Shown: one piece after another, positions 1-64,000 of the stretch
How positions within the stretch are numbered: position 1 is the stretch's first letter
Layout: every line of letters starts with the position of its first letter
Source of the DNA: an uncultured Pelagibacteraceae bacterium
Lineage (GTDB): Bacteria; Pseudomonadota; Alphaproteobacteria; Pelagibacterales; Pelagibacteraceae
Assembly: GCA_902517865.1 (NCBI GenBank)
Contig: CABYDT010000002.1
Span: 1 to 64,000, forward strand
Direction: 5' to 3'
DNA: 64,000 nt
Notes under the pieces: model-generated
Database searches by the model: none
The model's input: the letters and a program-made list of their open reading frames with translations, nothing else
Told to the model about the DNA's origin: nothing
Translations under genes and position numbers: made by a program

Positions 1-1
1 T

Positions 2-577
2 TATTTACCTTCTCCTATTAAAAAAGGTGTAAGAAACGTAACATCTAATATTTCGCATACTGTAACCATCCCAAATAATTTACTACAAGGCAACATACAA
101 GGTGCATTAAATGAAACTGGAAGATTTGCCATAAACACTACTTTTGGAATTTTAGGTATTTTTGATCCTGCATCAAAACTTGGATTAAAAAAGAATGAAC
201 CAGAAGATTATGGCCAAACATTAGGGTCTTATGGTGTTGGACCTGGTTGTTATGTTATGTTACCTGTTTTTGGACCATCAACTGTTAGAGATGCACTTGG
301 TGTGGTAGGTAATACAATTTTAGATCCGTTTTATTTAAGTACTGTAGGCGATAGAAATATGTTATTGGATAATAATCTTGGAGACAGAACTTACTATATA
401 GAGGAAGGGTTTGAAAAAGTTGATTTCAGGGCAAGAAACTTGGAAACTTTTGATGATTTAGAAAAAAATTCAATTGATTTATATAGCACTGTAAGAAGTT
501 TATATTTGCAAAGAAGAGCAAATTTAATAAATAATGGCGTTTCCTCTGACGATGATGAATGGAAAGATTTTAAATAA
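2..577 (+). CDS. mlaA: MlaA/VacJ outer-membrane lipoprotein, 5' end outside window
   Basis: MlaA sits in the outer membrane and removes phospholipids from its outer leaflet, passing them to the periplasmic Mla carrier. The frame is open from base 2 to the TAA at 575-577, giving about 191 residues. The signal peptide and lipobox lie upstream of the window. The visible part matches the family: a KKGVRN segment, an amphipathic stretch around NLLQGN, the FGILGIFDPA region, and GQTLGSYGVGPG followed by MLPVFGPSTVRD. The C-terminal tail is acidic (SSDDDEWKDFK). The MlaC-like gene starts 9 bp downstream on the same strand, which fits an Mla operon. An internal ATG at 257 is not the real start, because homologous sequence extends upstream of it. 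Confidence 0.93.
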   Translation, partial: YLPSPIKKGVRNVTSNISHTVTIPNNLLQGNIQGALNETGRFAINTTFGILGIFDPASKLGLKKNEPEDYGQTLGSYGVGPGCYVMLPVFGPSTVRDALGVVGNTILDPFYLSTVGDRNMLLDNNLGDRTYYIEEGFEKVDFRARNLETFDDLEKNSIDLYSTVRSLYLQRRANLINNGVSSDDDEWKDFK

Positions 578-586
578 TAAATTTTA

Positions 587-1183
587 ATGAGAAAAATTGT
601 TATTCCATTCTTTATATTATTTTTTTTAAATTATATTCAAGCTTCGTGGTCTTTTGAAAAGTTAGATGCTGAAAAATTTGTAATAGATACAACTTCAAGA
701 GCAAAGTCTATAATACTTGATAAAAATAAAAATTTAAAAGATAAAAAATACTTAGTAGAAAATTTAGCTATAGAAGTTGTGGACGTAGACGGTTTAGGAA
801 GATTTTGTATAGGTAATAATATAAATAGTTTAAATGAGAAGCAAAAAATATTATATAAAAAAAAATTTAGGGTTTTTTTTTCTAAAAATATATCGAGTAG
901 ACTCCAAAGTTATTCTGATCAAGATATTCAAATTATAGGATCTGAAAAAAGGAGTAAAAATTATGTTTTAGTAAAATCTAAAATAATATCTAAAAAAGAA
1001 AAGCAGGAAATCCGAATTGATTGGAGAGTATTTTTAGTTAATGATAAGTTATTAATTAGAGACTTGGTAGTTGAAGGATTGAGTCTAGCTAAAACACAAA
1101 GAGAAGAATTCTCATCAGTTTTTGCTAATAAAGGATTTGATGGATTAATATCATTGTTAGATAGTTTTATAGAAAAAAATTAA
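587..1183 (+). CDS. mlaC: MlaC/Ttg2D-like periplasmic phospholipid-binding protein
   Basis: MlaC-type proteins ferry phospholipids through the periplasm between MlaA and the inner-membrane MlaFEDB transporter. The 198-residue product begins with a typical signal peptide (MRKIVIPFFILFFLNYIQAS). It then has the MlaC layout: helical N-terminal half, DVDGLGRFCIGN around residues 65-76 (the family usually has a phenylalanine- and glycine-rich segment here), and a mixed alpha/beta C-terminal half with the IDWRVFL strand. It follows mlaA by 9 bp and is probably co-transcribed. Its last 4 bp overlap the end of the convergent EamA gene. Family assignment rests on overall pattern and context; primary sequence is divergent. 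Confidence 0.85.
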   Translation: MRKIVIPFFILFFLNYIQASWSFEKLDAEKFVIDTTSRAKSIILDKNKNLKDKKYLVENLAIEVVDVDGLGRFCIGNNINSLNEKQKILYKKKFRVFFSKNISSRLQSYSDQDIQIIGSEKRSKNYVLVKSKIISKKEKQEIRIDWRVFLVNDKLLIRDLVVEGLSLAKTQREEFSSVFANKGFDGLISLLDSFIEKN

Positions 1184-2073
1184 GATTTTCGATATCCTTT
1201 TTGAAGAATAAATAAGCCTAAAATTATTAGTACTAAAGAATAAAACATATTAAAGGTAAAGTTTTCATCTAAAAAAAACCAACTAAAATATAAACCAAAT
1301 ATCGGTATCAAAAAAGAAACCTGGGACATAAAAACTAATCCATTATCAAAAATAAGTTTAGCTCTCATCATAAATGCTATAGCAGTGCTAACAATACCAA
1401 GATAAATTATGCTTAATGTACTTTCGTATTTAACAGATGAAAAATCTAATTTATATAATTCATAAAATAAAAGTGGAAATAGAATTATTGCACCCCAAAT
1501 CATAGAAAGTGATGCGATTGTTTCATTGTTATATTTTTTATTTTTTTCTATTAATACCCCTCCTATAATATAACTTAATGAAGCTGACATAACGTAAAGA
1601 ATTGATTTAATATTTGTTAATTTACTTATATAAACCTGATCGTAAACCAATACTACAATGCTTAAAAAGCCGATAATGGAGCCAAAAAGTTTATATTTAT
1701 TAAACTTATCCTTAGTAAAGATATGTCCAAATATGATTGCATAAAAAGGACCCGCTGACATAAGTAATGCTGCTAGACCGCTACTCATACCGTCTATTCC
1801 AAATGCGATTAAAGAAAAAGGCAAAACATAATTTATTAAGCCAATAAAAAAGAAAATATAGAATTTTTTTGAATATAGCAGTGTTAAGTCAACTTTCTTT
1901 AGCAACAAACTGTAAATTATGATTAAAAATATAGCTGCAAAAAAAAGTCTCCCGCCTGAAAGTGTAAATATATCAAAGCTTTTTAAAGTAATTTTATAAT
2001 TAAAAAATGCAGAACCCCAGATGGCACTTAAAATTATCAATAAAGAAAAACTATATTTGTTTGGTTTATTCAT
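1180..2073 (-). CDS. EamA/DMT-family membrane transporter
   Basis: This 297-residue protein is almost entirely hydrophobic, with about ten predicted membrane helices arranged as two five-helix repeats, the standard EamA (drug/metabolite transporter) layout. The N-terminal AIWGSAFFNYKI and the mid-protein GIDGMSSGLAALLMSAGPF are typical EamA segments, and the second repeat ends in SWFFLDENFTFN. Members export metabolites such as amino acids or purines; the substrate cannot be read from the sequence. It lies just downstream (minus strand) of a tRNA gene and converges on mlaC with a 4-bp overlap. Confidence 0.88.
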   Translation of the reverse strand: MNKPNKYSFSLLIILSAIWGSAFFNYKITLKSFDIFTLSGGRLFFAAIFLIIIYSLLLKKVDLTLLYSKKFYIFFFIGLINYVLPFSLIAFGIDGMSSGLAALLMSAGPFYAIIFGHIFTKDKFNKYKLFGSIIGFLSIVVLVYDQVYISKLTNIKSILYVMSASLSYIIGGVLIEKNKKYNNETIASLSMIWGAIILFPLLFYELYKLDFSSVKYESTLSIIYLGIVSTAIAFMMRAKLIFDNGLVFMSQVSFLIPIFGLYFSWFFLDENFTFNMFYSLVLIILGLFILQKGYRKS

Positions 2074-2078
2074 TTAGG

Positions 2079-2155
2079 TGGTGGGCCCGGAGGGATTTGA
2101 ACCCCCGACAACCCCGTTATGAGCGGGGGGCTCTAACCAACTGAGCTACAGGCCC
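2079..2155 (-). tRNA. tRNA with CAU anticodon, probably tRNA-Ile2 (lysidine-modified)
   Basis: The minus strand folds as a complete 77-nt tRNA. The acceptor GGGCCTG pairs with CGGGCCC (one T-G wobble), the D arm is AGCTCAGTTGGTTAGAGC, the anticodon loop is CTCATAA on a GC-rich stem, and the T arm contains GGTTCAAATCC. The CCA end is encoded. CAT anticodons occur in initiator Met, elongator Met and Ile2 tRNAs. The first pair is G-C, which excludes the usual mispaired initiator. C4-G69 and C5-G68 are the acceptor pairs reported as recognised by TilS, and the acceptor resembles alphaproteobacterial tRNA-Ile, so Ile2 is favoured over elongator Met. Confidence 0.93.
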
Positions 2156-2198
2156 TTTGTTTTCTTTTACACTAATAATCTAAAAAAAAAAGAATTTT

Positions 2199-4082
2199 CT
2201 AATTGTCTAGAAAACTTTTTAATTGTCTTGATCTGCTAGGGTGTTTTAATTTTCTTAATGCTTTAGCCTCGATCTGTCTTATTCGTTCTCTTGTAACTGA
2301 AAACTGCTGACCTACTTCCTCTAATGTGTGATCTGTGTTCATTCCTATACCAAATCTCATTCTCAATACTCTTTCTTCTCTAGGTGTTAGGGTTGCTAAA
2401 ACTTTTGTTGTAGAACTCTTTAGTGCAGTTTGTACTGCCGCATCAACTGGTATCAATGCATTTGTATCTTCTATGAAGTCTCCTAAACTACTATCCTCCT
2501 CGTCTCCTACTGGAGTCTCAAGTGATACAGGTTCTTTTGCAATTTTTAAAACTTTCCTAACTTTTTCTAATGGCATTGCTAATTTTTTTGATAATTCTTC
2601 AGGAGTTGGTTCTCTTCCAAATTCACTCATCATTTGTCTTTGTGTCCGAACTATTTTATTTATAGTCTCAATCATATGCACAGGTATTCTTATTGTTCTG
2701 GCTTGGTCTGCTATTGATCGTGTAATTGCCTGTCTAATCCACCAAGTTGCATATGTAGAAAACTTGTAACCTCTTCTATATTCAAATTTATCAACTGCTT
2801 TCATCAAACCAATATTACCCTCCTGAATTAAATCAAGAAATTGCAAACCTCTATTGGTATATTTTTTAGCTATAGAGATTACTAATCTTAAATTAGCTTC
2901 AATCATTTCTTTTTTAGCTATTCTACTTTCCCTCTCGCCTTTTTTTATTTTATTTACAAGTATTTTAAAATCAGAAATAGACATTCCGATTTCTTTACTT
3001 AGTTGAATCAATTTTTCCTTAAGTGAATTAAATAATTTTTTTTCCGATTTAAAAAACCTTTGCCATGTTTTATCTTCACTTAAGAAGTTTTCAAAATTAG
3101 GATTGAGCTCATTTCCAACATAAAATTTGATAAAATCTTCACGACTTATTCCATACTTTGTTGCGGCTCGCATTAGTTCTCCATCGAAAGAAAGTGCTTT
3201 TTTGTTTTGTGTATAGTTTAAATTTACAAGGTCTTCCTGAGTTGTTTGATTAAACTGCAAGCCCAACATTTCTTCCATTATTTCTTTTTTGATTTTTTCG
3301 TAATTTTTTTTCTTACTTTCACTATAAACTTCATTTTTTAAGACCGCCTCGAGTTTTTCTTTTTGATAAGACGTAAGCTTCTTATAGTTTTTTGTGATTT
3401 TATTAAATGTTTCCAGTATTTTTGGTTTAAGTTCAATCTCTAAAGATGCTAGTGATATATTATACTCGTCTTCTTCGTCAGATTCATTCTCATTATTTTC
3501 ATTTTCATTGTCGTTTTTATTATTTTCATCAGTATCTTTTTTTTTAGTTTCATTGTTTAACTTCATATTTTTCTTGTTTTTTTCTTTTATAGTTTTAGCT
3601 AACTTTTCATCGTCCAAGAAGTTTGTATCTAAATCGATTATATCCCTAACTAACATCTCATTGTTTATTAGTTTTTTTTCCCACTCAAAAATTTTATTTG
3701 CAGTTATAGGGCTCTCTGACAATGAGCTAACCATTACGTACTTTCCAGACTCAATTCTTTTTGCTATGGCTATTTCACCCTCTCTAGAAAGTAATTCTAC
3801 TCCTCCCATTTCTCTCAAATACATTCTAATAGGATCGTCACTTCTCTCGGGTGATTTGGATGATTTAGAGTTGTCTTGTTCTTTTTTCTTAATTTTAAAA
3901 TCTGATTTTTGTTTAACTAAAGTTATTGCAAGGTCAAATAAGTGTAATACAGCCTTTTCAAGGCTTTCAATATTACTATTTCTTTTACCTAAAGATTTTT
4001 GTAGTTCATCGTGAGTTATAAATCCTCTATTAACTCCTTTGTCTACAAGTCTTTCGAATGATTTTGATATTAATTTTTCCAC
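2199..4082 (-). CDS. rpoD: RNA polymerase primary sigma factor, sigma70
   Basis: Housekeeping sigma factor directing RNA polymerase to most promoters. The 627 residues show region 1.1 at the N terminus, region 1.2 ([21 protein letters not shown], cited in part), a long non-conserved insert, region 2 ([12 protein letters not shown], then the region 2.3/2.4 [11 protein letters not shown]), region 3 and region 4.2 with a helix-turn-helix ([16 protein letters not shown]). The insert has a low-complexity Glu/Asn/Asp tract coded by repeats of GAAAAT/AATGAG, near 3470-3545. Translation most likely starts at GTG (4080-4082). It follows dnaG by 51 bp on the same strand, the classical macromolecular-synthesis arrangement without rpsU. 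Confidence 0.97.
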
Positions 4083-4100
4083 AGTAGCTCGCGCAATTTA

Positions 4101-4120
4101 TATTTTTTTATAAAAAAATA
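4101..4120. repeat. 20-bp perfect A/T palindrome between dnaG and rpoD
   Basis: A perfect 20-bp palindrome made only of A and T (TATTTTTTTATAAAAAAATA) occupies the short gap between the dnaG stop and the rpoD start. In RNA it could form a weak A-U hairpin. It also overlaps the region where an rpoD promoter would be expected on the minus strand. Such runs arise easily at this base composition, so a function is not established. Confidence 0.4.
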
Positions 4121-4133
4121 AAGTTAAATTTAT

Positions 4134-5885
4134 CTAAGAAATATTGTGTTTTTTAGCTTTTCTTAGATCTTCTAGTGTTTCATTATCCATAGAATCAATA
4201 AGCTTATTCTCAATAGTTTTTAGTTTTAGTTTTAATTTGAGTTTTGAAATTTTATTTAGTTCCTCTAAAAATATTTGATTGAATTCATCCTCTTTCAATT
4301 TATTAGTTAATATATTATTTGTTGAGTTATTCACTATTTTTTCAATAACAGCTGAATTGTTTAGTTTTAAAGAACTTAAAAAAGCTTGTTTGGAGTCAAA
4401 TTTATTTGAACTTAATAGATCGATGAAATTACGGATAAATTCATTTAGATACTCATTGATAAATTCAATACTAGAAATTTCTTCAATCTTATTCTCACTA
4501 AATTCAGGGTAATTTATTAATATATTTAAAAATGACAATTCTCTAATTTCAGACTCTGGCATGCTTAACTTAAAACTAGTATTAATCAATTTTTGAGATG
4601 CAGATGTGTTTTTATGATTTTTAATTACATCATTGAAAATTTTATTTTTAAAGTAAGATCTATAAAATTTTTTTAAATCTTTATCTACAATATTATCGCA
4701 CAATTCCATTAATTTTCTTTCAAAGAAAGCAAGATCATTAGGGTCTTTTGAATTTATTTCTTGTAAAAAATAGTCAAAAATAAAATCTGACACTTTTCTT
4801 TTAGTTCGAATTAATTCATTTAATCCATCCAATTTATATTTATTAATAAAATCATCGGGATCTAAATTATCTTTTAAAATTATGACAAAAGCATCTTTTC
4901 CAGGTATTGCATTAATGAAAATTTTTTCTGCAGCTCTATAACTAGCCAAATAACCACTTTGATCGCCATCAAAACATATAATAATGTTTTTGTAATTTTT
5001 CCAAGCCAGTTTGATTTGCGAAAGTGTTATTGCCGTTCCTAATATTCCAGCAACGTTAGCCGCACCTTTATCATAAAAATTTATAACATCCATATATCCT
5101 TCAACTAAAAATATGCTGTTATACTTTTCAAAATATTTTCTAGAAATATTATAATTATATAAATTTTCTCCCTTTTTATAAAATGCAGTCTCCGGTGTAT
5201 TAATATATTTTGCAAAAGTTTTTTTATCAATCGCCCTACCACCGCAACCGATATATTCATTGAAATAATTTTTTATCGGGAAAATAATTCTATTATAAAA
5301 TCTTGTAATTACTTTATCATCGTTATTTTTTTTAAAAAATAAACCTGTTTCTAAAATTTCATTTTCTTTAAAATTACTTGCTTTTAATTTATTAAAAATA
5401 TCTAAATTATTTTCGCTAAATCCTAACTTAAACAAGTCTAACGTTTCCTTTTTTATACCTCTATCAATTAAATATTTGTAGTGAGTCTTGGCGTATTTTG
5501 TCTTTAGTAATAAATTGCAATGTTCAAAATAAATATTAAATATTTCTTGTACTTTCTTTTTTTTATCTTCAAATATAATATCTTGCTTTGAAAACGTAAA
5601 TTCTTTTAAACCAGCTTTTTTGGCTAAGTATCTTACGGCTTCACCAAAACTTAAATTTTCTGTTTTGATAATAAAATCAAATATATTTCCATGTTCTCCG
5701 CTACTAAAACAGTGGTAAAACTCTTTTTCATCGTTAACTGTAAATGAAGGTGTTTTTTCATTTTTAAATGGCGACAGACCAACAAACTCTTTTCCCCTTT
5801 TTTTTAATTTTACTTTGCTGCTAACAATATCAGAAACTTTTAACCGTTGTTTAATTTCTTCAAGGTATGATTTGGGATATTTCAT
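4134..5885 (-). CDS. dnaG: DNA primase
   Basis: Primase makes the RNA primers for replication. The 583-residue protein has an N-terminal CHC2-like domain (1-100), the catalytic TOPRIM core with EGYMD at about 262-266 and DGD at about 306-308, and a C-terminal helicase-interaction region. The zinc site is degenerate. Where the family has Cys-x2-His-x17-Cys-x2-Cys, this protein has Ser38, Lys41, Cys59 and Ser62, so it should not bind zinc in the usual way. From memory, many other alphaproteobacterial primases share this loss. It lies between the YqeY-like gene (2 bp away) and rpoD, all on the minus strand. Confidence 0.96.
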   Translation of the reverse strand: MKYPKSYLEEIKQRLKVSDIVSSKVKLKKRGKEFVGLSPFKNEKTPSFTVNDEKEFYHCFSSGEHGNIFDFIIKTENLSFGEAVRYLAKKAGLKEFTFSKQDIIFEDKKKKVQEIFNIYFEHCNLLLKTKYAKTHYKYLIDRGIKKETLDLFKLGFSENNLDIFNKLKASNFKENEILETGLFFKKNNDDKVITRFYNRIIFPIKNYFNEYIGCGGRAIDKKTFAKYINTPETAFYKKGENLYNYNISRKYFEKYNSIFLVEGYMDVINFYDKGAANVAGILGTAITLSQIKLAWKNYKNIIICFDGDQSGYLASYRAAEKIFINAIPGKDAFVIILKDNLDPDDFINKYKLDGLNELIRTKRKVSDFIFDYFLQEINSKDPNDLAFFERKLMELCDNIVDKDLKKFYRSYFKNKIFNDVIKNHKNTSASQKLINTSFKLSMPESEIRELSFLNILINYPEFSENKIEEISSIEFINEYLNEFIRNFIDLLSSNKFDSKQAFLSSLKLNNSAVIEKIVNNSTNNILTNKLKEDEFNQIFLEELNKISKLKLKLKLKTIENKLIDSMDNETLEDLRKAKKHNIS

Positions 5886-5887
5886 AT

Positions 5888-6343
5888 TTATTTTAATTTT
5901 TCTTTTAAAATTTTTCCAGCAATCGACAAATCAACCGAGCCTTTGTACTTTGATTTAATTGCTGCCATAACTTTGCCCATGTCTTTTAAAGAGCTGGCTT
6001 TTAAATCATTTATTGCTTGGTCACAAATTTTTGTAATTTCTACTTCACTTAATTGATCTGGCAAATATTCTTGTATTATTTTTAATTCATTTGTTTCTTT
6101 GTCTACGAGGTCTTGTCGTCCACCTTGTTTATATAATTCAATCGATTCTCTCCTTTGTTTTACCATTTTATTTAATATTAAAATCATATCTTCGTCAGTT
6201 ATATCTTTTTTGTCCTGAGTACGCTTCTCAATTTCTTTTTGTTTTTTTTGAGATATTATTGACCTTAATGTAAGAGTGCGATCCTTATCTTTATTTTTAA
6301 GTGCCTCTGTCAATGATTTATCGATTTTATCAACTATTTTCAT
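5888..6343 (-). CDS. YqeY/GatB-C-terminal-like protein
   Basis: This 151-residue protein belongs to the YqeY family, which shares its fold with the tail domain of the amidotransferase subunit GatB and may interact with tRNA. Supporting features are the length, KIIQEYLPDQLSE, the following EITKICDQAI helix, and the terminal DMGKVMAAIKSKYKGSVDLS segment, where GKVM is strongly conserved. Its exact role is not settled in any organism. It is the first gene of the minus-strand run with dnaG and rpoD, an order common in alphaproteobacteria. It is divergent from carA across 98 bp. Confidence 0.9.
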   Translation of the reverse strand: MKIVDKIDKSLTEALKNKDKDRTLTLRSIISQKKQKEIEKRTQDKKDITDEDMILILNKMVKQRRESIELYKQGGRQDLVDKETNELKIIQEYLPDQLSEVEITKICDQAINDLKASSLKDMGKVMAAIKSKYKGSVDLSIAGKILKEKLK

Positions 6344-6362
6344 TTTTATTTTATTTACTTTC

Positions 6363-6391
6363 TTGACGAGTTTAAGACTTTTTCATATCTT
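6363..6391 (+). promoter_or_regulatory. Predicted sigma70 promoter of carAB
   Basis: TTGACG (6363-6368) and TATCTT (6386-6391) are separated by 17 bp, the ideal spacing. Transcription would start near 6398, about 44 nt before the carA start. It lies in the 98-bp gap between the divergent yqeY-like gene and carA, where a promoter is required. No obvious arginine or pyrimidine operator was recognised. Confidence 0.55.
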
Positions 6392-6441
6392 CCGCCAAAG
6401 TTTTTTTTACTTAATTGATTCTTAACCTATGAGTTGTATAC

Positions 6442-7629
6442 TTGATTTATAAGGAAAAAAGCGACCCGCAAAATATTTTATTCACTCAACCCACAGGTAT
6501 TTTAATTTTAGAAAATGGATTGATGTTTGAAGGTCATGGAATAGGCCATAAAGGTTATTCCGTTGGCGAGGTGTGCTTTAATACATCTATGACTGGTTAC
6601 CAAGAAATTATGACTGATCCGTCTTATTCAGATCAAATTATCAACTTTACTTTTCCTCATATTGGAAATGTTGGTACAAATTTAGAGGATATTGAGTGTG
6701 AAGATGTATGGTTGAAGGGTGTAATTTTTAATAAAGAAATAACTTCACCTTCAAATTATAGATCCCTTGAAAATCTTAATAAGTGGCTACAAACTAACAA
6801 AATTGTAGGTTTGTGCGGAGTTGATACAAGAGAGATTACAAATCTAATAAGAGCCAATGGAGCATTAAAAGGTACGATTGTAAATCAAATTAAAAAAATT
6901 GACAAAAAGTTTTATTTAAAAAAATCAAGAAACTGGTCTGGGTTAAAAGGTTTAGACTTAGCATCTAAAGTTTCTGCAAAACAAATCTATAAATGGAATA
7001 ATCAGGCTCTTTGGGAGAAAAAAATTGGATATAAAATTAATAATACATTTAAATACCATATAGTTGCTATCGATTTTGGTATAAAAAAAAATATATTAAG
7101 AAATTTTTCAAATTTAAATACTAGAATAACTGTTGTGCCAATTAATACAAATTTTGAAACAATAGTTGCTCTAAAACCCGATGGGATTTTTTTGTCGAAT
7201 GGACCAGGTGATCCAGCCGCTACATCTAAAATTGTGAATCCTACAATTAAACAAATTTTAATTAATAAAATTCCGGTTTTTGGTATTTGTCTTGGTCATC
7301 AATTATTAGCTCATGCTCTAAATTGTAAAACAAAAAAAATGCATCAGGGTCACAGAGGAGCAAATCATCCTGTTAAAAATATAAAAACTTCCACAGTTGA
7401 AATCACATCTCAAAACCATGGATTTGAAGTTATTAGAAAAAGTATACCAAAAGATGTGGAAGTTACTCATGTATCTTTATTTGATAATTCTATAGAAGGT
7501 ATATCGTATAAAAAAAGTATTGCATTTTCAGTACAATATCATCCAGAAGCAAGTCCTGGGCCTCACGATAGTAATTACTTATTTAGTCAATTTATAAATT
7601 TAATTAAACAAAATGCCAAAAAGAGATGA
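6442..7629 (+). CDS. carA: Carbamoyl-phosphate synthase small subunit (glutaminase)
   Basis: CarA hydrolyses glutamine and channels ammonia to CarB for carbamoyl phosphate, the precursor of pyrimidines and arginine. The 395-residue protein has the N-terminal CarA domain ([20 protein letters not shown]) and a C-terminal class I amidotransferase domain with nucleophile Cys283 in FGICLGHQ and the His367/Glu369 pair in YHPEAS. The start must be TTG at 6442: an in-frame TGA lies at 6430-6432 and there is no nearby ATG or GTG. The last 17 bp overlap carB, suggesting coupled translation at 1:1 stoichiometry. Confidence 0.96.
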
Positions 7630-10600
7630 TATAAAAAAAATTTTAATCATAGGTGCTGGGCCAATAGTAATTGGTCAAGCTTGCGAATTTGATTATTCTG
7701 GATCACAGGCATGCAAAGCTTTAAAGGAAGAGGGCTACAAAGTTATATTAATTAATTCTAACCCTGCAACAATTATGACTGATCCTAATGTTGCAGATAA
7801 AACTTATATCGAGCCAATCACCTCAGAAATATTAGAGGAAATTATAAAAATTGAAAAACCAAATGCAATACTGCCTACCATGGGGGGACAAACAGGCCTT
7901 AATGCTGCGATTAAATTAGAACATGAGGGTATTTTAAATAAATATAATGTTGAACTCATAGGGGCAAACTCAACAGCGATTCAAAACGCGGAGAATAGAC
8001 AGCTATTTAAAAAAAATATGAGTGAGATAGGACTGGAGTCACCTAAATCTAAAATTTGCAATACTTTAGAAGAGTCAAAAAACATACTTAATGATATCGG
8101 ATTACCTTTAATAATTAGACCATCGTTTACGCTTGGTGGCTCAGGAGGTGGTGTTGCTAAAACGGAAAAAGAATATTTTCAAATTGTAAAAAATGGCCTT
8201 GCTTTATCGCCAACATCTGAAGTGCTTATTGAAGAGTCTTTAGCAGGTTGGAAAGAGTTTGAAATGGAAGTTGTTAGAGATAAGAAAGATAATTGTATAA
8301 TAATTTGTTCTATTGAAAATCTAGATCCAATGGGCATTCATACAGGTGATTCAATAACTGTGGCTCCTGCATTAACATTAACTGACAAAGAATATCAGAT
8401 TATGAGAAATGCCTCTATGAATTGCTTAAGAAAAATAGGAGTGGAAACTGGAGGATCGAATGTTCAATTTGCAATAAATCCTGAAGATGGACGAATGGTA
8501 ATTATTGAGATGAATCCAAGAGTGTCAAGATCATCAGCCCTTGCGTCTAAAGCAACTGGTTTTCCAATAGCTAAAATTGCTGCTAAATTGGCAGTTGGAT
8601 ACACATTAGATGAAATAACAAATGATATAACAAGAAGTACACCTGCATCTTTTGAACCAACAATTGATTATATCGTTACAAAAATTCCTAGGTTTGCATT
8701 TGAAAAATTTAAAAATACAAAACCAACACTAGGAACTGCAATGAAATCAGTTGGTGAAACTATGGCCATTGGAAGAAATTTTAAAGAGTCTATTCAGAAG
8801 GCATTGTGTTCACTGGAAATAGGATTAGATGGTTTTGATAACATAGATATCAATGAGAATGATTTAACAGAAAAACTAAAAGAAAACACGCCGCAAAAAA
8901 TACTTTATGTTGCTCAAGCATTAAGACAAAAATTTAGTTTGAAAACCATATATAATCTAACAAAAATTGATCCTTGGTTTTTGGAACAAATTAAGGAAAT
9001 TGTTAATATTGAAAAAAATATTAAAAATATAAATATATTTAAAAATAAAAATCTTTTAAAGGAGATAAAATCCCAAGGTTTTAGCGATAAAAGAATCGCT
9101 TATTTAAGAAAAGATAAAATTGAGAATATTCAAAATAAAAGAAAAAAATTAAAAGTTCATACTGTTTTTAAAAAAGTAGATACATGCGCTGCAGAGTTTA
9201 AATCACTTACCCCTTATATGTATTCAACTTATGATACAGGGTTTTCTAATATTGGTCAGTGCGAATCTAACCCTACAAACAAGAAAAAGGTAGTAATAAT
9301 TGGAGGTGGTCCTAACAGAATTGGACAAGGTATTGAATTTGACTATTGTTGTTGTCAAGCAAGTTACGCTTTAAAAGAAATTGGTTTCGAAACAATCATG
9401 GTTAATTGCAACCCAGAAACAGTATCAACAGATTATGATACAAGTGATAGGTTGTACTTTGAGCCATTAAGAAAAGAAAATGTTCTGGAGATATTAAGAA
9501 AAGAGAAAAAAAAAGGAAAATTAAAAGGGGTAATTGTTCAATTTGGTGGTCAAACCCCTATTAAACTTGCAAAGTCAATTCACGAAGGAGGATTTCCAAT
9601 ATTAGGTACACAATTAAACTCTATTGATTTGGCAGAGGATAGAGAGAGATTTAGCAAATTACTGAAAAAAATAAAACTAAAACAAGCGGACAACGGGATA
9701 GCTAATTCTAAAGTGGATGCAATGAGAATAGCTAAAAAAATTAATTTTCCATTAGTCATCAGACCCTCTTACGTTTTAGGAGGCAGAGCTATGGAAATAA
9801 TTCATGATAATAATCAATTAGAAAAATATATCAATGAAGCAGTGAAAGTTTCAGGAAAAAGCCCTGTTCTAATCGACAAATTTTTAGAGGGTGCAATTGA
9901 GCTAGACGTAGATGCAATATGCGATGGTAAAGAAGTTTTTGTAGCAGGAATTATGCAGCACATAGAGGAAGCTGGAATACATTCTGGTGATTCTGCATGT
10001 TGCATTCCTCCTTTTTCTTTAAGCAAAAAAATTATAGAAAAAATAAACTTTCAAACAAAAATTTTAGCTCTTAATCTTGGTGTAATAGGACTAATAAATA
10101 TTCAGTTTGCAATACAAAAAGATGAAATATTCGTTCTTGAGGTAAATCCTAGGGCAAGTAGAACAGTACCTTTTGTATCAAAGGCACTAAATATTCCAAT
10201 TGCTAAAATTGCTACCAAAGTTATGGCTGGCCAAAAAATTAAAAAACTTCGACTTAAAAATAAAAAAACCAAGGTATTTGCAATTAAAGAGGCTGTCTTT
10301 CCTTTTAACAAATTTCCTGAAGTTGACACAATTCTTGGTCCTGAAATGAAATCTACAGGTGAGTCAATGGGTATTGATAAAGATTTTGGCATTGCATTTG
10401 CAAAAAGTCAGGTATCAGCTGGTAATTCATTACCTAAAAATGGCAGTGCATTTATTTCCGTGAAAGACGATGACAAACCGTTAATTTTGAATTTTGCCAA
10501 AAAATTAAAAGATTTAGGATTTGATATTTATGGAACTGGCAAAACTGCAGATAAATTAAATGAGAATGGAATAATTTGCACAAAAATAAATAAAGTTAGA

Positions 10601-10828
10601 GAGGGGTCGCCCCATATAGTTGAGCTACTAGAAAATAAAAAAATTGCATTAGTAATTAATACATCGTCAGGTTTAAAATCAATTACGGACTCGCAATCTA
10701 TAAGAAGGACAGCTTTAAATAATAATATTCCTTATTTTACAACTATATCAGGTGCAATAGCATGCACAGAAGCAATAGAGGCTTTAGTAAAAAAAAGAAT
10801 GAGCGTTTTTCCGATACAAAATATTTAA
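7613..10828 (+). CDS. carB: Carbamoyl-phosphate synthase large subunit
   Basis: CarB makes carbamoyl phosphate from bicarbonate, ammonia and two ATP. At 1,071 residues it is full length. It is an internal duplication of ATP-grasp halves: [17 protein letters not shown] near the N terminus is echoed by [15 protein letters not shown] at about 562. Each half has its [19 protein letters not shown]-binding segment and [22 protein letters not shown] metal-binding segment. The C-terminal MGS-like allosteric domain (about 940-1071) is present, with [13 protein letters not shown] and NTSSG. It overlaps carA by 17 bp. The next gene is convergent and ends 2 bp away, so any terminator lies inside coding sequence. 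Confidence 0.98.
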
Positions 10829-10830
10829 AG

Positions 10831-11496
10831 TTACTTTTCTACAGGCCAATCTGTTTTGAAGGTGACATAGTTTACTTGAATACATCTTCTATCTTTTTTA
10901 ATTTCTTTTTTTTCCATACCATGCCAACTTTTTTCATCACTACTAAAAAAATACCCATAATTATTTTTATAAGGAACGGTTTTTACTTTCTCCATATTTT
11001 CATTGTAAAAATCTGTTCCTAACTGCTCAGATTCGTCAAACCTATTTACAAAAAGCATACAAGATAACAATTTTTCTTTTATATCACAATGCGGTTTAAG
11101 CCAGAAGCCTTTTCTATCGCAACATATTTCTACTCTAACAAAACTTTTCGATAAATCTTTACCTATTAATTTTCCAACATAAGTATATGTCTCTTTTTTT
11201 TGAAGTTCTTTTGCAAGTTTTGTTAATTGAGGAAACTCGTCAGAATTATTTTTATCTAAAAAACATCTAAATTTTAATGCTTTTCCACCATTTGTAATAC
11301 CTTCTCTAAATTTACCCTCGCCTCCATCAATTGCCCTGGTACCATCATAATTTATTTCGTATTTTGTTGGGTCATCTAATTCTGCATTATAAATTTCATC
11401 AATCATTTCCTCAGTTAATGGTTCCTTAAATTCCCAATATTTAAATGGGTCTGAAGAATTTTTTGATTTATTTTTAATTGAGTTTAAAAAATTCAT
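10831..11496 (-). CDS. 2-oxoglutarate/Fe(II) oxygenase-like protein
   Basis: A 221-residue soluble protein whose C-terminal half looks like the double-stranded beta-helix of 2OG-Fe(II) dioxygenases. It has KPHCDIKEK (an H-x-D metal pair near residues 137-139), then a distal histidine in SWHGMEKK followed by an arginine in KDRRCIQVNYV, which would bind the 2OG carboxylate. The N-terminal half (EINYDGTRAIDGGEGKFREG) is not one I recognise. The substrate is unknown. It sits 4 bp downstream of the ELM1-family gene on the same strand, which hints at a shared cell-envelope or glycan-related role, but this is weak inference. Confidence 0.7.
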   Translation of the reverse strand: MNFLNSIKNKSKNSSDPFKYWEFKEPLTEEMIDEIYNAELDDPTKYEINYDGTRAIDGGEGKFREGITNGGKALKFRCFLDKNNSDEFPQLTKLAKELQKKETYTYVGKLIGKDLSKSFVRVEICCDRKGFWLKPHCDIKEKLLSCMLFVNRFDESEQLGTDFYNENMEKVKTVPYKNNYGYFFSSDEKSWHGMEKKEIKKDRRCIQVNYVTFKTDWPVEK

Positions 11497-11500
11497 TAAT

Positions 11501-12460
11501 TTAAATTTCTTTTTTTATAATATCTGCAATTCTCTTACTTTCAAATAATTTCTCATATGTCCATACTTTTTCAACATTTTTTAAGGATTTTATAATGCCC
11601 ATGTCCTCAAATAATTTAAAAAATCTTTTAAATCTATAATCATTTTTAATAGGCGTTAAGTGGGCAATATATATAGGTTTTCCGGTTATCGATGCTTCTG
11701 AAATCATAGAAATAGAATCTGAAGTGACTATTAATATTTCACTATTTGATAATGTGCTTATGTATTTGGACTTATTTAAAGAAGTATCAATTTCTATATT
11801 ATTTTTATTTTCAAATTTCTGCTTAATTAATTTTAATGTACTTTCAGGTGTTCTTCGGGACGAAACAATTCTCATCTTATTGTTATTATTTGCTAGCTTG
11901 TCTATAGCTTCGCTTATTATATTTATAATTTCCTGGTCATCGAAAGCGTAATATTTATTAGGGCCCCCTAAAATTATACTTACATCTATTTTTTTATTTT
12001 TGTCTTGTGAGTTGGCTATTTCGGTTTCAGTAATATAGTGTAATGCACCTCTGCTTCTTATAACTGATTTACCCTCCAAATTATTATCGTGCTCAGGCAA
12101 TATTACAAAATCAAATAAATTAGTTGAGACTTTAGGATCTTGTATGTGGATATTAATAATTTTTTTTTTGTATTTATCTTTTAAAAAATTTTTTAGATAA
12201 ATATTTGCAATAACGCTTTTTCTTCCACATGAAATAATAAAATCGGGTAAATTCTCAGGATTAATATTTGAAATTATTTCTTTAAAATTAAAAGTATAAC
12301 TTGAAATTGGTAAAAATTTAGGTGGCAAAAATTTAATAAAATTGTTCATCTTTATAAATTTGTGTACAAATTCTGTTTTAAGTGAGGTAGCTAGGCCTTC
12401 GACTTGACTTATCATGCCATGCGCACCTTCTGTGAGTAACAAAGATTTTAAATTATTCAT
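11501..12460 (-). CDS. ELM1-family (DUF1022) glycosyltransferase-like protein
   Basis: This 319-residue protein fits the ELM1/DUF1022 family found across alphaproteobacteria and related to a plant mitochondrial fission factor. Family-like segments are LTEGAHGMISQVEGLA at the N terminus, a PDFIISCGRKS segment, IHIQDP (about residue 105), ILGGPNKYYAF, and VTSDSISMISEASITGKPIYI near residue 250. The last resembles the donor-binding loop of GT-B glycosyltransferases, so a sugar-transfer role in the envelope has been suggested; the bacterial function is not established. It diverges from trxB across 45 bp and is probably co-transcribed with the oxygenase-like gene. Confidence 0.8.
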   Translation of the reverse strand: MNNLKSLLLTEGAHGMISQVEGLATSLKTEFVHKFIKMNNFIKFLPPKFLPISSYTFNFKEIISNINPENLPDFIISCGRKSVIANIYLKNFLKDKYKKKIINIHIQDPKVSTNLFDFVILPEHDNNLEGKSVIRSRGALHYITETEIANSQDKNKKIDVSIILGGPNKYYAFDDQEIINIISEAIDKLANNNNKMRIVSSRRTPESTLKLIKQKFENKNNIEIDTSLNKSKYISTLSNSEILIVTSDSISMISEASITGKPIYIAHLTPIKNDYRFKRFFKLFEDMGIIKSLKNVEKVWTYEKLFESKRIADIIKKEI

Positions 12461-12505
12461 AAGTGTTATATAAGATAAATTAATTTATAAACATAGTATT
12501 TAGAA

Positions 12506-13456
12506 ATGAGTCAAAATAAAGAACATCAAACTAAAGTATTAATAATTGGTTCTGGACCAGCTGGATATACTGCAGCTGTGTATGCGGCTAGAGCAATGCT
12601 AAAACCAATAATGGTTGCAGGTTTCGAACCAGGCGGACAATTAACTACAACTACCGACGTCGAAAATTACCCTGGTTTTTCGAAAGTGATACAAGGTCCA
12701 TGGCTAATGGATGAGATGAAAAAACAAGCAGAAGCGGTTGGAACAATATTTATTAACGATGTTATAAAAAAAGTTGATACCTCAAATAAACCTTTTGTAT
12801 CTGAAACTGAGAATGGAAAAGTTTTTAAAAGTGATAGCATAATAATTGCAACTGGCGCTCAAGCAAGATGGCTTAAAATACCCAACGAGGAAAAGTTTAG
12901 AGGTTTTGGAATAAGTGCTTGTGCTACGTGTGACGGTTTCTTCTATAAAGATAAAAAGGTTGCGGTAGTTGGTGGTGGTAATGCTGCAGTTGAAGAGGCA
13001 TTATTCTTAACTAAATTTGCATCAAGTGTAACATTAATTCATAGAAGAGATAATTTGCGAGCTGAAAAAATGTTACAGGAAAAACTTAAGAGTAATAAAA
13101 AAATTAATATTATTTGGGATACTATAGTTGAAAAGGCGAATGGTGAAGATAATCCTAAAAGTTTAAATTCAATTACGATTAAAAATAAAAAGAGTGGTGA
13201 AGTGAAAGATTTTAAAATTGATGGGTTATTCGTTGCAATTGGACATGACCCAGCAACAAAAATTTTTAAAGATAAAATAAATATGGATAATGAAGGTTAT
13301 ATTTTAACAAAGCCGGACTCGACAAGCACAAATGTACCAGGAGTATTTGCTGCCGGTGATGTAAAGGACAAAATATACAGACAAGCAGTTACAGCTGCTG
13401 GTATGGGTTGTATGGCTGCGCTCGAGGCAGAGAAATATTTAAGTGAGACTAAATAA
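12506..13456 (+). CDS. trxB: Thioredoxin-disulfide reductase
   Basis: NADPH-dependent flavoenzyme that reduces thioredoxin. The 316-residue length is typical of the low-Mr bacterial class. Visible motifs are the FAD-binding GSGPAGYTAAVYAARA, the redox pair Cys139-Ala-Thr-Cys142, the NADPH-binding GGGNAAVEEA, HRRDNLRA, and the C-terminal FAD motif GVFAAGDVKDK. It diverges from the ELM1-family gene. Its last 8 bp overlap the convergent aspartate aminotransferase gene. Confidence 0.97.
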   Translation: MSQNKEHQTKVLIIGSGPAGYTAAVYAARAMLKPIMVAGFEPGGQLTTTTDVENYPGFSKVIQGPWLMDEMKKQAEAVGTIFINDVIKKVDTSNKPFVSETENGKVFKSDSIIIATGAQARWLKIPNEEKFRGFGISACATCDGFFYKDKKVAVVGGGNAAVEEALFLTKFASSVTLIHRRDNLRAEKMLQEKLKSNKKINIIWDTIVEKANGEDNPKSLNSITIKNKKSGEVKDFKIDGLFVAIGHDPATKIFKDKINMDNEGYILTKPDSTSTNVPGVFAAGDVKDKIYRQAVTAAGMGCMAALEAEKYLSETK

Positions 13457-14648
13457 TTTCACTGCAAAATTTTGTGATCCTATCTATTGCCTTTTTTAAT
13501 TCATCGTCAGATGCAGCATATGAAATTCTAAAATACCCATCTAATCCAAATGCGGACCCTTGTACTACTGCAACACCGTGAGATTCTAAAAGCTTTGTAA
13601 CAAAATCTTTATCGTTTTTTATCAACCCAAGTTTTTTATGTTTTTTACCTATAAGTTTCTTGCAACTTGGAAAAACATAAAATGCTCCTTGTGGTTTAAT
13701 GCACTCGATCCCATTTATTTTATTTAACATTTCAACAATAAAATCTCTTCTTTTTTTAAAAACTTTTTTTCTTGTTTGAATAAATCCCTGATCTCCTTTT
13801 AATGCTTCAACGGCAGCTGCCTGACTTATTGAAGATGGATTAGTTGTGGATTGTGATTGTAGTTTCGCCATACCTTTGATTATTTCTTCTGGGCCACCAG
13901 CATAACCAATCCTCCAACCAGTCATTGCGTAGGATTTGCTCACACCATTTACAGTTAATGTTCTATCAAAAATTTTATTATTCTGAGCTGGTGTATAAAA
14001 ATTAAACTCATCATAAATTATATGTTCGTAAATATCATCGCTCATTACTAAAATTTTAGGGTGCTTTACAAGCACATCTACTAATTCATTTATTTCCTGT
14101 TCTGAATAACATGACCCAGTTGGATTACCTGGGGAATTTATTATCAACCACTTAGTTCTTTGAGTTATATTTTTTTTAAGACTTTTAGCTGTTAGTTTAA
14201 AGTTATCTTCTTCTCCACATTCAATAATTTTTGGTATTCCACCAGCTAACAAAACAATATCTGGATAAGATACCCAAAAAGGTGAAGGGATTATTATTTC
14301 GTCCCCACTATTTATTGTAGCCAAAAAAGCATTATAGATAACTTGTTTTCCACCAGCTCCTACTGAAATTTGGTTTTTTTCGTATGTTAAATTATTTTCT
14401 TTCTTAAACTTAGATACAATGGCATTTTTTAAATCCACTGTTCCATCCACAGCTGTATACTTGGTTTGTCCATTTTTAATTGCTTCTATTGCGGCACTTT
14501 TGACATTGTCTGGTGTATCAAAATCAGGTTCGCCTGATCCTAATGATATAATATCCGCTCCTTTTGCCTTAAGTTCTCTTGCTTTTTGTGTTACAGAAAT
14601 TGTCGGGGAAGGTTTTATTCTTTCTAATGATTTTGATAAAATACTCAT
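13449..14648 (-). CDS. aspC: Aspartate aminotransferase, class I, PLP-dependent
   Basis: Transfers the amino group between aspartate and 2-oxoglutarate and may act on related acids such as prephenate. The 399-residue protein matches the type Ib group: [12 protein letters not shown] near the N terminus, INSPGNPTG around residue 170, the PLP lysine Lys238 in [14 protein letters not shown], and the C-terminal carboxylate-binding Arg in GYFRISYA. Its start codon is only 6 bp from that of the divergent uvrB, so the promoters must lie within each other's coding sequence or act as leaderless starts. It converges on trxB with an 8-bp overlap. Confidence 0.94.
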
Positions 14649-14654
14649 AAATTT

Positions 14655-16799
14655 ATGACAATATTACAATCTTTTAATACAGCAGAAAAGAAAACTTCTA
14701 AAGGGTTTTTTAATAAAAAACTCGAAGGTGGTAAAAAATTTAAAATTACTAATAATTTTAAGCCTGCTGGTGATCAACCTTCAGCTATTGATCAATTAAA
14801 AAAGGGATTAAATAATCTTGATAGAAGTCAAGTTTTATTGGGAGTTACAGGATCCGGAAAAACATTTACGATGGCTAAAATTATTGAGGATTTGAATAGA
14901 CCTGCATTGATACTAGCTCCAAATAAAACCTTAGCAGCACAATTGTACGGGGAAATGAAAAATTTTTTTTCAGGAAATTCAGTGGAGTACTTTGTATCAT
15001 ACTATGATTATTACACGCCTGAAGCCTATGTCCCACGTTCAGATACTTATATTGAAAAAGAGTCCTCAATTAATGAACAAATCGATAGGATGAGACATTC
15101 TGCGACAAGATCTTTATTAGAAAAAGACGATGTTATTATTGTATCAAGTGTATCATGTATCTATGGGCTTGGCTCAGCCGAGTCGTATAGTAAAATGACA
15201 TTCACTTTTACGCGTAATGAAAAATATAAAAGGGAAGATGTTATAAAAGGGTTAATAGAGCTTCAATACAAAAGAAATGATCAAAACTTTCAAAGAGGTA
15301 CTTTCAGAGTCAGAGGAGAAAACATTGAAATTTTTCCGTCTCATTTGGAAGACAGGGCTTGGAAACTTTTGATTGAGGATGAAAAACTAGTAGAAATAAA
15401 AGAATTTGATCCGTTAACTGGAGAAAAAACTGAAAATTTATCAATTGTTAAGCTTTATGCAAATAGTCATTACATAACTCCGAGACCAACAGTTAAACAA
15501 GCAATTAAAGAAATTAGAGATGAGCTAAGTATTAGAATTAAAACTTTTACAGAGGAAAAAAAATTATTAGAAGCGCAAAGAATTGAGGAAAGGACACGAT
15601 TTGATTTAGAAATGATCGAAGCTACTGGGACATGTTCTGGAATTGAAAATTACTCCAGATTTCTTTCTGGAAGAAAAAAAGGCGAACCACCTCCTACACT
15701 ATTTGAGTACTTGCCAGACAATTGCATTGTCTTTGTAGATGAAAGTCACGTTACTGTGCCTCAATTAAATGGTATGTATAAAGGCGACTTTACAAGAAAA
15801 AAAACTCTTTCAGATTATGGATTTAGACTACCATCGTGTATGGATAACCGTCCATTAAAATTTGAAGAATGGAATTTGATGAGACCACAAACAGTGTTTG
15901 TTTCTGCTACGCCGGGTGAATGGGAATTGAATGAGACAAAGGGAGTTTTTGCAGAACAGATTATTAGACCTACAGGTTTAATAGATCCCATAGTGGAAAT
16001 TAGAAAAGCAAAAAACCAAGTTGATGATTTATTAAATGAGTGTCTGAATATTTCAAAAAAAAATCAAAGAGTATTGGCAACAACGCTTACAAAAAAAATG
16101 GCAGAAGATTTAACTGAATACCTTGATGAGAATGGTGTGAAAGTTAGATATATGCATTCAGATATCGACACACTTGAAAGAATAGAAATTATAAGAGATT
16201 TAAGACTTGGTGTATTTGATGTGTTAGTCGGAATAAATTTATTAAGAGAAGGTTTAGATATTCCTGAGTGTGCTCTTGTTGCAATATTAGATGCAGATAA
16301 AGAAGGTTTTCTAAGATCAGAAACCTCTTTGGTTCAAACAATTGGGAGAGCAGCTAGAAATATTGATGGAAAAGTAATTTTATATGCTGATAAAGAAACT
16401 AAAAGTATAAAAAAAGCTATAGATGAAACAAATAGAAGAAGAGAAAAGCAAATTTTTTATAATAAGAAAAATAAAATTAGTGCACAAAGTGTACAAAAAG
16501 AAATCTCTGATATTTTAGAAAGTGTTTATGAAAAAGATTATCTAAATACTGATAAATTTGTTAAGCCTGGTCATAATTTAAAAAAACATATCAAATCATT
16601 AAAAAAAGACATGCAAACATCAGCTGACAATTTGGAGTTTGAACAAGCTGCAAAGATCAGGGACGAAATAAGGAAATTAGAGAGTTCTGATCTTGGATTA
16701 ACTGTAAATTCTTCAATAAAGAAATACAAAAAAGATAATATTGGTAGATCTACACAGGGTCGAGCTGGTATGAAAAGTGGAAAAAGATATAAAAAGTAA
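14655..16799 (+). CDS. uvrB: Excinuclease ABC subunit B
   Basis: UvrB verifies DNA damage and loads UvrC in nucleotide excision repair. The 714-residue protein has the Walker [11 protein letters not shown] (about residue 57), the beta-hairpin [20 protein letters not shown] (cited in part), the DESH Walker B box, helicase motifs ending in QTIGRAARN, and a C-terminal UVR motif ([20 protein letters not shown], about 650-670) that contacts UvrC. An N-terminal extension of about 30 residues precedes the core, as in other alphaproteobacterial UvrB proteins. The start is set by ATG at 14655. uvrC lies about 1.2 kb downstream on the same strand, with the broken reductase gene and folB between. Confidence 0.97.
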
Positions 16800-16801
16800 A
16801 A

Positions 16802-17563
16802 ATGAAAAATATATTAATTACAGGAAGCTCAAAAAGAATAGGAGCAGAATTCGTCAAATTTTTTTTATTCATTAACTTTAATATTTCTTTTTCTCCATGT
16901 TATTCTTTGACCGCTATCTAGAGAAATTACTTCACCTGTCACCGAAGGCGTATTAAAAAAAATCGAGTTATAATTGTAAAGGGTGACTTGAGCAGTGAAA
17001 AAGGTGCTAATAAAATTTTTTCTGAGTCAAAAAAAAAACTGGGTAAAATTACTCATTTGATCAATTGTGCCTCTGTATTTGAAAACGATGATATTAAAAA
17101 TTTTAATTCATCTAAATGGAATATGAATATAAATGTAAATCTAAAAGCTCCTTACATTCTAATGTCTGAATTTTCTAAACAAAAATTTAATAAAAAGGAT
17201 CAAGGGAATATTATAAATGTTATTGACCAAAGAGTATTTAATCTAACACCATTTTTTTTTAGCTATACATTAAGTAAAGTAGCGTTATATAATTTAACAA
17301 TTACCTCAGCTATGAGGTTAGCTCCCAATATAAGAGTTAATTGTATTGCGCCTGGTCCCGTAATTAAAAATTTAAGGCAAAACGAGAATCAATTTAAAAA
17401 ACAATATATGAATACTTTGCTTAAAACCAAAGTAAATCCCTTGGAATTATGTGAAGCAGCTCAATTTTTTTTTAATACGCCTTCGGTGACAGGTGAAGTA
17501 ATTTCTCTAGATAGCGGTCAAAGAATAACATGGAGAAAAAGAAATATTAAAGTTAATGAATAA
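16802..17563 (+). pseudogene. Disrupted folM/pteridine-reductase-like SDR gene
   Basis: Both ends read as one short-chain dehydrogenase of the FolM/pteridine reductase type. The N-terminal piece has ILITGSSKRIGAEFVKF, with the NAD(P)-binding TGxxxRIG motif. The second piece, from about 16964, has RVIIVKGDLS, INCASVFEND, the catalytic YTLSK and the terminal TGEVISLDSGQ. Between them, 16858-16962 is a perfect inverted copy of the gene's own 3' end. The flanks stay in frame (ATG 16802 to codon 16988 is 186 bp) and the spacing to GDLS is normal for an SDR, but a TAG at 16919-16921 stops translation after 39 codons. A TTG at 16988 could start a 191-residue remnant lacking the cofactor-binding fold. 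It begins 2 bp after uvrB and overlaps folB by 8 bp. Confidence 0.85.
16858..16962 (-). repeat. Inverted copy (recipient arm) of the folM-like 3' end
   Basis: These 105 bp are identical, base for base, to the reverse complement of 17466-17570. One end lies in a T8 run (16859-16866) and the other in an A8 run (16955-16962). The corresponding donor runs are A8 at 17562-17569 and T9 at 17465-17473, so the breakpoints fall in homopolymers. The segment carries no open frame of its own and breaks the reductase gene. Confidence 0.97.
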
Positions 17564-17570
17564 AAAAAAT
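17466..17570 (+). repeat. Donor arm of the 105-bp inverted repeat
   Basis: This is the native 3' end of the reductase gene, coding for about the last 30 residues with TGEVISLDSGQRITW, plus the first bases of folB. Its reverse complement appears perfectly at 16858-16962. The arms are separated by 503 bp (16963-17465) and centred at 17214. As a perfect repeat it could in principle support inversion of the 503-bp interval, but I see no recombinase. Confidence 0.97.
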
Positions 17571-17957
17571 AAAATAATTCAATTCAATAAGAGTAGTCTT
17601 AAAGAAGTTAGGAAAATTGTAATTAAAGACTTAATTATAAATACTAAATTTGGATACTATGAAAAAGAAAAGAAGAAAAACCAAAGGCTGAGGTTTAATA
17701 TAGAAATAGAAGTCTTCATGTTACCCATAGATGATAAATCAATAAAAAATATAATTGATTACGACAAAATTATCAAAATCATAGAGATAATTTTAAGTAA
17801 ACATATAAATTTTTTGGAAACCTTATCAGAAGAAATATGTAGTGAAGTTCTTAAAGACCAAAGAGTAAAAAATATAAATCTACAAATTGACAAATTAGAC
17901 ATAATTGAAAAAACAAGTTCTGTAGGAGTAAAAACTTATAAAGAAAGAATTAGATGA
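17556..17957 (+). CDS. folB: FolB-like dihydroneopterin aldolase
   Basis: Dihydroneopterin aldolase cleaves dihydroneopterin to 6-hydroxymethyl-dihydropterin in folate synthesis. The 133-residue protein is divergent but keeps the FolB pattern: VIKDLIINTKFGYYEKEKKK (the IG..xxE region), then Q-R-L-R-F-N-I-E-I, IIDYDKIIKIIEIIL (the vDY segment), NFLETLSEEI with the catalytic-region Glu, and the final KLDIIEKTSSVGV strand. The N terminus is about 20 residues longer than usual. It overlaps the folM-like pseudogene by 8 bp and uvrC by 4 bp. The pairing with a pteridine-type SDR supports a folate role for both. Confidence 0.8.
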   Translation: MNKKNKIIQFNKSSLKEVRKIVIKDLIINTKFGYYEKEKKKNQRLRFNIEIEVFMLPIDDKSIKNIIDYDKIIKIIEIILSKHINFLETLSEEICSEVLKDQRVKNINLQIDKLDIIEKTSSVGVKTYKERIR

Positions 17958-19789
17958 ATAATTTAGAAAGTGGAAAAAAATTATTTAGAAATAAATCTAG
18001 AATAGCATCAAATTCGCCTGGAATTTATCAAATTTTAGACGATAAAAATAAAGTTATTTATGTTGGTAAAGCTAAGAACCTGCCAAAAAGACTTCAAAAT
18101 TATTCTACAAAATCATTATTACCGATCAGGACAGAGCGCATGATATCTGCTTCGAAAAACATTGAATTAATCACAACCAGAAACGAGTCAGAAGCGTTAT
18201 TATTAGAGGCAAATTTAATAAAAAAATTTAAACCACGCTATAATGTTTTGTTAAAAGACGACAAATCATTTCCATATATTCAAATCACTAATCATAATTT
18301 TCCACAGTTAACTAAATTTAGAGGTAAGCATAATGATAAGGATATATTTTTCGGTCCATTTGCATCCATAGCGTCTGCAAATTGGACAATAAAAATGTTG
18401 CAGAAAGTTTTTCAAATAAGAGTGTGCGATGATCACACTTTTAAAAATAGGAAAAGACCCTGTATTCTATACCAAATAAAAAGATGTGCGGGCCCATGTA
18501 CGGCGGAAATTAGTGGAAAAGAATATTCCAATCTAGTCAATCAATGTTTAGATTTTTTAAGAGGTAAATCGAGACAAATACAAAAAAAACTTTCATTCGA
18601 TATGGATATTGCAAGTAAAAATCAAAATTATGAAAAAGCTGCAATTTTAAGGGACAGGATTAAATCCTTAACATTTATTCAATCTTCACAGCATATTAGT
18701 AAGAAAAATTTTAATAATGCTGATCTTATTGTCTCCTATAGGAAAGAAGATAATACTTGTATTAGTGTTTCTTTTTTTAGATCCAAACAAAATTGGGGTA
18801 GTCAATTTTTTTATCCGTCTCACGAAAAAGAAGATAACGAGACTAAGGTTATAAGTTCTTTCATAACACAGTTTTATGAAAATAAGGAACCACCTTCAGA
18901 GATAATTACTAATATTGAACCGGAAAACAAACAATTAATTATAAAAGCTTTCAATACAAAATTTCGAAAAAAAATAAATCTTAAGACTGGAAAAAACAAT
19001 TCAATGATTTCAAATGCTTTAAAAAATGCAAGTGAGAATCTAAACAATAAGTTATTTCATAGCAAAAAAAATATTGAATTTTTAGAATCTTTGTCTGAAA
19101 CATTTAAATTACAATTCATACCAAATTTTATTGAAGTTTATGATAATAGCCACATGCAAGGTTCAGATAGCACGGGAGCTTTAATAACTTTTGGAGAAGA
19201 AGGCTTTATAAAAAATAGATATAGAAAATTTAATATTAAAGATAAAAATATAAAGGGAAATGATGATTACGGCATGATGAAAGAAGTTTTAAAAAGAAGA
19301 TTTTCAAAAATAGCTAAGGGAGATGATAACTTTACACCCGATTTATTATTAATTGACGGAGGAAAGGGGCAATTTTCTGTAGTAAAAAATACTTTAAATG
19401 AATTAGGTTTTTATGAAATAAAAGTAATAGCAATGTCAAAAGGAAAAGACAGAAATAAGGGTAACGAAAAATTTATTTTAGATGGTAAAATTGTTTCATT
19501 AAAAAATAATGATCCTATTTTGTTTTTTTTACAAAGACTTAGAGATGAAGCACATAGGTTTGCTATAACAACCCATAGAAAAAAAAGAAGCAAAAATATA
19601 TCTAAATCGCAATTAGATTTAATTGAAGGCATTGGTAGATCAAGAAAAAAATCATTATTAAATCATTTCGGGTCTGTAAAAGCAATAGAGGGTGCGAGCT
19701 TAGAAGAAATCGAAAAAGTTGAAGGTGTAAATAAAAGCTCAGCTCTTAAAATTTATAATTTTTTTCACAAGTCAAAAAATTTAATATGA
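17954..19789 (+). CDS. uvrC: Excinuclease ABC subunit C
   Basis: UvrC makes the two incisions around a lesion during nucleotide excision repair. The 611 residues contain the GIY-YIG nuclease domain (GIYQILDD, VIYVGKAKNL at 20-45), a cysteine-bearing segment (RPCILYQIKRCAGPC), a UVR motif (KNQNYEKAAILRDRIKSL) that pairs with UvrB, the RNase H-like second nuclease domain (IEVYDNSHMQGSDSTGALI, LLIDGGKGQ, DEAHRFAI), and C-terminal helix-hairpin-helix repeats (LIEGIGRSRKKSLLNHFG). It overlaps folB by 4 bp and pgsA by 4 bp, so it is part of a tight plus-strand operon. Confidence 0.97.
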   Translation: MNNLESGKKLFRNKSRIASNSPGIYQILDDKNKVIYVGKAKNLPKRLQNYSTKSLLPIRTERMISASKNIELITTRNESEALLLEANLIKKFKPRYNVLLKDDKSFPYIQITNHNFPQLTKFRGKHNDKDIFFGPFASIASANWTIKMLQKVFQIRVCDDHTFKNRKRPCILYQIKRCAGPCTAEISGKEYSNLVNQCLDFLRGKSRQIQKKLSFDMDIASKNQNYEKAAILRDRIKSLTFIQSSQHISKKNFNNADLIVSYRKEDNTCISVSFFRSKQNWGSQFFYPSHEKEDNETKVISSFITQFYENKEPPSEIITNIEPENKQLIIKAFNTKFRKKINLKTGKNNSMISNALKNASENLNNKLFHSKKNIEFLESLSETFKLQFIPNFIEVYDNSHMQGSDSTGALITFGEEGFIKNRYRKFNIKDKNIKGNDDYGMMKEVLKRRFSKIAKGDDNFTPDLLLIDGGKGQFSVVKNTLNELGFYEIKVIAMSKGKDRNKGNEKFILDGKIVSLKNNDPILFFLQRLRDEAHRFAITTHRKKRSKNISKSQLDLIEGIGRSRKKSLLNHFGSVKAIEGASLEEIEKVEGVNKSSALKIYNFFHKSKNLI

Positions 19790-20346
19790 TTTTTAAAATA
19801 CCAAATATATTAACTATTGGGCGATTAATAATGGTGCCCGTTTTAGTTTTTTTCTTTTATTTACCTGGACAATTTGGTGACTGGCTTACGTGTGGTGTTT
19901 TTATTTTAGCTAGTTTTACAGATTTTGTTGATGGTTTTTTAGCAAGACTTTTAAAACAACAAACAAAATTAGGTGAATTATTAGATCCTGTTGCTGACAA
20001 AATTCTTGTTGTAACAGCATTAGTGTTGTTGGTGATGAATAATGTAATACAAGACCTTTCAGTAATTGCTGCAATTATAATAATTTGTAGAGAGATACTA
20101 GTTTCTGGCTTAAGAGAATACCTCGCTAAGTTTAAACTTAGAATGCCAGTCTCACAACTTGCAAAAATTAAAACTTTTTTACAAATGTTCTCAATTTCAA
20201 TTCTTTTAGCCGGAAACTCAGGAAATGAGCTTTTATTTGGTTATGGTTTGCAAATTGGAATTATTCTATTATGGGGATCAGCAATTCTAACTTTGTACAC
20301 AGGTTACGATTATTTAAAAAAAGGAATTGATCACGCTATTGACTGA
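19786..20346 (+). CDS. pgsA: CDP-diacylglycerol-glycerol-3-phosphate 3-phosphatidyltransferase
   Basis: Makes phosphatidylglycerol phosphate from CDP-diacylglycerol. The 186-residue membrane protein carries the full CDP-alcohol phosphatidyltransferase signature, D-G-x2-A-R-x8-G-x3-D-x3-D, in DGFLARLLKQ through GELLDPVADK (about residues 49-71). Several hydrophobic helices flank it. It overlaps uvrC by 4 bp; the uvrC-pgsA pairing is common in proteobacteria. The end overlaps the convergent ilvE by 16 bp. Confidence 0.95.
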   Translation: MIFKIPNILTIGRLIMVPVLVFFFYLPGQFGDWLTCGVFILASFTDFVDGFLARLLKQQTKLGELLDPVADKILVVTALVLLVMNNVIQDLSVIAAIIIICREILVSGLREYLAKFKLRMPVSQLAKIKTFLQMFSISILLAGNSGNELLFGYGLQIGIILLWGSAILTLYTGYDYLKKGIDHAID

Positions 20347-21236
20347 TTTAGGACTTTTTTTCTTCTCACTAAACTACTGTAATTATCCCATAACCGATTA
20401 ATTACTTTTGGTATCTTAAAATTAACATTATCAATTTTGGACACTGGTGTAACTTCAGCGGCTGTGCCAGTTAAAAAACAACCACTAAAGTTTTTTAATT
20501 CATCTAATTTTATCTTTCTTTCTATAACTTTAATATTGAGTTTTTTTGCCAGATCAATAATTGTTCTACGTGTAATACCATCTAAAAAATTATCAGCTAT
20601 TGGCGTGTGAAGCTCGCTCTCAGATTTATCAACAAAGAAAATGTTAGCCCCGGTTGCTTCTGCTATATCTCCCTTATAATCCAGCATTAAAGAGTCATTA
20701 AAACCTTTTTTTTCAGCTTCGTGTTTGGAAAGCGTACAAATCATGTATAATCCTGAAGCTTTTGTATCCCAAGGTATTGTTTTAGGATCTGGTCTTCTCC
20801 ATTTTGATATATCTAATGATATTCCTTGTTCCTTGATTTTTGGATCAAAATACGATCCCCACTCCCACGCAGCGACAGCAAAATGAATTTTATTTTTTTG
20901 TGCAGAAATTGCCATCATCTCACTACCTCTCCATGCTATAGGTCTTACATAACCATTTTCAATTTTTTGAATTTTTATAATTTCTTTACACGCATTATCA
21001 ATTTCATCTGCGGAATAAGGGATTTTGAATCCCATTCTATCCGCGGAGTGAATCAATCTTTCAGTATGCTCTCTTAGTTTGAATATCGAACCATTATAAA
21101 TTCTTTCACCTTCAAAAACACAACTAGCGTAATGTAAACCGTGACTTAAAATATGTAGATTGGCGTCTTTCCAATCAACAGTATTTCCGTTATACCAAAT
21201 TTTTCCTTGTCTTTTGTCATAAGGTACATTTTCCAT
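20331..21236 (-). CDS. ilvE: Branched-chain amino acid aminotransferase
   Basis: Transfers amino groups to and from leucine, isoleucine and valine. The 301-residue class IV PLP enzyme has the YASCVFEGERIY and LREHTERLIHSA segments near the N terminus, the PLP lysine in the WDTKASGLYM region, ATGANIFFV, LDGITRRTII and the terminal FLTGTAAEVTPV. Length and motifs match the alphaproteobacterial enzyme. It converges on pgsA with a 16-bp overlap and diverges from the MarR-family gene across 68 bp. Confidence 0.95.
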   Translation of the reverse strand: MENVPYDKRQGKIWYNGNTVDWKDANLHILSHGLHYASCVFEGERIYNGSIFKLREHTERLIHSADRMGFKIPYSADEIDNACKEIIKIQKIENGYVRPIAWRGSEMMAISAQKNKIHFAVAAWEWGSYFDPKIKEQGISLDISKWRRPDPKTIPWDTKASGLYMICTLSKHEAEKKGFNDSLMLDYKGDIAEATGANIFFVDKSESELHTPIADNFLDGITRRTIIDLAKKLNIKVIERKIKLDELKNFSGCFLTGTAAEVTPVSKIDNVNFKIPKVINRLWDNYSSLVRRKKVLNQSIA

Positions 21237-21304
21237 AAGAATAAATTATATATTAAATTATATATGAATATTATATAAGTCAATAATACTGACCAATTTA
21301 ATAA
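21237..21304. promoter_or_regulatory. Divergent promoter region of ilvE and the petP-like gene, with A/T repeats
   Basis: This 68-bp gap must drive both genes. On the minus strand a TTGACT (21278-21283) lies 15 bp upstream of a perfect TATAAT (21257-21262), a plausible though tightly spaced ilvE promoter. On the plus strand TATAAG near 21274-21279 could be the -10 of the regulator gene. The motif ATTATA occurs three times (21245, 21257, 21270), forming imperfect dyads that could be an operator for the adjacent MarR protein. At this base composition such repeats are expected, so the operator idea is tentative. Confidence 0.35.
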
Positions 21305-21742
21305 ATGATACAAGATTACTTATATTTAAAAGAAAAAAATATTAAAGAAGTTCTAGAATTAATACTAGAAAGCTATGTGATGACGTCGTTTGATACGGAT
21401 TTAGTACTAAAAAGAAATAATTTCGGCAGAGCTCATCAAAGATTAATTATTCTAATAGATAATAACCCTGGAATAACTGTGTCAGAGATACTCGAAAAAT
21501 TAAAAATAACAAAACAAAGTTTAAGTAGAACTTTACAAGATTTAATAAAAAAAAATATTGTCGATCAAAAAAAGGGAGAGGAAGATGGAAGAGAAAAACT
21601 ATTATTTTTAGGATCAAAAGGTAATGAGTTAAGTAAAGAGCTTTTTGAGACACAAAAAAAAAGAATACTACACGCTTTTAAAAATTCTTCACCTGAGGAT
21701 GTGTTGAGTTTCAAAAATGTTTTAATTAAAATTATAAAATAA
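21305..21742 (+). CDS. MarR-family transcriptional regulator, PetP-like
   Basis: A 145-residue winged helix-turn-helix protein of the MarR family. The recognition region is ITVSEILEKLKITKQSLSRTL (residues about 57-77, cited in part), followed by the wing with DGREKLLFLGSKG. It overlaps the response-regulator gene by 1 bp (TAATG). In Rhodobacter a MarR-type PetP precedes the response regulator PetR near the cytochrome bc1 genes; the same pair occurs here, with the bc1 operon about 8 kb downstream. The PetP name is inferred from gene order. Confidence 0.85.
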   Translation: MIQDYLYLKEKNIKEVLELILESYVMTSFDTDLVLKRNNFGRAHQRLIILIDNNPGITVSEILEKLKITKQSLSRTLQDLIKKNIVDQKKGEEDGREKLLFLGSKGNELSKELFETQKKRILHAFKNSSPEDVLSFKNVLIKIIK

Positions 21743-22428
21743 TGACAAACAAATTAGATAAAAAACATATATTAGTTGTTGATGATGACCAAAAAATTAA
21801 GGAACTAATAAGTCAATATTTAATTGAACAAGACTTCATAGTAACGACTGCGGAAAGTTCAGCTGAAGCTAAAGATAGAATGGAATTATTTTCATTTGAT
21901 TTAATTGTTTTAGATATAATGATGCCTGGGCAAGACGGTCTTGATCTGACAAGAGAAATAAGATTAAAAAGCGATCAACCTATAATTTTATTAACGGCTA
22001 AAGGTGATCCGTCTGATCGAATTAAAGGATTAGAATTAGGAGCTGACGATTATGTTCCAAAACCTTTTGAGCCTAAAGAACTACTGTTAAGAATAAAAAA
22101 CATTTTAAACAAAATTAAAAAACTTAAAGAAGTTAATGAAGTAATTAATTTCGGTGAGACAAAGTTATATATTAAAAAAATGATAATTAAAAACAAACAA
22201 AAAATTTATAAAATAAATACATCTGAAAAAAAATTATTAGAACAAATGATATTATCTGCTGGTAAGGTATTTGATAGAAATGATATATCAAAATTAATAA
22301 ATTTAAAAAAAGAACGCGCGGTAGATGTAATGATTACAAGATTAAGACAAAAAATTGAGCCTGATCCTAAAAATCCTGTTTATCTACAAACAGTTAGGGG
22401 TAATGGTTACGTGTTATGGTCTGACTAA
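21742..22428 (+). CDS. OmpR-family response regulator, PetR-like
   Basis: A 228-residue two-component response regulator. The receiver domain has the acidic pocket VDDD (14-16), the phospho-acceptor Asp58 in IVLDIMMPG, a Thr in LLTAKGD and Lys107 in YVPKPFEP. The C-terminal winged-helix DNA-binding domain (about 135-228) ends in ITRLRQKIEPD and VRGNGYVL. It overlaps the MarR-type gene by 1 bp and the kinase by 1 bp, so the three are probably made together. Targets are unknown; a link to respiration is inferred from the PetPR resemblance. Confidence 0.93.
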   Translation: MTNKLDKKHILVVDDDQKIKELISQYLIEQDFIVTTAESSAEAKDRMELFSFDLIVLDIMMPGQDGLDLTREIRLKSDQPIILLTAKGDPSDRIKGLELGADDYVPKPFEPKELLLRIKNILNKIKKLKEVNEVINFGETKLYIKKMIIKNKQKIYKINTSEKKLLEQMILSAGKVFDRNDISKLINLKKERAVDVMITRLRQKIEPDPKNPVYLQTVRGNGYVLWSD

Positions 22429-23726
22429 TGTTAAAGAAATTTTTACCCAAAACTTTATTTTTAAGATACTTTTTAATAATTCTAACACCTATAATAATAT
22501 TGCAGATTTTATTATCAGTAGTTTTTTTTGATAGTTTATGGATTAAAACAAATAAAGGTCTGGTTAATTCGTTAACTGAAGAAATAAACACTGTTATAAG
22601 CTTTTATAATAGAAAAAAAAGTGATGTTGAATTTGAGAATGTTAGAAGTTTAATTTCAAAAAACTCATCATTTCAAATAATTTTAAAAAAGGACTCAACA
22701 CTTCCAAAAAAGAATAATTATCAAAAATTTAGTTTTTATGACCGTCTAATTAATGAGCAACTAAAAGAAAAAATAAAATTACAATATTGGTTTAATACTA
22801 GATCAGATAGAGACAATGTAGAAATTCAAGTAAAAATAAAAAATGATATTTTATCATTTATTGTTCCAAAATCCAGAATAAGAAACTCATCGGGTAGAAT
22901 ATTTATTTTGTGGATAACGGTTCCAGGTATTATACTTTTATTAATCTCAGTGCTTTTTTTGAGGAATCAAATCAGACCTATTACTAATCTAGCTTTGTCA
23001 GCAGAAAAGTTTGGTAAAGGACAATACGTTGCTCCTAATAAACCATCTGGACCTATTGAAATTAGAAAAGCAACTGTTGAATTTGAAAAAATGAAAGCGC
23101 GAATTTTGCGACATATTAGTCAACGAACTACAATGTTGTCTGGCATCAGTCATGACCTAAAAACACCATTAACAAGACTTAAATTACAAATTGAAATTCT
23201 TAATAAAGATAGAAAGCTTGATGGAATTAAAGAGGATATTAACGAAATGGAAAAAATGATTTCTGAGTATTTGGATTATTCGAATTCAGAGTCTAATACT
23301 GAAAATACAAAATTTAATTTAAATAAATTATTATTTGAAGTCGTTAAAAAATTTAATAACGATAAGATTAATCTTAAAAGTGAGGATAATTTACAAATGG
23401 TTGGAAAAAAACATCTCCTAAGACGATGTTTTAGCAATTTGATTGATAATGGAACAAAGTATGCTGAAAACGTTAGTATAACAGCATATAAAAATAACCG
23501 CCAACTTGAAATTTTATTTGATGATGATGGTCCTGGCATACCTGAGAGTGAGCACGAAAGAGTTATGAGACCATTCTACAAATTAGATAAGAGTAGAAAT
23601 CTTAAAGATGGAAGCGTAGGTCTAGGATTGTCTATAGTCCAAGATATTATAAATTCTCATGGAGGCAAGGTAATGCTAGAGAATAAGAAAAAAGGATTAC
23701 GAGTAAAATTACAATTTCCCAATTAA
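22428..23726 (+). CDS. Membrane sensor histidine kinase, EnvZ-like
   Basis: A 432-residue sensor kinase. It has a first membrane helix (about 10-33), a periplasmic sensor of about 115 residues, a second helix (about 155-178), and a HAMP linker starting at RNQIRPITNL. The dimerisation domain has phospho-acceptor His242 in SGISHDLKTPLTR, and the ATPase domain has N-box NLIDNGTKYA, G1 DDDGPGIPE and G2 GSVGLGLSIV. Layout and motifs are those of EnvZ-type kinases. It overlaps its cognate regulator by 1 bp and lgt by 1 bp. The stimulus cannot be inferred. Confidence 0.93.
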   Translation: MLKKFLPKTLFLRYFLIILTPIIILQILLSVVFFDSLWIKTNKGLVNSLTEEINTVISFYNRKKSDVEFENVRSLISKNSSFQIILKKDSTLPKKNNYQKFSFYDRLINEQLKEKIKLQYWFNTRSDRDNVEIQVKIKNDILSFIVPKSRIRNSSGRIFILWITVPGIILLLISVLFLRNQIRPITNLALSAEKFGKGQYVAPNKPSGPIEIRKATVEFEKMKARILRHISQRTTMLSGISHDLKTPLTRLKLQIEILNKDRKLDGIKEDINEMEKMISEYLDYSNSESNTENTKFNLNKLLFEVVKKFNNDKINLKSEDNLQMVGKKHLLRRCFSNLIDNGTKYAENVSITAYKNNRQLEILFDDDGPGIPESEHERVMRPFYKLDKSRNLKDGSVGLGLSIVQDIINSHGGKVMLENKKKGLRVKLQFPN

Positions 23727-24493
23727 TGTTTATTAATAATTTAAATCCAGTATTTATCGATATAGGTTTTTTAGAAATTCGCTGGTATTCTCTTGCTTAT
23801 ATTTTTGGATTAATTTTCGCAATCATATATAGCAAATTCTTAATAAGAAAATTACAACTAAACTTCGATATAAATATAATCGATAATTTCATACCATACT
23901 CAATATTAGGAATTATTTTGGGTGGTCGCTTAGGATACGTCTTATTTTATAATCCAGTCTATTATCTAGAAAATTACAGTGAAATTTTTAAAATTTGGCA
24001 AGGAGGTATGTCATTTCATGGAGGTTTAATTGGTATAATTATTGTATCAATTATGTTTTGTAATAAAAACAAAATTAATTTTTTAAATTTTTCAGACATT
24101 CTATCCGTTCTAACTCCGTGCGGCCTTTTTTTAGGAAGAGTTGCTAACTTTATAAATTCAGAATTAATTGGTAAACCTACTGAATTACCTTGGTCAGTAG
24201 TATTTATAAAAATCGATAATGTGCCAAGACATCCTTCACAAATCTATGAAGCAATTCTTGAGGGTATTGTATTATTTATAATTCTAAATATTGTTTTTAA
24301 AAATAAATATTTAAAAAAAGGAATAACTTCAGCTTTTTTTTTAATTTTATATGGCTTATTCAGGTTAATAGCTGAACAATTTAGAGAGCCCGACAATCAT
24401 TTGGGTTTTATAGTTTTTAATTTAAGTCTAGGTTCAATTTTAAGTATCCTTATGCTAATTTTTGGATTGATAATGTATAATCGCTTAAAATGA
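23726..24493 (+). CDS. lgt: Prolipoprotein diacylglyceryl transferase
   Basis: Adds the diacylglyceryl group to the lipobox cysteine of prolipoproteins at the inner membrane. The 255-residue polytopic protein has the Lgt landmarks GGRLGYVLFYN, GGMSFHGGLIG (with the conserved His) and the signature GRVANFINSELIG, followed by PRHPSQIYEAILEG. It is slightly shorter than the E. coli enzyme. It overlaps the upstream kinase by 1 bp and the downstream methyltransferase by 4 bp. Confidence 0.96.
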   Translation: MFINNLNPVFIDIGFLEIRWYSLAYIFGLIFAIIYSKFLIRKLQLNFDINIIDNFIPYSILGIILGGRLGYVLFYNPVYYLENYSEIFKIWQGGMSFHGGLIGIIIVSIMFCNKNKINFLNFSDILSVLTPCGLFLGRVANFINSELIGKPTELPWSVVFIKIDNVPRHPSQIYEAILEGIVLFIILNIVFKNKYLKKGITSAFFLILYGLFRLIAEQFREPDNHLGFIVFNLSLGSILSILMLIFGLIMYNRLK

Positions 24494-25521
24494 ATTCAAA
24501 TAAACTTACAAAAAATAAAATAACTTTAGATAGGTATATAAACCTTGTAATGTATAGCAAGAAAACCGGTTACTATGAGAAGGACAAAGTTTTTGGTCGG
24601 AAAGGAGATTTTGTTACCTCGCCTTATATATCAAGTATTTTTGGGGAAATAATATCTATTTGGATTACGCATCATTTTACAAAAAGAAATGTTTATAATT
24701 TTAATATTTTTGAAATTGGTGCAGGTGAAGGATTATTAGCGCTCGATATAATAAATACAATTCATAAATTTAAAAGTCTAAATATAAATTTCAAATATTT
24801 TATTTATGAAAAGAGTAAATTTTATAAAAAAAAACAAAAAATCAAATTAAAGGGTAAAAATATAGTATGGGTTAATGACTTGTCTAATTTTAAAAAAAAA
24901 AATTGTATTATTCTCAGTAATGAATTAATTGATGCCTTCCCTGTTAAACATCTTATGAAAGAAAATAATGTTTGGTATGAAAAATATGTAAGATATAACC
25001 AGGAAATAAAAAATTTTTATTTAGAAAATATTAAAATTAACAAAGACCACGAAATATATAAAAAAAGTTATTATCCTATGAATAAATTAAATTTCATTGA
25101 ATACGAACCTGATTTAGAAAATTTTTTAAAAAAAGTATCTAATTTAGTCAAATATTGTAAAAACAACATTTTTATTACCTTTGATTACGGCTATAATTCA
25201 ATAGAATTTAAAAACACTCTTCAGGCTATAAATAAACACAAAAAAGTTAAAATTTTTAATGATATAGGTAATTCAGACATTACTCACTTGGTAAACTTTT
25301 ATTACATAAAAGAAATTTTTAAGCTTAATAAGGTCAGCAATATTACTTACCAATCTCAATCAAATTTTTTAATAAATGGAGGTATAAAATTTAGATTGCA
25401 AAGAATATTAAAAATTCTTAAAAACAATAAGTCAAAACAAAAATTGAAGATGTCGGTAAAAAGATTAATCTCTAAAGATCAAATGGGGTCATTATTTAAA
25501 GTATTTACAGCTAAAATTTAA
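24490..25521 (+). CDS. MidA/NDUFAF7-family SAM-dependent methyltransferase
   Basis: This 343-residue protein belongs to the DUF185/MidA family. In mitochondria the family member NDUFAF7 methylates an arginine of a complex I subunit during assembly. Seen here: MYSKKTGYYEKD, then GRKGDFVTSPYISSIFGEII (family core, cited in part), the SAM-binding IFEIGAGEGLLALDI (about residue 75), ILSNELIDAFPVKHL, and FITFDYGYN. The order lgt, midA, pgeF is frequent in alphaproteobacteria. A role in complex I maturation is inferred from homology only. Confidence 0.9.
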   Translation: MNSNKLTKNKITLDRYINLVMYSKKTGYYEKDKVFGRKGDFVTSPYISSIFGEIISIWITHHFTKRNVYNFNIFEIGAGEGLLALDIINTIHKFKSLNINFKYFIYEKSKFYKKKQKIKLKGKNIVWVNDLSNFKKKNCIILSNELIDAFPVKHLMKENNVWYEKYVRYNQEIKNFYLENIKINKDHEIYKKSYYPMNKLNFIEYEPDLENFLKKVSNLVKYCKNNIFITFDYGYNSIEFKNTLQAINKHKKVKIFNDIGNSDITHLVNFYYIKEIFKLNKVSNITYQSQSNFLINGGIKFRLQRILKILKNNKSKQKLKMSVKRLISKDQMGSLFKVFTAKI

Positions 25522-25524
25522 TAA

Positions 25525-26283
25525 ATGTTCTTTAGATCAAACAAATTTAAAAGAAAAAATATCTCCCATTGGTTTTTTACTAGAAAAGGTGGAGTTTCAA
25601 AAGGTATTTATAAGTCGCTCAATTTAGGAATAGGGTCGAAAGATAACAAGGCTAATATTATAAAAAATATCAATATAGTAAAAAAAAAAACAAATCTTAA
25701 AAAAATTTACACTGTAAAACAAATCCATAGTAATAAAATTTTAGAATTAACTAAGAATTATAAAAACCAAAGACTAAGTTGTGCAGATGGTATTTTTACA
25801 AATAAAAGTGATATCGGAATTGGAATTCTTACTGCTGATTGTGCACCAATACTTTTTGTAGATAATAATTCCGAATATATTTGTTGCATACATTCAGGTT
25901 GGAAAGGGGCTTATAAAAATATTATTATGAAAGCAATAGCTTGTTATAAAAGAAAAAATATTGCTGCAATAAATATAATAGCTGTGGTTGGTCCATGTAT
26001 AGGTTTTAATAGTTATGAAGTATCAAAAGATTTTAAAAGAAAAATTTATTTGAAATTTAAAAACTCGAGACCTTGTTTTAAGAAAAAAAATAAAAAAATA
26101 TATTTTAATTTAAGAAAATTTATTATTCAAAGATTAGTCGATTCGGGTCTAAAACTCAAAAATATAAGTCATATCAACAAAGATACCTACATGCTTAAAC
26201 AATTTTTTTTCAGCTTTAGATTGTCTACGCATAAAAATGAATTAGACTATGGAAGAAACTTATCCATAATCACTAAAAAATAA
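25525..26283 (+). CDS. PgeF/YfiH-family protein (laccase-domain purine phosphorylase-like)
   Basis: A 252-residue member of the YfiH/LACC1 family, once called polyphenol oxidases. Members act on purine nucleosides, and in E. coli the protein (PgeF) has been linked to peptidoglycan editing. Family motifs present are WFFTRKGGVSKGIY at the N terminus, VKQIHSNKIL, GILTADCAPILFVD (about 92-105) with the metal-binding Cys, IHSGWKGAYKNI with the metal-binding His, and GPCIGFNSYEV. It lies 3 bp after the MidA-like gene. The next gene, prs, has its own predicted promoter. Confidence 0.9.
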   Translation: MFFRSNKFKRKNISHWFFTRKGGVSKGIYKSLNLGIGSKDNKANIIKNINIVKKKTNLKKIYTVKQIHSNKILELTKNYKNQRLSCADGIFTNKSDIGIGILTADCAPILFVDNNSEYICCIHSGWKGAYKNIIMKAIACYKRKNIAAINIIAVVGPCIGFNSYEVSKDFKRKIYLKFKNSRPCFKKKNKKIYFNLRKFIIQRLVDSGLKLKNISHINKDTYMLKQFFFSFRLSTHKNELDYGRNLSIITKK

Positions 26284-26284
26284 T

Positions 26285-26312
26285 TTGAAAGGAGTATTAA
26301 ATAAACTATAAG
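26285..26312 (+). promoter_or_regulatory. Predicted promoter of prs, probably giving a leaderless mRNA
   Basis: TTGAAA (26285-26290) and TATAAG (26307-26312), each one mismatch from consensus, are separated by 16 bp. A start about 7 bp after the -10 box falls on or next to the A of the prs ATG at 26319. An AAAGGAG at 26288-26294 overlaps the -35 region but is 24 bp from the ATG, too far to act as its ribosome binding site. Confidence 0.5.
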
Positions 26313-26318
26313 AATTGT

Positions 26319-27251
26319 ATGAAGCTTTTATCAGGAAGTTGTAACGAGAAACTGAGTCAAGAAATTTCAAAAAACCTTAAGACTAAACTATCTGACATAA
26401 AAATAATTAGGTTTGCTGATAGCGAAGTATATTGTGAAATAAAAGAAAATATGAGAGGAAAAGATGTTTTTTTAATACAAGGAACATCTTACCCAGCTAA
26501 TTATAATATCATGGAGCTGTTAATTTGTGTTGATGCAATAAGAAGAGCGTCTGCAAAAAGTATTACAGCTGTTCTTCCATATTATGCATATGCAAGACAA
26601 GATAGAAAAGTTTCACCAAGATCACCTATTAGCGCCAAGCTATTAGCAAACCTTTTAACACAAGCTGGCGTTAATAGAGTATTAACGATGGATTTGCACG
26701 CAAATCAAATTCAAGGATTTTTTGATATTCCTGTAGATAATTTGTTTGCTGCTCCAATTTTTGTTAGGCACATAAAAAAAAATATTAAAAATAAAAATAT
26801 TGTTTGTGTATCGCCCGATGTTGGGGGTGTTGAAAGAGCTAGAGCGATTGGTAAAAGACTAAAAGCAGATTTAGCAATAATTGATAAAAGAAGATCTGGT
26901 CCAGGTAAATCTGAAGTAATGAATGTAATTGGAAATGTTAAAAACAAAGTATGTATTATATTAGATGATTTAGTAGATAGTGGAGGAACAATTGTAAACG
27001 CAGCTAAAGTCTTAAAAAGCAAGGGAGCTATAGATGTCTATGCTTATGTTGTTCATGGAGTTCTAACTGGTAAAGCTATTGAAAAAATAAATAATTCAAA
27101 AATCAAAAAATTTATTATTACTAATTCTATTGAAAATAACGGTAAAATAAAAAAATCTAAAAAATTTGAGACTGTTTCAGTGGCAAATTTATTTGCGAAC
27201 GCAATTTATAGTATTTCATCATCTAAATCTGTATCCAAACTCTTTAAATAA
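26319..27251 (+). CDS. prs: Ribose-phosphate pyrophosphokinase
   Basis: Makes PRPP from ribose 5-phosphate and ATP for nucleotides, histidine and tryptophan. The 310-residue protein has the N-terminal FADSEVYCEI, the catalytic flexible-loop region YYAYARQDRKVSPR, the DLHANQIQGFF metal-binding segment, VSPDVGGVERA and the PRPP loop ILDDLVDSGGTI (about 211-222). Length is typical. The gene is preceded by a predicted promoter and followed by a likely terminator, so it may be transcribed alone. Confidence 0.97.
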   Translation: MKLLSGSCNEKLSQEISKNLKTKLSDIKIIRFADSEVYCEIKENMRGKDVFLIQGTSYPANYNIMELLICVDAIRRASAKSITAVLPYYAYARQDRKVSPRSPISAKLLANLLTQAGVNRVLTMDLHANQIQGFFDIPVDNLFAAPIFVRHIKKNIKNKNIVCVSPDVGGVERARAIGKRLKADLAIIDKRRSGPGKSEVMNVIGNVKNKVCIILDDLVDSGGTIVNAAKVLKSKGAIDVYAYVVHGVLTGKAIEKINNSKIKKFIITNSIENNGKIKKSKKFETVSVANLFANAIYSISSSKSVSKLFK

Positions 27252-27285
27252 GATATATTTTTAATTTAATATCTTGTTTTTATTT
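27250..27285 (+). terminator. Likely Rho-independent terminator after prs
   Basis: AAGATAT (27250-27256) and ATATCTT (27269-27275) form a 7-bp stem with a 12-nt A/T loop. It starts inside the prs stop codon and is followed by GTTTTTATTT. The stem is weak in absolute terms, having one G-C pair, but position and U-tract fit a terminator in this AT-rich genome. Confidence 0.45.
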
Positions 27286-27311
27286 CAATCCTAATATAAA
27301 AACCGTTGTTC

Positions 27312-28064
27312 ATGATCAAAAGCTTACAAACACTGGATGTTAACTTAAGACAAACCAAAACAAAATCTGATCTAGCAAAACTTAGATCAAGTGGATTTGT
27401 TCCAGGAATATTATATGGGGATATCGATAAAAATATTTCACTGAGTATAAAAAAGACTTCTTTGGAAAAATTTCTAAACTCATCAAACTTTATGAGCACA
27501 GTTATAAATCTGTCATTAGAAGGCAAAAGTTATAAAGTTTTGCCTAGAGATATTGAATTTGATAGTCTGTCAAATCAACCATTACACGTAGACTTTCAAA
27601 CTTTAAGTTCAAATACAAAAGTGCAAGTTTGGATTCCTGTAAAGTTTTTAAATGAAGAAAAATGTCCAGGACTAAAAAAGGGAGGTGTTCTTAACATAGT
27701 GAGAAGAAAAGTAGAGCTTAATTGTCCCGCAGATAATATACCATCAGAATTGAGAGTAGATCTTTTAGAAAAAGATATTGGTGAAAGTATTAAAATTTCA
27801 GCGATAAAACTTCCAGAAAATGTAAGACCTACTATTTTAGATAGAGATTTTACAATTGCTTCGGTAGCCGCACCAACAATTGTTGCAGAACCAGAAACAC
27901 CTGCTGAAGCTTCAACTGATGAAGCTGCAGCTGCAGATGGAGCGGAAGCTCAACCTGCTGAGGGTGAAGCACCAAAAACTGATGGCAAAACAACAAAAGC
28001 TGATCCTAAAAAAGAAGATAAAAAACCAGCTGATAGCGCTAAAAGCACGGATAAAAAGAAATAA
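27312..28064 (+). CDS. rplY: 50S ribosomal protein L25/Ctc family
   Basis: Binds 5S rRNA in the large ribosomal subunit. The 250-residue protein is the long Ctc form. It has an L25 domain (LRQTKTKSDLAKLRSSGFVPGILYG at the start, cited in part; then LPRDIEFDSLSNQPLHVDF), a second beta domain (PGLKKGGVLNIVRRKVELNCPADNIP), and a tail from about residue 200 rich in Ala, Glu, Pro and Lys. The ATG at 27312 is preferred over an in-frame TTG 6 bp upstream. It heads an rplY-pth-ychF run, a very common order in proteobacteria. The tail is noticeably more GC-rich than its surroundings. Confidence 0.94.
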   Translation: MIKSLQTLDVNLRQTKTKSDLAKLRSSGFVPGILYGDIDKNISLSIKKTSLEKFLNSSNFMSTVINLSLEGKSYKVLPRDIEFDSLSNQPLHVDFQTLSSNTKVQVWIPVKFLNEEKCPGLKKGGVLNIVRRKVELNCPADNIPSELRVDLLEKDIGESIKISAIKLPENVRPTILDRDFTIASVAAPTIVAEPETPAEASTDEAAAADGAEAQPAEGEAPKTDGKTTKADPKKEDKKPADSAKSTDKKK

Positions 28065-28068
28065 TTAA

Positions 28069-28626
28069 ATGCTATTGTTTGTAGGTCTTGGTAATCCTGA
28101 TCCTAAACATAAAAATAATCGTCACAATATTGGATTTATGTTGATCGATGCATTAAATAAAAAATTTAACTTTTCAAAACAAAAGCCAAAATTTAAAGGT
28201 TTATTGACAAGCGGAGAAATTAATAGTCATAAAATTATATTAGTAAAACCATTAACATTTATGAATAATTCAGGTGTATGTTTAAGAGAAATTCAAGATT
28301 ATTATAAAATTGAAAAGAAAAATATTTTTGTATTTCATGATGATTTAGATTTGGAGCTTGGAAAAATTAGATGTAAAAATGGTGGCTCAAGTGGTGGACA
28401 TAACGGTATTAAATCAATAACAACCATTTTAGGAGAGGATTTTAATAGAATAAGAATTGGAATAGATCATCCAGGAAATAAAAATTATGTAGATCAGCAT
28501 GTACTTAATGACTTTTCCGGAGAAGAAAAAAACATAATCGAAGAGTCTATTTCAAAAATATTAGATAACGTTTATCTGCTTTTTGAAAATAAACTCGATG
28601 ATTTTTCAAGTAAGACTAACAATTAA
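28069..28626 (+). CDS. pth: Peptidyl-tRNA hydrolase
   Basis: Releases tRNA from prematurely dropped peptidyl-tRNA. The 185-residue protein has the family motifs GLGNPDPKHKNNRHNIGFM with the catalytic His, KPLTFMNNSG, HDDLDLELGKIR with the catalytic-site Asp, and GGSSGGHNGIKSI. It starts 4 bp after rplY and overlaps ychF by 1 bp (TAATG). Confidence 0.97.
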   Translation: MLLFVGLGNPDPKHKNNRHNIGFMLIDALNKKFNFSKQKPKFKGLLTSGEINSHKIILVKPLTFMNNSGVCLREIQDYYKIEKKNIFVFHDDLDLELGKIRCKNGGSSGGHNGIKSITTILGEDFNRIRIGIDHPGNKNYVDQHVLNDFSGEEKNIIEESISKILDNVYLLFENKLDDFSSKTNN

Positions 28627-29702
28627 TGAGCTTTAAATGTGGAATAGTTGGATTACCAAATGTAGGTAAATCAACAACTTTTAATGCATTAACTAAATCC
28701 AAAAATGCACAAATTGCAAACTTTCCTTTTTGCACAATTGAACCAAACGTAGGTATTGTTGCTATTCCAGATGATAGATTAAATAAAATTTCAAGTATTT
28801 CAAATTCTAAAAAAACTATAAATAGTATAATAACCTTTGTAGATATAGCTGGACTAGTTAAAGGTGCCTCTGGTGGGGAGGGACTCGGTAATAAATTTTT
28901 GTCTCATATAAGAGAAGTTGATATGATAGTACATTTAGTAAGGTGCTTTGAGGATAACAATATTCAAAATGTAAATGCTACAATTGATCCGTTAAGAGAT
29001 ATCGAAATGATTGAGACAGAATTAATGTTATCTGATTTAGAGTCTCTAGAAAAACGTCTAGATAAAAAAAATAAAAATAAAATTAAAAATGAGGAAGAAA
29101 AGAATTTTATTAATTATATTTATAATAATTTAGAAAAAGGTATTAACCCATCTAGTTTAATAAAAACTTATGGAAAAAGAATGGTAAGAAGCTCATGTTT
29201 ACTATCTCTCAAACCGAAAATTGTAGTATGTAACGTTGGGGAAAATGATATAGGCAAAAATAACGCTCATATTGATAAAATTTTAAACAAATACGATCGT
29301 GATAACGTTATAGAGATATCTGCAGATATAGAAAGGCAAATAACTGAACTAAATGATGAAGAAGCTGAAAGCTTTAAATCAGCATTGAATATTAAAGAAT
29401 CAGGTTTAGATAAACTAATCAAAGCTAGCTTTTCAACATTAAGACTAAATACTTATTTTACTTCAGGGGAAAAAGAATCAAGATCCTGGACGATTGAACA
29501 AAATACCACTGCACCAGATGCTGCGGAGGTTATACATAGTGATTTTAAAAAAGGTTTTATTAAAGCTGAAGTCATGTCTTACGAGGATTTTGTAAAGTTC
29601 AAAGGAGAAACAGGTTGTAAAGAGAATGGTAAATATAGAATTGAGGGTAAAGATTATATTGTGAAAGACGGCGATATCCTACACTTTAGGTTCAATACGT
29701 AG
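28626..29702 (+). CDS. ychF: YchF/OLA1-type translation-associated nucleotide-binding protein
   Basis: A universally conserved Obg-related P-loop protein that binds ribosomes and hydrolyses ATP in preference to GTP. The 358 residues contain the P-loop GLPNVGKST (8-16), the switch ANFPFCTIEPNVG, DIAGLVKGASGGEGLGN (G3) and the C-terminal TGS domain (SFSTLRLNTYFTSG through VKDGDILHFRFN). Length is typical. Its last 24 bp overlap the convergent cytochrome c1 gene. Confidence 0.97.
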   Translation: MSFKCGIVGLPNVGKSTTFNALTKSKNAQIANFPFCTIEPNVGIVAIPDDRLNKISSISNSKKTINSIITFVDIAGLVKGASGGEGLGNKFLSHIREVDMIVHLVRCFEDNNIQNVNATIDPLRDIEMIETELMLSDLESLEKRLDKKNKNKIKNEEEKNFINYIYNNLEKGINPSSLIKTYGKRMVRSSCLLSLKPKIVVCNVGENDIGKNNAHIDKILNKYDRDNVIEISADIERQITELNDEEAESFKSALNIKESGLDKLIKASFSTLRLNTYFTSGEKESRSWTIEQNTTAPDAAEVIHSDFKKGFIKAEVMSYEDFVKFKGETGCKENGKYRIEGKDYIVKDGDILHFRFNT

Positions 29703-30455
29703 CCAAATTTTCTTTTTAATTATAAAACCTAAAATAGTTAAAATTAGCAAGTAAACAACCGCTTTAAATCCAGTTTTTTTTCTTTCTTCTAAATGTGGTT
29801 CAGCTGCCCAAGTTAAAAATGCAACTACATCCTTTGAAATTTGTTCTTCAGTCGCTTGGGTTCCATCTGTATATTCAACTGATCCATCGTTTATAGGCTT
29901 TGGCATTCTAATTTTATTGCCGATCATATATTTATTATAGTATACACCCTCTTCTAAAGAAATGCCTTCGGGTACATCTTCCGTGTAGCCCATTAGTACA
30001 GAATAAACATAATCTGCTCCACCTTTTCTTGCTTTCACTAGAACAGACATATCAGGAGGGTACGCCCCACCATTTGCAACTCTAGCGGCATTAGCATTAG
30101 GATAAGGATTGACGAATTTATCAGACGGTCTTGCAGGTCTCATAAACATTTCTCCCTCTTGATTGGGTCCATCTTGGATTTCATATTGACTTGCTATAGC
30201 CTTAACCTCTTGTTTAGTAAATTCAGGTCCACCTTTTTCTCCAAGATTTCTGTAACTTAGGTAACTCATAGAATGACAGGATGCACAAACTTCTTTATAA
30301 ACCTGATATCCTCTTTGTAGGGATGCTCTATCAAATTTTCCAAAAAACCCGTCAAATGTCCAATTTGGTTCTAGTAGTTTAGTTTTGTTCTCAGCAGAAT
30401 TTAAGGGGCTTGTAAAAATTAAAGCTATTATTAAGGTTTTTAAAATATTTTTCAT
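29679..30455 (-). CDS. petC: Cytochrome c1 of the bc1 complex
   Basis: Heme c subunit of complex III, accepting electrons from the Rieske protein. The 258-residue protein starts with a signal peptide (MKNILKTLIIALIFTSPLNS). It has the heme motif CASCH (about 57-61) followed by SMSYLSYRNLG, a region typical of the Met heme ligand (KIRMPKPIND), and a C-terminal anchor helix (AVVYLLILTILGFIIKK). It is the last gene of petA-petB-petC and overlaps petB by 4 bp. Its end overlaps ychF by 24 bp. Confidence 0.96.
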   Translation of the reverse strand: MKNILKTLIIALIFTSPLNSAENKTKLLEPNWTFDGFFGKFDRASLQRGYQVYKEVCASCHSMSYLSYRNLGEKGGPEFTKQEVKAIASQYEIQDGPNQEGEMFMRPARPSDKFVNPYPNANAARVANGGAYPPDMSVLVKARKGGADYVYSVLMGYTEDVPEGISLEEGVYYNKYMIGNKIRMPKPINDGSVEYTDGTQATEEQISKDVVAFLTWAAEPHLEERKKTGFKAVVYLLILTILGFIIKKKIWLRIEPKV

Positions 30456-31753
30456 CCTGTAAAATTGAATGTTTTAATCTTTCCCTTTTTTTTCCAGTCC
30501 ATGTATTCATTTATACTTTGAGGCATTGGAAGAGGTTTTTCATACATTGAAACTAATGGAGCTAGTATTATAAAAAAAGCAAACCAATATATAGTTCCTA
30601 TTCTACCTAAAACTAAATAAATACCCTCAGCAGGCATCGCGCCTACGTACATTAACAAGAAAAAGTCTAATACAAATAAAAATACACATTGTTTCCAAAT
30701 TGGTCTAAATACGCTTGATCTCACTTTGCTGAAATCCAACCAAGGTAATAATCCTAATATTGCTATACTGCTAACCATCGCAATAACACCCATTAGCTTA
30801 TCTGGAATTGCCCTTAAAATTGCATAGAAAGGAAGAAAGTACCACTCAGGAACTATATGTGCAGGTGTTACCATTGGATTTGCAGGAATGTAATTATCTG
30901 GATGGCCAAGATAATTAGGTGCAAACATCATCACAGCAACAAATATTAAAATAAAAACCAACATTCCAACTAAGTCCTTGCTTGTTGTAAAAGGAGAAAA
31001 TGAAACAGTGTCTCTCGTATCTTTAGGTTCTATACCTGAAGGGTTGTTTGATCCGACAATATGCAATGCTATAACGTGAAATACTACAATGCCTACAATT
31101 AAAAATGCTATTAACCAATGAAGAACATAAAATCTATTTAAAGCGGCATCTCCTACTGAATAGTCGCCCCATAACCAAGTTACTATACCCTCTCCTACTA
31201 TTGGAATAGCTGAAAATAAATTTGTAATTACTGTTGCGCCCCAATAGCTCATTTGTCCCCATGGTAATGTATAGCCAAGAAAAGCGGTAGCAATCATCAA
31301 AAAGAATATTGTTATACCTAATAGCCACATAAGTTGTCTTGGTTCTTTATAAGAGCCATAATAAAGAGATCTAAATATGTGAAGGTAAACTGCAATAAAA
31401 AAGAAAGATGCAAGATTCATATGTGCGTATCTGATTAACCATCCAAAATTTACATCTCGCATAATTTTTTCTACTGAATCAAAAGCTTCATCTGCTGATG
31501 GTTTGTAATGCATTCCTAAGGCTAAACCTGTGATAATTAAAAATATAAGACATATCATCAAAATTCCACCAAAACTCCAAAAGTAATTCAATGTCTTAGG
31601 AACTTGAAAATCTAAATATTCATGTTTAAAAATTCTAAATATGGGTAGTCTATTATCTATCCAGCCAATAACCCCTGTGTATGGAGAGCCACCTACTTTA
31701 TTGGTATGAACAGGACTAAATTCTTCATTTTTTTTATCTGAATACTCGCTCAT
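30452..31753 (-). CDS. petB: Cytochrome b of the bc1 complex
   Basis: Core membrane subunit of complex III, carrying two b hemes and both quinone sites. The 433-residue protein shows the heme-ligand pairs in HMNLASFFFIAVYLHIFR and HWLIAFLIVGIVVFHVIALH, the Qo-site segment AFLGYTLPWGQMSYWGAT and the catalytic PEWY in VPEWYFLPFYAILRAIPDK, all with the expected spacing. The length includes the extra C-terminal helix seen in alphaproteobacteria. It lies 3 bp after petA and overlaps petC by 4 bp. Confidence 0.98.
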   Translation of the reverse strand: MSEYSDKKNEEFSPVHTNKVGGSPYTGVIGWIDNRLPIFRIFKHEYLDFQVPKTLNYFWSFGGILMICLIFLIITGLALGMHYKPSADEAFDSVEKIMRDVNFGWLIRYAHMNLASFFFIAVYLHIFRSLYYGSYKEPRQLMWLLGITIFFLMIATAFLGYTLPWGQMSYWGATVITNLFSAIPIVGEGIVTWLWGDYSVGDAALNRFYVLHWLIAFLIVGIVVFHVIALHIVGSNNPSGIEPKDTRDTVSFSPFTTSKDLVGMLVFILIFVAVMMFAPNYLGHPDNYIPANPMVTPAHIVPEWYFLPFYAILRAIPDKLMGVIAMVSSIAILGLLPWLDFSKVRSSVFRPIWKQCVFLFVLDFFLLMYVGAMPAEGIYLVLGRIGTIYWFAFFIILAPLVSMYEKPLPMPQSINEYMDWKKKGKIKTFNFTG

Positions 31754-31756
31754 AAT

Positions 31757-32278
31757 TTATCCTATAATTATTTTATCCTCTCCAACAAACTTATATTTTG
31801 GTACCTCCAAATTTGTGGGAGCAGGACCCTTTCTAATTCTTCCAGAGGTATCATAATGCGAGCCGTGACAAGGACAAAACCAACCACCATATTCCCCTTT
31901 GCCGTTTATTGGAACGCATCCTAAATGAGTACAAATACCAACTACAACTAACCACTCATCTTTTATTACTCTTTTTTTATCGTTCTCAGGATGAGGCAAT
32001 TCCTTTAAACTGATATTTCTTGCTTTTGTTATTTCATCCTCAGTTCTTCTTTTAATAAATACTGGTTTACCTCTCCACATAACTGTAATTTCTTTACCCT
32101 CTTCAACTTTGCTGATATCAACCTCTATTGTAGACAAAGCTTTTACAGAAGAGTCAGGGTTCATTTGACTCACAATTGGCCAAACGGAAGCTCCTGCACC
32201 TAATACGCCTAATGTTGCGGTTAAGGTGTAAATAAAGTCTCTTCTAGTAGGTTTAGAATTGTTATTGTTTTTATCCAT
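31757..32278 (-). CDS. petA: Rieske iron-sulfur protein of the bc1 complex
   Basis: Carries the 2Fe-2S cluster that takes electrons from quinol. The 173-residue protein has an N-terminal TAT-type TRRDFIY (11-17) and one membrane helix (about 15-38). The cluster boxes are CTHLGC (ligands Cys116 and His118, disulfide Cys121) and CPCHGS (Cys135 and His138, disulfide Cys137). The GPAP segment (KGPAPTNLEVP) follows. It is the first gene of the petABC operon and diverges from trmL across 51 bp, which must hold the bc1 promoter; a TATATAT near 32292-32299 is a candidate -10. Confidence 0.97.
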   Translation of the reverse strand: MDKNNNNSKPTRRDFIYTLTATLGVLGAGASVWPIVSQMNPDSSVKALSTIEVDISKVEEGKEITVMWRGKPVFIKRRTEDEITKARNISLKELPHPENDKKRVIKDEWLVVVGICTHLGCVPINGKGEYGGWFCPCHGSHYDTSGRIRKGPAPTNLEVPKYKFVGEDKIIIG

Positions 32279-32329
32279 TGTTATGATTTAACATATATAG
32301 TGAAAAATACTTAAATTATTACTAACAGA

Positions 32330-32788
32330 ATGACGCAGAAAAAGATAAATATTGCATTATATCAACCAGATATTCCACAAAATACAGCCGCAATAATCAG
32401 GGTAGCGGCATGTTTAAATACAAGACTTAATATCATTAAGCCTATAGGCTTTATATTTGATGAAAAAAAAATTGAGCGGATTTATATGGATTACATTAAA
32501 CATTGTGAAATTAAATTTTTTGACTCAATTGAAGAATTTTTTGTAAAAAATATTACAAGACGTATTATACTTTTTACAACAAAAGCTGCTGTATCCTACG
32601 CTAAATTTCAATATAAAGAAAATGATATATTACTTTTTGGTAATGAAACTCATGGTGTATCAAATAATTTATATAAAACCTTAAAAAATCAAGTAAGAAT
32701 TCCCATGAATAATAAAACCAGATCTTTAAATCTTGTATCATCAGTTTCAATAGGTACATCAGAGGCGCTAAGACAATTAAATGTATAA
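32330..32788 (+). CDS. trmL: tRNA (cytidine/uridine-34 2'-O)-methyltransferase, SpoU family
   Basis: TrmL methylates the wobble ribose of certain leucine tRNAs. The 152-residue SPOUT protein has the short TrmL layout without an extra RNA-binding domain: IALYQPDIPQNTAAIIRVAA at the start, ILLFGNETHGVSNNLY in the middle (the SAM knot, about 100-115) and VRIPMNNKTRSLNLVSSVSI near the end. It overlaps hemF by 8 bp. Confidence 0.93.
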   Translation: MTQKKINIALYQPDIPQNTAAIIRVAACLNTRLNIIKPIGFIFDEKKIERIYMDYIKHCEIKFFDSIEEFFVKNITRRIILFTTKAAVSYAKFQYKENDILLFGNETHGVSNNLYKTLKNQVRIPMNNKTRSLNLVSSVSIGTSEALRQLNV

Positions 32789-33593
32789 AAATAAAAAAGA
32801 AATAGAAAAATGGTTTAAGTATTTAAGAGACTTAATTTGTAATGAATTTGAAAAATTTGAAAAAAATACAAAATTTAAAAAAAAGAAATGGAGACGAAAA
32901 AAACTATCCAGCGGAGGCGGTGAAATTTCTATTTTACGGGATGGTAAAGTCTTTGAAAAGGTTGGAGTAAACATATCAACCGTATTTGGAATTTTTGATA
33001 GAAAATTTTCAAAACAAATCCCGGGAACATCAAAAAGTAGAAGATTTTGGGCTTCGGGCATTTCGGTAGTAATACATCCCAAAAACCCAAATATCCCTTC
33101 TTTACATTTTAACACGAGGTACATTGAGACTGGAAAAAAATGGTTTGGTGGTGGTATTGACATGACACCTAATATGAAAAATTTAAAACAAAAAAAGAAT
33201 TTTCATATGACATTAAAAAAAATGTGTGATTTTTATGATAAGAAATATTATAAAAATTTTAAAATGAATTGCGATAAATATTTTTACTTACCACATAGAA
33301 ACGAGCCTCGCGGTGATGGCGGAATTTTTTTTGATTATTTAGATAAAGATTTAAGTAAAAATTTTAGTTTTACAAAAGATGTCGGCTTAACCTTTTTAAT
33401 AATATCCAGGCAATTAATAAAAAAAAATTTAAAAAAACAGTGGAATAAAAAATTAAAAAATCTACAATTGATTAAAAGAGCTAAATACGCTGAATTTAAT
33501 TTATTATATGATAGAGGAACAAAATTTGGTTTAAATACTGATGGTAATGTTGAGGCAATTTTTATGTCTCTTCCACCTTCTCTTAAATGGTAA
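32781..33593 (+). CDS. hemF: Oxygen-dependent coproporphyrinogen III oxidase
   Basis: Converts coproporphyrinogen III to protoporphyrinogen IX using oxygen. The 270-residue protein keeps the HemF core: GGGEISILRDGKVFEKVGVN (cited in part), FWASGISVVIHPKNP, HFNTRYIE, WFGGGIDMTP, LPHRNEPRGDGGIFFDYL and the C-terminal YDRGTKFGLNTDGNVEAIFMSLP. It is slightly shorter than the E. coli enzyme, mainly at the N terminus. It overlaps trmL by 8 bp and precedes greA by 1 bp. The aerobic form suits an aerobe with bc1 and aa3-type complexes. Confidence 0.96.
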   Translation: MYKNKKEIEKWFKYLRDLICNEFEKFEKNTKFKKKKWRRKKLSSGGGEISILRDGKVFEKVGVNISTVFGIFDRKFSKQIPGTSKSRRFWASGISVVIHPKNPNIPSLHFNTRYIETGKKWFGGGIDMTPNMKNLKQKKNFHMTLKKMCDFYDKKYYKNFKMNCDKYFYLPHRNEPRGDGGIFFDYLDKDLSKNFSFTKDVGLTFLIISRQLIKKNLKKQWNKKLKNLQLIKRAKYAEFNLLYDRGTKFGLNTDGNVEAIFMSLPPSLKW

Positions 33594-33594
33594 T

Positions 33595-34071
33595 ATGGAC
33601 AAAGAACCAATAACAATATCTGGTCTAAAACAAATTAAAGATGAGTTAACCGAACGAAAAAATGTAATAAGACCAAAAATTGTTAATGCTATTTCTGAAG
33701 CAAGATCTCACGGTGACTTAAAAGAAAACGCTGAATACCACGCAGCTAAAGAAGAGCAAGGACTTAATGAAAAAAGGATACGCGAAATTGAAAACACAAT
33801 AGCTAGAGCAGAAGTAATTGATATAACTAAAATTTCATCTGAAGACAAAATTATTTTTGGGTCAACCATCGAAGTACAAGATCTAGAAAATAAAAAAAAA
33901 AATACTTATAAAATCGTTGGCAAAGATGAAGCTAACATAAATAAAGGTTTAATTTTTTACAAATCTCCATTGGCAAAAGGATTTATCGGAAAAAGTAAAA
34001 ATGATTGTGTAACGATTGAGACGCCGTCCGGAGAGAAAAATTTTGAAATTTTAAATATAAAATATATTTAG
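33595..34071 (+). CDS. greA: Transcription elongation factor GreA
   Basis: GreA enters the RNA polymerase secondary channel and rescues backtracked complexes. The 158-residue protein has the N-terminal coiled coil with the acidic tip (EARSHGDLKENAEYHAAKEEQ, cited in part, with the catalytic Asp and Glu) and the C-terminal FKBP-like domain (KGLIFYKSPLAKGFIGK). I place the start at ATG 33595, 1 bp after the hemF stop, because this gives the standard GreA N terminus and length. The frame extends upstream only within hemF. Confidence 0.96.
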   Translation: MDKEPITISGLKQIKDELTERKNVIRPKIVNAISEARSHGDLKENAEYHAAKEEQGLNEKRIREIENTIARAEVIDITKISSEDKIIFGSTIEVQDLENKKKNTYKIVGKDEANINKGLIFYKSPLAKGFIGKSKNDCVTIETPSGEKNFEILNIKYI

Positions 34072-34073
34072 TA

Positions 34074-35288
34074 TTATTTATATATTTCGATTGCGTCTTC
34101 TATATCTTTATCAGTTATTGAGAAGTTGTTTGATATCCAACGATGTTTTAAAAACGAAATCGCTTTTCCCAAATTTGGTCCCTCTTTAATACCCCCACTT
34201 ATCAGAATTGAAGAATCAAAATTAAAAACTGGAGAGTCAAACTGTCGTAAATTATTGTATTTTTTTAAATATTCCTCATATGAATAATCATTGTTTACTA
34301 AATATTGAAATTGTATGTAATCTTTTAATGTAGATTTAGGATAACTAATCAGTTTTTTTTCAAGTTCATCAAAGCTTTCAATTAACGATCCAATATTATT
34401 TTGATAATTTTTTTGTATATTTGTTAATCTATCTTTTATTTTATTGGATAAATTGAATTCTTTAATAAATTTTTTATAATGATCACTCGTATCAATTATT
34501 AACAAAGCAAGTAATATTATATAATCAAAAGAAATATCTATTGTTTTATTTGATTTTCCAAAGTCAAGACGTTCAAAATATTTTATACCTTTATAAACAT
34601 AAGAAAAAAAGTCTTTACAAAATTTATTATTAAACAAAATATATGCTCTACCACTTAATAAAATTTTACTTAATTCTTGTATTAATCTTTCTTTAGATAA
34701 GTTTAATATTCCTTGTTCATGCTTAACAATGCTATTTAAAACATAATCATCGTGATTCTCTTTTGAATAAATTGCAAAAAACCTAAAATATCTTAGTGCT
34801 CTCAAATAATCTTCTTTTATTTTTTGTGATGGGTCTGAGATAAATCTAACTTTTCCATTTTTTAAATCGCTCATGCCATTAAATGGATCAATATAATTAT
34901 TAAAATCATAATAAATTGAATTAATTGTGAAATCTCTTCTTAGTGCATCTTGTTTCCAATCAGTGGTAAATAAAACATCGGATTGTCTCCCCTTTTGATT
35001 TATATCTTTTCTTAAAGTTGTAATCTCAAATTTGTATTTGTTAATATAGGCAGTAATTAATCCATAGTTTTTATTATCATCATTAATAGAAATATTCTCT
35101 TTAGATAATAAATCTTCAACTTGATCTGGCAAAAGCGATGTCGCAAGATCTATATCTTTTATCTCCCTTGATAAAATTTGATCTCTAACGCATCCTCCAA
35201 TAAATCTACATACGACTTTATCCTGTTTTTTATTTAGAATGTCGTATAACCGAACTGCTTCTGATATTTCTTTTAAATTTTTAGTCAT
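34074..35288 (-). CDS. cca: CCA tRNA nucleotidyltransferase / poly(A)-polymerase family
   Basis: A class II nucleotidyltransferase that adds or repairs the 3' CCA of tRNAs. The 404-residue protein has the active-site FIGGCVRDQILSREIKDIDLA, with the metal-binding D-x-D, then ITTLRKDI, RRDFTINSIYYD and the nucleotide-selection region DYLRALRYFRF. The C-terminal half is a divergent helical tRNA-binding region. The nearby tRNAs encode CCA, so the role would be repair. Poly(A) polymerase activity cannot be excluded. It ends 2 bp from the convergent greA; tRNA-Gln lies just upstream on the same strand. Confidence 0.92.
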   Translation of the reverse strand: MTKNLKEISEAVRLYDILNKKQDKVVCRFIGGCVRDQILSREIKDIDLATSLLPDQVEDLLSKENISINDDNKNYGLITAYINKYKFEITTLRKDINQKGRQSDVLFTTDWKQDALRRDFTINSIYYDFNNYIDPFNGMSDLKNGKVRFISDPSQKIKEDYLRALRYFRFFAIYSKENHDDYVLNSIVKHEQGILNLSKERLIQELSKILLSGRAYILFNNKFCKDFFSYVYKGIKYFERLDFGKSNKTIDISFDYIILLALLIIDTSDHYKKFIKEFNLSNKIKDRLTNIQKNYQNNIGSLIESFDELEKKLISYPKSTLKDYIQFQYLVNNDYSYEEYLKKYNNLRQFDSPVFNFDSSILISGGIKEGPNLGKAISFLKHRWISNNFSITDKDIEDAIEIYK

Positions 35289-35292
35289 TACT

Positions 35293-35366
35293 TGGCTGGG
35301 GCTCTAGGATTCGAACCTAGGATGACGGTACCAAAAACCGTTGCCTTACCGCTTGGCTAAGCCCCA
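35293..35366 (-). tRNA. tRNA-Gln, anticodon TTG
   Basis: The minus strand folds into a full 74-nt tRNA with an encoded CCA end. It has acceptor TGGGGCT pairing with AGCCCCA, D arm AGCCAAGCGGTAAGGC, anticodon stem ACGGT/ACCGT with a loop containing TTG, and T arm CTAGGTTCGAATCCTAG. The sequence is typical of alphaproteobacterial tRNA-Gln, with a U1-A72-type first pair and discriminator G. It sits between the CCA-adding enzyme gene and ispE, all on the minus strand. Confidence 0.97.
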
Positions 35367-35375
35367 ATAATAAAA

Positions 35376-36233
35376 CTAATTAATTGTTTTGACTGATGCT
35401 GTCCAATAATTTTTATACTTTCTTTTAAAGGTTTTTCTTGCATTTAAAAGTGATTTTTTGTCACCAAAAATACCGAAACATGCCGAACCACTACCAGTTA
35501 TGTTATAATATTTGCATTTATTTATTTTGCTGAATAATTTTAGGATACCTGGTATTTCAGGTGTTAACCTTGAAGAAGCTTCTAATAAATCGTTTTTTAG
35601 TAAGTTGTACTTTAATTTTTTTTTACTCAAAATTTTGTTAATTTTTAGTGCAGAAGAAAAAGTCTTATTTTTTTTATATATTGATTTAGATAAACTTATT
35701 TTATTTGGATAAATAACTAGTAATCTTAGTCTTGGACCAAATTTGACCTTTTTAAATTTTTCACCATAATTAAATATTAACTTTGGCTTGGTATCAATGA
35801 ATAAAGAGCAATCTTTTCCAATCGATGATAAGAGTTTTAAGGTTTTTTGCTTTGAAATTTTTAAATTAAATTTTTTAATTAAATAATTTAATAAAGTCGT
35901 GGCATTTGAAGATGATCCTCCTAGCCCTGCCCCAATTGGTATATTTTTGTAAATTGTAATTTTGAAATATTTATTATTTAATATTTTTTTTTGCCTTAAA
36001 AGTTTTAAAATTTTTGTAATAGAGTTATTCTTAGATATTTTTTTTACATTCGTCCCTTTAAATATAATTTTATCTTGTTTTTGGCTGCTTTCTTGAATTT
36101 TTATCCTATCTGTTAAGTTAATTTGAAGAACAAATGAATGAATCAAATGAAGTTTTGTTTTTTTTTTTAATATATTTAGAAAAATATTTATTTTAGAGTA
36201 ACTTTTTAAAATACTTTTTTTTTTATAGACCAT
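35376..36233 (-). CDS. ispE: 4-diphosphocytidyl-2-C-methyl-D-erythritol kinase
   Basis: Fourth enzyme of the non-mevalonate isoprenoid pathway. The 285-residue GHMP kinase has YSKINIFLNI at the start, the ATP-binding PIGAGLGGSSSNATTLL (about 93-109), GKDCSLFI and the terminal YNITGSGSACFGIF motif. Lysine content is high, as in its neighbours. It overlaps the TPR-protein gene by 11 bp. It feeds the same pathway as ispH near 52.5 kb, and thus indirectly the carotenoid genes. Confidence 0.95.
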   Translation of the reverse strand: MVYKKKSILKSYSKINIFLNILKKKTKLHLIHSFVLQINLTDRIKIQESSQKQDKIIFKGTNVKKISKNNSITKILKLLRQKKILNNKYFKITIYKNIPIGAGLGGSSSNATTLLNYLIKKFNLKISKQKTLKLLSSIGKDCSLFIDTKPKLIFNYGEKFKKVKFGPRLRLLVIYPNKISLSKSIYKKNKTFSSALKINKILSKKKLKYNLLKNDLLEASSRLTPEIPGILKLFSKINKCKYYNITGSGSACFGIFGDKKSLLNARKTFKRKYKNYWTASVKTIN

Positions 36234-37890
36234 TTGTTATTTTGTATTCAATCTTTTTTCTAATTTTATCGTCTATAGTTTCTAATTTTAAAGCATTTTT
36301 CCAAACGTAGCGTGCTTGAAGTTTTTTATCTAAACGCCATAAAACATCACCATAATGATCGTAAATTTCGGCCTCGTAAGGTGACTTTTCATAAGCAAGT
36401 TTTAGTAGCCTCTCTGCCTCAACATAATCATTTGTTAAAAAATATGCCCAACCTAGAGAGTCAATTATGTATCCAAGTTTCCAATTACTAAGTTTGTTTG
36501 CTTGTTGCAGCATTTTTTTTGCACGTGGAATATTTTTTTTTCTCTCCAACCAACTATAAGCCAAATAATTAATAACTCGATATTGTTTTGAGGATATTTT
36601 AAGAGATTTTAAAAAGTTTTTTTCTGCTAAATTCCATTTGTCTAATCTTTCATAGCATATACCTTTGTAATAATAGAAATCCCATGATAAGCTTTTATTT
36701 TGATCTAAATTCTCTGCCATTAAATAATACTTTATCGCCTTCTTATAGTTTTTTTTGTATCTATAAAAATTTGCGATATCAAAATATTTTGAAAAAAGGA
36801 AATTTGTTTTTTTGTTTAATACCTTCTCTAATTCTTCAATTTCAATTAAGTCGTTAAGAACTAGCTGATAATTAACATACCACTTATATTCTGAACCAAC
36901 ATTTTGAATTTGATTAAATACTTTAAAATTTATTCTCTCTTTATTATTTTTAATATCTTGCTCAAAAGCCAGTAGATAATTGCTAGCAAAATTAGGGTTC
37001 AGATAATTTGAAAGTGCAAGCAATAATTGTGATACTTGAGTTTCGTTCCTATCAAAATAAAAACCTGAAAATAAATATAATACCTCCGCTAAATTATCTT
37101 CAAATTCTTTGCCATTAAAATAATATAAAAATTTATTTTTTTGTTTTAAGTTTAGATTGACAATCAGTTGTTTTAAAAAAATACTATTATTATTGTCTTT
37201 AAATGAATTTTGTAGAATTGTTTTACCTATAGAAAATTTTCCTTTTTTTATTTTTTGCATTGCTATAATCGCATGATATCTGTGTAAGGATTTATTTTTG
37301 AGTATTTCGGCTTCGTAAAAACTTTTATCGTTTTGATTACCTAGATAATTTGAAATTAAAAAATTATTAATTAAGTCAATTTGAATGCTATTTGATTTAT
37401 GATTAAGTTTATTTTGTATATCGGACTTTAATATTGTCCATCTCTTTAATGAAAATATTAATTCATCGTATAATGGATCAATATTATTATATGAACTAAT
37501 AACTTTTTGTGCTTCTGCGTATTTTTTGCTTTTGATTAATTTAGTAAAAATAATTAAATTATATGGAAATCTAGATTTTAGTTTTGGGTTTAAATCTAAT
37601 ATATGCTTATAGGCCTTATTTACATCGCCATTAATAGTAAGAGCTATTACATACTGCAAGTTGAATAATTGATGTTTGTTTTTTAATTCTTCAATTCCTG
37701 ATAAATACTTTTGAGAATTTAAAAAGTCATTTCTTTTATTTAGAATTGTTCCATATAAATAATTTGTCATATATTTTGATGACTTTAAACGCTCATTTTT
37801 ACCATCGAAAATATTGGCGTATGATATTTCAGTGGATAAAAATAAAAAAAATGTAATGAGAAATATTTTTATTTTTAATAATATATTCAT
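36223..37890 (-). CDS. Exported tetratricopeptide-repeat protein
   Basis: A 555-residue protein with an N-terminal signal peptide (MNILLKIKIFLITFFLFLST, then SYAN), so probably periplasmic or membrane attached. The C-terminal third contains clear TPR units: NYKKAIKYYLMAENLD, DKWNLAEKNFLKSLKIS, then IDSLGWAYFLTNDYVEAERLL, AEIYDHYGDVLWRL. The last two match a TPR family that lies next to ispE in many alphaproteobacteria. Function is unknown; a scaffold for envelope assembly is a reasonable guess. Its ATG is immediately adjacent, with no gap, to the ATG of the divergent uracil-DNA glycosylase gene. Confidence 0.88.
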   Translation of the reverse strand: MNILLKIKIFLITFFLFLSTEISYANIFDGKNERLKSSKYMTNYLYGTILNKRNDFLNSQKYLSGIEELKNKHQLFNLQYVIALTINGDVNKAYKHILDLNPKLKSRFPYNLIIFTKLIKSKKYAEAQKVISSYNNIDPLYDELIFSLKRWTILKSDIQNKLNHKSNSIQIDLINNFLISNYLGNQNDKSFYEAEILKNKSLHRYHAIIAMQKIKKGKFSIGKTILQNSFKDNNNSIFLKQLIVNLNLKQKNKFLYYFNGKEFEDNLAEVLYLFSGFYFDRNETQVSQLLLALSNYLNPNFASNYLLAFEQDIKNNKERINFKVFNQIQNVGSEYKWYVNYQLVLNDLIEIEELEKVLNKKTNFLFSKYFDIANFYRYKKNYKKAIKYYLMAENLDQNKSLSWDFYYYKGICYERLDKWNLAEKNFLKSLKISSKQYRVINYLAYSWLERKKNIPRAKKMLQQANKLSNWKLGYIIDSLGWAYFLTNDYVEAERLLKLAYEKSPYEAEIYDHYGDVLWRLDKKLQARYVWKNALKLETIDDKIRKKIEYKITNGL

Positions 37891-38547
37891 ATGAATGAAA
37901 AACTAATATCTGACTATTATCATTTTACAGAGTTATATGATAGATTAATATATAGAAAAAAAATTGGAATACAAAAAAATTTTACCATTCAAGAACTCAA
38001 AATTAAGATAAATAATTTAAGTAATATTTATAATAAAAATGCAGAACAAATGGTGTTCGCGGATGGTAATCCAAAATCTAATTTAATGATTATTGGCGAG
38101 GCGCCAGGTGCTAATGAAGAAAAATTTCATAGACCTTTTGTAGGTGAAGCTGGAAAACTTTTAGACAAAATGCTTTCAGCGATAAACCTAAATAGGGACA
38201 GTGTTTACATTACTAACGTAATTAATTATCGACCTCCAGATAATAGAAAACCTACATCTGATGAAATAAATTTATTTCTTCCTTATTTAAAAGAGCATAT
38301 ACAGTTAATTAATCCGAGGTTAATACTATTACTGGGTTCGACTGCTTTAGAGGCTTTTTTTAATAAAGAATACTCTATAACCAAAATTAGGGGTACTTGG
38401 CTTAAGATTAAAATTAAGAATAAAGAATTTAATTGCTTACCGTCTTTTCACCCGGCCTTTTTATTAAGACAACCTGAGCAAAAAAAACAGTCTTGGACTG
38501 ATTTACAAATTATTAGAGATAGCTTGAAAGAAATTGAAAAGGCGTGA
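37891..38547 (+). CDS. Uracil-DNA glycosylase, type-4-like, without Fe-S cysteines
   Basis: Removes uracil from DNA. The 218-residue protein has the type-4 signature: GEAPGANEE (about 68-76), RPFVGEAGKLLDKML, YITNVINYRPPDNRKPT, LILLLGSTALEAFF and the catalytic-site loop HPAFLLRQP. Type 4 enzymes normally bind a 4Fe-4S cluster with four cysteines (two N-terminal, one before RPP, one in the following helix). Here those positions are occupied by other residues (Tyr before RPP; no Cys in LSNIYNKNAEQ), and the only cysteine is in FNCLPSF. The ATG abuts the divergent TPR gene with no gap. rnhB follows with overlap. Confidence 0.9.
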   Translation: MNEKLISDYYHFTELYDRLIYRKKIGIQKNFTIQELKIKINNLSNIYNKNAEQMVFADGNPKSNLMIIGEAPGANEEKFHRPFVGEAGKLLDKMLSAINLNRDSVYITNVINYRPPDNRKPTSDEINLFLPYLKEHIQLINPRLILLLGSTALEAFFNKEYSITKIRGTWLKIKIKNKEFNCLPSFHPAFLLRQPEQKKQSWTDLQIIRDSLKEIEKA

Positions 38548-38552
38548 AACTA

Positions 38553-39149
38553 ATGAAAAAAACTGAATATTACGAAAATAGTATCGGTATAGATGAAGTT
38601 GGTCGAGGTTGCTTAGCCGGTCCAGTAGTTGCTGCAGCTGTCGTATTACCAAAAAACTTTGAAAAATTTATTTTGAAAGACTCAAAAAAATTAAGTTTTA
38701 AACAAAGGCAAGAAGCATTTAAAAAAATTCGAAAAGACTCCGTCTATGCTTTAGGAATAGTTAGCGAGGTTCAAATAGATAGAATTAATATTTTAAATGC
38801 AACATTTCAGGCAATGAATAAAGCTTTGAAACAGATAGAAAATTTTAAAAGATTTAAAGTTTTTGTAGATGGACCTTACTCATTTGATAAGAGCAATAGA
38901 AACATAGTACCAATAGTAGGTGGTGATACAAAAATACCATCAATTATGGCTGCTTCCATAGTCGCAAAATGCTTTAGAGACAATTATATGATGAAAATAT
39001 CAAAAAATTATCCAAGTTATAAATGGGAAAAAAATTTTGGCTATGGTACGAAAGAACATTTAAAAAATATCACCAAACATGGAGTCTGTAAGCATCATAG
39101 AAAATCATTCTCACCAATACACAACATATTGAGTAATAATAAAATATAA
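38553..39149 (+). CDS. rnhB: Ribonuclease HII
   Basis: Cuts RNA in RNA-DNA hybrids and removes misincorporated ribonucleotides. The 198-residue product has the catalytic IGIDEVGRGCLAGPVV (first Asp and Glu), KDSKKLS, VFVDGP with a catalytic Asp, GGDTKIPSIMAASIVAK and FGYGTKEH. ATG 38553 is preferred; a GTG at 38544 overlaps the preceding stop and would add three residues. It follows the uracil-DNA glycosylase gene and precedes ccrM, part of a conserved alphaproteobacterial neighbourhood (rnhB, ccrM, mutY, dsbA-like, smc). Confidence 0.96.
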   Translation: MKKTEYYENSIGIDEVGRGCLAGPVVAAAVVLPKNFEKFILKDSKKLSFKQRQEAFKKIRKDSVYALGIVSEVQIDRINILNATFQAMNKALKQIENFKRFKVFVDGPYSFDKSNRNIVPIVGGDTKIPSIMAASIVAKCFRDNYMMKISKNYPSYKWEKNFGYGTKEHLKNITKHGVCKHHRKSFSPIHNILSNNKI

Positions 39150-39171
39150 ATCTAAATCAATATAATCCCAT

Positions 39172-39202
39172 TTGACTTTAAGAGCACAATGGAGTCTATT
39201 CT
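39172..39202 (+). promoter_or_regulatory. Candidate ccrM promoter containing a GANTC site
   Basis: In the 76-bp gap before ccrM, TTGACT (39172-39177) is a strong -35 match. The best -10 is TATTCT (39197-39202, 19-bp spacing). A GAGTC (39192-39196), an instance of the GANTC target of CcrM, sits directly against that -10. In Caulobacter, GANTC sites in the ccrM leader make the promoter methylation sensitive; the same logic is possible here. I saw no full CtrA box. Confidence 0.4.
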
Positions 39203-39225
39203 AGCCTCGGTTGAATTTAAAAATT

Positions 39226-40290
39226 ATGAATGACCATAACATTATTTGCGGTGACAGCCTAAAAATTTTAACGAAAATTAAATCTTCATCAGTAGATTTA
39301 ATTTTTGCCGATCCACCTTATAATCTTCAACTCAAATCAAAATTAAATCGTCCAGATAATTCGACTGTTAATGCTGTAAACGACAACTGGGATAAGTTTA
39401 AAAATTTTGAAGACTACGATAAGTTCTGCAAGTCATGGTTAAAAGAATGCAAAAGGATATTAAAGAAAGATGGAGCTATTTGGGTAATTGGAACTTACCA
39501 TAATATTTTTAGAGTTGGAAAAATAATGCAAGATCTTGGATTTTGGGTTTTAAACGACATTATTTGGAATAAAAAAAATCCTATGCCAAATTTTAAAGGA
39601 ACTAGATTTACAAATGCACATGAAACACTTATCTGGGCAGCAAAGAATGAAAAGTCAAAATATATATTTAATTATTTGTCTTTGAAAACTTTTAATGATG
39701 ACAAACAATTAAGATCGGATTGGGACATAGCTATATGTAATGGTCGCGAGAGATTAATGATAAATAATAAAAAGGCTCATTCAACCCAAAAACCAGAGGC
39801 ATTGCTCAACAGAATTATTTTAGCTTCATCAAACCAGAAAGATTTAATATTAGACCCATTCATGGGCTCAGGAACAACAGGTGCAATTGCAAAAAAACTC
39901 AATAGAAAATTTATTGGAATTGAAAAAGAAAAAAAATATTATCAAATTGCGAAAAAAAGAATTCTTTCAACAGAACAGTTAAGTGAAAATTATTTAGAAA
40001 CAATTCCAAATAAAAGAAAGGAAAAAAGAGTTCCTTTTGGTTATTTGGTTGAAAGTGGGCTGGTCGAACCAGGATTAAGTCTGTTTGATATAAGAAAAAA
40101 ACATTTAGCAAAAGTTATGGCTGATGGAAGTATAAAATGTAAACAACTAAAAGGCTCGATACATAAAGTTGGTGCAGAAATTGAAGGTTTGCCAAGTTGT
40201 AATGGCTGGTCTTATTGGCACTTTAACGTTGAAGGTAAACTATTGCCGATAGATGTTTTAAGAAAAAAAGTAAGACAAAGTATTTTATAA
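39226..40290 (+). CDS. ccrM: CcrM cell-cycle adenine DNA methyltransferase (GANTC)
   Basis: CcrM methylates adenine in GANTC after replication and times cell-cycle genes in alphaproteobacteria. The 354-residue product (ATG 39226; a TTG at 39211 would add five residues) has the catalytic DPPY motif in FADPPYNLQ (about 28-36) before the SAM motif LDPFMGSGTTGAIA, the beta-class order. It also has the KNPMPNFKGTRFTNAHETLIW segment (cited in part) and KAHSTQKPEALL. The C-terminal RAMA-like DNA-recognition domain (about 265-354) ends in CNGWSYWHFN. It is solitary, with no restriction gene nearby. Its end overlaps the convergent monooxygenase gene by 6 bp. Confidence 0.96.
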   Translation: MNDHNIICGDSLKILTKIKSSSVDLIFADPPYNLQLKSKLNRPDNSTVNAVNDNWDKFKNFEDYDKFCKSWLKECKRILKKDGAIWVIGTYHNIFRVGKIMQDLGFWVLNDIIWNKKNPMPNFKGTRFTNAHETLIWAAKNEKSKYIFNYLSLKTFNDDKQLRSDWDIAICNGRERLMINNKKAHSTQKPEALLNRIILASSNQKDLILDPFMGSGTTGAIAKKLNRKFIGIEKEKKYYQIAKKRILSTEQLSENYLETIPNKRKEKRVPFGYLVESGLVEPGLSLFDIRKKHLAKVMADGSIKCKQLKGSIHKVGAEIEGLPSCNGWSYWHFNVEGKLLPIDVLRKKVRQSIL

Positions 40291-41421
40291 TTTAAAATTA
40301 AAAATATCCTTATTAAGAAAACTAGAGAATATTTTTGAGTTTGAAAATGTTTTTAAAAAATTATTTCTAATAAATTTTAGTAAAGTATTTCTTAAGTGAT
40401 AAATAAATATAGTCATCTCTGATTTTTTTATTATTCTTTTAATTCTACCTAATCTTTGATTAACGAAATTTTTTTGATTTAAATTATTCTTCTCTAATAG
40501 TTTGAATAAAACATAAGCATCTTCTATAGCCTGAGAAGCCCCTTGTGCTCTAGATGGTATAAAACCGTGCGAGGAGTCACCTAAGCAAAAAATATTCTTA
40601 TAACCAAAAAAAATATTTTTAACTTTATATATTGGCCAAACACTAATACTCTTTGTTTTGTCTATAAAATTAAATTTTTCCGAGTATTTTTCTTTAAACA
40701 TCTCATGCAAATATTGATTAGTATCATCATAACTTTCGCTACTCATTAGGAGGTTTTGACGATTTTTTATAATCCACACATAGTTATATTGTGAAATTTC
40801 AAAATTATTTATTTTATAATTAACTAAGTGTTCGTTTTCTCCTAACCATAAATTTATGTTACTTGAGTTATCATTTTTTAGATCATACGTTCCTCTTAAT
40901 GCATATAAACCTGAAAAACTAATTGATTGGTTTGCTATATTTTTTTTTAGCTTAGAAAAAATGCCATCACATAAAAAAATATAATCAAAAAATTTTTTGT
41001 TATTTTTAAAAATTATCTCATTACTTTTTGAGTCGATATCTTTAATTTCTTCGTAAACTATGTTTTCAGATAATTTAAAGTACTGGAAAATATTTTTTAA
41101 AAATAAAGATCTATTGATAGATATATATTTCTGTTTTTTATTAAATTTAAGTAAAATTTCAGAAAATAATTCGCCTGAATACAAATCATGTACTTTGAGT
41201 TTTTCTATACTCAAGAATTCTTCTTTTTTAAATATTTCCGAAAAATTTATTAAATCCAATATTTGGGTAGAATTGGGTGACAATTGTAACCCATTAATAT
41301 TATTAAATAACTGATTCCTTTTTTCAAAAATAGAAATATTAACATTAAGATATTTTTTTAATAATGCCCCTAAAATAATACCAGAAACACCCGCTCCCAC
41401 TATTGCAATATTTAATTTCAT
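40285..41421 (-). CDS. FAD-dependent monooxygenase, UbiH/salicylate-hydroxylase-like
   Basis: A 378-residue class A flavoprotein monooxygenase. The N-terminal Rossmann motif is IAIVGAGVSGIILGALL followed by an acidic residue (IFEKR). The second FAD motif is IFCLGDSSHGFIPSRAQGASQAIEDAYVL (about 278-306), with GD contacting FAD. The middle DYIFLCDGIFS matches the conserved DG region. Candidate roles include ubiquinone ring hydroxylation or oxidation of an aromatic compound; the sequence does not decide. It overlaps mutY by 4 bp and ccrM by 6 bp. Confidence 0.85.
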   Translation of the reverse strand: MKLNIAIVGAGVSGIILGALLKKYLNVNISIFEKRNQLFNNINGLQLSPNSTQILDLINFSEIFKKEEFLSIEKLKVHDLYSGELFSEILLKFNKKQKYISINRSLFLKNIFQYFKLSENIVYEEIKDIDSKSNEIIFKNNKKFFDYIFLCDGIFSKLKKNIANQSISFSGLYALRGTYDLKNDNSSNINLWLGENEHLVNYKINNFEISQYNYVWIIKNRQNLLMSSESYDDTNQYLHEMFKEKYSEKFNFIDKTKSISVWPIYKVKNIFFGYKNIFCLGDSSHGFIPSRAQGASQAIEDAYVLFKLLEKNNLNQKNFVNQRLGRIKRIIKKSEMTIFIYHLRNTLLKFIRNNFLKTFSNSKIFSSFLNKDIFNFKL

Positions 41422-42428
41422 TTAATTGCTTCCATTATCTTTTTCACAAAACTACTCTGAAATTTTTTTTCCAACTGGTTTTTATTAACATACATATAAT
41501 CTTTTATGAGCTTTTTATTTGTAGTGCTGGCCGAATATAAAAAAAGGTTACAATTTTGATTTGATATAGGTATCTTTATTTTTTTTATATATTTTAAATT
41601 ATTAAATTTAAATTTTTTTATTGAATTTTTAATAGAGTATTTTTTAACAAATATCGGAAAATTAATAAATTCTTTTAAAGGTCCTAATTCATGTTTATAA
41701 GTCATTAAATATTTATTTTTTTTCTTAGAAACGATTACAAAGTAGTTTTTATTGTTAATTTTTTTAAATTTCTTTTTTATGTTTAATTTACCTTTTTTAT
41801 AAGTCTGACATTCGTTTGATATAGGGCATTTTGTGCATAACGGATTGTTTGGTTTGCATATCAATGCTCCAAACTCCATAAGACCTTGCATCAATTCAGA
41901 ATTATTTTTATTAATTATTAAAGATTCTACTTTTGTCTTTAATTTATTTAAAAAGTTCTTGCTACTATTTAAAAGGAAAATTCTGCTAACTAATCTTTTA
42001 ATATTTCCATCAATTCCCAAAAAAGGCTTATCGTATGCAATTGCTAAAATAGCTTTTGCTGTATAATCGCCAACTCCAGGTAAGGTGATTAATCCCTTAT
42101 AATTTGAAGGAATTATTCCTTTATGCTTTTGACAAATAATTTTTGATGTGGCATGCAAATTTTTCGCTCGTCTATAAAAACCCAATCCCTGCCATGATTT
42201 TAATATTCTCGTATTGCTTGTTTTGGATAAAGATTGAATGTTTTTATATTTTTTATAAAATGCATTAAAAAACGGAATAACTGTATTTACTTGCGTTTGT
42301 TGTAACATAAACTCACTTACTAAAACTTTATATTGTCTATCTTTTAAGTTCTTGTAATTTCTCCAAGGTAAATTACGCTGATATTTACAGTACCAACTAA
42401 TAATTTTTTTTGATATTGATTTAGACAT
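41418..42428 (-). CDS. mutY: A/G-specific adenine DNA glycosylase
   Basis: Removes adenine mispaired with 8-oxoguanine. The 336-residue protein has the catalytic Glu in SEFMLQQTQVNTV, the helix-hairpin-helix LPGVGDYTAKAILAIAY with the following Asp in GIDGNIKRL, and the 4Fe-4S cysteines spaced C-x6-C-x2-C-x5-C in CKPNNPLCTKCPISNEC. The C-terminal NUDIX-like domain that reads 8-oxoG (about 220-336) is present but divergent. Its ATG is 1 bp from that of the divergent DciA-like gene. Confidence 0.96.
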   Translation of the reverse strand: MSKSISKKIISWYCKYQRNLPWRNYKNLKDRQYKVLVSEFMLQQTQVNTVIPFFNAFYKKYKNIQSLSKTSNTRILKSWQGLGFYRRAKNLHATSKIICQKHKGIIPSNYKGLITLPGVGDYTAKAILAIAYDKPFLGIDGNIKRLVSRIFLLNSSKNFLNKLKTKVESLIINKNNSELMQGLMEFGALICKPNNPLCTKCPISNECQTYKKGKLNIKKKFKKINNKNYFVIVSKKKNKYLMTYKHELGPLKEFINFPIFVKKYSIKNSIKKFKFNNLKYIKKIKIPISNQNCNLFLYSASTTNKKLIKDYMYVNKNQLEKKFQSSFVKKIMEAIK

Positions 42429-42429
42429 A

Positions 42430-42888
42430 ATGAATTACTTTAAAAATAATAAATCATTTCGTATTTTAAAACCAATTAAATCGCTATTACCGGACAATAT
42501 AAAAAAAATAATTAAAAATGATAAAAGATTTAACAATAATTTAAATAGCCTGAAAAGAGATTGGAGAAATATTATTGAAAATGAAGTTATAAAAAATTGT
42601 GAACCAACAAAAATTAATAAAAATCACAATGGTTACTGTTTACATCTTCAAGTTGAAAAAAGTATGATTTTAGAGGTTGATTATTTAAGAGATGAATTAA
42701 TTAATAAAATTAATTCATTTTATGGCTTTAACTATATTCAGCAAATTATGATAAACACAGTAGAATCAAATAAAAACGATATAATTACAAAATCAAATTT
42801 AACAAATAAAAATAATTTGGATAAAATAAAGCAAATAAAAAATGAAAAATTAAGGAGTATACTAGAAAATTTTGACAAAAAAAAATAA
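42430..42888 (+). CDS. DUF721/DciA-like protein
   Basis: A 152-residue protein with a DUF721 domain. The pattern LKRDWRNIIENEVIKNCEP, then GYCLHLQVEKSMILEVDYLRDELINKIN and YIQQIMI, matches the family core (about residues 35-115). DciA, the best-known member, helps load the replicative helicase in bacteria lacking DnaC. The N-terminal helix (SLLPDNIKKIIK) and a disordered lysine/asparagine-rich tail are also typical. Its location between mutY and a DsbA-like gene before smc is conserved in alphaproteobacteria. The helicase role is inferred from the family. Confidence 0.82.
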   Translation: MNYFKNNKSFRILKPIKSLLPDNIKKIIKNDKRFNNNLNSLKRDWRNIIENEVIKNCEPTKINKNHNGYCLHLQVEKSMILEVDYLRDELINKINSFYGFNYIQQIMINTVESNKNDIITKSNLTNKNNLDKIKQIKNEKLRSILENFDKKK

Positions 42889-42892
42889 AATA

Positions 42893-43474
42893 ATGAGGAT
42901 AATTTACAGTACACTATTAATTTTTTTTCTTAGTAGTAATGTGGGAGCTCAAGATTTTTCTAATTTATCTTTTGGAAATAGTTCAGCTAAAGTAAAGTTA
43001 AAAATATATTCATCTCTAACGTGTCCATATTGTGCTGAATTTCATATGAACACATTGCCAAAATTACTAGATGGTTACGTTTCAAAAAATATGGTGCACA
43101 TTGAAATTATGGATTTTCCATTAGATTATGCAGCGTTAAATGCAGCAAAAATTCAAAAATGTCTAAGTATAGATCGACAAGAAGAATATCTAAATAATAT
43201 TTATAGCAATCAATCTAAGTGGTCCAACGCCAAAACTCTTGAGAAAATAAATGAAAATTTAAAAAGCATTTTTTTGGAATATAATTCAAATAGCTCAAAA
43301 TTTGAAGAATGCCTAAAAAATAAAAAAATAGAGAATCACGTTTTACAGGATAGAATAGATGCACAAAAAAAGTATAAGATAGATTCCACTCCGTCAGTTG
43401 TAATTAATGAAAAAAAATATAGTGGATCTCTTAAATTTGAAGATCTAAGAAATGCAATCAACAAATTATTATAA
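42893..43474 (+). CDS. DsbA-family periplasmic thiol oxidoreductase
   Basis: A thioredoxin-fold protein of 193 residues with a signal peptide (MRIIYSTLLIFFLSSNVGAQ). The redox-active Cys-Pro-Tyr-Cys lies in YSSLTCPYCAEFH, and the family's cis-Pro loop is STPSVVINEKKYSG. It probably oxidises or isomerises disulfides in exported proteins. The ATG at 42893 is preferred over an in-frame TTG at 42872, because the signal peptide begins there and it avoids overlap with the upstream gene. It overlaps smc by 1 bp (TAATG). Confidence 0.92.
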   Translation: MRIIYSTLLIFFLSSNVGAQDFSNLSFGNSSAKVKLKIYSSLTCPYCAEFHMNTLPKLLDGYVSKNMVHIEIMDFPLDYAALNAAKIQKCLSIDRQEEYLNNIYSNQSKWSNAKTLEKINENLKSIFLEYNSNSSKFEECLKNKKIENHVLQDRIDAQKKYKIDSTPSVVINEKKYSGSLKFEDLRNAINKLL

Positions 43475-45903
43475 TGAAATTTAAACAGATCGATATAAAT
43501 TGTTTTAAATCTTTCCCAGAATTTACATCTTTTCCGATTGAAAATGGGTTAACGGGTATCGTTGGTCCTAATGGATGTGGGAAATCAAATGTAGTTGAGG
43601 CTTTAAAGTGGGTTATGGGAGAAACTTCAGCTAAAAGCTTAAGAGGAACCGGTATGGAAGATGTTATATTTAATGGCACCTCCGACAGACCCTCTAAAAA
43701 TTTTTGTGAAGTTACACTAAAACTCGAGGATGATAAAAAAAACAAAGCGACTAGTGGTTCAGAGGAAATTGAGGTTAAGAGAAAACTCGAAAAAGATAAA
43801 GGGTCTAAATACTTTTTAAATGGCAGAGAAGTAAGGGCAAAAGATATTCATATATTGTTTGCGGACTTATCAACTGGACCGCATTCTCCATCTATGGTCA
43901 GTCAAGGAAGAATAGGAAATCTCATAACTGCAAAACCTACAGATCGAAGAGCGATTTTAGAAGAAGCAGCTGGCATTGGGGGTCTACATGCTAGAAGACA
44001 CGAGGCTGAGCTAAGGCTTTCAGCAGCAGAAAATAATCTTAGTAAAGCTGACGACATAATGAAACAAACTGAAAATCAGCTAAAAAATTTGCAAAAACAA
44101 GCGGCTGAAGCATCAAAATATAAACTTATTTCAGAAGAAATTAAAAGGAAAGACGCTGGTTTAATTTATCTTGGTTTTTTAAATATAGAAAAAGAAATTC
44201 AGCAAAATAAAGAAGCATTAAATGAAATTGAAGATGAAATCAGTGCAATAAATATCGACAAGAATTACAACTTGGAAAATCTTAAAAAGCTTGAAAACGA
44301 AATAAAGCCAACAAGAGATAAATCCGAAGAGCAGAATACAAAATTACAAAAAATATTATTGGAAGCAGATAAAATAAATGAAGAGGAAAAAAGAATAAAA
44401 GAAACGATAGATAATATTAAAGTCGAAAATAAAAATATAGCTAATGATGTTACCAGAGAAAATGAGATTATTCTAAAATCGGGTAATAATGAAGATAGAT
44501 TAAAATCAGAAAGGGAAGAGCTGTTAGAAATTGAGAAAAATTATTACGAAATCGAAAAACAATCAACAGATGATTATAAAAAAGCATTAAATAAGTTAAG
44601 TCAATTGCAAATTAAAATAAAAGATTTTTTTGAGACTGTTATTTTATATTTAAAAAACAAAGACGAGGTTAATACAGATAAAATTAGAAACGAATTTAAT
44701 ACTCATCTTTCTGACATAGCTGACCAACAAGAAATTTATGCAACAAGATTTGGGAAATATGATTTAGTAAAACAAGAGTCTATTAAAAGGAAAGAAAGAT
44801 TATTAAATATTGAAAAAGAAGTAAAAAACTGGAGGGATTTAAAAGAAAACTCAAATATAAAACTGATAGATTTAAAAAATAAAATGAAATTAAATGAGTC
44901 AAAATTAGAAATTGAAGAAATTAAACCCAAAGAAATAGCTGAAAAGAAAGGTTCATATACTCAAAATATTAAAAACATAAAAGAGATATTAGACCAATAC
45001 AAAATTGAATTAACAAATAAGGAAACTACAATAGTTAGTATAAACGAAAATCTAAATAAAATTAATAATTTAATATTAGAGAAGACAGAAAAAAGAGTAA
45101 GATTCCAAACAATAATAGAAGGTTTAAAGAGCAGAATAAGAGAAACAGAGCAAAAATGTTTAATAGATTTTAAAATAGAGATACAGAGCATTCCAGAATA
45201 TTCAAAAATAGATGGCTTAAATGGCAAGAATTATGACGACTTACAAAATGAAATCATAGATCTAAAAAAAAAGAGAGATCAGATGGGTGCTGTGAATTTA
45301 AGGGCAGATAATGAAACAAAAGATTTAAAAGATAAAATCGATAAAATGATGAAAGATCGGACAGATTTAGTTCACGGTATTCAAAAACTAAAAGGTAGTA
45401 TTAATGATTTAAATCAAAGGGGTCGTGAAAGGTTACTTGAAGCATTTGAAAAAGTAAGCAGAAAGTTTAATGATGTTTATACAAAACTTTTCTCTGGCGG
45501 ATCAGCAAGATTAGAGATGGTTGAGTCAGATGATCCATTAGAAGCAGGATTAGAATTATTAGTGAGTCCCCCTGGAAAAAAATTACAATCTATCACTCTT
45601 CTTTCTGGTGGAGAACAAGCCTTGACGGCTTTAGCTTTAATATTTGCAGTTTTTTTAATAAACCCTTCACCTATTTGTGTTTTAGATGAAGTAGATGCTC
45701 CATTAGATGACGCTAACGTTACTAGATTTTGTGGTTTACTAGATGAGCTAACGACTTTAACTGACACAAAATTTATAATTATTACTCATCATGCCCTCAC
45801 AATGTCACGTATGAACAGGTTATTTGGTGTGACTATGTCTGAAAGAGGCGTGAGTCAGCTTGTATCCGTTAATTTAGATAAAGCAGAGGAATTAGTTGCA
45901 TAA
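43474..45903 (+). CDS. smc: Chromosome segregation protein SMC, short form without a recognisable hinge
   Basis: SMC compacts and segregates the chromosome with ScpA and ScpB. Both ATPase head halves are intact. The N-terminal head has Walker A GPNGCGKSN (about 32-40) and SQGRIGNL. The C-terminal head has the signature LLSGGEQALTALAL (from about 709), Walker B VLDEVDAPLDDANV and IIITHH. The product is 809 residues; typical bacterial SMC is about 1,150-1,200. The middle (about 175-600) is continuous lysine/glutamate-rich coiled coil with few glycines. I see neither the globular glycine-rich hinge nor a Rad50-like CxxC hook. MGAVNLRA (about 603) marks the usual start of the C-terminal part. Confidence 0.95.
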   Translation: MKFKQIDINCFKSFPEFTSFPIENGLTGIVGPNGCGKSNVVEALKWVMGETSAKSLRGTGMEDVIFNGTSDRPSKNFCEVTLKLEDDKKNKATSGSEEIEVKRKLEKDKGSKYFLNGREVRAKDIHILFADLSTGPHSPSMVSQGRIGNLITAKPTDRRAILEEAAGIGGLHARRHEAELRLSAAENNLSKADDIMKQTENQLKNLQKQAAEASKYKLISEEIKRKDAGLIYLGFLNIEKEIQQNKEALNEIEDEISAINIDKNYNLENLKKLENEIKPTRDKSEEQNTKLQKILLEADKINEEEKRIKETIDNIKVENKNIANDVTRENEIILKSGNNEDRLKSEREELLEIEKNYYEIEKQSTDDYKKALNKLSQLQIKIKDFFETVILYLKNKDEVNTDKIRNEFNTHLSDIADQQEIYATRFGKYDLVKQESIKRKERLLNIEKEVKNWRDLKENSNIKLIDLKNKMKLNESKLEIEEIKPKEIAEKKGSYTQNIKNIKEILDQYKIELTNKETTIVSINENLNKINNLILEKTEKRVRFQTIIEGLKSRIRETEQKCLIDFKIEIQSIPEYSKIDGLNGKNYDDLQNEIIDLKKKRDQMGAVNLRADNETKDLKDKIDKMMKDRTDLVHGIQKLKGSINDLNQRGRERLLEAFEKVSRKFNDVYTKLFSGGSARLEMVESDDPLEAGLELLVSPPGKKLQSITLLSGGEQALTALALIFAVFLINPSPICVLDEVDAPLDDANVTRFCGLLDELTTLTDTKFIIITHHALTMSRMNRLFGVTMSERGVSQLVSVNLDKAEELVA

Positions 45904-45917
45904 AAAAGATCAATCGT

Positions 45918-46184
45918 ATGGATATTGAAGATTTAAAAAAAAAAATTAAAAAAGCAACTAGCAATAAAAAATCTGATTTCCAAAATCGGGGTAATGCTTT
46001 TGGAATTGCCATGAGATTAGGCACTGAATTCGTAGCTGCGGTATTTGTCGCAAGCTTTATAGGTTTTTACCTGGATAAATGGCTAGAAACTACACCATTT
46101 TTAATGATTATTTTCTTTTTCATTGGTGCTGGAACTGGCATTTTAAATGTTGTGAGATCATCGAAAATGATTAATAAAGACTAA
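45918..46184 (+). CDS. atpI: ATP synthase accessory protein AtpI
   Basis: Small membrane protein that assists c-ring assembly and magnesium supply for the F0 sector. The 88 residues have a charged N-terminal stretch followed by two membrane helices, LGTEFVAAVFVASFIGFYLD and PFLMIIFFFIGAGTGILNV, the AtpI/AtpZ pattern with the conserved GFYLDKW turn. It begins 14 bp after smc and 4 bp before atpB. The F0 genes are separate from the F1 genes, as usual in alphaproteobacteria. Confidence 0.92.
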   Translation: MDIEDLKKKIKKATSNKKSDFQNRGNAFGIAMRLGTEFVAAVFVASFIGFYLDKWLETTPFLMIIFFFIGAGTGILNVVRSSKMINKD

Positions 46185-46188
46185 TTTT

Positions 46189-46923
46189 ATGGCAACTAAT
46201 CCGATGGAACAATTCGAGGTAAAAACGATAGGACCTAAAATTATTTTAGGTAACATAGACATATCATTCACAAATTCAGCTTTATTTATGGTTATAGTAG
46301 TAACATTAATTACAATATTTTTTACTGTCTCGACACAAAAGAAGTCCCTAATACCGGGCAAATTACAATTATTAGCAGAGATGATATATGAATTTGTTGC
46401 GAAAATGATTAGCGATACCGCTGGTCAGGATGCGCGACCTTATTTTCCTTTTATTTTAACTTTGTTTCTATTTGTTTTATTTTCTAACATGATTGGAATG
46501 ATACCTTATACATTTACAGTCACCAGTCACATTGTTGTAACATTTGCGCTTGCTATTGTAATTTTTTTTGGTGTTACAATAATAGGTTTTTTGAAACATG
46601 GTATTAAATATTTAGAATTATTCGTACCTAGCGGGGTGCCAAAATTATTATTACCATTAATAATTGTTATAGAAGTTATTTCTTATCTGAGTAGACCAAT
46701 TAGTCTTTCAGTGAGATTATTTGCTAACATGATGGCAGGTCATACCATGTTAAAAGTATTTGGAGGTTTTGTGGTTAGCCTCGGACTTGTTGGCGGTTGG
46801 CTTCCATTAGGATTTTCTGTAGCATTGACTGGCCTTGAAATACTTGTTGCATTTCTTCAAGCTTATGTTTTTGCTATTTTAACATGCATTTATTTAAACG
46901 ATGCATTACATTTACACCATTAA
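46189..46923 (+). CDS. atpB: ATP synthase F0 subunit a
   Basis: Forms the proton half-channels against the c-ring. The 244-residue protein has the early QFEVKTIGP, several membrane helices, the essential arginine in ISLSVRLFANMMAGHTMLK (about 175-193) and the last helix ALTGLEILVAFLQAYVFAIL with the conserved Glu and Gln, ending LNDALHLHH. Start ATG at 46189 is 4 bp after atpI. A strong ribosome binding site follows the stop for atpE. Confidence 0.97.
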   Translation: MATNPMEQFEVKTIGPKIILGNIDISFTNSALFMVIVVTLITIFFTVSTQKKSLIPGKLQLLAEMIYEFVAKMISDTAGQDARPYFPFILTLFLFVLFSNMIGMIPYTFTVTSHIVVTFALAIVIFFGVTIIGFLKHGIKYLELFVPSGVPKLLLPLIIVIEVISYLSRPISLSVRLFANMMAGHTMLKVFGGFVVSLGLVGGWLPLGFSVALTGLEILVAFLQAYVFAILTCIYLNDALHLHH

Positions 46924-46924
46924 C

Positions 46925-46932
46925 AAAGGAGG
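46925..46932 (+). promoter_or_regulatory. Strong Shine-Dalgarno for atpE
   Basis: AAAGGAGG lies 5 bp before the atpE ATG, nearly the full anti-16S complement. Most genes in the window have no such site. It follows the atpB stop directly and would raise c-subunit synthesis above that of a and b, as the multi-copy c-ring requires. It also fixes the atpE start. Confidence 0.88.
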
Positions 46933-46937
46933 AAAAA

Positions 46938-47165
46938 ATGGAACTTGAAGCAGCAAAAATGATAGGAGCTGGACTGGCCGCTATAGCACTAGCAGGGGCA
47001 GGAGTAGGAATAGGTACCATATTCGGTAACTATCTAGCAGCGGCAATCAGAAATCCATCAGCAGCTCAAAAACAATTTCCAAATTTATTACTAGGCTTTG
47101 CTTTAGCTGAAGCAACTGGTTTATTTGGACTTGTTATTGCTTTGATTATTTTATTTGCATTTTAA
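46938..47165 (+). CDS. atpE: ATP synthase F0 subunit c
   Basis: Proton-carrying ring subunit of ATP synthase. The 75-residue hairpin has a first helix rich in Gly and Ala (GAGVGIGTIFG), the polar loop AIRNPSA, and a second helix with the proton-binding Glu58 in GFALAEATGLFG. The residue after Glu58 is Ala rather than the Ser of sodium-type rings, which favours protons. The start is fixed by the Shine-Dalgarno 5 bp upstream. Confidence 0.98.
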   Translation: MELEAAKMIGAGLAAIALAGAGVGIGTIFGNYLAAAIRNPSAAQKQFPNLLLGFALAEATGLFGLVIALIILFAF

Positions 47166-47169
47166 AAAA

Positions 47170-47736
47170 ATGAAATATTTAATCATATTGTTAATGTCCG
47201 TCTCTGCTGCCAATGCGGCAGAGAAAGCGGGTATGCCACAGCTTGATGCTGCTGGTTGGGGACCTCAAATTTTCTGGTTATTCTTAACTTTCACAATTTT
47301 ATATATTGTGGTTTGGAAGATAGTTGTTCCAAGATTATCAGATAGTATTGAACAAAGAAATGACTATATTTCTGATAATCTTGAAGATGCAAAAAAAATA
47401 GCAAATGATGCTGAAAATTTAAATAAATCATACGAAACTACATTAGCGAATACAAGAAATGAGGCCGCAAAGATTATAATTAATAATAAAAAGAACCTTA
47501 ATGAAAAACTTTTGAAGGAAAAAAATCAATTAGAAGCAAAATTACAAAAAAAAATAGAAGATATAGAAAAAGAAATTTCTAAAATGAAAAATAATTCAAT
47601 AAACGACATTAAGAATATTGCCGGTGTTTTGTCAGGAAATATCATTTACGATGTTACGGGTGAAAAAATATCAGACGATAAAATTAAAAAAATTATAGAT
47701 AAATTAATTACTAATCAAAATCTAGGATTAAAATAA
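47170..47736 (+). CDS. atpG: ATP synthase F0 subunit b'
   Basis: Peripheral-stalk subunit found with b in alphaproteobacteria and cyanobacteria. The 188-residue protein begins with a short signal-like segment (MKYLIILLMSVSAANAAEKA). It then has MPQLDAAGWGPQIFWLFLTF, the b' hallmark before the membrane helix (cited in part), and a long charged coiled coil. ATG at 47170, 4 bp after atpE, is preferred to an in-frame TTG at 47155 inside atpE. atpF follows with no gap. Confidence 0.94.
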   Translation: MKYLIILLMSVSAANAAEKAGMPQLDAAGWGPQIFWLFLTFTILYIVVWKIVVPRLSDSIEQRNDYISDNLEDAKKIANDAENLNKSYETTLANTRNEAAKIIINNKKNLNEKLLKEKNQLEAKLQKKIEDIEKEISKMKNNSINDIKNIAGVLSGNIIYDVTGEKISDDKIKKIIDKLITNQNLGLK

Positions 47737-48222
47737 ATGTTTGATGCAACTTTCTGGGTAGCTATATCTTTTTTAATATTCATAGCATTATTAATTTATA
47801 AAAAAGTTCCAGGCTTAATTAATAAAGTACTTGATGATAAGATATCCGAAATTAAAAAAAAGGTTGAAGAGTCAGAGAAATTAAAAACTGATAGTGAAAA
47901 ATTGTTATCAACTTATCAAGCTAAGCTAAATGACTCAAAAAAAGAGTGCGATTTAATACTTCAAAATGCTAAAATAAATTCAGATAAAGATTCTAAAGAA
48001 TTAACAGAAAAATTTAAAAATAACTTAATGAGTCGTGAAAGAAGTGTTGAAGAAAAAATTACAAATCTAAAGAATGAAGCCTTAAAGGAAATTGAACTTA
48101 AGGCCGCAATGTTATCTGCGGATGCAGTTAGGGAAATAATGAAAAATGAAATAGATGAAAAAAAGAGAGCAGATATAAATTTTACATCTGTTAAACAATC
48201 AATAAATAAAATAAATTCTTAA
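47737..48222 (+). CDS. atpF: ATP synthase F0 subunit b
   Basis: Second peripheral-stalk subunit. The 161-residue protein has an N-terminal membrane helix (FWVAISFLIFIALLIYKKVP) and then a charged coiled coil that binds F1, ending with EIELKAAMLSADAVREIMK, a typical b-subunit C-terminal segment. Its ATG immediately follows the b' stop. The carotenoid gene crtI begins 20 bp downstream without an evident promoter or terminator between them. Confidence 0.95.
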   Translation: MFDATFWVAISFLIFIALLIYKKVPGLINKVLDDKISEIKKKVEESEKLKTDSEKLLSTYQAKLNDSKKECDLILQNAKINSDKDSKELTEKFKNNLMSRERSVEEKITNLKNEALKEIELKAAMLSADAVREIMKNEIDEKKRADINFTSVKQSINKINS

Positions 48223-48242
48223 GTATTTATTAAAATCTATTA

Positions 48243-49706
48243 ATGACCAAAAATATTATTGTTATTGGCTCAGGTTTTGGAGGAATTGCAGCTGCCTTGC
48301 GTGCAAAAAGCAAGGGTTATGATGTTACCTTAATAGAAAAGCATGCCGATTTAGGTGGTAGAGCAAGAGTTTTTAAAAGAAATAAATTTATTTATGACGG
48401 CGGTCCTACTGTAATAACTGCTCCATACTTAATATATGAATTATTTGATCTTTTTGGCAAAGACTACAAAAAATATATTGAAATAAAACCATTACCAATT
48501 TGGTATAGATTTGTTTTCGAAGATAATACCCATTTTGATTATTCAGATAATGAGGAAAGAATGCAGAAACAGATCGAGCAAATAAACAAAGACGATTATG
48601 TTGGGTACAAGAAATTATTAAAATTTACTGAAAAAATTTTTGAAAAAGGCTTTACCGAATTATCACAAGTTCCCTTTAACAATCCACTATTTATGCTTAA
48701 GCAATTGCCTTCTTTGCTTAAATTGAAAAGTTATAAATCATTATTTTCTTTAGTATCATCGTTCATAAAGGATGAAAAATTAAGAAGAGTATTCAGTATG
48801 CATCCACTTCTTGTAGGTGGTAACCCTTTTACGACAACCTCGATTTATGGTCTAATTTTATATTTAGAAAAAAAATGGGGTATTCATTATTCCATGGGCG
48901 GTACGGGCAAAATTATAGAGGCTTTGGAAAAATTGATGAATGAAGTTAACATTAAAATTATTAAAAATAATGAAGTTATAAAAATATTAAATGAAGGTAA
49001 AAATATAAAAGGAGTAAAACTTAAAAATAATCAAGTGATCAAAACACAAAATATAATATGTAACGCTGACCCACCATTTGTTTACGAAAAATTATTTGAA
49101 AAAAAAGAAACAAATATATTTTTTAATATAAAAAGAAGTAGAATGGATTACTCTATGGGGTTATTTGTGATGTATTTTGGAACTAAAAAAAAATATGAAA
49201 GTATTCAACATCATACAATCAAATTTGGTAAAAAGTATAAAGAACACTTAGAAGATATATTTGAGAACAAAAAATTAAACCAAGATATAAGCTACTATTT
49301 ACATAGACCATCGGCAACAGATAGTTCAATGTGCCCAGATAATCACGATTGTTTTTATGTATTGGTACCTGTACCAAATAACTCGTCGTCTATAAATTGG
49401 TCAACTGAAGGAGAAAAAATGAGAGACTTAATAGTCAACAAAATGGAAAAGGATTTGATGCCGGAATTAAGAAAAAATATAGTTGAAGATTTTTACTTGA
49501 CCCCAGATTATTTTGAAAAAGAATTGAATACTAAATACGGATCGGGTTTCTCGATTCAGCCAAAATTTTCACAATCCGCTTATTTTAGATATCACAATCA
49601 ATCTGAAATTTATAAAAACTTGTATTTCGTTGGTGCAGGCACTCATCCTGGTGCTGGTGTACCTGGTGTGCTTTCGTCAGCAAAAGTTTTAGATAAAATT
49701 TTGTAA
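48243..49706 (+). CDS. crtI: Phytoene desaturase CrtI
   Basis: Desaturates phytoene to lycopene. The 487-residue FAD enzyme has the N-terminal dinucleotide motif IVIGSGFGGIAAALRAKSKG, IEKHADLGGRARVF, YDGGPTVITAPYL, the central HYSMGGTGKIIEAL and the C-terminal carotenoid-desaturase signature YFVGAGTHPGAGVPGVLSSA (about 463-482). It is the first gene of crtI-crtB-crtY-blh and overlaps crtB by 1 bp. It lies 20 bp after atpF, so it is probably read through from the ATP synthase operon or from a promoter within atpF. Confidence 0.97.
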   Translation: MTKNIIVIGSGFGGIAAALRAKSKGYDVTLIEKHADLGGRARVFKRNKFIYDGGPTVITAPYLIYELFDLFGKDYKKYIEIKPLPIWYRFVFEDNTHFDYSDNEERMQKQIEQINKDDYVGYKKLLKFTEKIFEKGFTELSQVPFNNPLFMLKQLPSLLKLKSYKSLFSLVSSFIKDEKLRRVFSMHPLLVGGNPFTTTSIYGLILYLEKKWGIHYSMGGTGKIIEALEKLMNEVNIKIIKNNEVIKILNEGKNIKGVKLKNNQVIKTQNIICNADPPFVYEKLFEKKETNIFFNIKRSRMDYSMGLFVMYFGTKKKYESIQHHTIKFGKKYKEHLEDIFENKKLNQDISYYLHRPSATDSSMCPDNHDCFYVLVPVPNNSSSINWSTEGEKMRDLIVNKMEKDLMPELRKNIVEDFYLTPDYFEKELNTKYGSGFSIQPKFSQSAYFRYHNQSEIYKNLYFVGAGTHPGAGVPGVLSSAKVLDKIL

Positions 49707-50557
49707 TGGAAACCCAAAATTATCTTTCAGTGTACGCTAAGTCTTTTAATTGGGCTGGTTTTTTTTTGCCAAAAAATATACTAATCAAATGCTCCGTATT
49801 ATATGACTTTTGTAGAACCTTAGATAATATTGCCGATCAAAATAATTCATTGGAGAAAAAAAAAGAAGAATTTATAAAATTTAAAGAAGAATTTTCATCT
49901 AAAAGTAAAAATAATATTATAATTTCAAATATGATTGATCTTATAAGAAGTGAAAATATAAATAGTAGTATCGTTTATGACTTATTTGATGGCATAGAGT
50001 CAGATATTAAAGCTAATGTTAAAATTAAATCCTATAAAGAATTATTAATATATTGTTACAGAGTTGCTGGGACTGTTGGATTGATGATGGCAAAAATTAT
50101 GAAAGTAAAAAATCGAGACTCATTAAAATCCGCTATTAACCTTGGAATAGCTATGCAATTGACCAACATTTCCAGGGATGTAATTGAAGACAAAAATAAC
50201 GATAGAGAGTACATTGAATCAAATTTCCTAATTTTGAAGAATACAATCCAGAAAGCAGATAATTTTTACGAAAGTTCATTTTACGCTATTAAAGATATTC
50301 CATTAATTTGCAGATTTTCAATTATAGTTGCAAGGAGAGTTTATAGAGAAATTGGAAGAAAAATTTTAAAAATAAGTGATTTTGAAAATTATAAATGCTC
50401 AGGGAAAATTTACTTAAATAATTTCGAAAAACTTATACAAACATTTTTTAGTTTAGGTGATATATTTAAATTAATGTTTACAACCAAAAATACAAATTTA
50501 ACGGTTATTGATCATTCTTTAATAAACGAAGATATAAATTTAAATGAAAGATTTTGA
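49706..50557 (+). CDS. crtB: Phytoene synthase CrtB
   Basis: Condenses two geranylgeranyl diphosphates to phytoene. The 283-residue protein has the first aspartate motif in DFCRTLDNIADQ (D-x3-D), the YCYRVAGTVGLMM segment and the second motif NISRDVIEDKNNDREYI (about 150-166). No geranylgeranyl diphosphate synthase (crtE) occurs in the window, so the substrate must come from a distant gene. It overlaps crtI by 1 bp and crtY by 14 bp. Confidence 0.95.
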   Translation: METQNYLSVYAKSFNWAGFFLPKNILIKCSVLYDFCRTLDNIADQNNSLEKKKEEFIKFKEEFSSKSKNNIIISNMIDLIRSENINSSIVYDLFDGIESDIKANVKIKSYKELLIYCYRVAGTVGLMMAKIMKVKNRDSLKSAINLGIAMQLTNISRDVIEDKNNDREYIESNFLILKNTIQKADNFYESSFYAIKDIPLICRFSIIVARRVYREIGRKILKISDFENYKCSGKIYLNNFEKLIQTFFSLGDIFKLMFTTKNTNLTVIDHSLINEDINLNERF

Positions 50558-51614
50558 TTACATCATTATTGGCGGCGGGTGTTCAGGTCTATCGCTAGCT
50601 TTTGAATTAAATAAGAACAATCAATTAATTGACAAAACTTTAGCAATTATTGAAAAACGATCTACATACTACAGAGATCGAACTTGGTCGTTTTGGAGAG
50701 TGAAACGACACAATTTTGAAGATTGTGTTATTAAAAATTGGACAAATTTTACTGTAAATAATTCAAATGAAACACGCAATTTTACTGATACGAAATTTCC
50801 GTACCAAAGTATTAATAGCGAGTTATTTTATAAAAAAATCATTAAGACGTTAAAAAAAAACAATAATATTAAATTTTATAAAAATATAAATGAAATTAAT
50901 ATTAATGGAGCAATAATATTTAATAGTGTCTTTGATCATAATATACAAAAACAAAATAAATTATGGCAGCATTTTCATGGTGTTGAAATAGAAGTTGAAA
51001 ATAATACTTTTGATGAGACAACATTTAATTTGATGGACTTCGATTGTGATCAGAAAAATAGTGTTCATTTTTTTTATACATTACCTTTTACAGCCAAGAA
51101 AGCACTTATTGAAACAACATGGTTATCTGAAATGAAGGATGAGTCGGAAAAAAAATATAAAGAACAGATTAATGATTATATTACTAAAAAATATAAGATT
51201 AATAATTTTACAATAAATTATTCTGAGGAAGGAGCTATTCCACTTTTTTTTCCTCCAATTAATAAAATATCTGATATAATTAACATTGGGTCTGCAGGTG
51301 GAATGACCAGATTGAGTACAGGATATACTTTTTTAAATATTCAAGAACAGAGCAAATATATTAGTAAAAATTTAAGCAATATTAAAAAAGCTAAAAAATA
51401 CCAAATTCCAATTAAGTATAAAATTCTAGATAAAATTTTTTTGAGAGTTTTAAAAAAATACCCATATAAAATGAATAATATTTTTCTTAAAATTTTTAAA
51501 GCGCCTACTACCATGGTCATAAAATTTCTATCTAATACTAGTAATATTATGGAAGATTTAACTGTAATAATTAAGATGCCAAAAATAATATTTATAAAAG
51601 AGATATTTAAATAG
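50544..51614 (+). CDS. crtY: Lycopene beta-cyclase CrtY
   Basis: Cyclises both ends of lycopene to give beta-carotene. The 356-residue flavoprotein has the N-terminal DYIIIGGGCSGLSLAFEL, the RDRTWSFW motif, the middle FDETTFNLMDFD and VHFFYTLPFTAKKALIETTWL segments, and the C-terminal SAGGMTRLSTGYTFLNIQ region, all standard in the bacterial CrtY family. It overlaps crtB by 14 bp and ends 1 bp before blh. Confidence 0.94.
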   Translation: MKDFDYIIIGGGCSGLSLAFELNKNNQLIDKTLAIIEKRSTYYRDRTWSFWRVKRHNFEDCVIKNWTNFTVNNSNETRNFTDTKFPYQSINSELFYKKIIKTLKKNNNIKFYKNINEININGAIIFNSVFDHNIQKQNKLWQHFHGVEIEVENNTFDETTFNLMDFDCDQKNSVHFFYTLPFTAKKALIETTWLSEMKDESEKKYKEQINDYITKKYKINNFTINYSEEGAIPLFFPPINKISDIINIGSAGGMTRLSTGYTFLNIQEQSKYISKNLSNIKKAKKYQIPIKYKILDKIFLRVLKKYPYKMNNIFLKIFKAPTTMVIKFLSNTSNIMEDLTVIIKMPKIIFIKEIFK

Positions 51615-51615
51615 A

Positions 51616-52509
51616 ATGAATTTAAAAAAAATTAATAATACATATTCAATATTTTTATTTTTATTTTCTATTTTCTTCTCGTTAATAATAGAAATATTTA
51701 GTATTAGTCCGAGTTATATATTTTGTTTTTTCCTTATTTCAATAATTGGTATTTCACATGGTGCACTAGATAATTTTAAAGGAAAAAAACTATTTAATTA
51801 CTACGGTATAAAAAACTATAATTTGTTTTACATAATTTATATTTTAATTTCTTTTACTGTAATATTTTGCTGGGTATTATTTCCCGTTGTATCCCTATGT
51901 TTATTTTTATTAGTTGCATCACACCATTTTGGTAGAGAAGATTCTAGTCATGAACGGATAAAAAATTCAAAGATTATCGATTTTTATTTTCTTTTAAAAG
52001 GTTCTGCAATAATTTTAGCACCGCTATATTTTCACGAAAATGAGGTTTTACAAATTTTCAATATATTGGGTGTTGTTATTAGAGATTTTAATAACAGCTT
52101 AATTTTTGGACTTTTGATTTTGAGTGGACTATCTTGCATGCTAATTACAAAAAAATTTTATATGTCAATTTTAGACTATTTGACAATCTGTATTATTAAT
52201 TATTTTTTGGATCCATTTATAGCATTTACAATTTATTTTTGTTTTCTTCACTCTGTGAGGCACTCGTTATCTTTAATAAAAGAACTAGACAATGTGCAAT
52301 TTAAAAAAGGTTTTGAGCTATTCTTAAAAAAAGCTTTACCATTAACATTTATTACAGCTTTAATTTTTATAATCAGCGTTTATCTGCTCAATAATATTTA
52401 CACTTTGGATCAATCTATTTTAAAAGTAATATTTATAGGATTGGCGTCATTAACGTTTCCGCATATATTGCTTGAGTACCTAATTGAGAAAAATGAAAAA
52501 AAATCTTAA
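51616..52509 (+). CDS. blh: Beta-carotene 15,15'-dioxygenase, Brp/Blh family
   Basis: Cleaves beta-carotene into two retinal molecules, the chromophore of microbial rhodopsins. The 297-residue membrane protein has many helices and the histidine motifs expected to bind iron: GISHGALDN (about 46-54), ASHHFGREDSSH (about 106), FLHSVRHSL (about 215) and TFPHILLEYL near the C terminus. Its presence after crtIBY indicates retinal synthesis, hence a proteorhodopsin elsewhere. Its last 17 bp overlap ispH. Confidence 0.95.
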   Translation: MNLKKINNTYSIFLFLFSIFFSLIIEIFSISPSYIFCFFLISIIGISHGALDNFKGKKLFNYYGIKNYNLFYIIYILISFTVIFCWVLFPVVSLCLFLLVASHHFGREDSSHERIKNSKIIDFYFLLKGSAIILAPLYFHENEVLQIFNILGVVIRDFNNSLIFGLLILSGLSCMLITKKFYMSILDYLTICIINYFLDPFIAFTIYFCFLHSVRHSLSLIKELDNVQFKKGFELFLKKALPLTFITALIFIISVYLLNNIYTLDQSILKVIFIGLASLTFPHILLEYLIEKNEKKS

Positions 52510-53434
52510 AATTTTTTTAGCATCACCAAGAGGATTTTGCGCAGGTGTTGACCGAGCTGTAGAAATTGTGAATAAATCATTGTTCAAGTTTGGTTCGCCT
52601 GTATATGTGAGACATGAAATCGTTCATAATAAACATGTTGTGGAAGAATTAAGAAAAAAAGGAGCAATATTTGTTAACGAATTATCTGAGATAAATGACA
52701 AAAGTCGACCAGTAATTTTTTCTGCTCACGGTGTTTCAAAAAAAGTTATAGAAGAAGCAAAAATTGAAAAGCTATTTTTTGTAGATGCAACTTGTCCATT
52801 GGTATCAAAAGTTCATAGAGAGGCTGAAATGTTGTATAAAAAGGAATATAAGATCTTGCTAATCGGACATAAAGGTCATCCTGAAGTAATTGGAACTATG
52901 GGTCAATTACCAGTTGGCAGTGTTGAACTTATAGAAAAAAAAGAAGATATTTTAAATTTGAGGATTAGCAATGAAGACAAGGTTGCTTACATTACTCAAA
53001 CAACTCTTTCAATAGATGATACTTCTGAAATAGTAAATGCATTAAAAACAAGATTCCCAAAAATTAAAGAACCAATTAAAAGTGATATATGCTATGCAAC
53101 AACTAATAGGCAAAATGCAGTTAAGCAAATAGCACACAAATGTGACTTGTTTATTGTTATAGGTAGTAGAAGTTCTTCTAATTCAAAAAGACTTGTAGAA
53201 GTTGCCAAGAAAAGTGGTTGCAAAGAAAGCTTATTATTGCACAGTGAAGAGATATTGCCCATAGAGAAAATTATGAAGGCTGAAAATCTTGGTATTTCTT
53301 CGGGTGCATCAGCTCCAGAAATTTTAGTAGAAAAAATGATAGAAGAAATAAAAAATTTAAGGTCTGTTAAGATTGAAGAATTTAAGACGGTGGATGAGAA
53401 TGTGTCTTTTAAATTACCATCTGAATTAAGATAA
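52493..53434 (+). CDS. ispH: 4-hydroxy-3-methylbut-2-enyl diphosphate reductase
   Basis: Last enzyme of the non-mevalonate pathway, making IPP and DMAPP with a 4Fe-4S cluster. The 313-residue product has the three cluster cysteines in PRGFCAGVDRAV, VDATCPLVSKVH and SDICYATTNRQ, plus GHKGHPEVIGTMGQ and the SSGASAPEILV ending. ATG 52493 gives the standard N terminus; an in-frame TTG at 52484 would add three residues. It starts within the end of blh, suggesting coupled translation, and is followed by thrB and rnhA, an order common in alphaproteobacteria. Confidence 0.96.
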   Translation: MKKNLKIFLASPRGFCAGVDRAVEIVNKSLFKFGSPVYVRHEIVHNKHVVEELRKKGAIFVNELSEINDKSRPVIFSAHGVSKKVIEEAKIEKLFFVDATCPLVSKVHREAEMLYKKEYKILLIGHKGHPEVIGTMGQLPVGSVELIEKKEDILNLRISNEDKVAYITQTTLSIDDTSEIVNALKTRFPKIKEPIKSDICYATTNRQNAVKQIAHKCDLFIVIGSRSSSNSKRLVEVAKKSGCKESLLLHSEEILPIEKIMKAENLGISSGASAPEILVEKMIEEIKNLRSVKIEEFKTVDENVSFKLPSELR

Positions 53435-54348
53435 TGGCTGTTTATACCTATTTAAATAAAAAAGATATTCAAGAGATTACAAGAGCATTTAATTTAGGAA
53501 AATTAATAAAATATAATGGCATTAAAGAAGGTATTGAGAATACTAATTATTTCATCCAAACAAATAAAAAAAAAGTCATTCTAACTATTTTTGAAAAAAG
53601 GGTTAAGGCGAGTGACGTACCCTATTTTGTAAAATATATGCTAGCATTAAATAAAGAAAGAATTAAATGCCCTCTACCACTTAAAAATAAAAAAAATAAT
53701 TTTATATTTAAAGTTAAAGGTAAATCATCAATAATTGTTAGTTTTCTAAATGGCAAAGCAAAAAATAATATAAATTTTAAAGATTGTAAAATAATAGGAA
53801 ATGAACTCGCTAAACTACATAAGGCATCAAAAAAAATAAAATATAAAAGGAAAAATTCTCTTGGGTATAAAGAATGGTTAAAAATTTACAAAAAAACAAA
53901 AAATCCAAATAAAAATGAAATATATAATTATTTTGATACGTACAAAAAAAATATACCAAAGAATTTGCCTATGGGATTAATACACGGTGATATTTTTCCT
54001 GATAATATTTTTTATTATAAAAATAAATTTAATGGATTTATAGATTTTTATTTTTCCTTCTACGGATCATATGTATATGAAATTGCGATTGCAGTTAATT
54101 CAATGTGTTTTACTAAGGGATATTTCGATGAAAAAAAATATAATTTTTTTATTAAAGGCTATCAGTCTATAAGAAACCTATCGAAACTAGAGTTAAATTC
54201 TTTGCCAATTATGTGTTTAGGTGCTTCAATTAGATTTTATGTTACTAGGTTATACGATTTAAAGTTCACACCTAAAAATGCTAAAGTTAAAAGAAAGGAT
54301 CCAAATGAATATCTTTATAAAATGAGATATTTTTATACAAAACTTTAA
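53434..54348 (+). CDS. thrB: Homoserine kinase, type II (ThrB)
   Basis: Phosphorylates homoserine in threonine synthesis. The 304-residue protein belongs to the aminoglycoside-phosphotransferase-like type II kinases, not the GHMP type. It has MAVYTYLNKKDIQE and EGIENTNYFI near the start and the catalytic loop LIHGDIFPDNIFY (about 183-195), followed by GFIDFYFS, where the family has the metal-binding Asp. It overlaps ispH by 1 bp. thrC, the next enzyme, lies about 0.5 kb away on the opposite strand with rnhA between. Confidence 0.92.
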   Translation: MAVYTYLNKKDIQEITRAFNLGKLIKYNGIKEGIENTNYFIQTNKKKVILTIFEKRVKASDVPYFVKYMLALNKERIKCPLPLKNKKNNFIFKVKGKSSIIVSFLNGKAKNNINFKDCKIIGNELAKLHKASKKIKYKRKNSLGYKEWLKIYKKTKNPNKNEIYNYFDTYKKNIPKNLPMGLIHGDIFPDNIFYYKNKFNGFIDFYFSFYGSYVYEIAIAVNSMCFTKGYFDEKKYNFFIKGYQSIRNLSKLELNSLPIMCLGASIRFYVTRLYDLKFTPKNAKVKRKDPNEYLYKMRYFYTKL

Positions 54349-54357
54349 AATTAATTT

Positions 54358-54789
54358 ATGAAGAAACTAACAATTTATACTGATGGCGCTTGTTCCGGAA
54401 ATCCTGGTAAAGGAGGCTGGGCTGCTATCTTAATAGTTGGGGATAATAAAAAAAATTTGAGTGGAGCAGAATATAAGACTACAAATAACAGAATGGAACT
54501 TACTGCTGTAATTCAAAGCTTACAATCTTTAGATGATTATAATGATTTTGAAATCGAGATAAATACTGACTCTAAATATGTTAAAGATGGAATAGAGATT
54601 TGGATAAACAAATGGAAAGAAAATGGTTGGAAAACCGCAAATAAAAAAGAGGTAAAAAATCAGGATTTGTGGAAAAATTTAGATAATATAATTCAAGGAA
54701 AAAAAATAAAATGGAATTGGGTCAAAGGTCACTCAAATAATGAACTTAATAACGAAGTAGATAAACTAGCAAGAGAATCTATGCTCTAA
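54358..54789 (+). CDS. rnhA: Ribonuclease HI
   Basis: Degrades the RNA strand of RNA-DNA hybrids. The 143-residue protein has the four catalytic acidic residues in order: Asp in IYTDGACSGNPGKGGWA, Glu in NNRMELTAV, Asp in NTDSKYVKDG and Asp in NNEVDKLARE. The WVKGHSNN histidine loop and basic handle (WINKWKENGWKTANKKEVKN, cited in part) are present. It starts 9 bp after thrB and ends 13 bp before the convergent thrC. Confidence 0.97.
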   Translation: MKKLTIYTDGACSGNPGKGGWAAILIVGDNKKNLSGAEYKTTNNRMELTAVIQSLQSLDDYNDFEIEINTDSKYVKDGIEIWINKWKENGWKTANKKEVKNQDLWKNLDNIIQGKKIKWNWVKGHSNNELNNEVDKLARESML

Positions 54790-54802
54790 ACTAAGGCTAA
54801 AT

Positions 54803-56182
54803 TTAAATCTTGCTTAAAATATAATTTTTTATTGAATTAATGTCATTTTCAATGACCTCAAATTTTTCTTCGCTGCTATTAATATTTAAAAAGTTTGGGA
54901 AATCTATTTCCTTATTAAGTGATTTTTTTATTGCTATAGGAAACTTACAATGATGGGCAGTTTCGAGAACAAATATTTGTTTATTCTTGTAGTCTTGATA
55001 GTTTGAAATTTTAAGAGCAGTTGCGGTATGAGGGTCTACAATTATTTGGTTATAATCATAGAAATCTTTGATAATTTTGCATGTTTCACTGTCATCACAA
55101 CAAGTTGCATCAAAATCTTCTCTAATTTTGTTAAGAATATTCTTTTCTATATTAAATAATCCTTTAAATTTTAAATCATCCATTATTGTTTTTATTTTAT
55201 TTTCATCTTTTTTAAAATAATCATACAGAACTCTCTCAAAGTTACTTGATACTTGTATATCCATGCTAGGTGATAGAGACTCATTTACTTTTTCAGGTTT
55301 ATATTCGCCACTATTAATACATCTCTCAAGAATATTATTTTTATTTGTTGCTATAACCAACTTTTTAATGGGTAGGCCCATTTTTTTTGCAACATAGCCA
55401 GCATAAATATCTCCAAAGTTTCCAGTCGGAACAGAAAAAATTAAATCATTGTTAGACTTAGCAAAGTGTGCGTATACAAAGAAATAATAAGTAGTTTGAG
55501 CAACTATTCTTGCCCAATTTATTGAATTTACGCCTGACATGTTTATTTTTTTTGAAAATATACTATCAACAAACATCTCTTTGACTAAATTTTGACAATC
55601 ATCAAAGTTTCCATTTATTGCTATATTAAATACATTCGTTGAGGCTGTAGTTGTCATTAATTTACGTTGAACATCTGATATTTTATTATTAGGATGTAAA
55701 ACAAAAATATTTATTTTTTCATTATCTTTAAAAGCATTTATGGCAGCGGCACCTGTGTCGCCAGATGTAGCTGTGATAATATTAATTTTCTTTTTGTTTT
55801 TAATTAAAAGATTATTATACATTTGTCCTAAAACTTGCATTGCAATATCTTTAAATGCCAGAGTTGGACCATGGAATAGTTGTACTAAATTTATATTTTT
55901 ATACCTTTTAACATCTACAATTTTTTGACATCTAAAATTTTTGTATGCATTATTTATTATTTGGTTTAATTCGTCTTTTTTAAAAGTTTCACCTGTATAC
56001 TTTGAAAATATAAATTCAGAAATTTCTTGAAATGATAATTTTGAAAATTTTAAAATTTCATGCTTACTTAATTTATAAAAATCTTCTGGTATAAATAAAC
56101 CCCCATCATCAGCAAGACCTTTGAAAAAAATTTCTTCAAATGAATATTTTATATTAGAATTTCTAGTGCTGACGTACTTCAT
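54803..56182 (-). CDS. thrC: Threonine synthase
   Basis: Converts O-phosphohomoserine to threonine with PLP. The 459-residue protein starts MKYVSTRN, as many thrC products do, and has GLADDGGLFIPE, the PLP lysine in FHGPTLAFKDIAMQ (about residue 107), TSGDTGAAAI, the phosphate-binding VPTGNFGDIYAGY and DPHTATAL. It overlaps surf1 by 20 bp and is the last gene of the oxidase operon, so threonine synthesis may be co-transcribed with respiration genes. Confidence 0.96.
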   Translation of the reverse strand: MKYVSTRNSNIKYSFEEIFFKGLADDGGLFIPEDFYKLSKHEILKFSKLSFQEISEFIFSKYTGETFKKDELNQIINNAYKNFRCQKIVDVKRYKNINLVQLFHGPTLAFKDIAMQVLGQMYNNLLIKNKKKINIITATSGDTGAAAINAFKDNEKINIFVLHPNNKISDVQRKLMTTTASTNVFNIAINGNFDDCQNLVKEMFVDSIFSKKINMSGVNSINWARIVAQTTYYFFVYAHFAKSNNDLIFSVPTGNFGDIYAGYVAKKMGLPIKKLVIATNKNNILERCINSGEYKPEKVNESLSPSMDIQVSSNFERVLYDYFKKDENKIKTIMDDLKFKGLFNIEKNILNKIREDFDATCCDDSETCKIIKDFYDYNQIIVDPHTATALKISNYQDYKNKQIFVLETAHHCKFPIAIKKSLNKEIDFPNFLNINSSEEKFEVIENDINSIKNYILSKI

Positions 56183-56822
56183 GTTTTTTTCTATAAATTA
56201 TAAAGGCTACTAAAATAATAAAACATAAGGAATACCAGGTTAAAGCATACTGTAAATGATTATTTCTTATTTTAATGTTGTTATTTTTATATAAGTTTAA
56301 TGATTTAAAAACATTACCTGTCTCATGTAAGTAAAAATTACTAAATTGTTTATTGTATTTTTCTGATAATACTTTTGAATTTATAAAATAATAAAATTCT
56401 TTCTCATGGTTTTCTGGTGTAAATAAGTTCTTTTTTTGAAAATTAAATACAACTCCTTCAAAATCATACTTATTATTTTGAAAACCTTTAATTTCCTTTA
56501 TAATTTTAGGTGACCAGCCAGCTTTTATCATTATATTTTCATCTTTAACTAATAATGGATAATATATATCAAATCCGTATGACCCATTTACGCCCAATTT
56601 ATAAACGCTTATTGGTTCCCCAATAATAGTTCCATTAAACTTAATTTTATCAAATTCTTTTATATTTGCTGAAATCTGAATTGGCGAAGAATTAAAAGAA
56701 TTTGAAATATTGGCTATTAGATTCGTTTTCCAAGATAATCTTTTTAATTGCCACGATCCAAGAGAAAATAATAGTAGTATTATAAATATTACAAATAGAT
56801 TGAATAAATTTTTTTTAAGCAA
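56163..56822 (-). CDS. surf1: SURF1-family cytochrome oxidase assembly protein
   Basis: SURF1 helps insert heme a into subunit I of cytochrome c oxidase. The 219-residue protein has the two expected membrane helices, one at the N terminus ending GSWQLKRLSWK (a family signature) and one near the C terminus (YALTWYSLCFIILVAFIIYRK, cited in part), with a periplasmic domain between. The usual NNHLQYALTW motif is present. The start appears to be TTG at 56820-56822, 3 bp after coxIII. It overlaps thrC by 20 bp. Confidence 0.92.
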   Translation of the reverse strand: MLKKNLFNLFVIFIILLLFSLGSWQLKRLSWKTNLIANISNSFNSSPIQISANIKEFDKIKFNGTIIGEPISVYKLGVNGSYGFDIYYPLLVKDENIMIKAGWSPKIIKEIKGFQNNKYDFEGVVFNFQKKNLFTPENHEKEFYYFINSKVLSEKYNKQFSNFYLHETGNVFKSLNLYKNNNIKIRNNHLQYALTWYSLCFIILVAFIIYRKKHEVRQH

Positions 56823-56825
56823 TTA

Positions 56826-57617
56826 TTAACTGCCCCAAATATAAATAGCAGCAAATAAAAAAAGCCAAACTACGTCTACAAAATGCCAATACCATGCCGC
56901 AGCTTCAAAACCAAAATGATGATCAGGGGTATAGTGATTTGCCCTGGCCCTAAACCAACAAACAAATAAAAATATAGTACCAACCAAAACATGAAACCCA
57001 TGAAATCCTGTAGCCATATAAAATGTGGAGCCGTAAATTCCAGAAGTGATTTTGAATGAAGCTGCCATATACTCGTATGCTTGAAACATTGTAAAAATCG
57101 CTCCTAAAATAACAGTCAAAATAAGTCCTTGCTTTAGTCCTTGTCTGTCATTTTCAAGTAAAGCATGATGTGCCCAGGTCACTGTTGTTCCTGATAACAA
57201 CAAAATTAAAGTATTAATTAAAGGAATGTGCCATGGATCTAAAGTTTGAATTCCTTTTGGTGGCCAAATTCCTCCGATAATCTGGTCTGGAAATAAACTT
57301 GCATCGAAATAAGCCCAAAACCAAGCAACAAAAAACATTACTTCTGATGCTATAAATAAGGTCATTCCATATCTCATTCCAATTTGAACAATAGGTGTGT
57401 GATCACCTTTTTCATGTGCTTCTATAATGACATCCCTAAACCACATGTAAGCACCATAAGTCGTTATTGCTAAACCAACGATCATCATCCACATATTTTT
57501 TGTTCTAAAATAATAAACCGCCCCAACTGCTAAAATTAAAGAAGCAATCGAGCAAAAGATAGGCCATGGGCTCGGCTCTACTAAATGATAATCATGTTTT
57601 TTTTCTGTTGATGCCAT
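56826..57617 (-). CDS. ctaE: Cytochrome c oxidase subunit III
   Basis: Third core subunit of the aa3-type oxidase. The 263-residue, seven-helix protein begins with KKHDYHLVEPSPWPI, has RYGMTLFIASEVMFFVAWFWAYF with the conserved Glu, and ends with YTPDHHFGFEAAAWYWHFVDVVWLFLF (cited in part), all hallmark segments. It lies between ctaG and surf1 with 3-bp gaps on each side. Confidence 0.97.
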   Translation of the reverse strand: MASTEKKHDYHLVEPSPWPIFCSIASLILAVGAVYYFRTKNMWMMIVGLAITTYGAYMWFRDVIIEAHEKGDHTPIVQIGMRYGMTLFIASEVMFFVAWFWAYFDASLFPDQIIGGIWPPKGIQTLDPWHIPLINTLILLLSGTTVTWAHHALLENDRQGLKQGLILTVILGAIFTMFQAYEYMAASFKITSGIYGSTFYMATGFHGFHVLVGTIFLFVCWFRARANHYTPDHHFGFEAAAWYWHFVDVVWLFLFAAIYIWGS

Positions 57618-57620
57618 AAT

Positions 57621-58157
57621 TTATTTCTTGAACTTATCTACTTCAAATAATGTATAAGATAAAGTGATATCCTTAATATTTTTTGTTGCTGGGTCATTTA
57701 AAATCTCTGGATCTATATAATACGATAAATTATATTTTTTCTTATCCAGGCTTTTGATTGACTGCTTTTCAAAACAAAAACACTCTAACTTGTTAAAATA
57801 TTTTCCTGCAGAAGGCGGACTTACATTAAATGTAGAAACAACCTTTAATTGTTCTGTACTTTCGTTATTTATTTGAAACTTAATATTACTTGATTCACCT
57901 ATTTTAATTTCTTCTCTGTTTTTTAAAACTTTGAAGGAAATGGGTAAATTACCTGATACATTTGTATCAAATCTCATACTTACAATTTCAGGCATAATTA
58001 TAGATGGCCTCTCTTTTGAGAATTGCGTAGTTCCACCAAAACCAGTAACTCTACAAAAAAGATCGTACAATGGCACTGATGCAAACGATAAACCTAGCAT
58101 TAGAAAAAATATTAATACTAATAGTTTTGGATTTATTTTTACAGATTTATTCATCAT
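57621..58157 (-). CDS. ctaG: Cytochrome c oxidase copper chaperone CtaG/Cox11
   Basis: Delivers copper to the CuB site of subunit I. The 178-residue protein has one N-terminal membrane helix, FASVPLYDLFCRVTGFGGTTQ (cited for recognition, with a conserved Cys), then a beta-rich periplasmic domain with the copper-binding CFCF motif in KLECFCFEKQ (about 123-132). It overlaps the upstream CoxF-like gene by 4 bp (ATGA) and precedes ctaE by 3 bp. Confidence 0.96.
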   Translation of the reverse strand: MMNKSVKINPKLLVLIFFLMLGLSFASVPLYDLFCRVTGFGGTTQFSKERPSIIMPEIVSMRFDTNVSGNLPISFKVLKNREEIKIGESSNIKFQINNESTEQLKVVSTFNVSPPSAGKYFNKLECFCFEKQSIKSLDKKKYNLSYYIDPEILNDPATKNIKDITLSYTLFEVDKFKK

Positions 58158-58270
58158 AATGGCCTATTTAATATTCCATTGCTCATATTGTACAGAGTAA
58201 AAAAGAATAAAAATATAATTAATGCTACAAGTAGCAATGCCGTTATTATATTTTTATTTTTTTTCTTCAT
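58154..58270 (-). CDS. Small CoxF-like membrane protein, 38 residues
   Basis: A short gene between ctaB and ctaG. It starts with ATG at 58268-58270, overlapping the ctaB stop by 1 bp, and its TGA overlaps the ctaG ATG by 4 bp, spacing typical of real genes in this operon. The product has a basic start (MKKKNKN), one membrane helix (IITALLLVALIIFLFFF) and a short tail TLYNMSNGILNRPL. Many alphaproteobacteria carry a tiny CoxF protein at exactly this site; its function in oxidase assembly is unclear. No gene of this size would be called on length alone. Confidence 0.75.
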   Translation of the reverse strand: MKKKNKNIITALLLVALIIFLFFFTLYNMSNGILNRPL

Positions 58271-59187
58271 TATAATAGAAAATAGTTATCTAACAAAATC
58301 GTTGAAAAAATAAAAAAAAGATAAAATATAGAGAAAATAAAAACCTTATTTGCAATAAAATTTGAATTTTTTTTATCTTTTTCCCTTAATAGTTTGTACG
58401 ACAAGTATATATAACTAGTCCCAAAACATAATACTGTAAAGAAATTTATATAACTCGCGAAGCCAAATACAAATGGTAACAGTGTAATTGGGAACAGTAT
58501 TATTGAGTAAATAAAAATATTTTTTTTTGTATAATCTTCTCCTGCAATTACAGAAAGCATTGGTATATTGGCTTTCTTATAATCTTCATTTTTGTATAAA
58601 CTTAATGCCCAAAAATGAGAGGGTGTCCAAAAAAATATAATCAAAAAAAGTATGATTGGTTCAATTGATATGTTATTGGTTGCAATTGTCCACCCGATTA
58701 CTGGTGGAAATGCACCAGCCGCACCACCAATCACAATATTTTGTGCGGTTTTTCTTTTTAACCAAACTGTATAAACAAAATAGTAGAATAAAATTGTTAT
58801 AGTTAAAACAACTGCTGAAAGAAGATTAGAAAAAAAATATAACCCAGTAATAGAAATTACTGATAAAATAATTCCAAACAATAAAGCTGCATTAGTTGAA
58901 ATTTTTCCAAGCGGAAGAGGCCTTAAACATGTTCTGCTCATGACTTTATCTATCTCCGATTCATACCACATATTTAATGCTCCAGCGGCTCCTGCTCCAA
59001 CCGCAACAAAAAACAAACTAAAACATGAGTCAATTAAACTAATTTTATTTGGAGAAATTACTAAACCAACTAATGCAGTAAATATTACCAATGACATTAC
59101 TCTTGGTTTCATTAATTCATAAAATGACTTGATTATGAGTTTAATATCTATTTTTTTTAGAGAAAAATCAGATGTATTTACCGGCAT
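58270..59187 (-). CDS. ctaB: Protoheme IX farnesyltransferase (heme O synthase)
   Basis: Adds a farnesyl group to heme B to make heme O, the precursor of heme A. The 305-residue UbiA-family membrane protein has the LMKPRVMSLVIFTALVGL segment, the first Asp-rich motif NMWYESEIDKVMSRTCLRPLP (cited in part), VYTVWLKRKTAQNIVIGGAAGAFPP and a second site WTPSHFWALSLYKNEDYKKANIPML, all standard CtaB landmarks. It lies between ctaD and the CoxF-like gene. The farnesyl donor links the oxidase to the isoprenoid pathway. Confidence 0.97.
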   Translation of the reverse strand: MPVNTSDFSLKKIDIKLIIKSFYELMKPRVMSLVIFTALVGLVISPNKISLIDSCFSLFFVAVGAGAAGALNMWYESEIDKVMSRTCLRPLPLGKISTNAALLFGIILSVISITGLYFFSNLLSAVVLTITILFYYFVYTVWLKRKTAQNIVIGGAAGAFPPVIGWTIATNNISIEPIILFLIIFFWTPSHFWALSLYKNEDYKKANIPMLSVIAGEDYTKKNIFIYSIILFPITLLPFVFGFASYINFFTVLCFGTSYIYLSYKLLREKDKKNSNFIANKVFIFSIFYLFFIFSTILLDNYFLL

Positions 59188-59192
59188 TTTTA

Positions 59193-61627
<2,435 letters not shown>

Positions 61628-61679
61628 CGCAAGAGATTTATAACAAAATCTAAAATAATTACCTTTGCGACACATTGGC

Positions 61680-62408
61680 TTAAATTTGTCGAGTTAAATA
61701 GTTGAAAATACTAATTGCAGATATGGCTGCTGTTTCTGAGCGTAAAATTGACTTTCCAAGCGAGAATTTTACAGCGTTTTTACAATTGTTGATTGCTTTC
61801 ATCTCCTCCTCATCAAAATCACCTTCGGGTCCTATCAAAATAAAAAGGTTTTTACTCGAATCAAAATGATCCTTAAAAACTAGCTCATCTGAACAATTAA
61901 TATCTCCAACAAATAATAGGCTATTATCATCACATGAAATTTTATCAATAAAACTATTAAATTTTACTGGGTTTTCAATTTGTGGAATTTTAACTTGATC
62001 AGATTGCTCAATTGTTTCAATTATAATTTTTTTTAACCTTGGTATGTTAAGATCTCTGTTGATAGTTCTGTTTGATATTAATGGATGAAAAGATTTAATA
62101 CCTAACTCTGTTGCCTTTTGCATGAGAACATCAAGTTTAATTTTTTTAGGAGGGCAAAATGCTAATGACAATTTATAGTTATTAGTTATGTTTTTTGTTT
62201 TATCTAGAATTTTTATCTCAATATTGTCTTTTGTAATTTTCACAATCTGACAATTATATTCTCCATCATTTTCGTTAAAAAGTGATAAAAAATTTCCTTC
62301 ATCGAGCCTCATTACATTTTTTATGTAATGAGACTGTTTTTTTTCTAATAAAATTTGTGAAGATATTATTAATTTTTGAGAACAATATATTCTTGTATTT
62401 TTCTTCAT
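61680..62408 (-). CDS. rsmE: 16S rRNA m3U1498 methyltransferase
   Basis: Methylates U1498 of 16S rRNA. The 242-residue SPOUT protein has an N-terminal PUA-like region (HYIKNVMRLDEGNFLSLFN), KATELGIKSFHPLISNR in the middle and the SAM knot LFILIGPEGDFDEEEM followed by SLGKSILRSETAAISAI (about 220-236), all characteristic. It lies upstream of ctaC on the same strand, about 50 bp away, and diverges from the dehalogenase gene across 23 bp. Confidence 0.95.
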   Translation of the reverse strand: MKKNTRIYCSQKLIISSQILLEKKQSHYIKNVMRLDEGNFLSLFNENDGEYNCQIVKITKDNIEIKILDKTKNITNNYKLSLAFCPPKKIKLDVLMQKATELGIKSFHPLISNRTINRDLNIPRLKKIIIETIEQSDQVKIPQIENPVKFNSFIDKISCDDNSLLFVGDINCSDELVFKDHFDSSKNLFILIGPEGDFDEEEMKAINNCKNAVKFSLGKSILRSETAAISAISIFNYLTRQI

Positions 62409-62431
62409 ATGAGTGTTTTATCATTAATCAT

Positions 62432-63100
62432 ATGAAAATTAAAAATATTAAAGTATGTGCTTTTGATGCATATGGGACTTGTTTTGATGTGAATTCAGCT
62501 GCCGAGAACGTTGCACCAAAGATTGGAGAAAATTGGCTTTCATTCTCAAATACCTGGAGAACTTCGCAGTTAGAATATACATGGCTTAGATCTTTAATGA
62601 AAAAGCATGTTGATTTTTGGAAGATTACAGAAGACTCTCTTGATTATGCTATGACGATACACAAAATTGATAAATCTTTAAGAGATGAATTGCTAAATCT
62701 TTATAAGACCTTAAACCCTTATCCCGAATTAAAAGATTGTTTAGAAAAATTAAAACAAAAAAATATTAAAACCTGTATATTATCAAATGGTACACCCGAC
62801 CTAATAAATCACCTGGTATCAAACGCCAATGTTAAAAATTTATTTGATGAAATATTGTCGATAGAACAAGTTAAAATTTATAAACCTGATCCAAAGGTTT
62901 ATGAAATGACCACTAAAAAATTTAACTGTAAACCATCTGAAGTTTGTTTTATGAGTGCAAATAATTGGGACATTGTTGGTGGCGGAGTTTTTGGTTATCA
63001 ATGTGTTTGGGTAAATAGAAATAACAGAGTATTTGACGAATTGGGATTTCATCCTACGAACACAATAAAAAACTTAACAGAGCTAAATAATTTAGTTTAA
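62432..63100 (+). CDS. Haloacid dehalogenase, type II
   Basis: Type II enzymes hydrolyse L-2-haloacids such as chloroacetate. The 222-residue product (ATG 62432; upstream codons overlap rsmE and have no homology that I recognise) has the HAD nucleophile Asp12 in FDAYGTCFDV and WRTSQLEYTWL with the halide-pocket Arg. LSNGTPD, KPDPKVYE with the catalytic Lys, and SANNWDIVGG with the Ser-Asn-Asp set complete the active site. All residues typical of true dehalogenases appear present, although physiological substrates are unknown. It overlaps ubiA by 1 bp. Confidence 0.9.
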   Translation: MKIKNIKVCAFDAYGTCFDVNSAAENVAPKIGENWLSFSNTWRTSQLEYTWLRSLMKKHVDFWKITEDSLDYAMTIHKIDKSLRDELLNLYKTLNPYPELKDCLEKLKQKNIKTCILSNGTPDLINHLVSNANVKNLFDEILSIEQVKIYKPDPKVYEMTTKKFNCKPSEVCFMSANNWDIVGGGVFGYQCVWVNRNNRVFDELGFHPTNTIKNLTELNNLV

Positions 63101-63951
63101 TGAAAAATTATATTTATCTAATGAGGCTTGATAAGCCTACTGGTTTTTTATTGCTATTTTGGCCATGTAGCTGGGGTATGGCTTATAATTTAAATTATTT
63201 ACAAATTAGTTATCAGTGGTTTTACTTTTTATTTTTATTTTTTATAGGATCGATATTAATGAGAAGTGCGGGATGTATATATAATGACATTGTTGATAAA
63301 GAAATTGATAAAAAAGTTGAGCGTACTAAAAATAGACCATTAGCTAGTGGTAAAGTTAGTTTAAGAAATGCTTGGATTTTGATTTTAACATTATGTTTTT
63401 TATCCCTGATAATTTTATTTCAATTTAATATCAAAACTATATTTTTTAGTTTATCTATAATTTTTATAGTTTTACTATATCCATTCGCGAAAAGATTTAC
63501 ATATTGGCCGCAATTAATTTTAGGGGTAGTATTTAATTTTGGAATTCTTTTATCTTGGTTAAGTTTAAATGAGAGTTTTATAACTGGTATCATATTACTA
63601 TATTTATCTGGAATTTTTTGGACTGTTGGATACGACACAATATACGCGCTTCAAGATATCGTTGATGATAAAAAAATTGGAGTAAAATCCTTAGCGCTTT
63701 TGCTTGATAAAAAAATATATCAATTCTTGTATTTAATTTATACAGTGCAAATACTTCTGGTAATTTCTTCTTTATTGCTAGCAAATAATTTTAGTGAAAT
63801 TCTATTTCTTTTATCGATACCGTATTTGCTAATATTGAGAAAGATATACCTTATGAGAAATTCGAAAAATTATCTCGAAGTATTTCAATATAACAATTAT
63901 TTTGGCTTTTTAATTCTTTTGATCTTATTATCAGTCGGAATTTTTAATTAA
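63100..63951 (+). CDS. ubiA: 4-hydroxybenzoate polyprenyltransferase
   Basis: Attaches the isoprenoid tail to 4-hydroxybenzoate in ubiquinone synthesis. The 283-residue membrane protein has LMRLDKPTGFLLLFWPCSWG at the start, the first Asp motif NDIVDKEIDKKVERTKNRPLASG (cited in part, about 61-83) and the second motif YALQDIVDDKKIGVKSLA (about 182-199), the full UbiA signature. It overlaps the dehalogenase gene by 1 bp. Together with complexes III and IV here it supplies the quinone pool. Confidence 0.96.
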   Translation: MKNYIYLMRLDKPTGFLLLFWPCSWGMAYNLNYLQISYQWFYFLFLFFIGSILMRSAGCIYNDIVDKEIDKKVERTKNRPLASGKVSLRNAWILILTLCFLSLIILFQFNIKTIFFSLSIIFIVLLYPFAKRFTYWPQLILGVVFNFGILLSWLSLNESFITGIILLYLSGIFWTVGYDTIYALQDIVDDKKIGVKSLALLLDKKIYQFLYLIYTVQILLVISSLLLANNFSEILFLLSIPYLLILRKIYLMRNSKNYLEVFQYNNYFGFLILLILLSVGIFN

Positions 63952-63979
63952 AATAGGCTATTTATTTAATTATTTTTTT
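63946..63979 (+). terminator. Possible terminator after ubiA
   Basis: AATTAAAATA and TATT...TTAATT can pair around a GGC loop, with a 3-nt bulge, immediately at the ubiA stop. A short A then T7 (63973-63979) follows. The stem is almost entirely A-U, so this is a weak prediction based mainly on position and the U-tract. Confidence 0.3.
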
Positions 63980-64000
63980 GGTAAGAAATAATTATTGTTA

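Follow-up and report, generated by a model that had tools for sequence, protein, structure and literature searches.

A perfect inverted copy of its own 3′ end interrupts a FolM/PTR1-type reductase gene in a Pelagibacteraceae assembly and probably arose during genome amplification

The window analysed here is a 64,000-nt stretch of one contig from an uncultured Pelagibacteraceae bacterium. It carries a gene of the SDR family between uvrB and a folB-like dihydroneopterin aldolase gene, the latter followed by uvrC (Table 1). The genome is SAR11-type, and its closest relatives among the genomes compared are two congeners, Pelagibacteraceae AG-359-E06 and Candidatus Pelagibacter MED817. Within the SDR gene lies one arm of a long inverted repeat, the other arm of which spans the end of the same gene and the start of folB.

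Table 1. Coordinates of the genes, repeat arms and junction tracts at the locus (numbering of the window)
Feature	Coordinates	Strand	Remarks
uvrB, upstream neighbour	14655..16799	+	intact
FolM/PTR1-type SDR gene (NCBIfam NF006597-like)	16802..17563	+	interrupted: in-frame TAG at codon 40, within the inverted segment
Recipient arm	16858..16962	-	inverted copy of 17466-17570; takes the place of ~96 bp of ordinary SDR sequence
Left junction	16858..16866	+	A-T8 tract common to donor and recipient
Right junction	16955..16962	+	A8 tract, 8 nt, common to donor and recipient
Donor arm	17466..17570	+	true 3′ end of the SDR gene plus the folB start; orthologous order in AG-359-E06 and MED817
folB-like dihydroneopterin aldolase	17556..17957	+	intact; start inside the donor arm
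uvrC, downstream neighbour	17954..19789	+	intact

The SDR carries the motif TGSSKRIG, that is, TGX3RXG in place of TGX3GXG. A comparative study assigned the TGX3RXG motif to FolM and PTR1 (PMC1971073). The best NCBIfam model for the protein is NF006597, followed by the pteridine reductase model NF006598. An intact ortholog scores 275 bits against NF006597, slightly under its cut-off of 281, and 111.6 against the dihydromonapterin reductase FolM model NF005066, far below the cut-off of 249. Judged from motif and model scores, the gene is best called a FolM/PTR1-type SDR, plain FolM being a loose name. It resembles FolM/PTR1-type SDR pteridine reductases in the TGSSKRIG motif, in SDR family membership and in the adjoining folB; it differs from them in that the present copy stops at codon 40 and has no intact full-length frame. 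Of 397 genomes of the family, 340 have the gene. Among about 155 family matches listed, an internal stop occurs solely in the SDR of the present genome, and a search of the assembly at the DNA level revealed no further copy of the SDR gene. In 21 genomes of the order (the present genome and 20 relatives), no FolA (PF00186) hit exceeded the cut-off, and ThyX (PF02511) is present in 19 of these 21. The gene content suggests that the FolM/PTR1-type SDR beside folB is a candidate for the missing step of pterin or folate reduction. With no recognisable FolA in the lineage, loss of this reductase would probably be costly, which disfavours a knockout.

The two arms are exact reverse complements of each other over all 105 positions (105/105), with 503 nt between them. 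A first-pass annotation of this DNA had described the pair in the same terms, and had taken the donor arm to be the true end of the gene. The latter description is correct for the 3′ end of the SDR gene; in addition, the arm runs 7 bp beyond the SDR stop and into the start of folB (ATG 17556). The whole assembly (962,553 bases, 16 contigs) was scanned for perfect inverted repeats. Genome-wide, no other pair of at least 20 bp lies within 5 kb, and the 105-bp pair is the sole perfect inverted repeat of at least 24 bp at any distance within a contig. Likewise, there were no perfect inverted repeats of at least 20 bp within 5 kb in samples of four related genomes totalling 1.53 Mb, namely the SAR11 single-amplified genomes (SAGs) AG-893-F11 (400 kb), AG-349-O13 (400 kb) and AG-359-E06 (332 kb) and the isolate HTCC9565 (400 kb). 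Thus, the inverted pair is present in the sequence and is beyond chance. A search for sister scars, covering perfect repeats in either orientation on one contig or across contigs, yielded no further inverted one genome-wide, so the assembly is not generally chimeric. One direct repeat was noted on contig C6 (36973-37043), where a 47-bp match is offset by 24 bp, with the unit CATGATGACCACGGACATAAAAAA.

Comparison with relatives shows what the inverted segment has changed. AG-359-E06 is unusable for the 5′ part of the gene, as its contig starts inside the gene, and MED817 is therefore the sole congener with ordinary sequence at this site. Ordinary sequence is also found there in 28 further aligned SAR11-type orthologs. 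Relative to MED817, 105 bp stand in place of about 96 bp, which lengthens the gene by 9 bp without shifting the frame; relative to the 28 other orthologs, there are 3-4 extra residues at the segment. The flanks lie in one frame, the ATG at 16802 and the GGT of the GDLS motif at 16982 being 180 nt apart. These comparisons bear out the earlier view of the event as a replacement with in-frame flanks. The accompanying claim, that the change was length-neutral with normal spacing between TGSSKRIG and GDLS, holds approximately, given the 9 bp and the 3-4 residues. The premature stop was missed in the first-pass annotation: the TAG is brought in by the inverted segment itself, and an SDR restarted downstream of it would be without the N-terminal nucleotide-binding motif. 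An ancient inverted segment shared with relatives, raised at the outset as the case that would overturn this picture, is ruled out by the ordinary sequence in MED817 and the 28 orthologs. The junction sequence was not found in viral contigs.

Both breakpoints fall in A/T homopolymers, as first described: T8 (16859-16866) and A8 (16955-16962) in the recipient, T9 (17465-17473) and A8 (17562-17569) in the donor. With MED817 as a proxy for the ancestor, the overlap at the left junction is A-T7 (8 nt); an ancestral T8 would extend it to A-T8-AT (11 nt). Random inverted junctions in the contig share at least 8 nt with a probability of 5.6e-4 per junction. Therefore, both ends were probably guided by annealing of A/T tracts, and the tracts point to two annealing-guided template switches. 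A T tract opens, and an A tract closes, both the replaced stretch and the inverted donor, which is why the event resembles a neat cassette swap. There is no mismatch between the arms over the 105 sites, whereas the donor arm differs from the congener AG-359-E06 at 5 of 105. The event thus postdates the split from AG-359-E06, or was made in vitro.

Several properties of the assembly bear on the second possibility. Its smallest contig is 2,016 bp, and contig ends share no overlaps anywhere in the assembly, in contrast to the contig ends of the MAG MED817 at the SDR gene. A published single-cell pipeline trims 100 bp off each contig end and keeps contigs longer than 2,000 bp (PMC5519541), and one of the two congeners, AG-359-E06, is a SAG. 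Based on the contig floor, the lack of shared ends and the SAG congener, the present assembly looks like a single-amplified genome. When 204 genes were compared with AG-359-E06, one other broken gene was found, so that the assembly is clean apart from these two cases and shows no general decay of genes. The break, at ~35920-35960 of contig C5, is the loss of a single base from an A tract; it divides a reading frame of 866 aa, intact in AG-359-E06, and reflects either a sequencing error or a real frameshift. Two short contigs (C15 and C16) have N at both ends, from masked or withheld stretches, and the assembly contains 6,606 N in total.

We consider it likely, with a probability of roughly 0.7, that the inverted segment is a local chimera produced by a double template switch during phi29 multiple displacement amplification (MDA) of single-cell DNA and subsequently incorporated into the assembly. 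This figure and the wording chosen for the alternatives below are judgements, not computed values. Under this reading, the organism most likely lacks the change, and an ordinary SDR gene is probably present in the cell. The nascent 3′ end in A-T8 (around 16866) would first be displaced and anneal to A8-T (17562-17570) on a nearby displaced strand of opposite polarity. About 100 nt of that strand would then be copied leftwards. At the T9 tract, the 3′ end, now A8, would be displaced again and would re-anneal to the original template at the T8 opposite 16955-16962. Normal synthesis would resume from there, so that about 96 bp of the original would be left out in favour of the 105-bp inverted copy.

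The features of the locus agree with what is known of MDA chimeras. More than 85% of such chimeras are inversions; the joined segments mostly lie less than 10 kb apart, and priming takes place at complementary stretches of 2-21 nt (Lasken and Stockwell 2007, PMC1855051). Their distances peak at 250-300 nt within the range 0-5,000, with overlaps mostly of 5-8 nt, and single reads with two or more chimeric parts are known in MDA data (Tu et al. 2015, PMC4595205). Here, the second segment is inverted, the arms are 503 nt apart, that is, under 10 kb, and the shared tracts of 8-11 nt on the left and 8 nt on the right lie within 2-21 nt. The likeness to phi29 chimeras thus covers the inversion, the distance, a short complementary tract at each junction and the precedent of chimeras with more than two parts. 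There are also differences. The overlaps, at 8-11 nt, are rather long compared with the mode of 5-8 nt, the present case involves two switches with a return to the original template, and the scar has reached the assembly consensus. Some points stand against an artefact. It requires two switches in a molecule common enough to become the consensus, and the same footprint is left by template switching in vivo. Nor was a comparable scar found in the three SAR11 SAGs (1.13 Mb sampled); such scars are therefore not routine in SAG assemblies, and no SAG-specific enrichment was seen. The first-pass annotation had proposed a double template switch, either at a replication fork or as a chimera of amplification or assembly. 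The double switch is supported as the best-fitting mechanism, and the branches now carry unequal weight: the SAG-like assembly, the chimera literature and the fact that the gene is strongly conserved all speak for an in vitro origin. On these grounds, we infer that the switches took place in vitro.

The strongest competitor, which we regard as unlikely though of real weight, is a genuine and very recent template-switch mutation, in which a replication fork moved to the opposite strand via A/T microhomology and back, inactivating the SDR. The footprint matches that of replication template-switch mutations (PMC7954356): a reverse-complement copy of nearby sequence replaces a local stretch relative to the relatives, and the flanks stay collinear. 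Microhomology at both ends, a single consensus sequence with flanks in frame, and perfect arms suited to a recent event fit this explanation as well. In prokaryotes, however, the hallmark of such mutations is the conversion of a quasipalindrome to a palindrome (PMC7954356); here, no prior near-palindrome is seen, and the scar is known from one assembly alone. The mutation would also have stopped a gene that is intact in all other family genomes among the matches listed, in a lineage without recognisable FolA. The scar was seen in no second genome, and the assembly looks amplified.

An error of the assembler's path is improbable. It would have joined two single-junction chimeras, one leading from the left flank into the inverted donor and the other from the inverted donor into the right flank, with the ordinary 96 bp left uncovered. 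As the graph already contains the donor k-mers, reads would be needed for the two junctions only, and coverage is uneven in single-cell data (PMC5519541). Yet this path demands two independent chimeras at both ends of one 105-bp segment, in tracts that keep the frame, which makes one double switch the simpler account. A functional or ancient element under selection, such as an invertible switch, an attenuator or a regulatory hairpin, is highly improbable: although the perfect 105-bp stem is predicted to be extremely stable (z -20), the segment is not in MED817 or the 28 other orthologs, its identical arms imply a recent origin, it destroys a conserved gene of which no second copy was found in the assembly at the DNA level, and no Rfam match or RNA family was found in the region.

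If the segment is an amplification chimera, the label pseudogene should not be applied to the SDR of this assembly, and the locus provides a clear instance of an MDA scar mimicking a length-conserving mutation. If the mutation is real, it would be a rare directly observed template switch over a long range (~500 bp) in a single wild SAR11-type cell, and it would mean that this FolM/PTR1-type reductase can be lost where FolA is not found.

As a separate observation, both congener assemblies break in the same SDR gene, at most about 55 bp apart and just upstream of the donor arm. The break points correspond to window positions 17372 in AG-359-E06 and 17394-17426 in MED817. In MED817, which is a MAG, the two contig ends at the SDR gene overlap by 33 bp.
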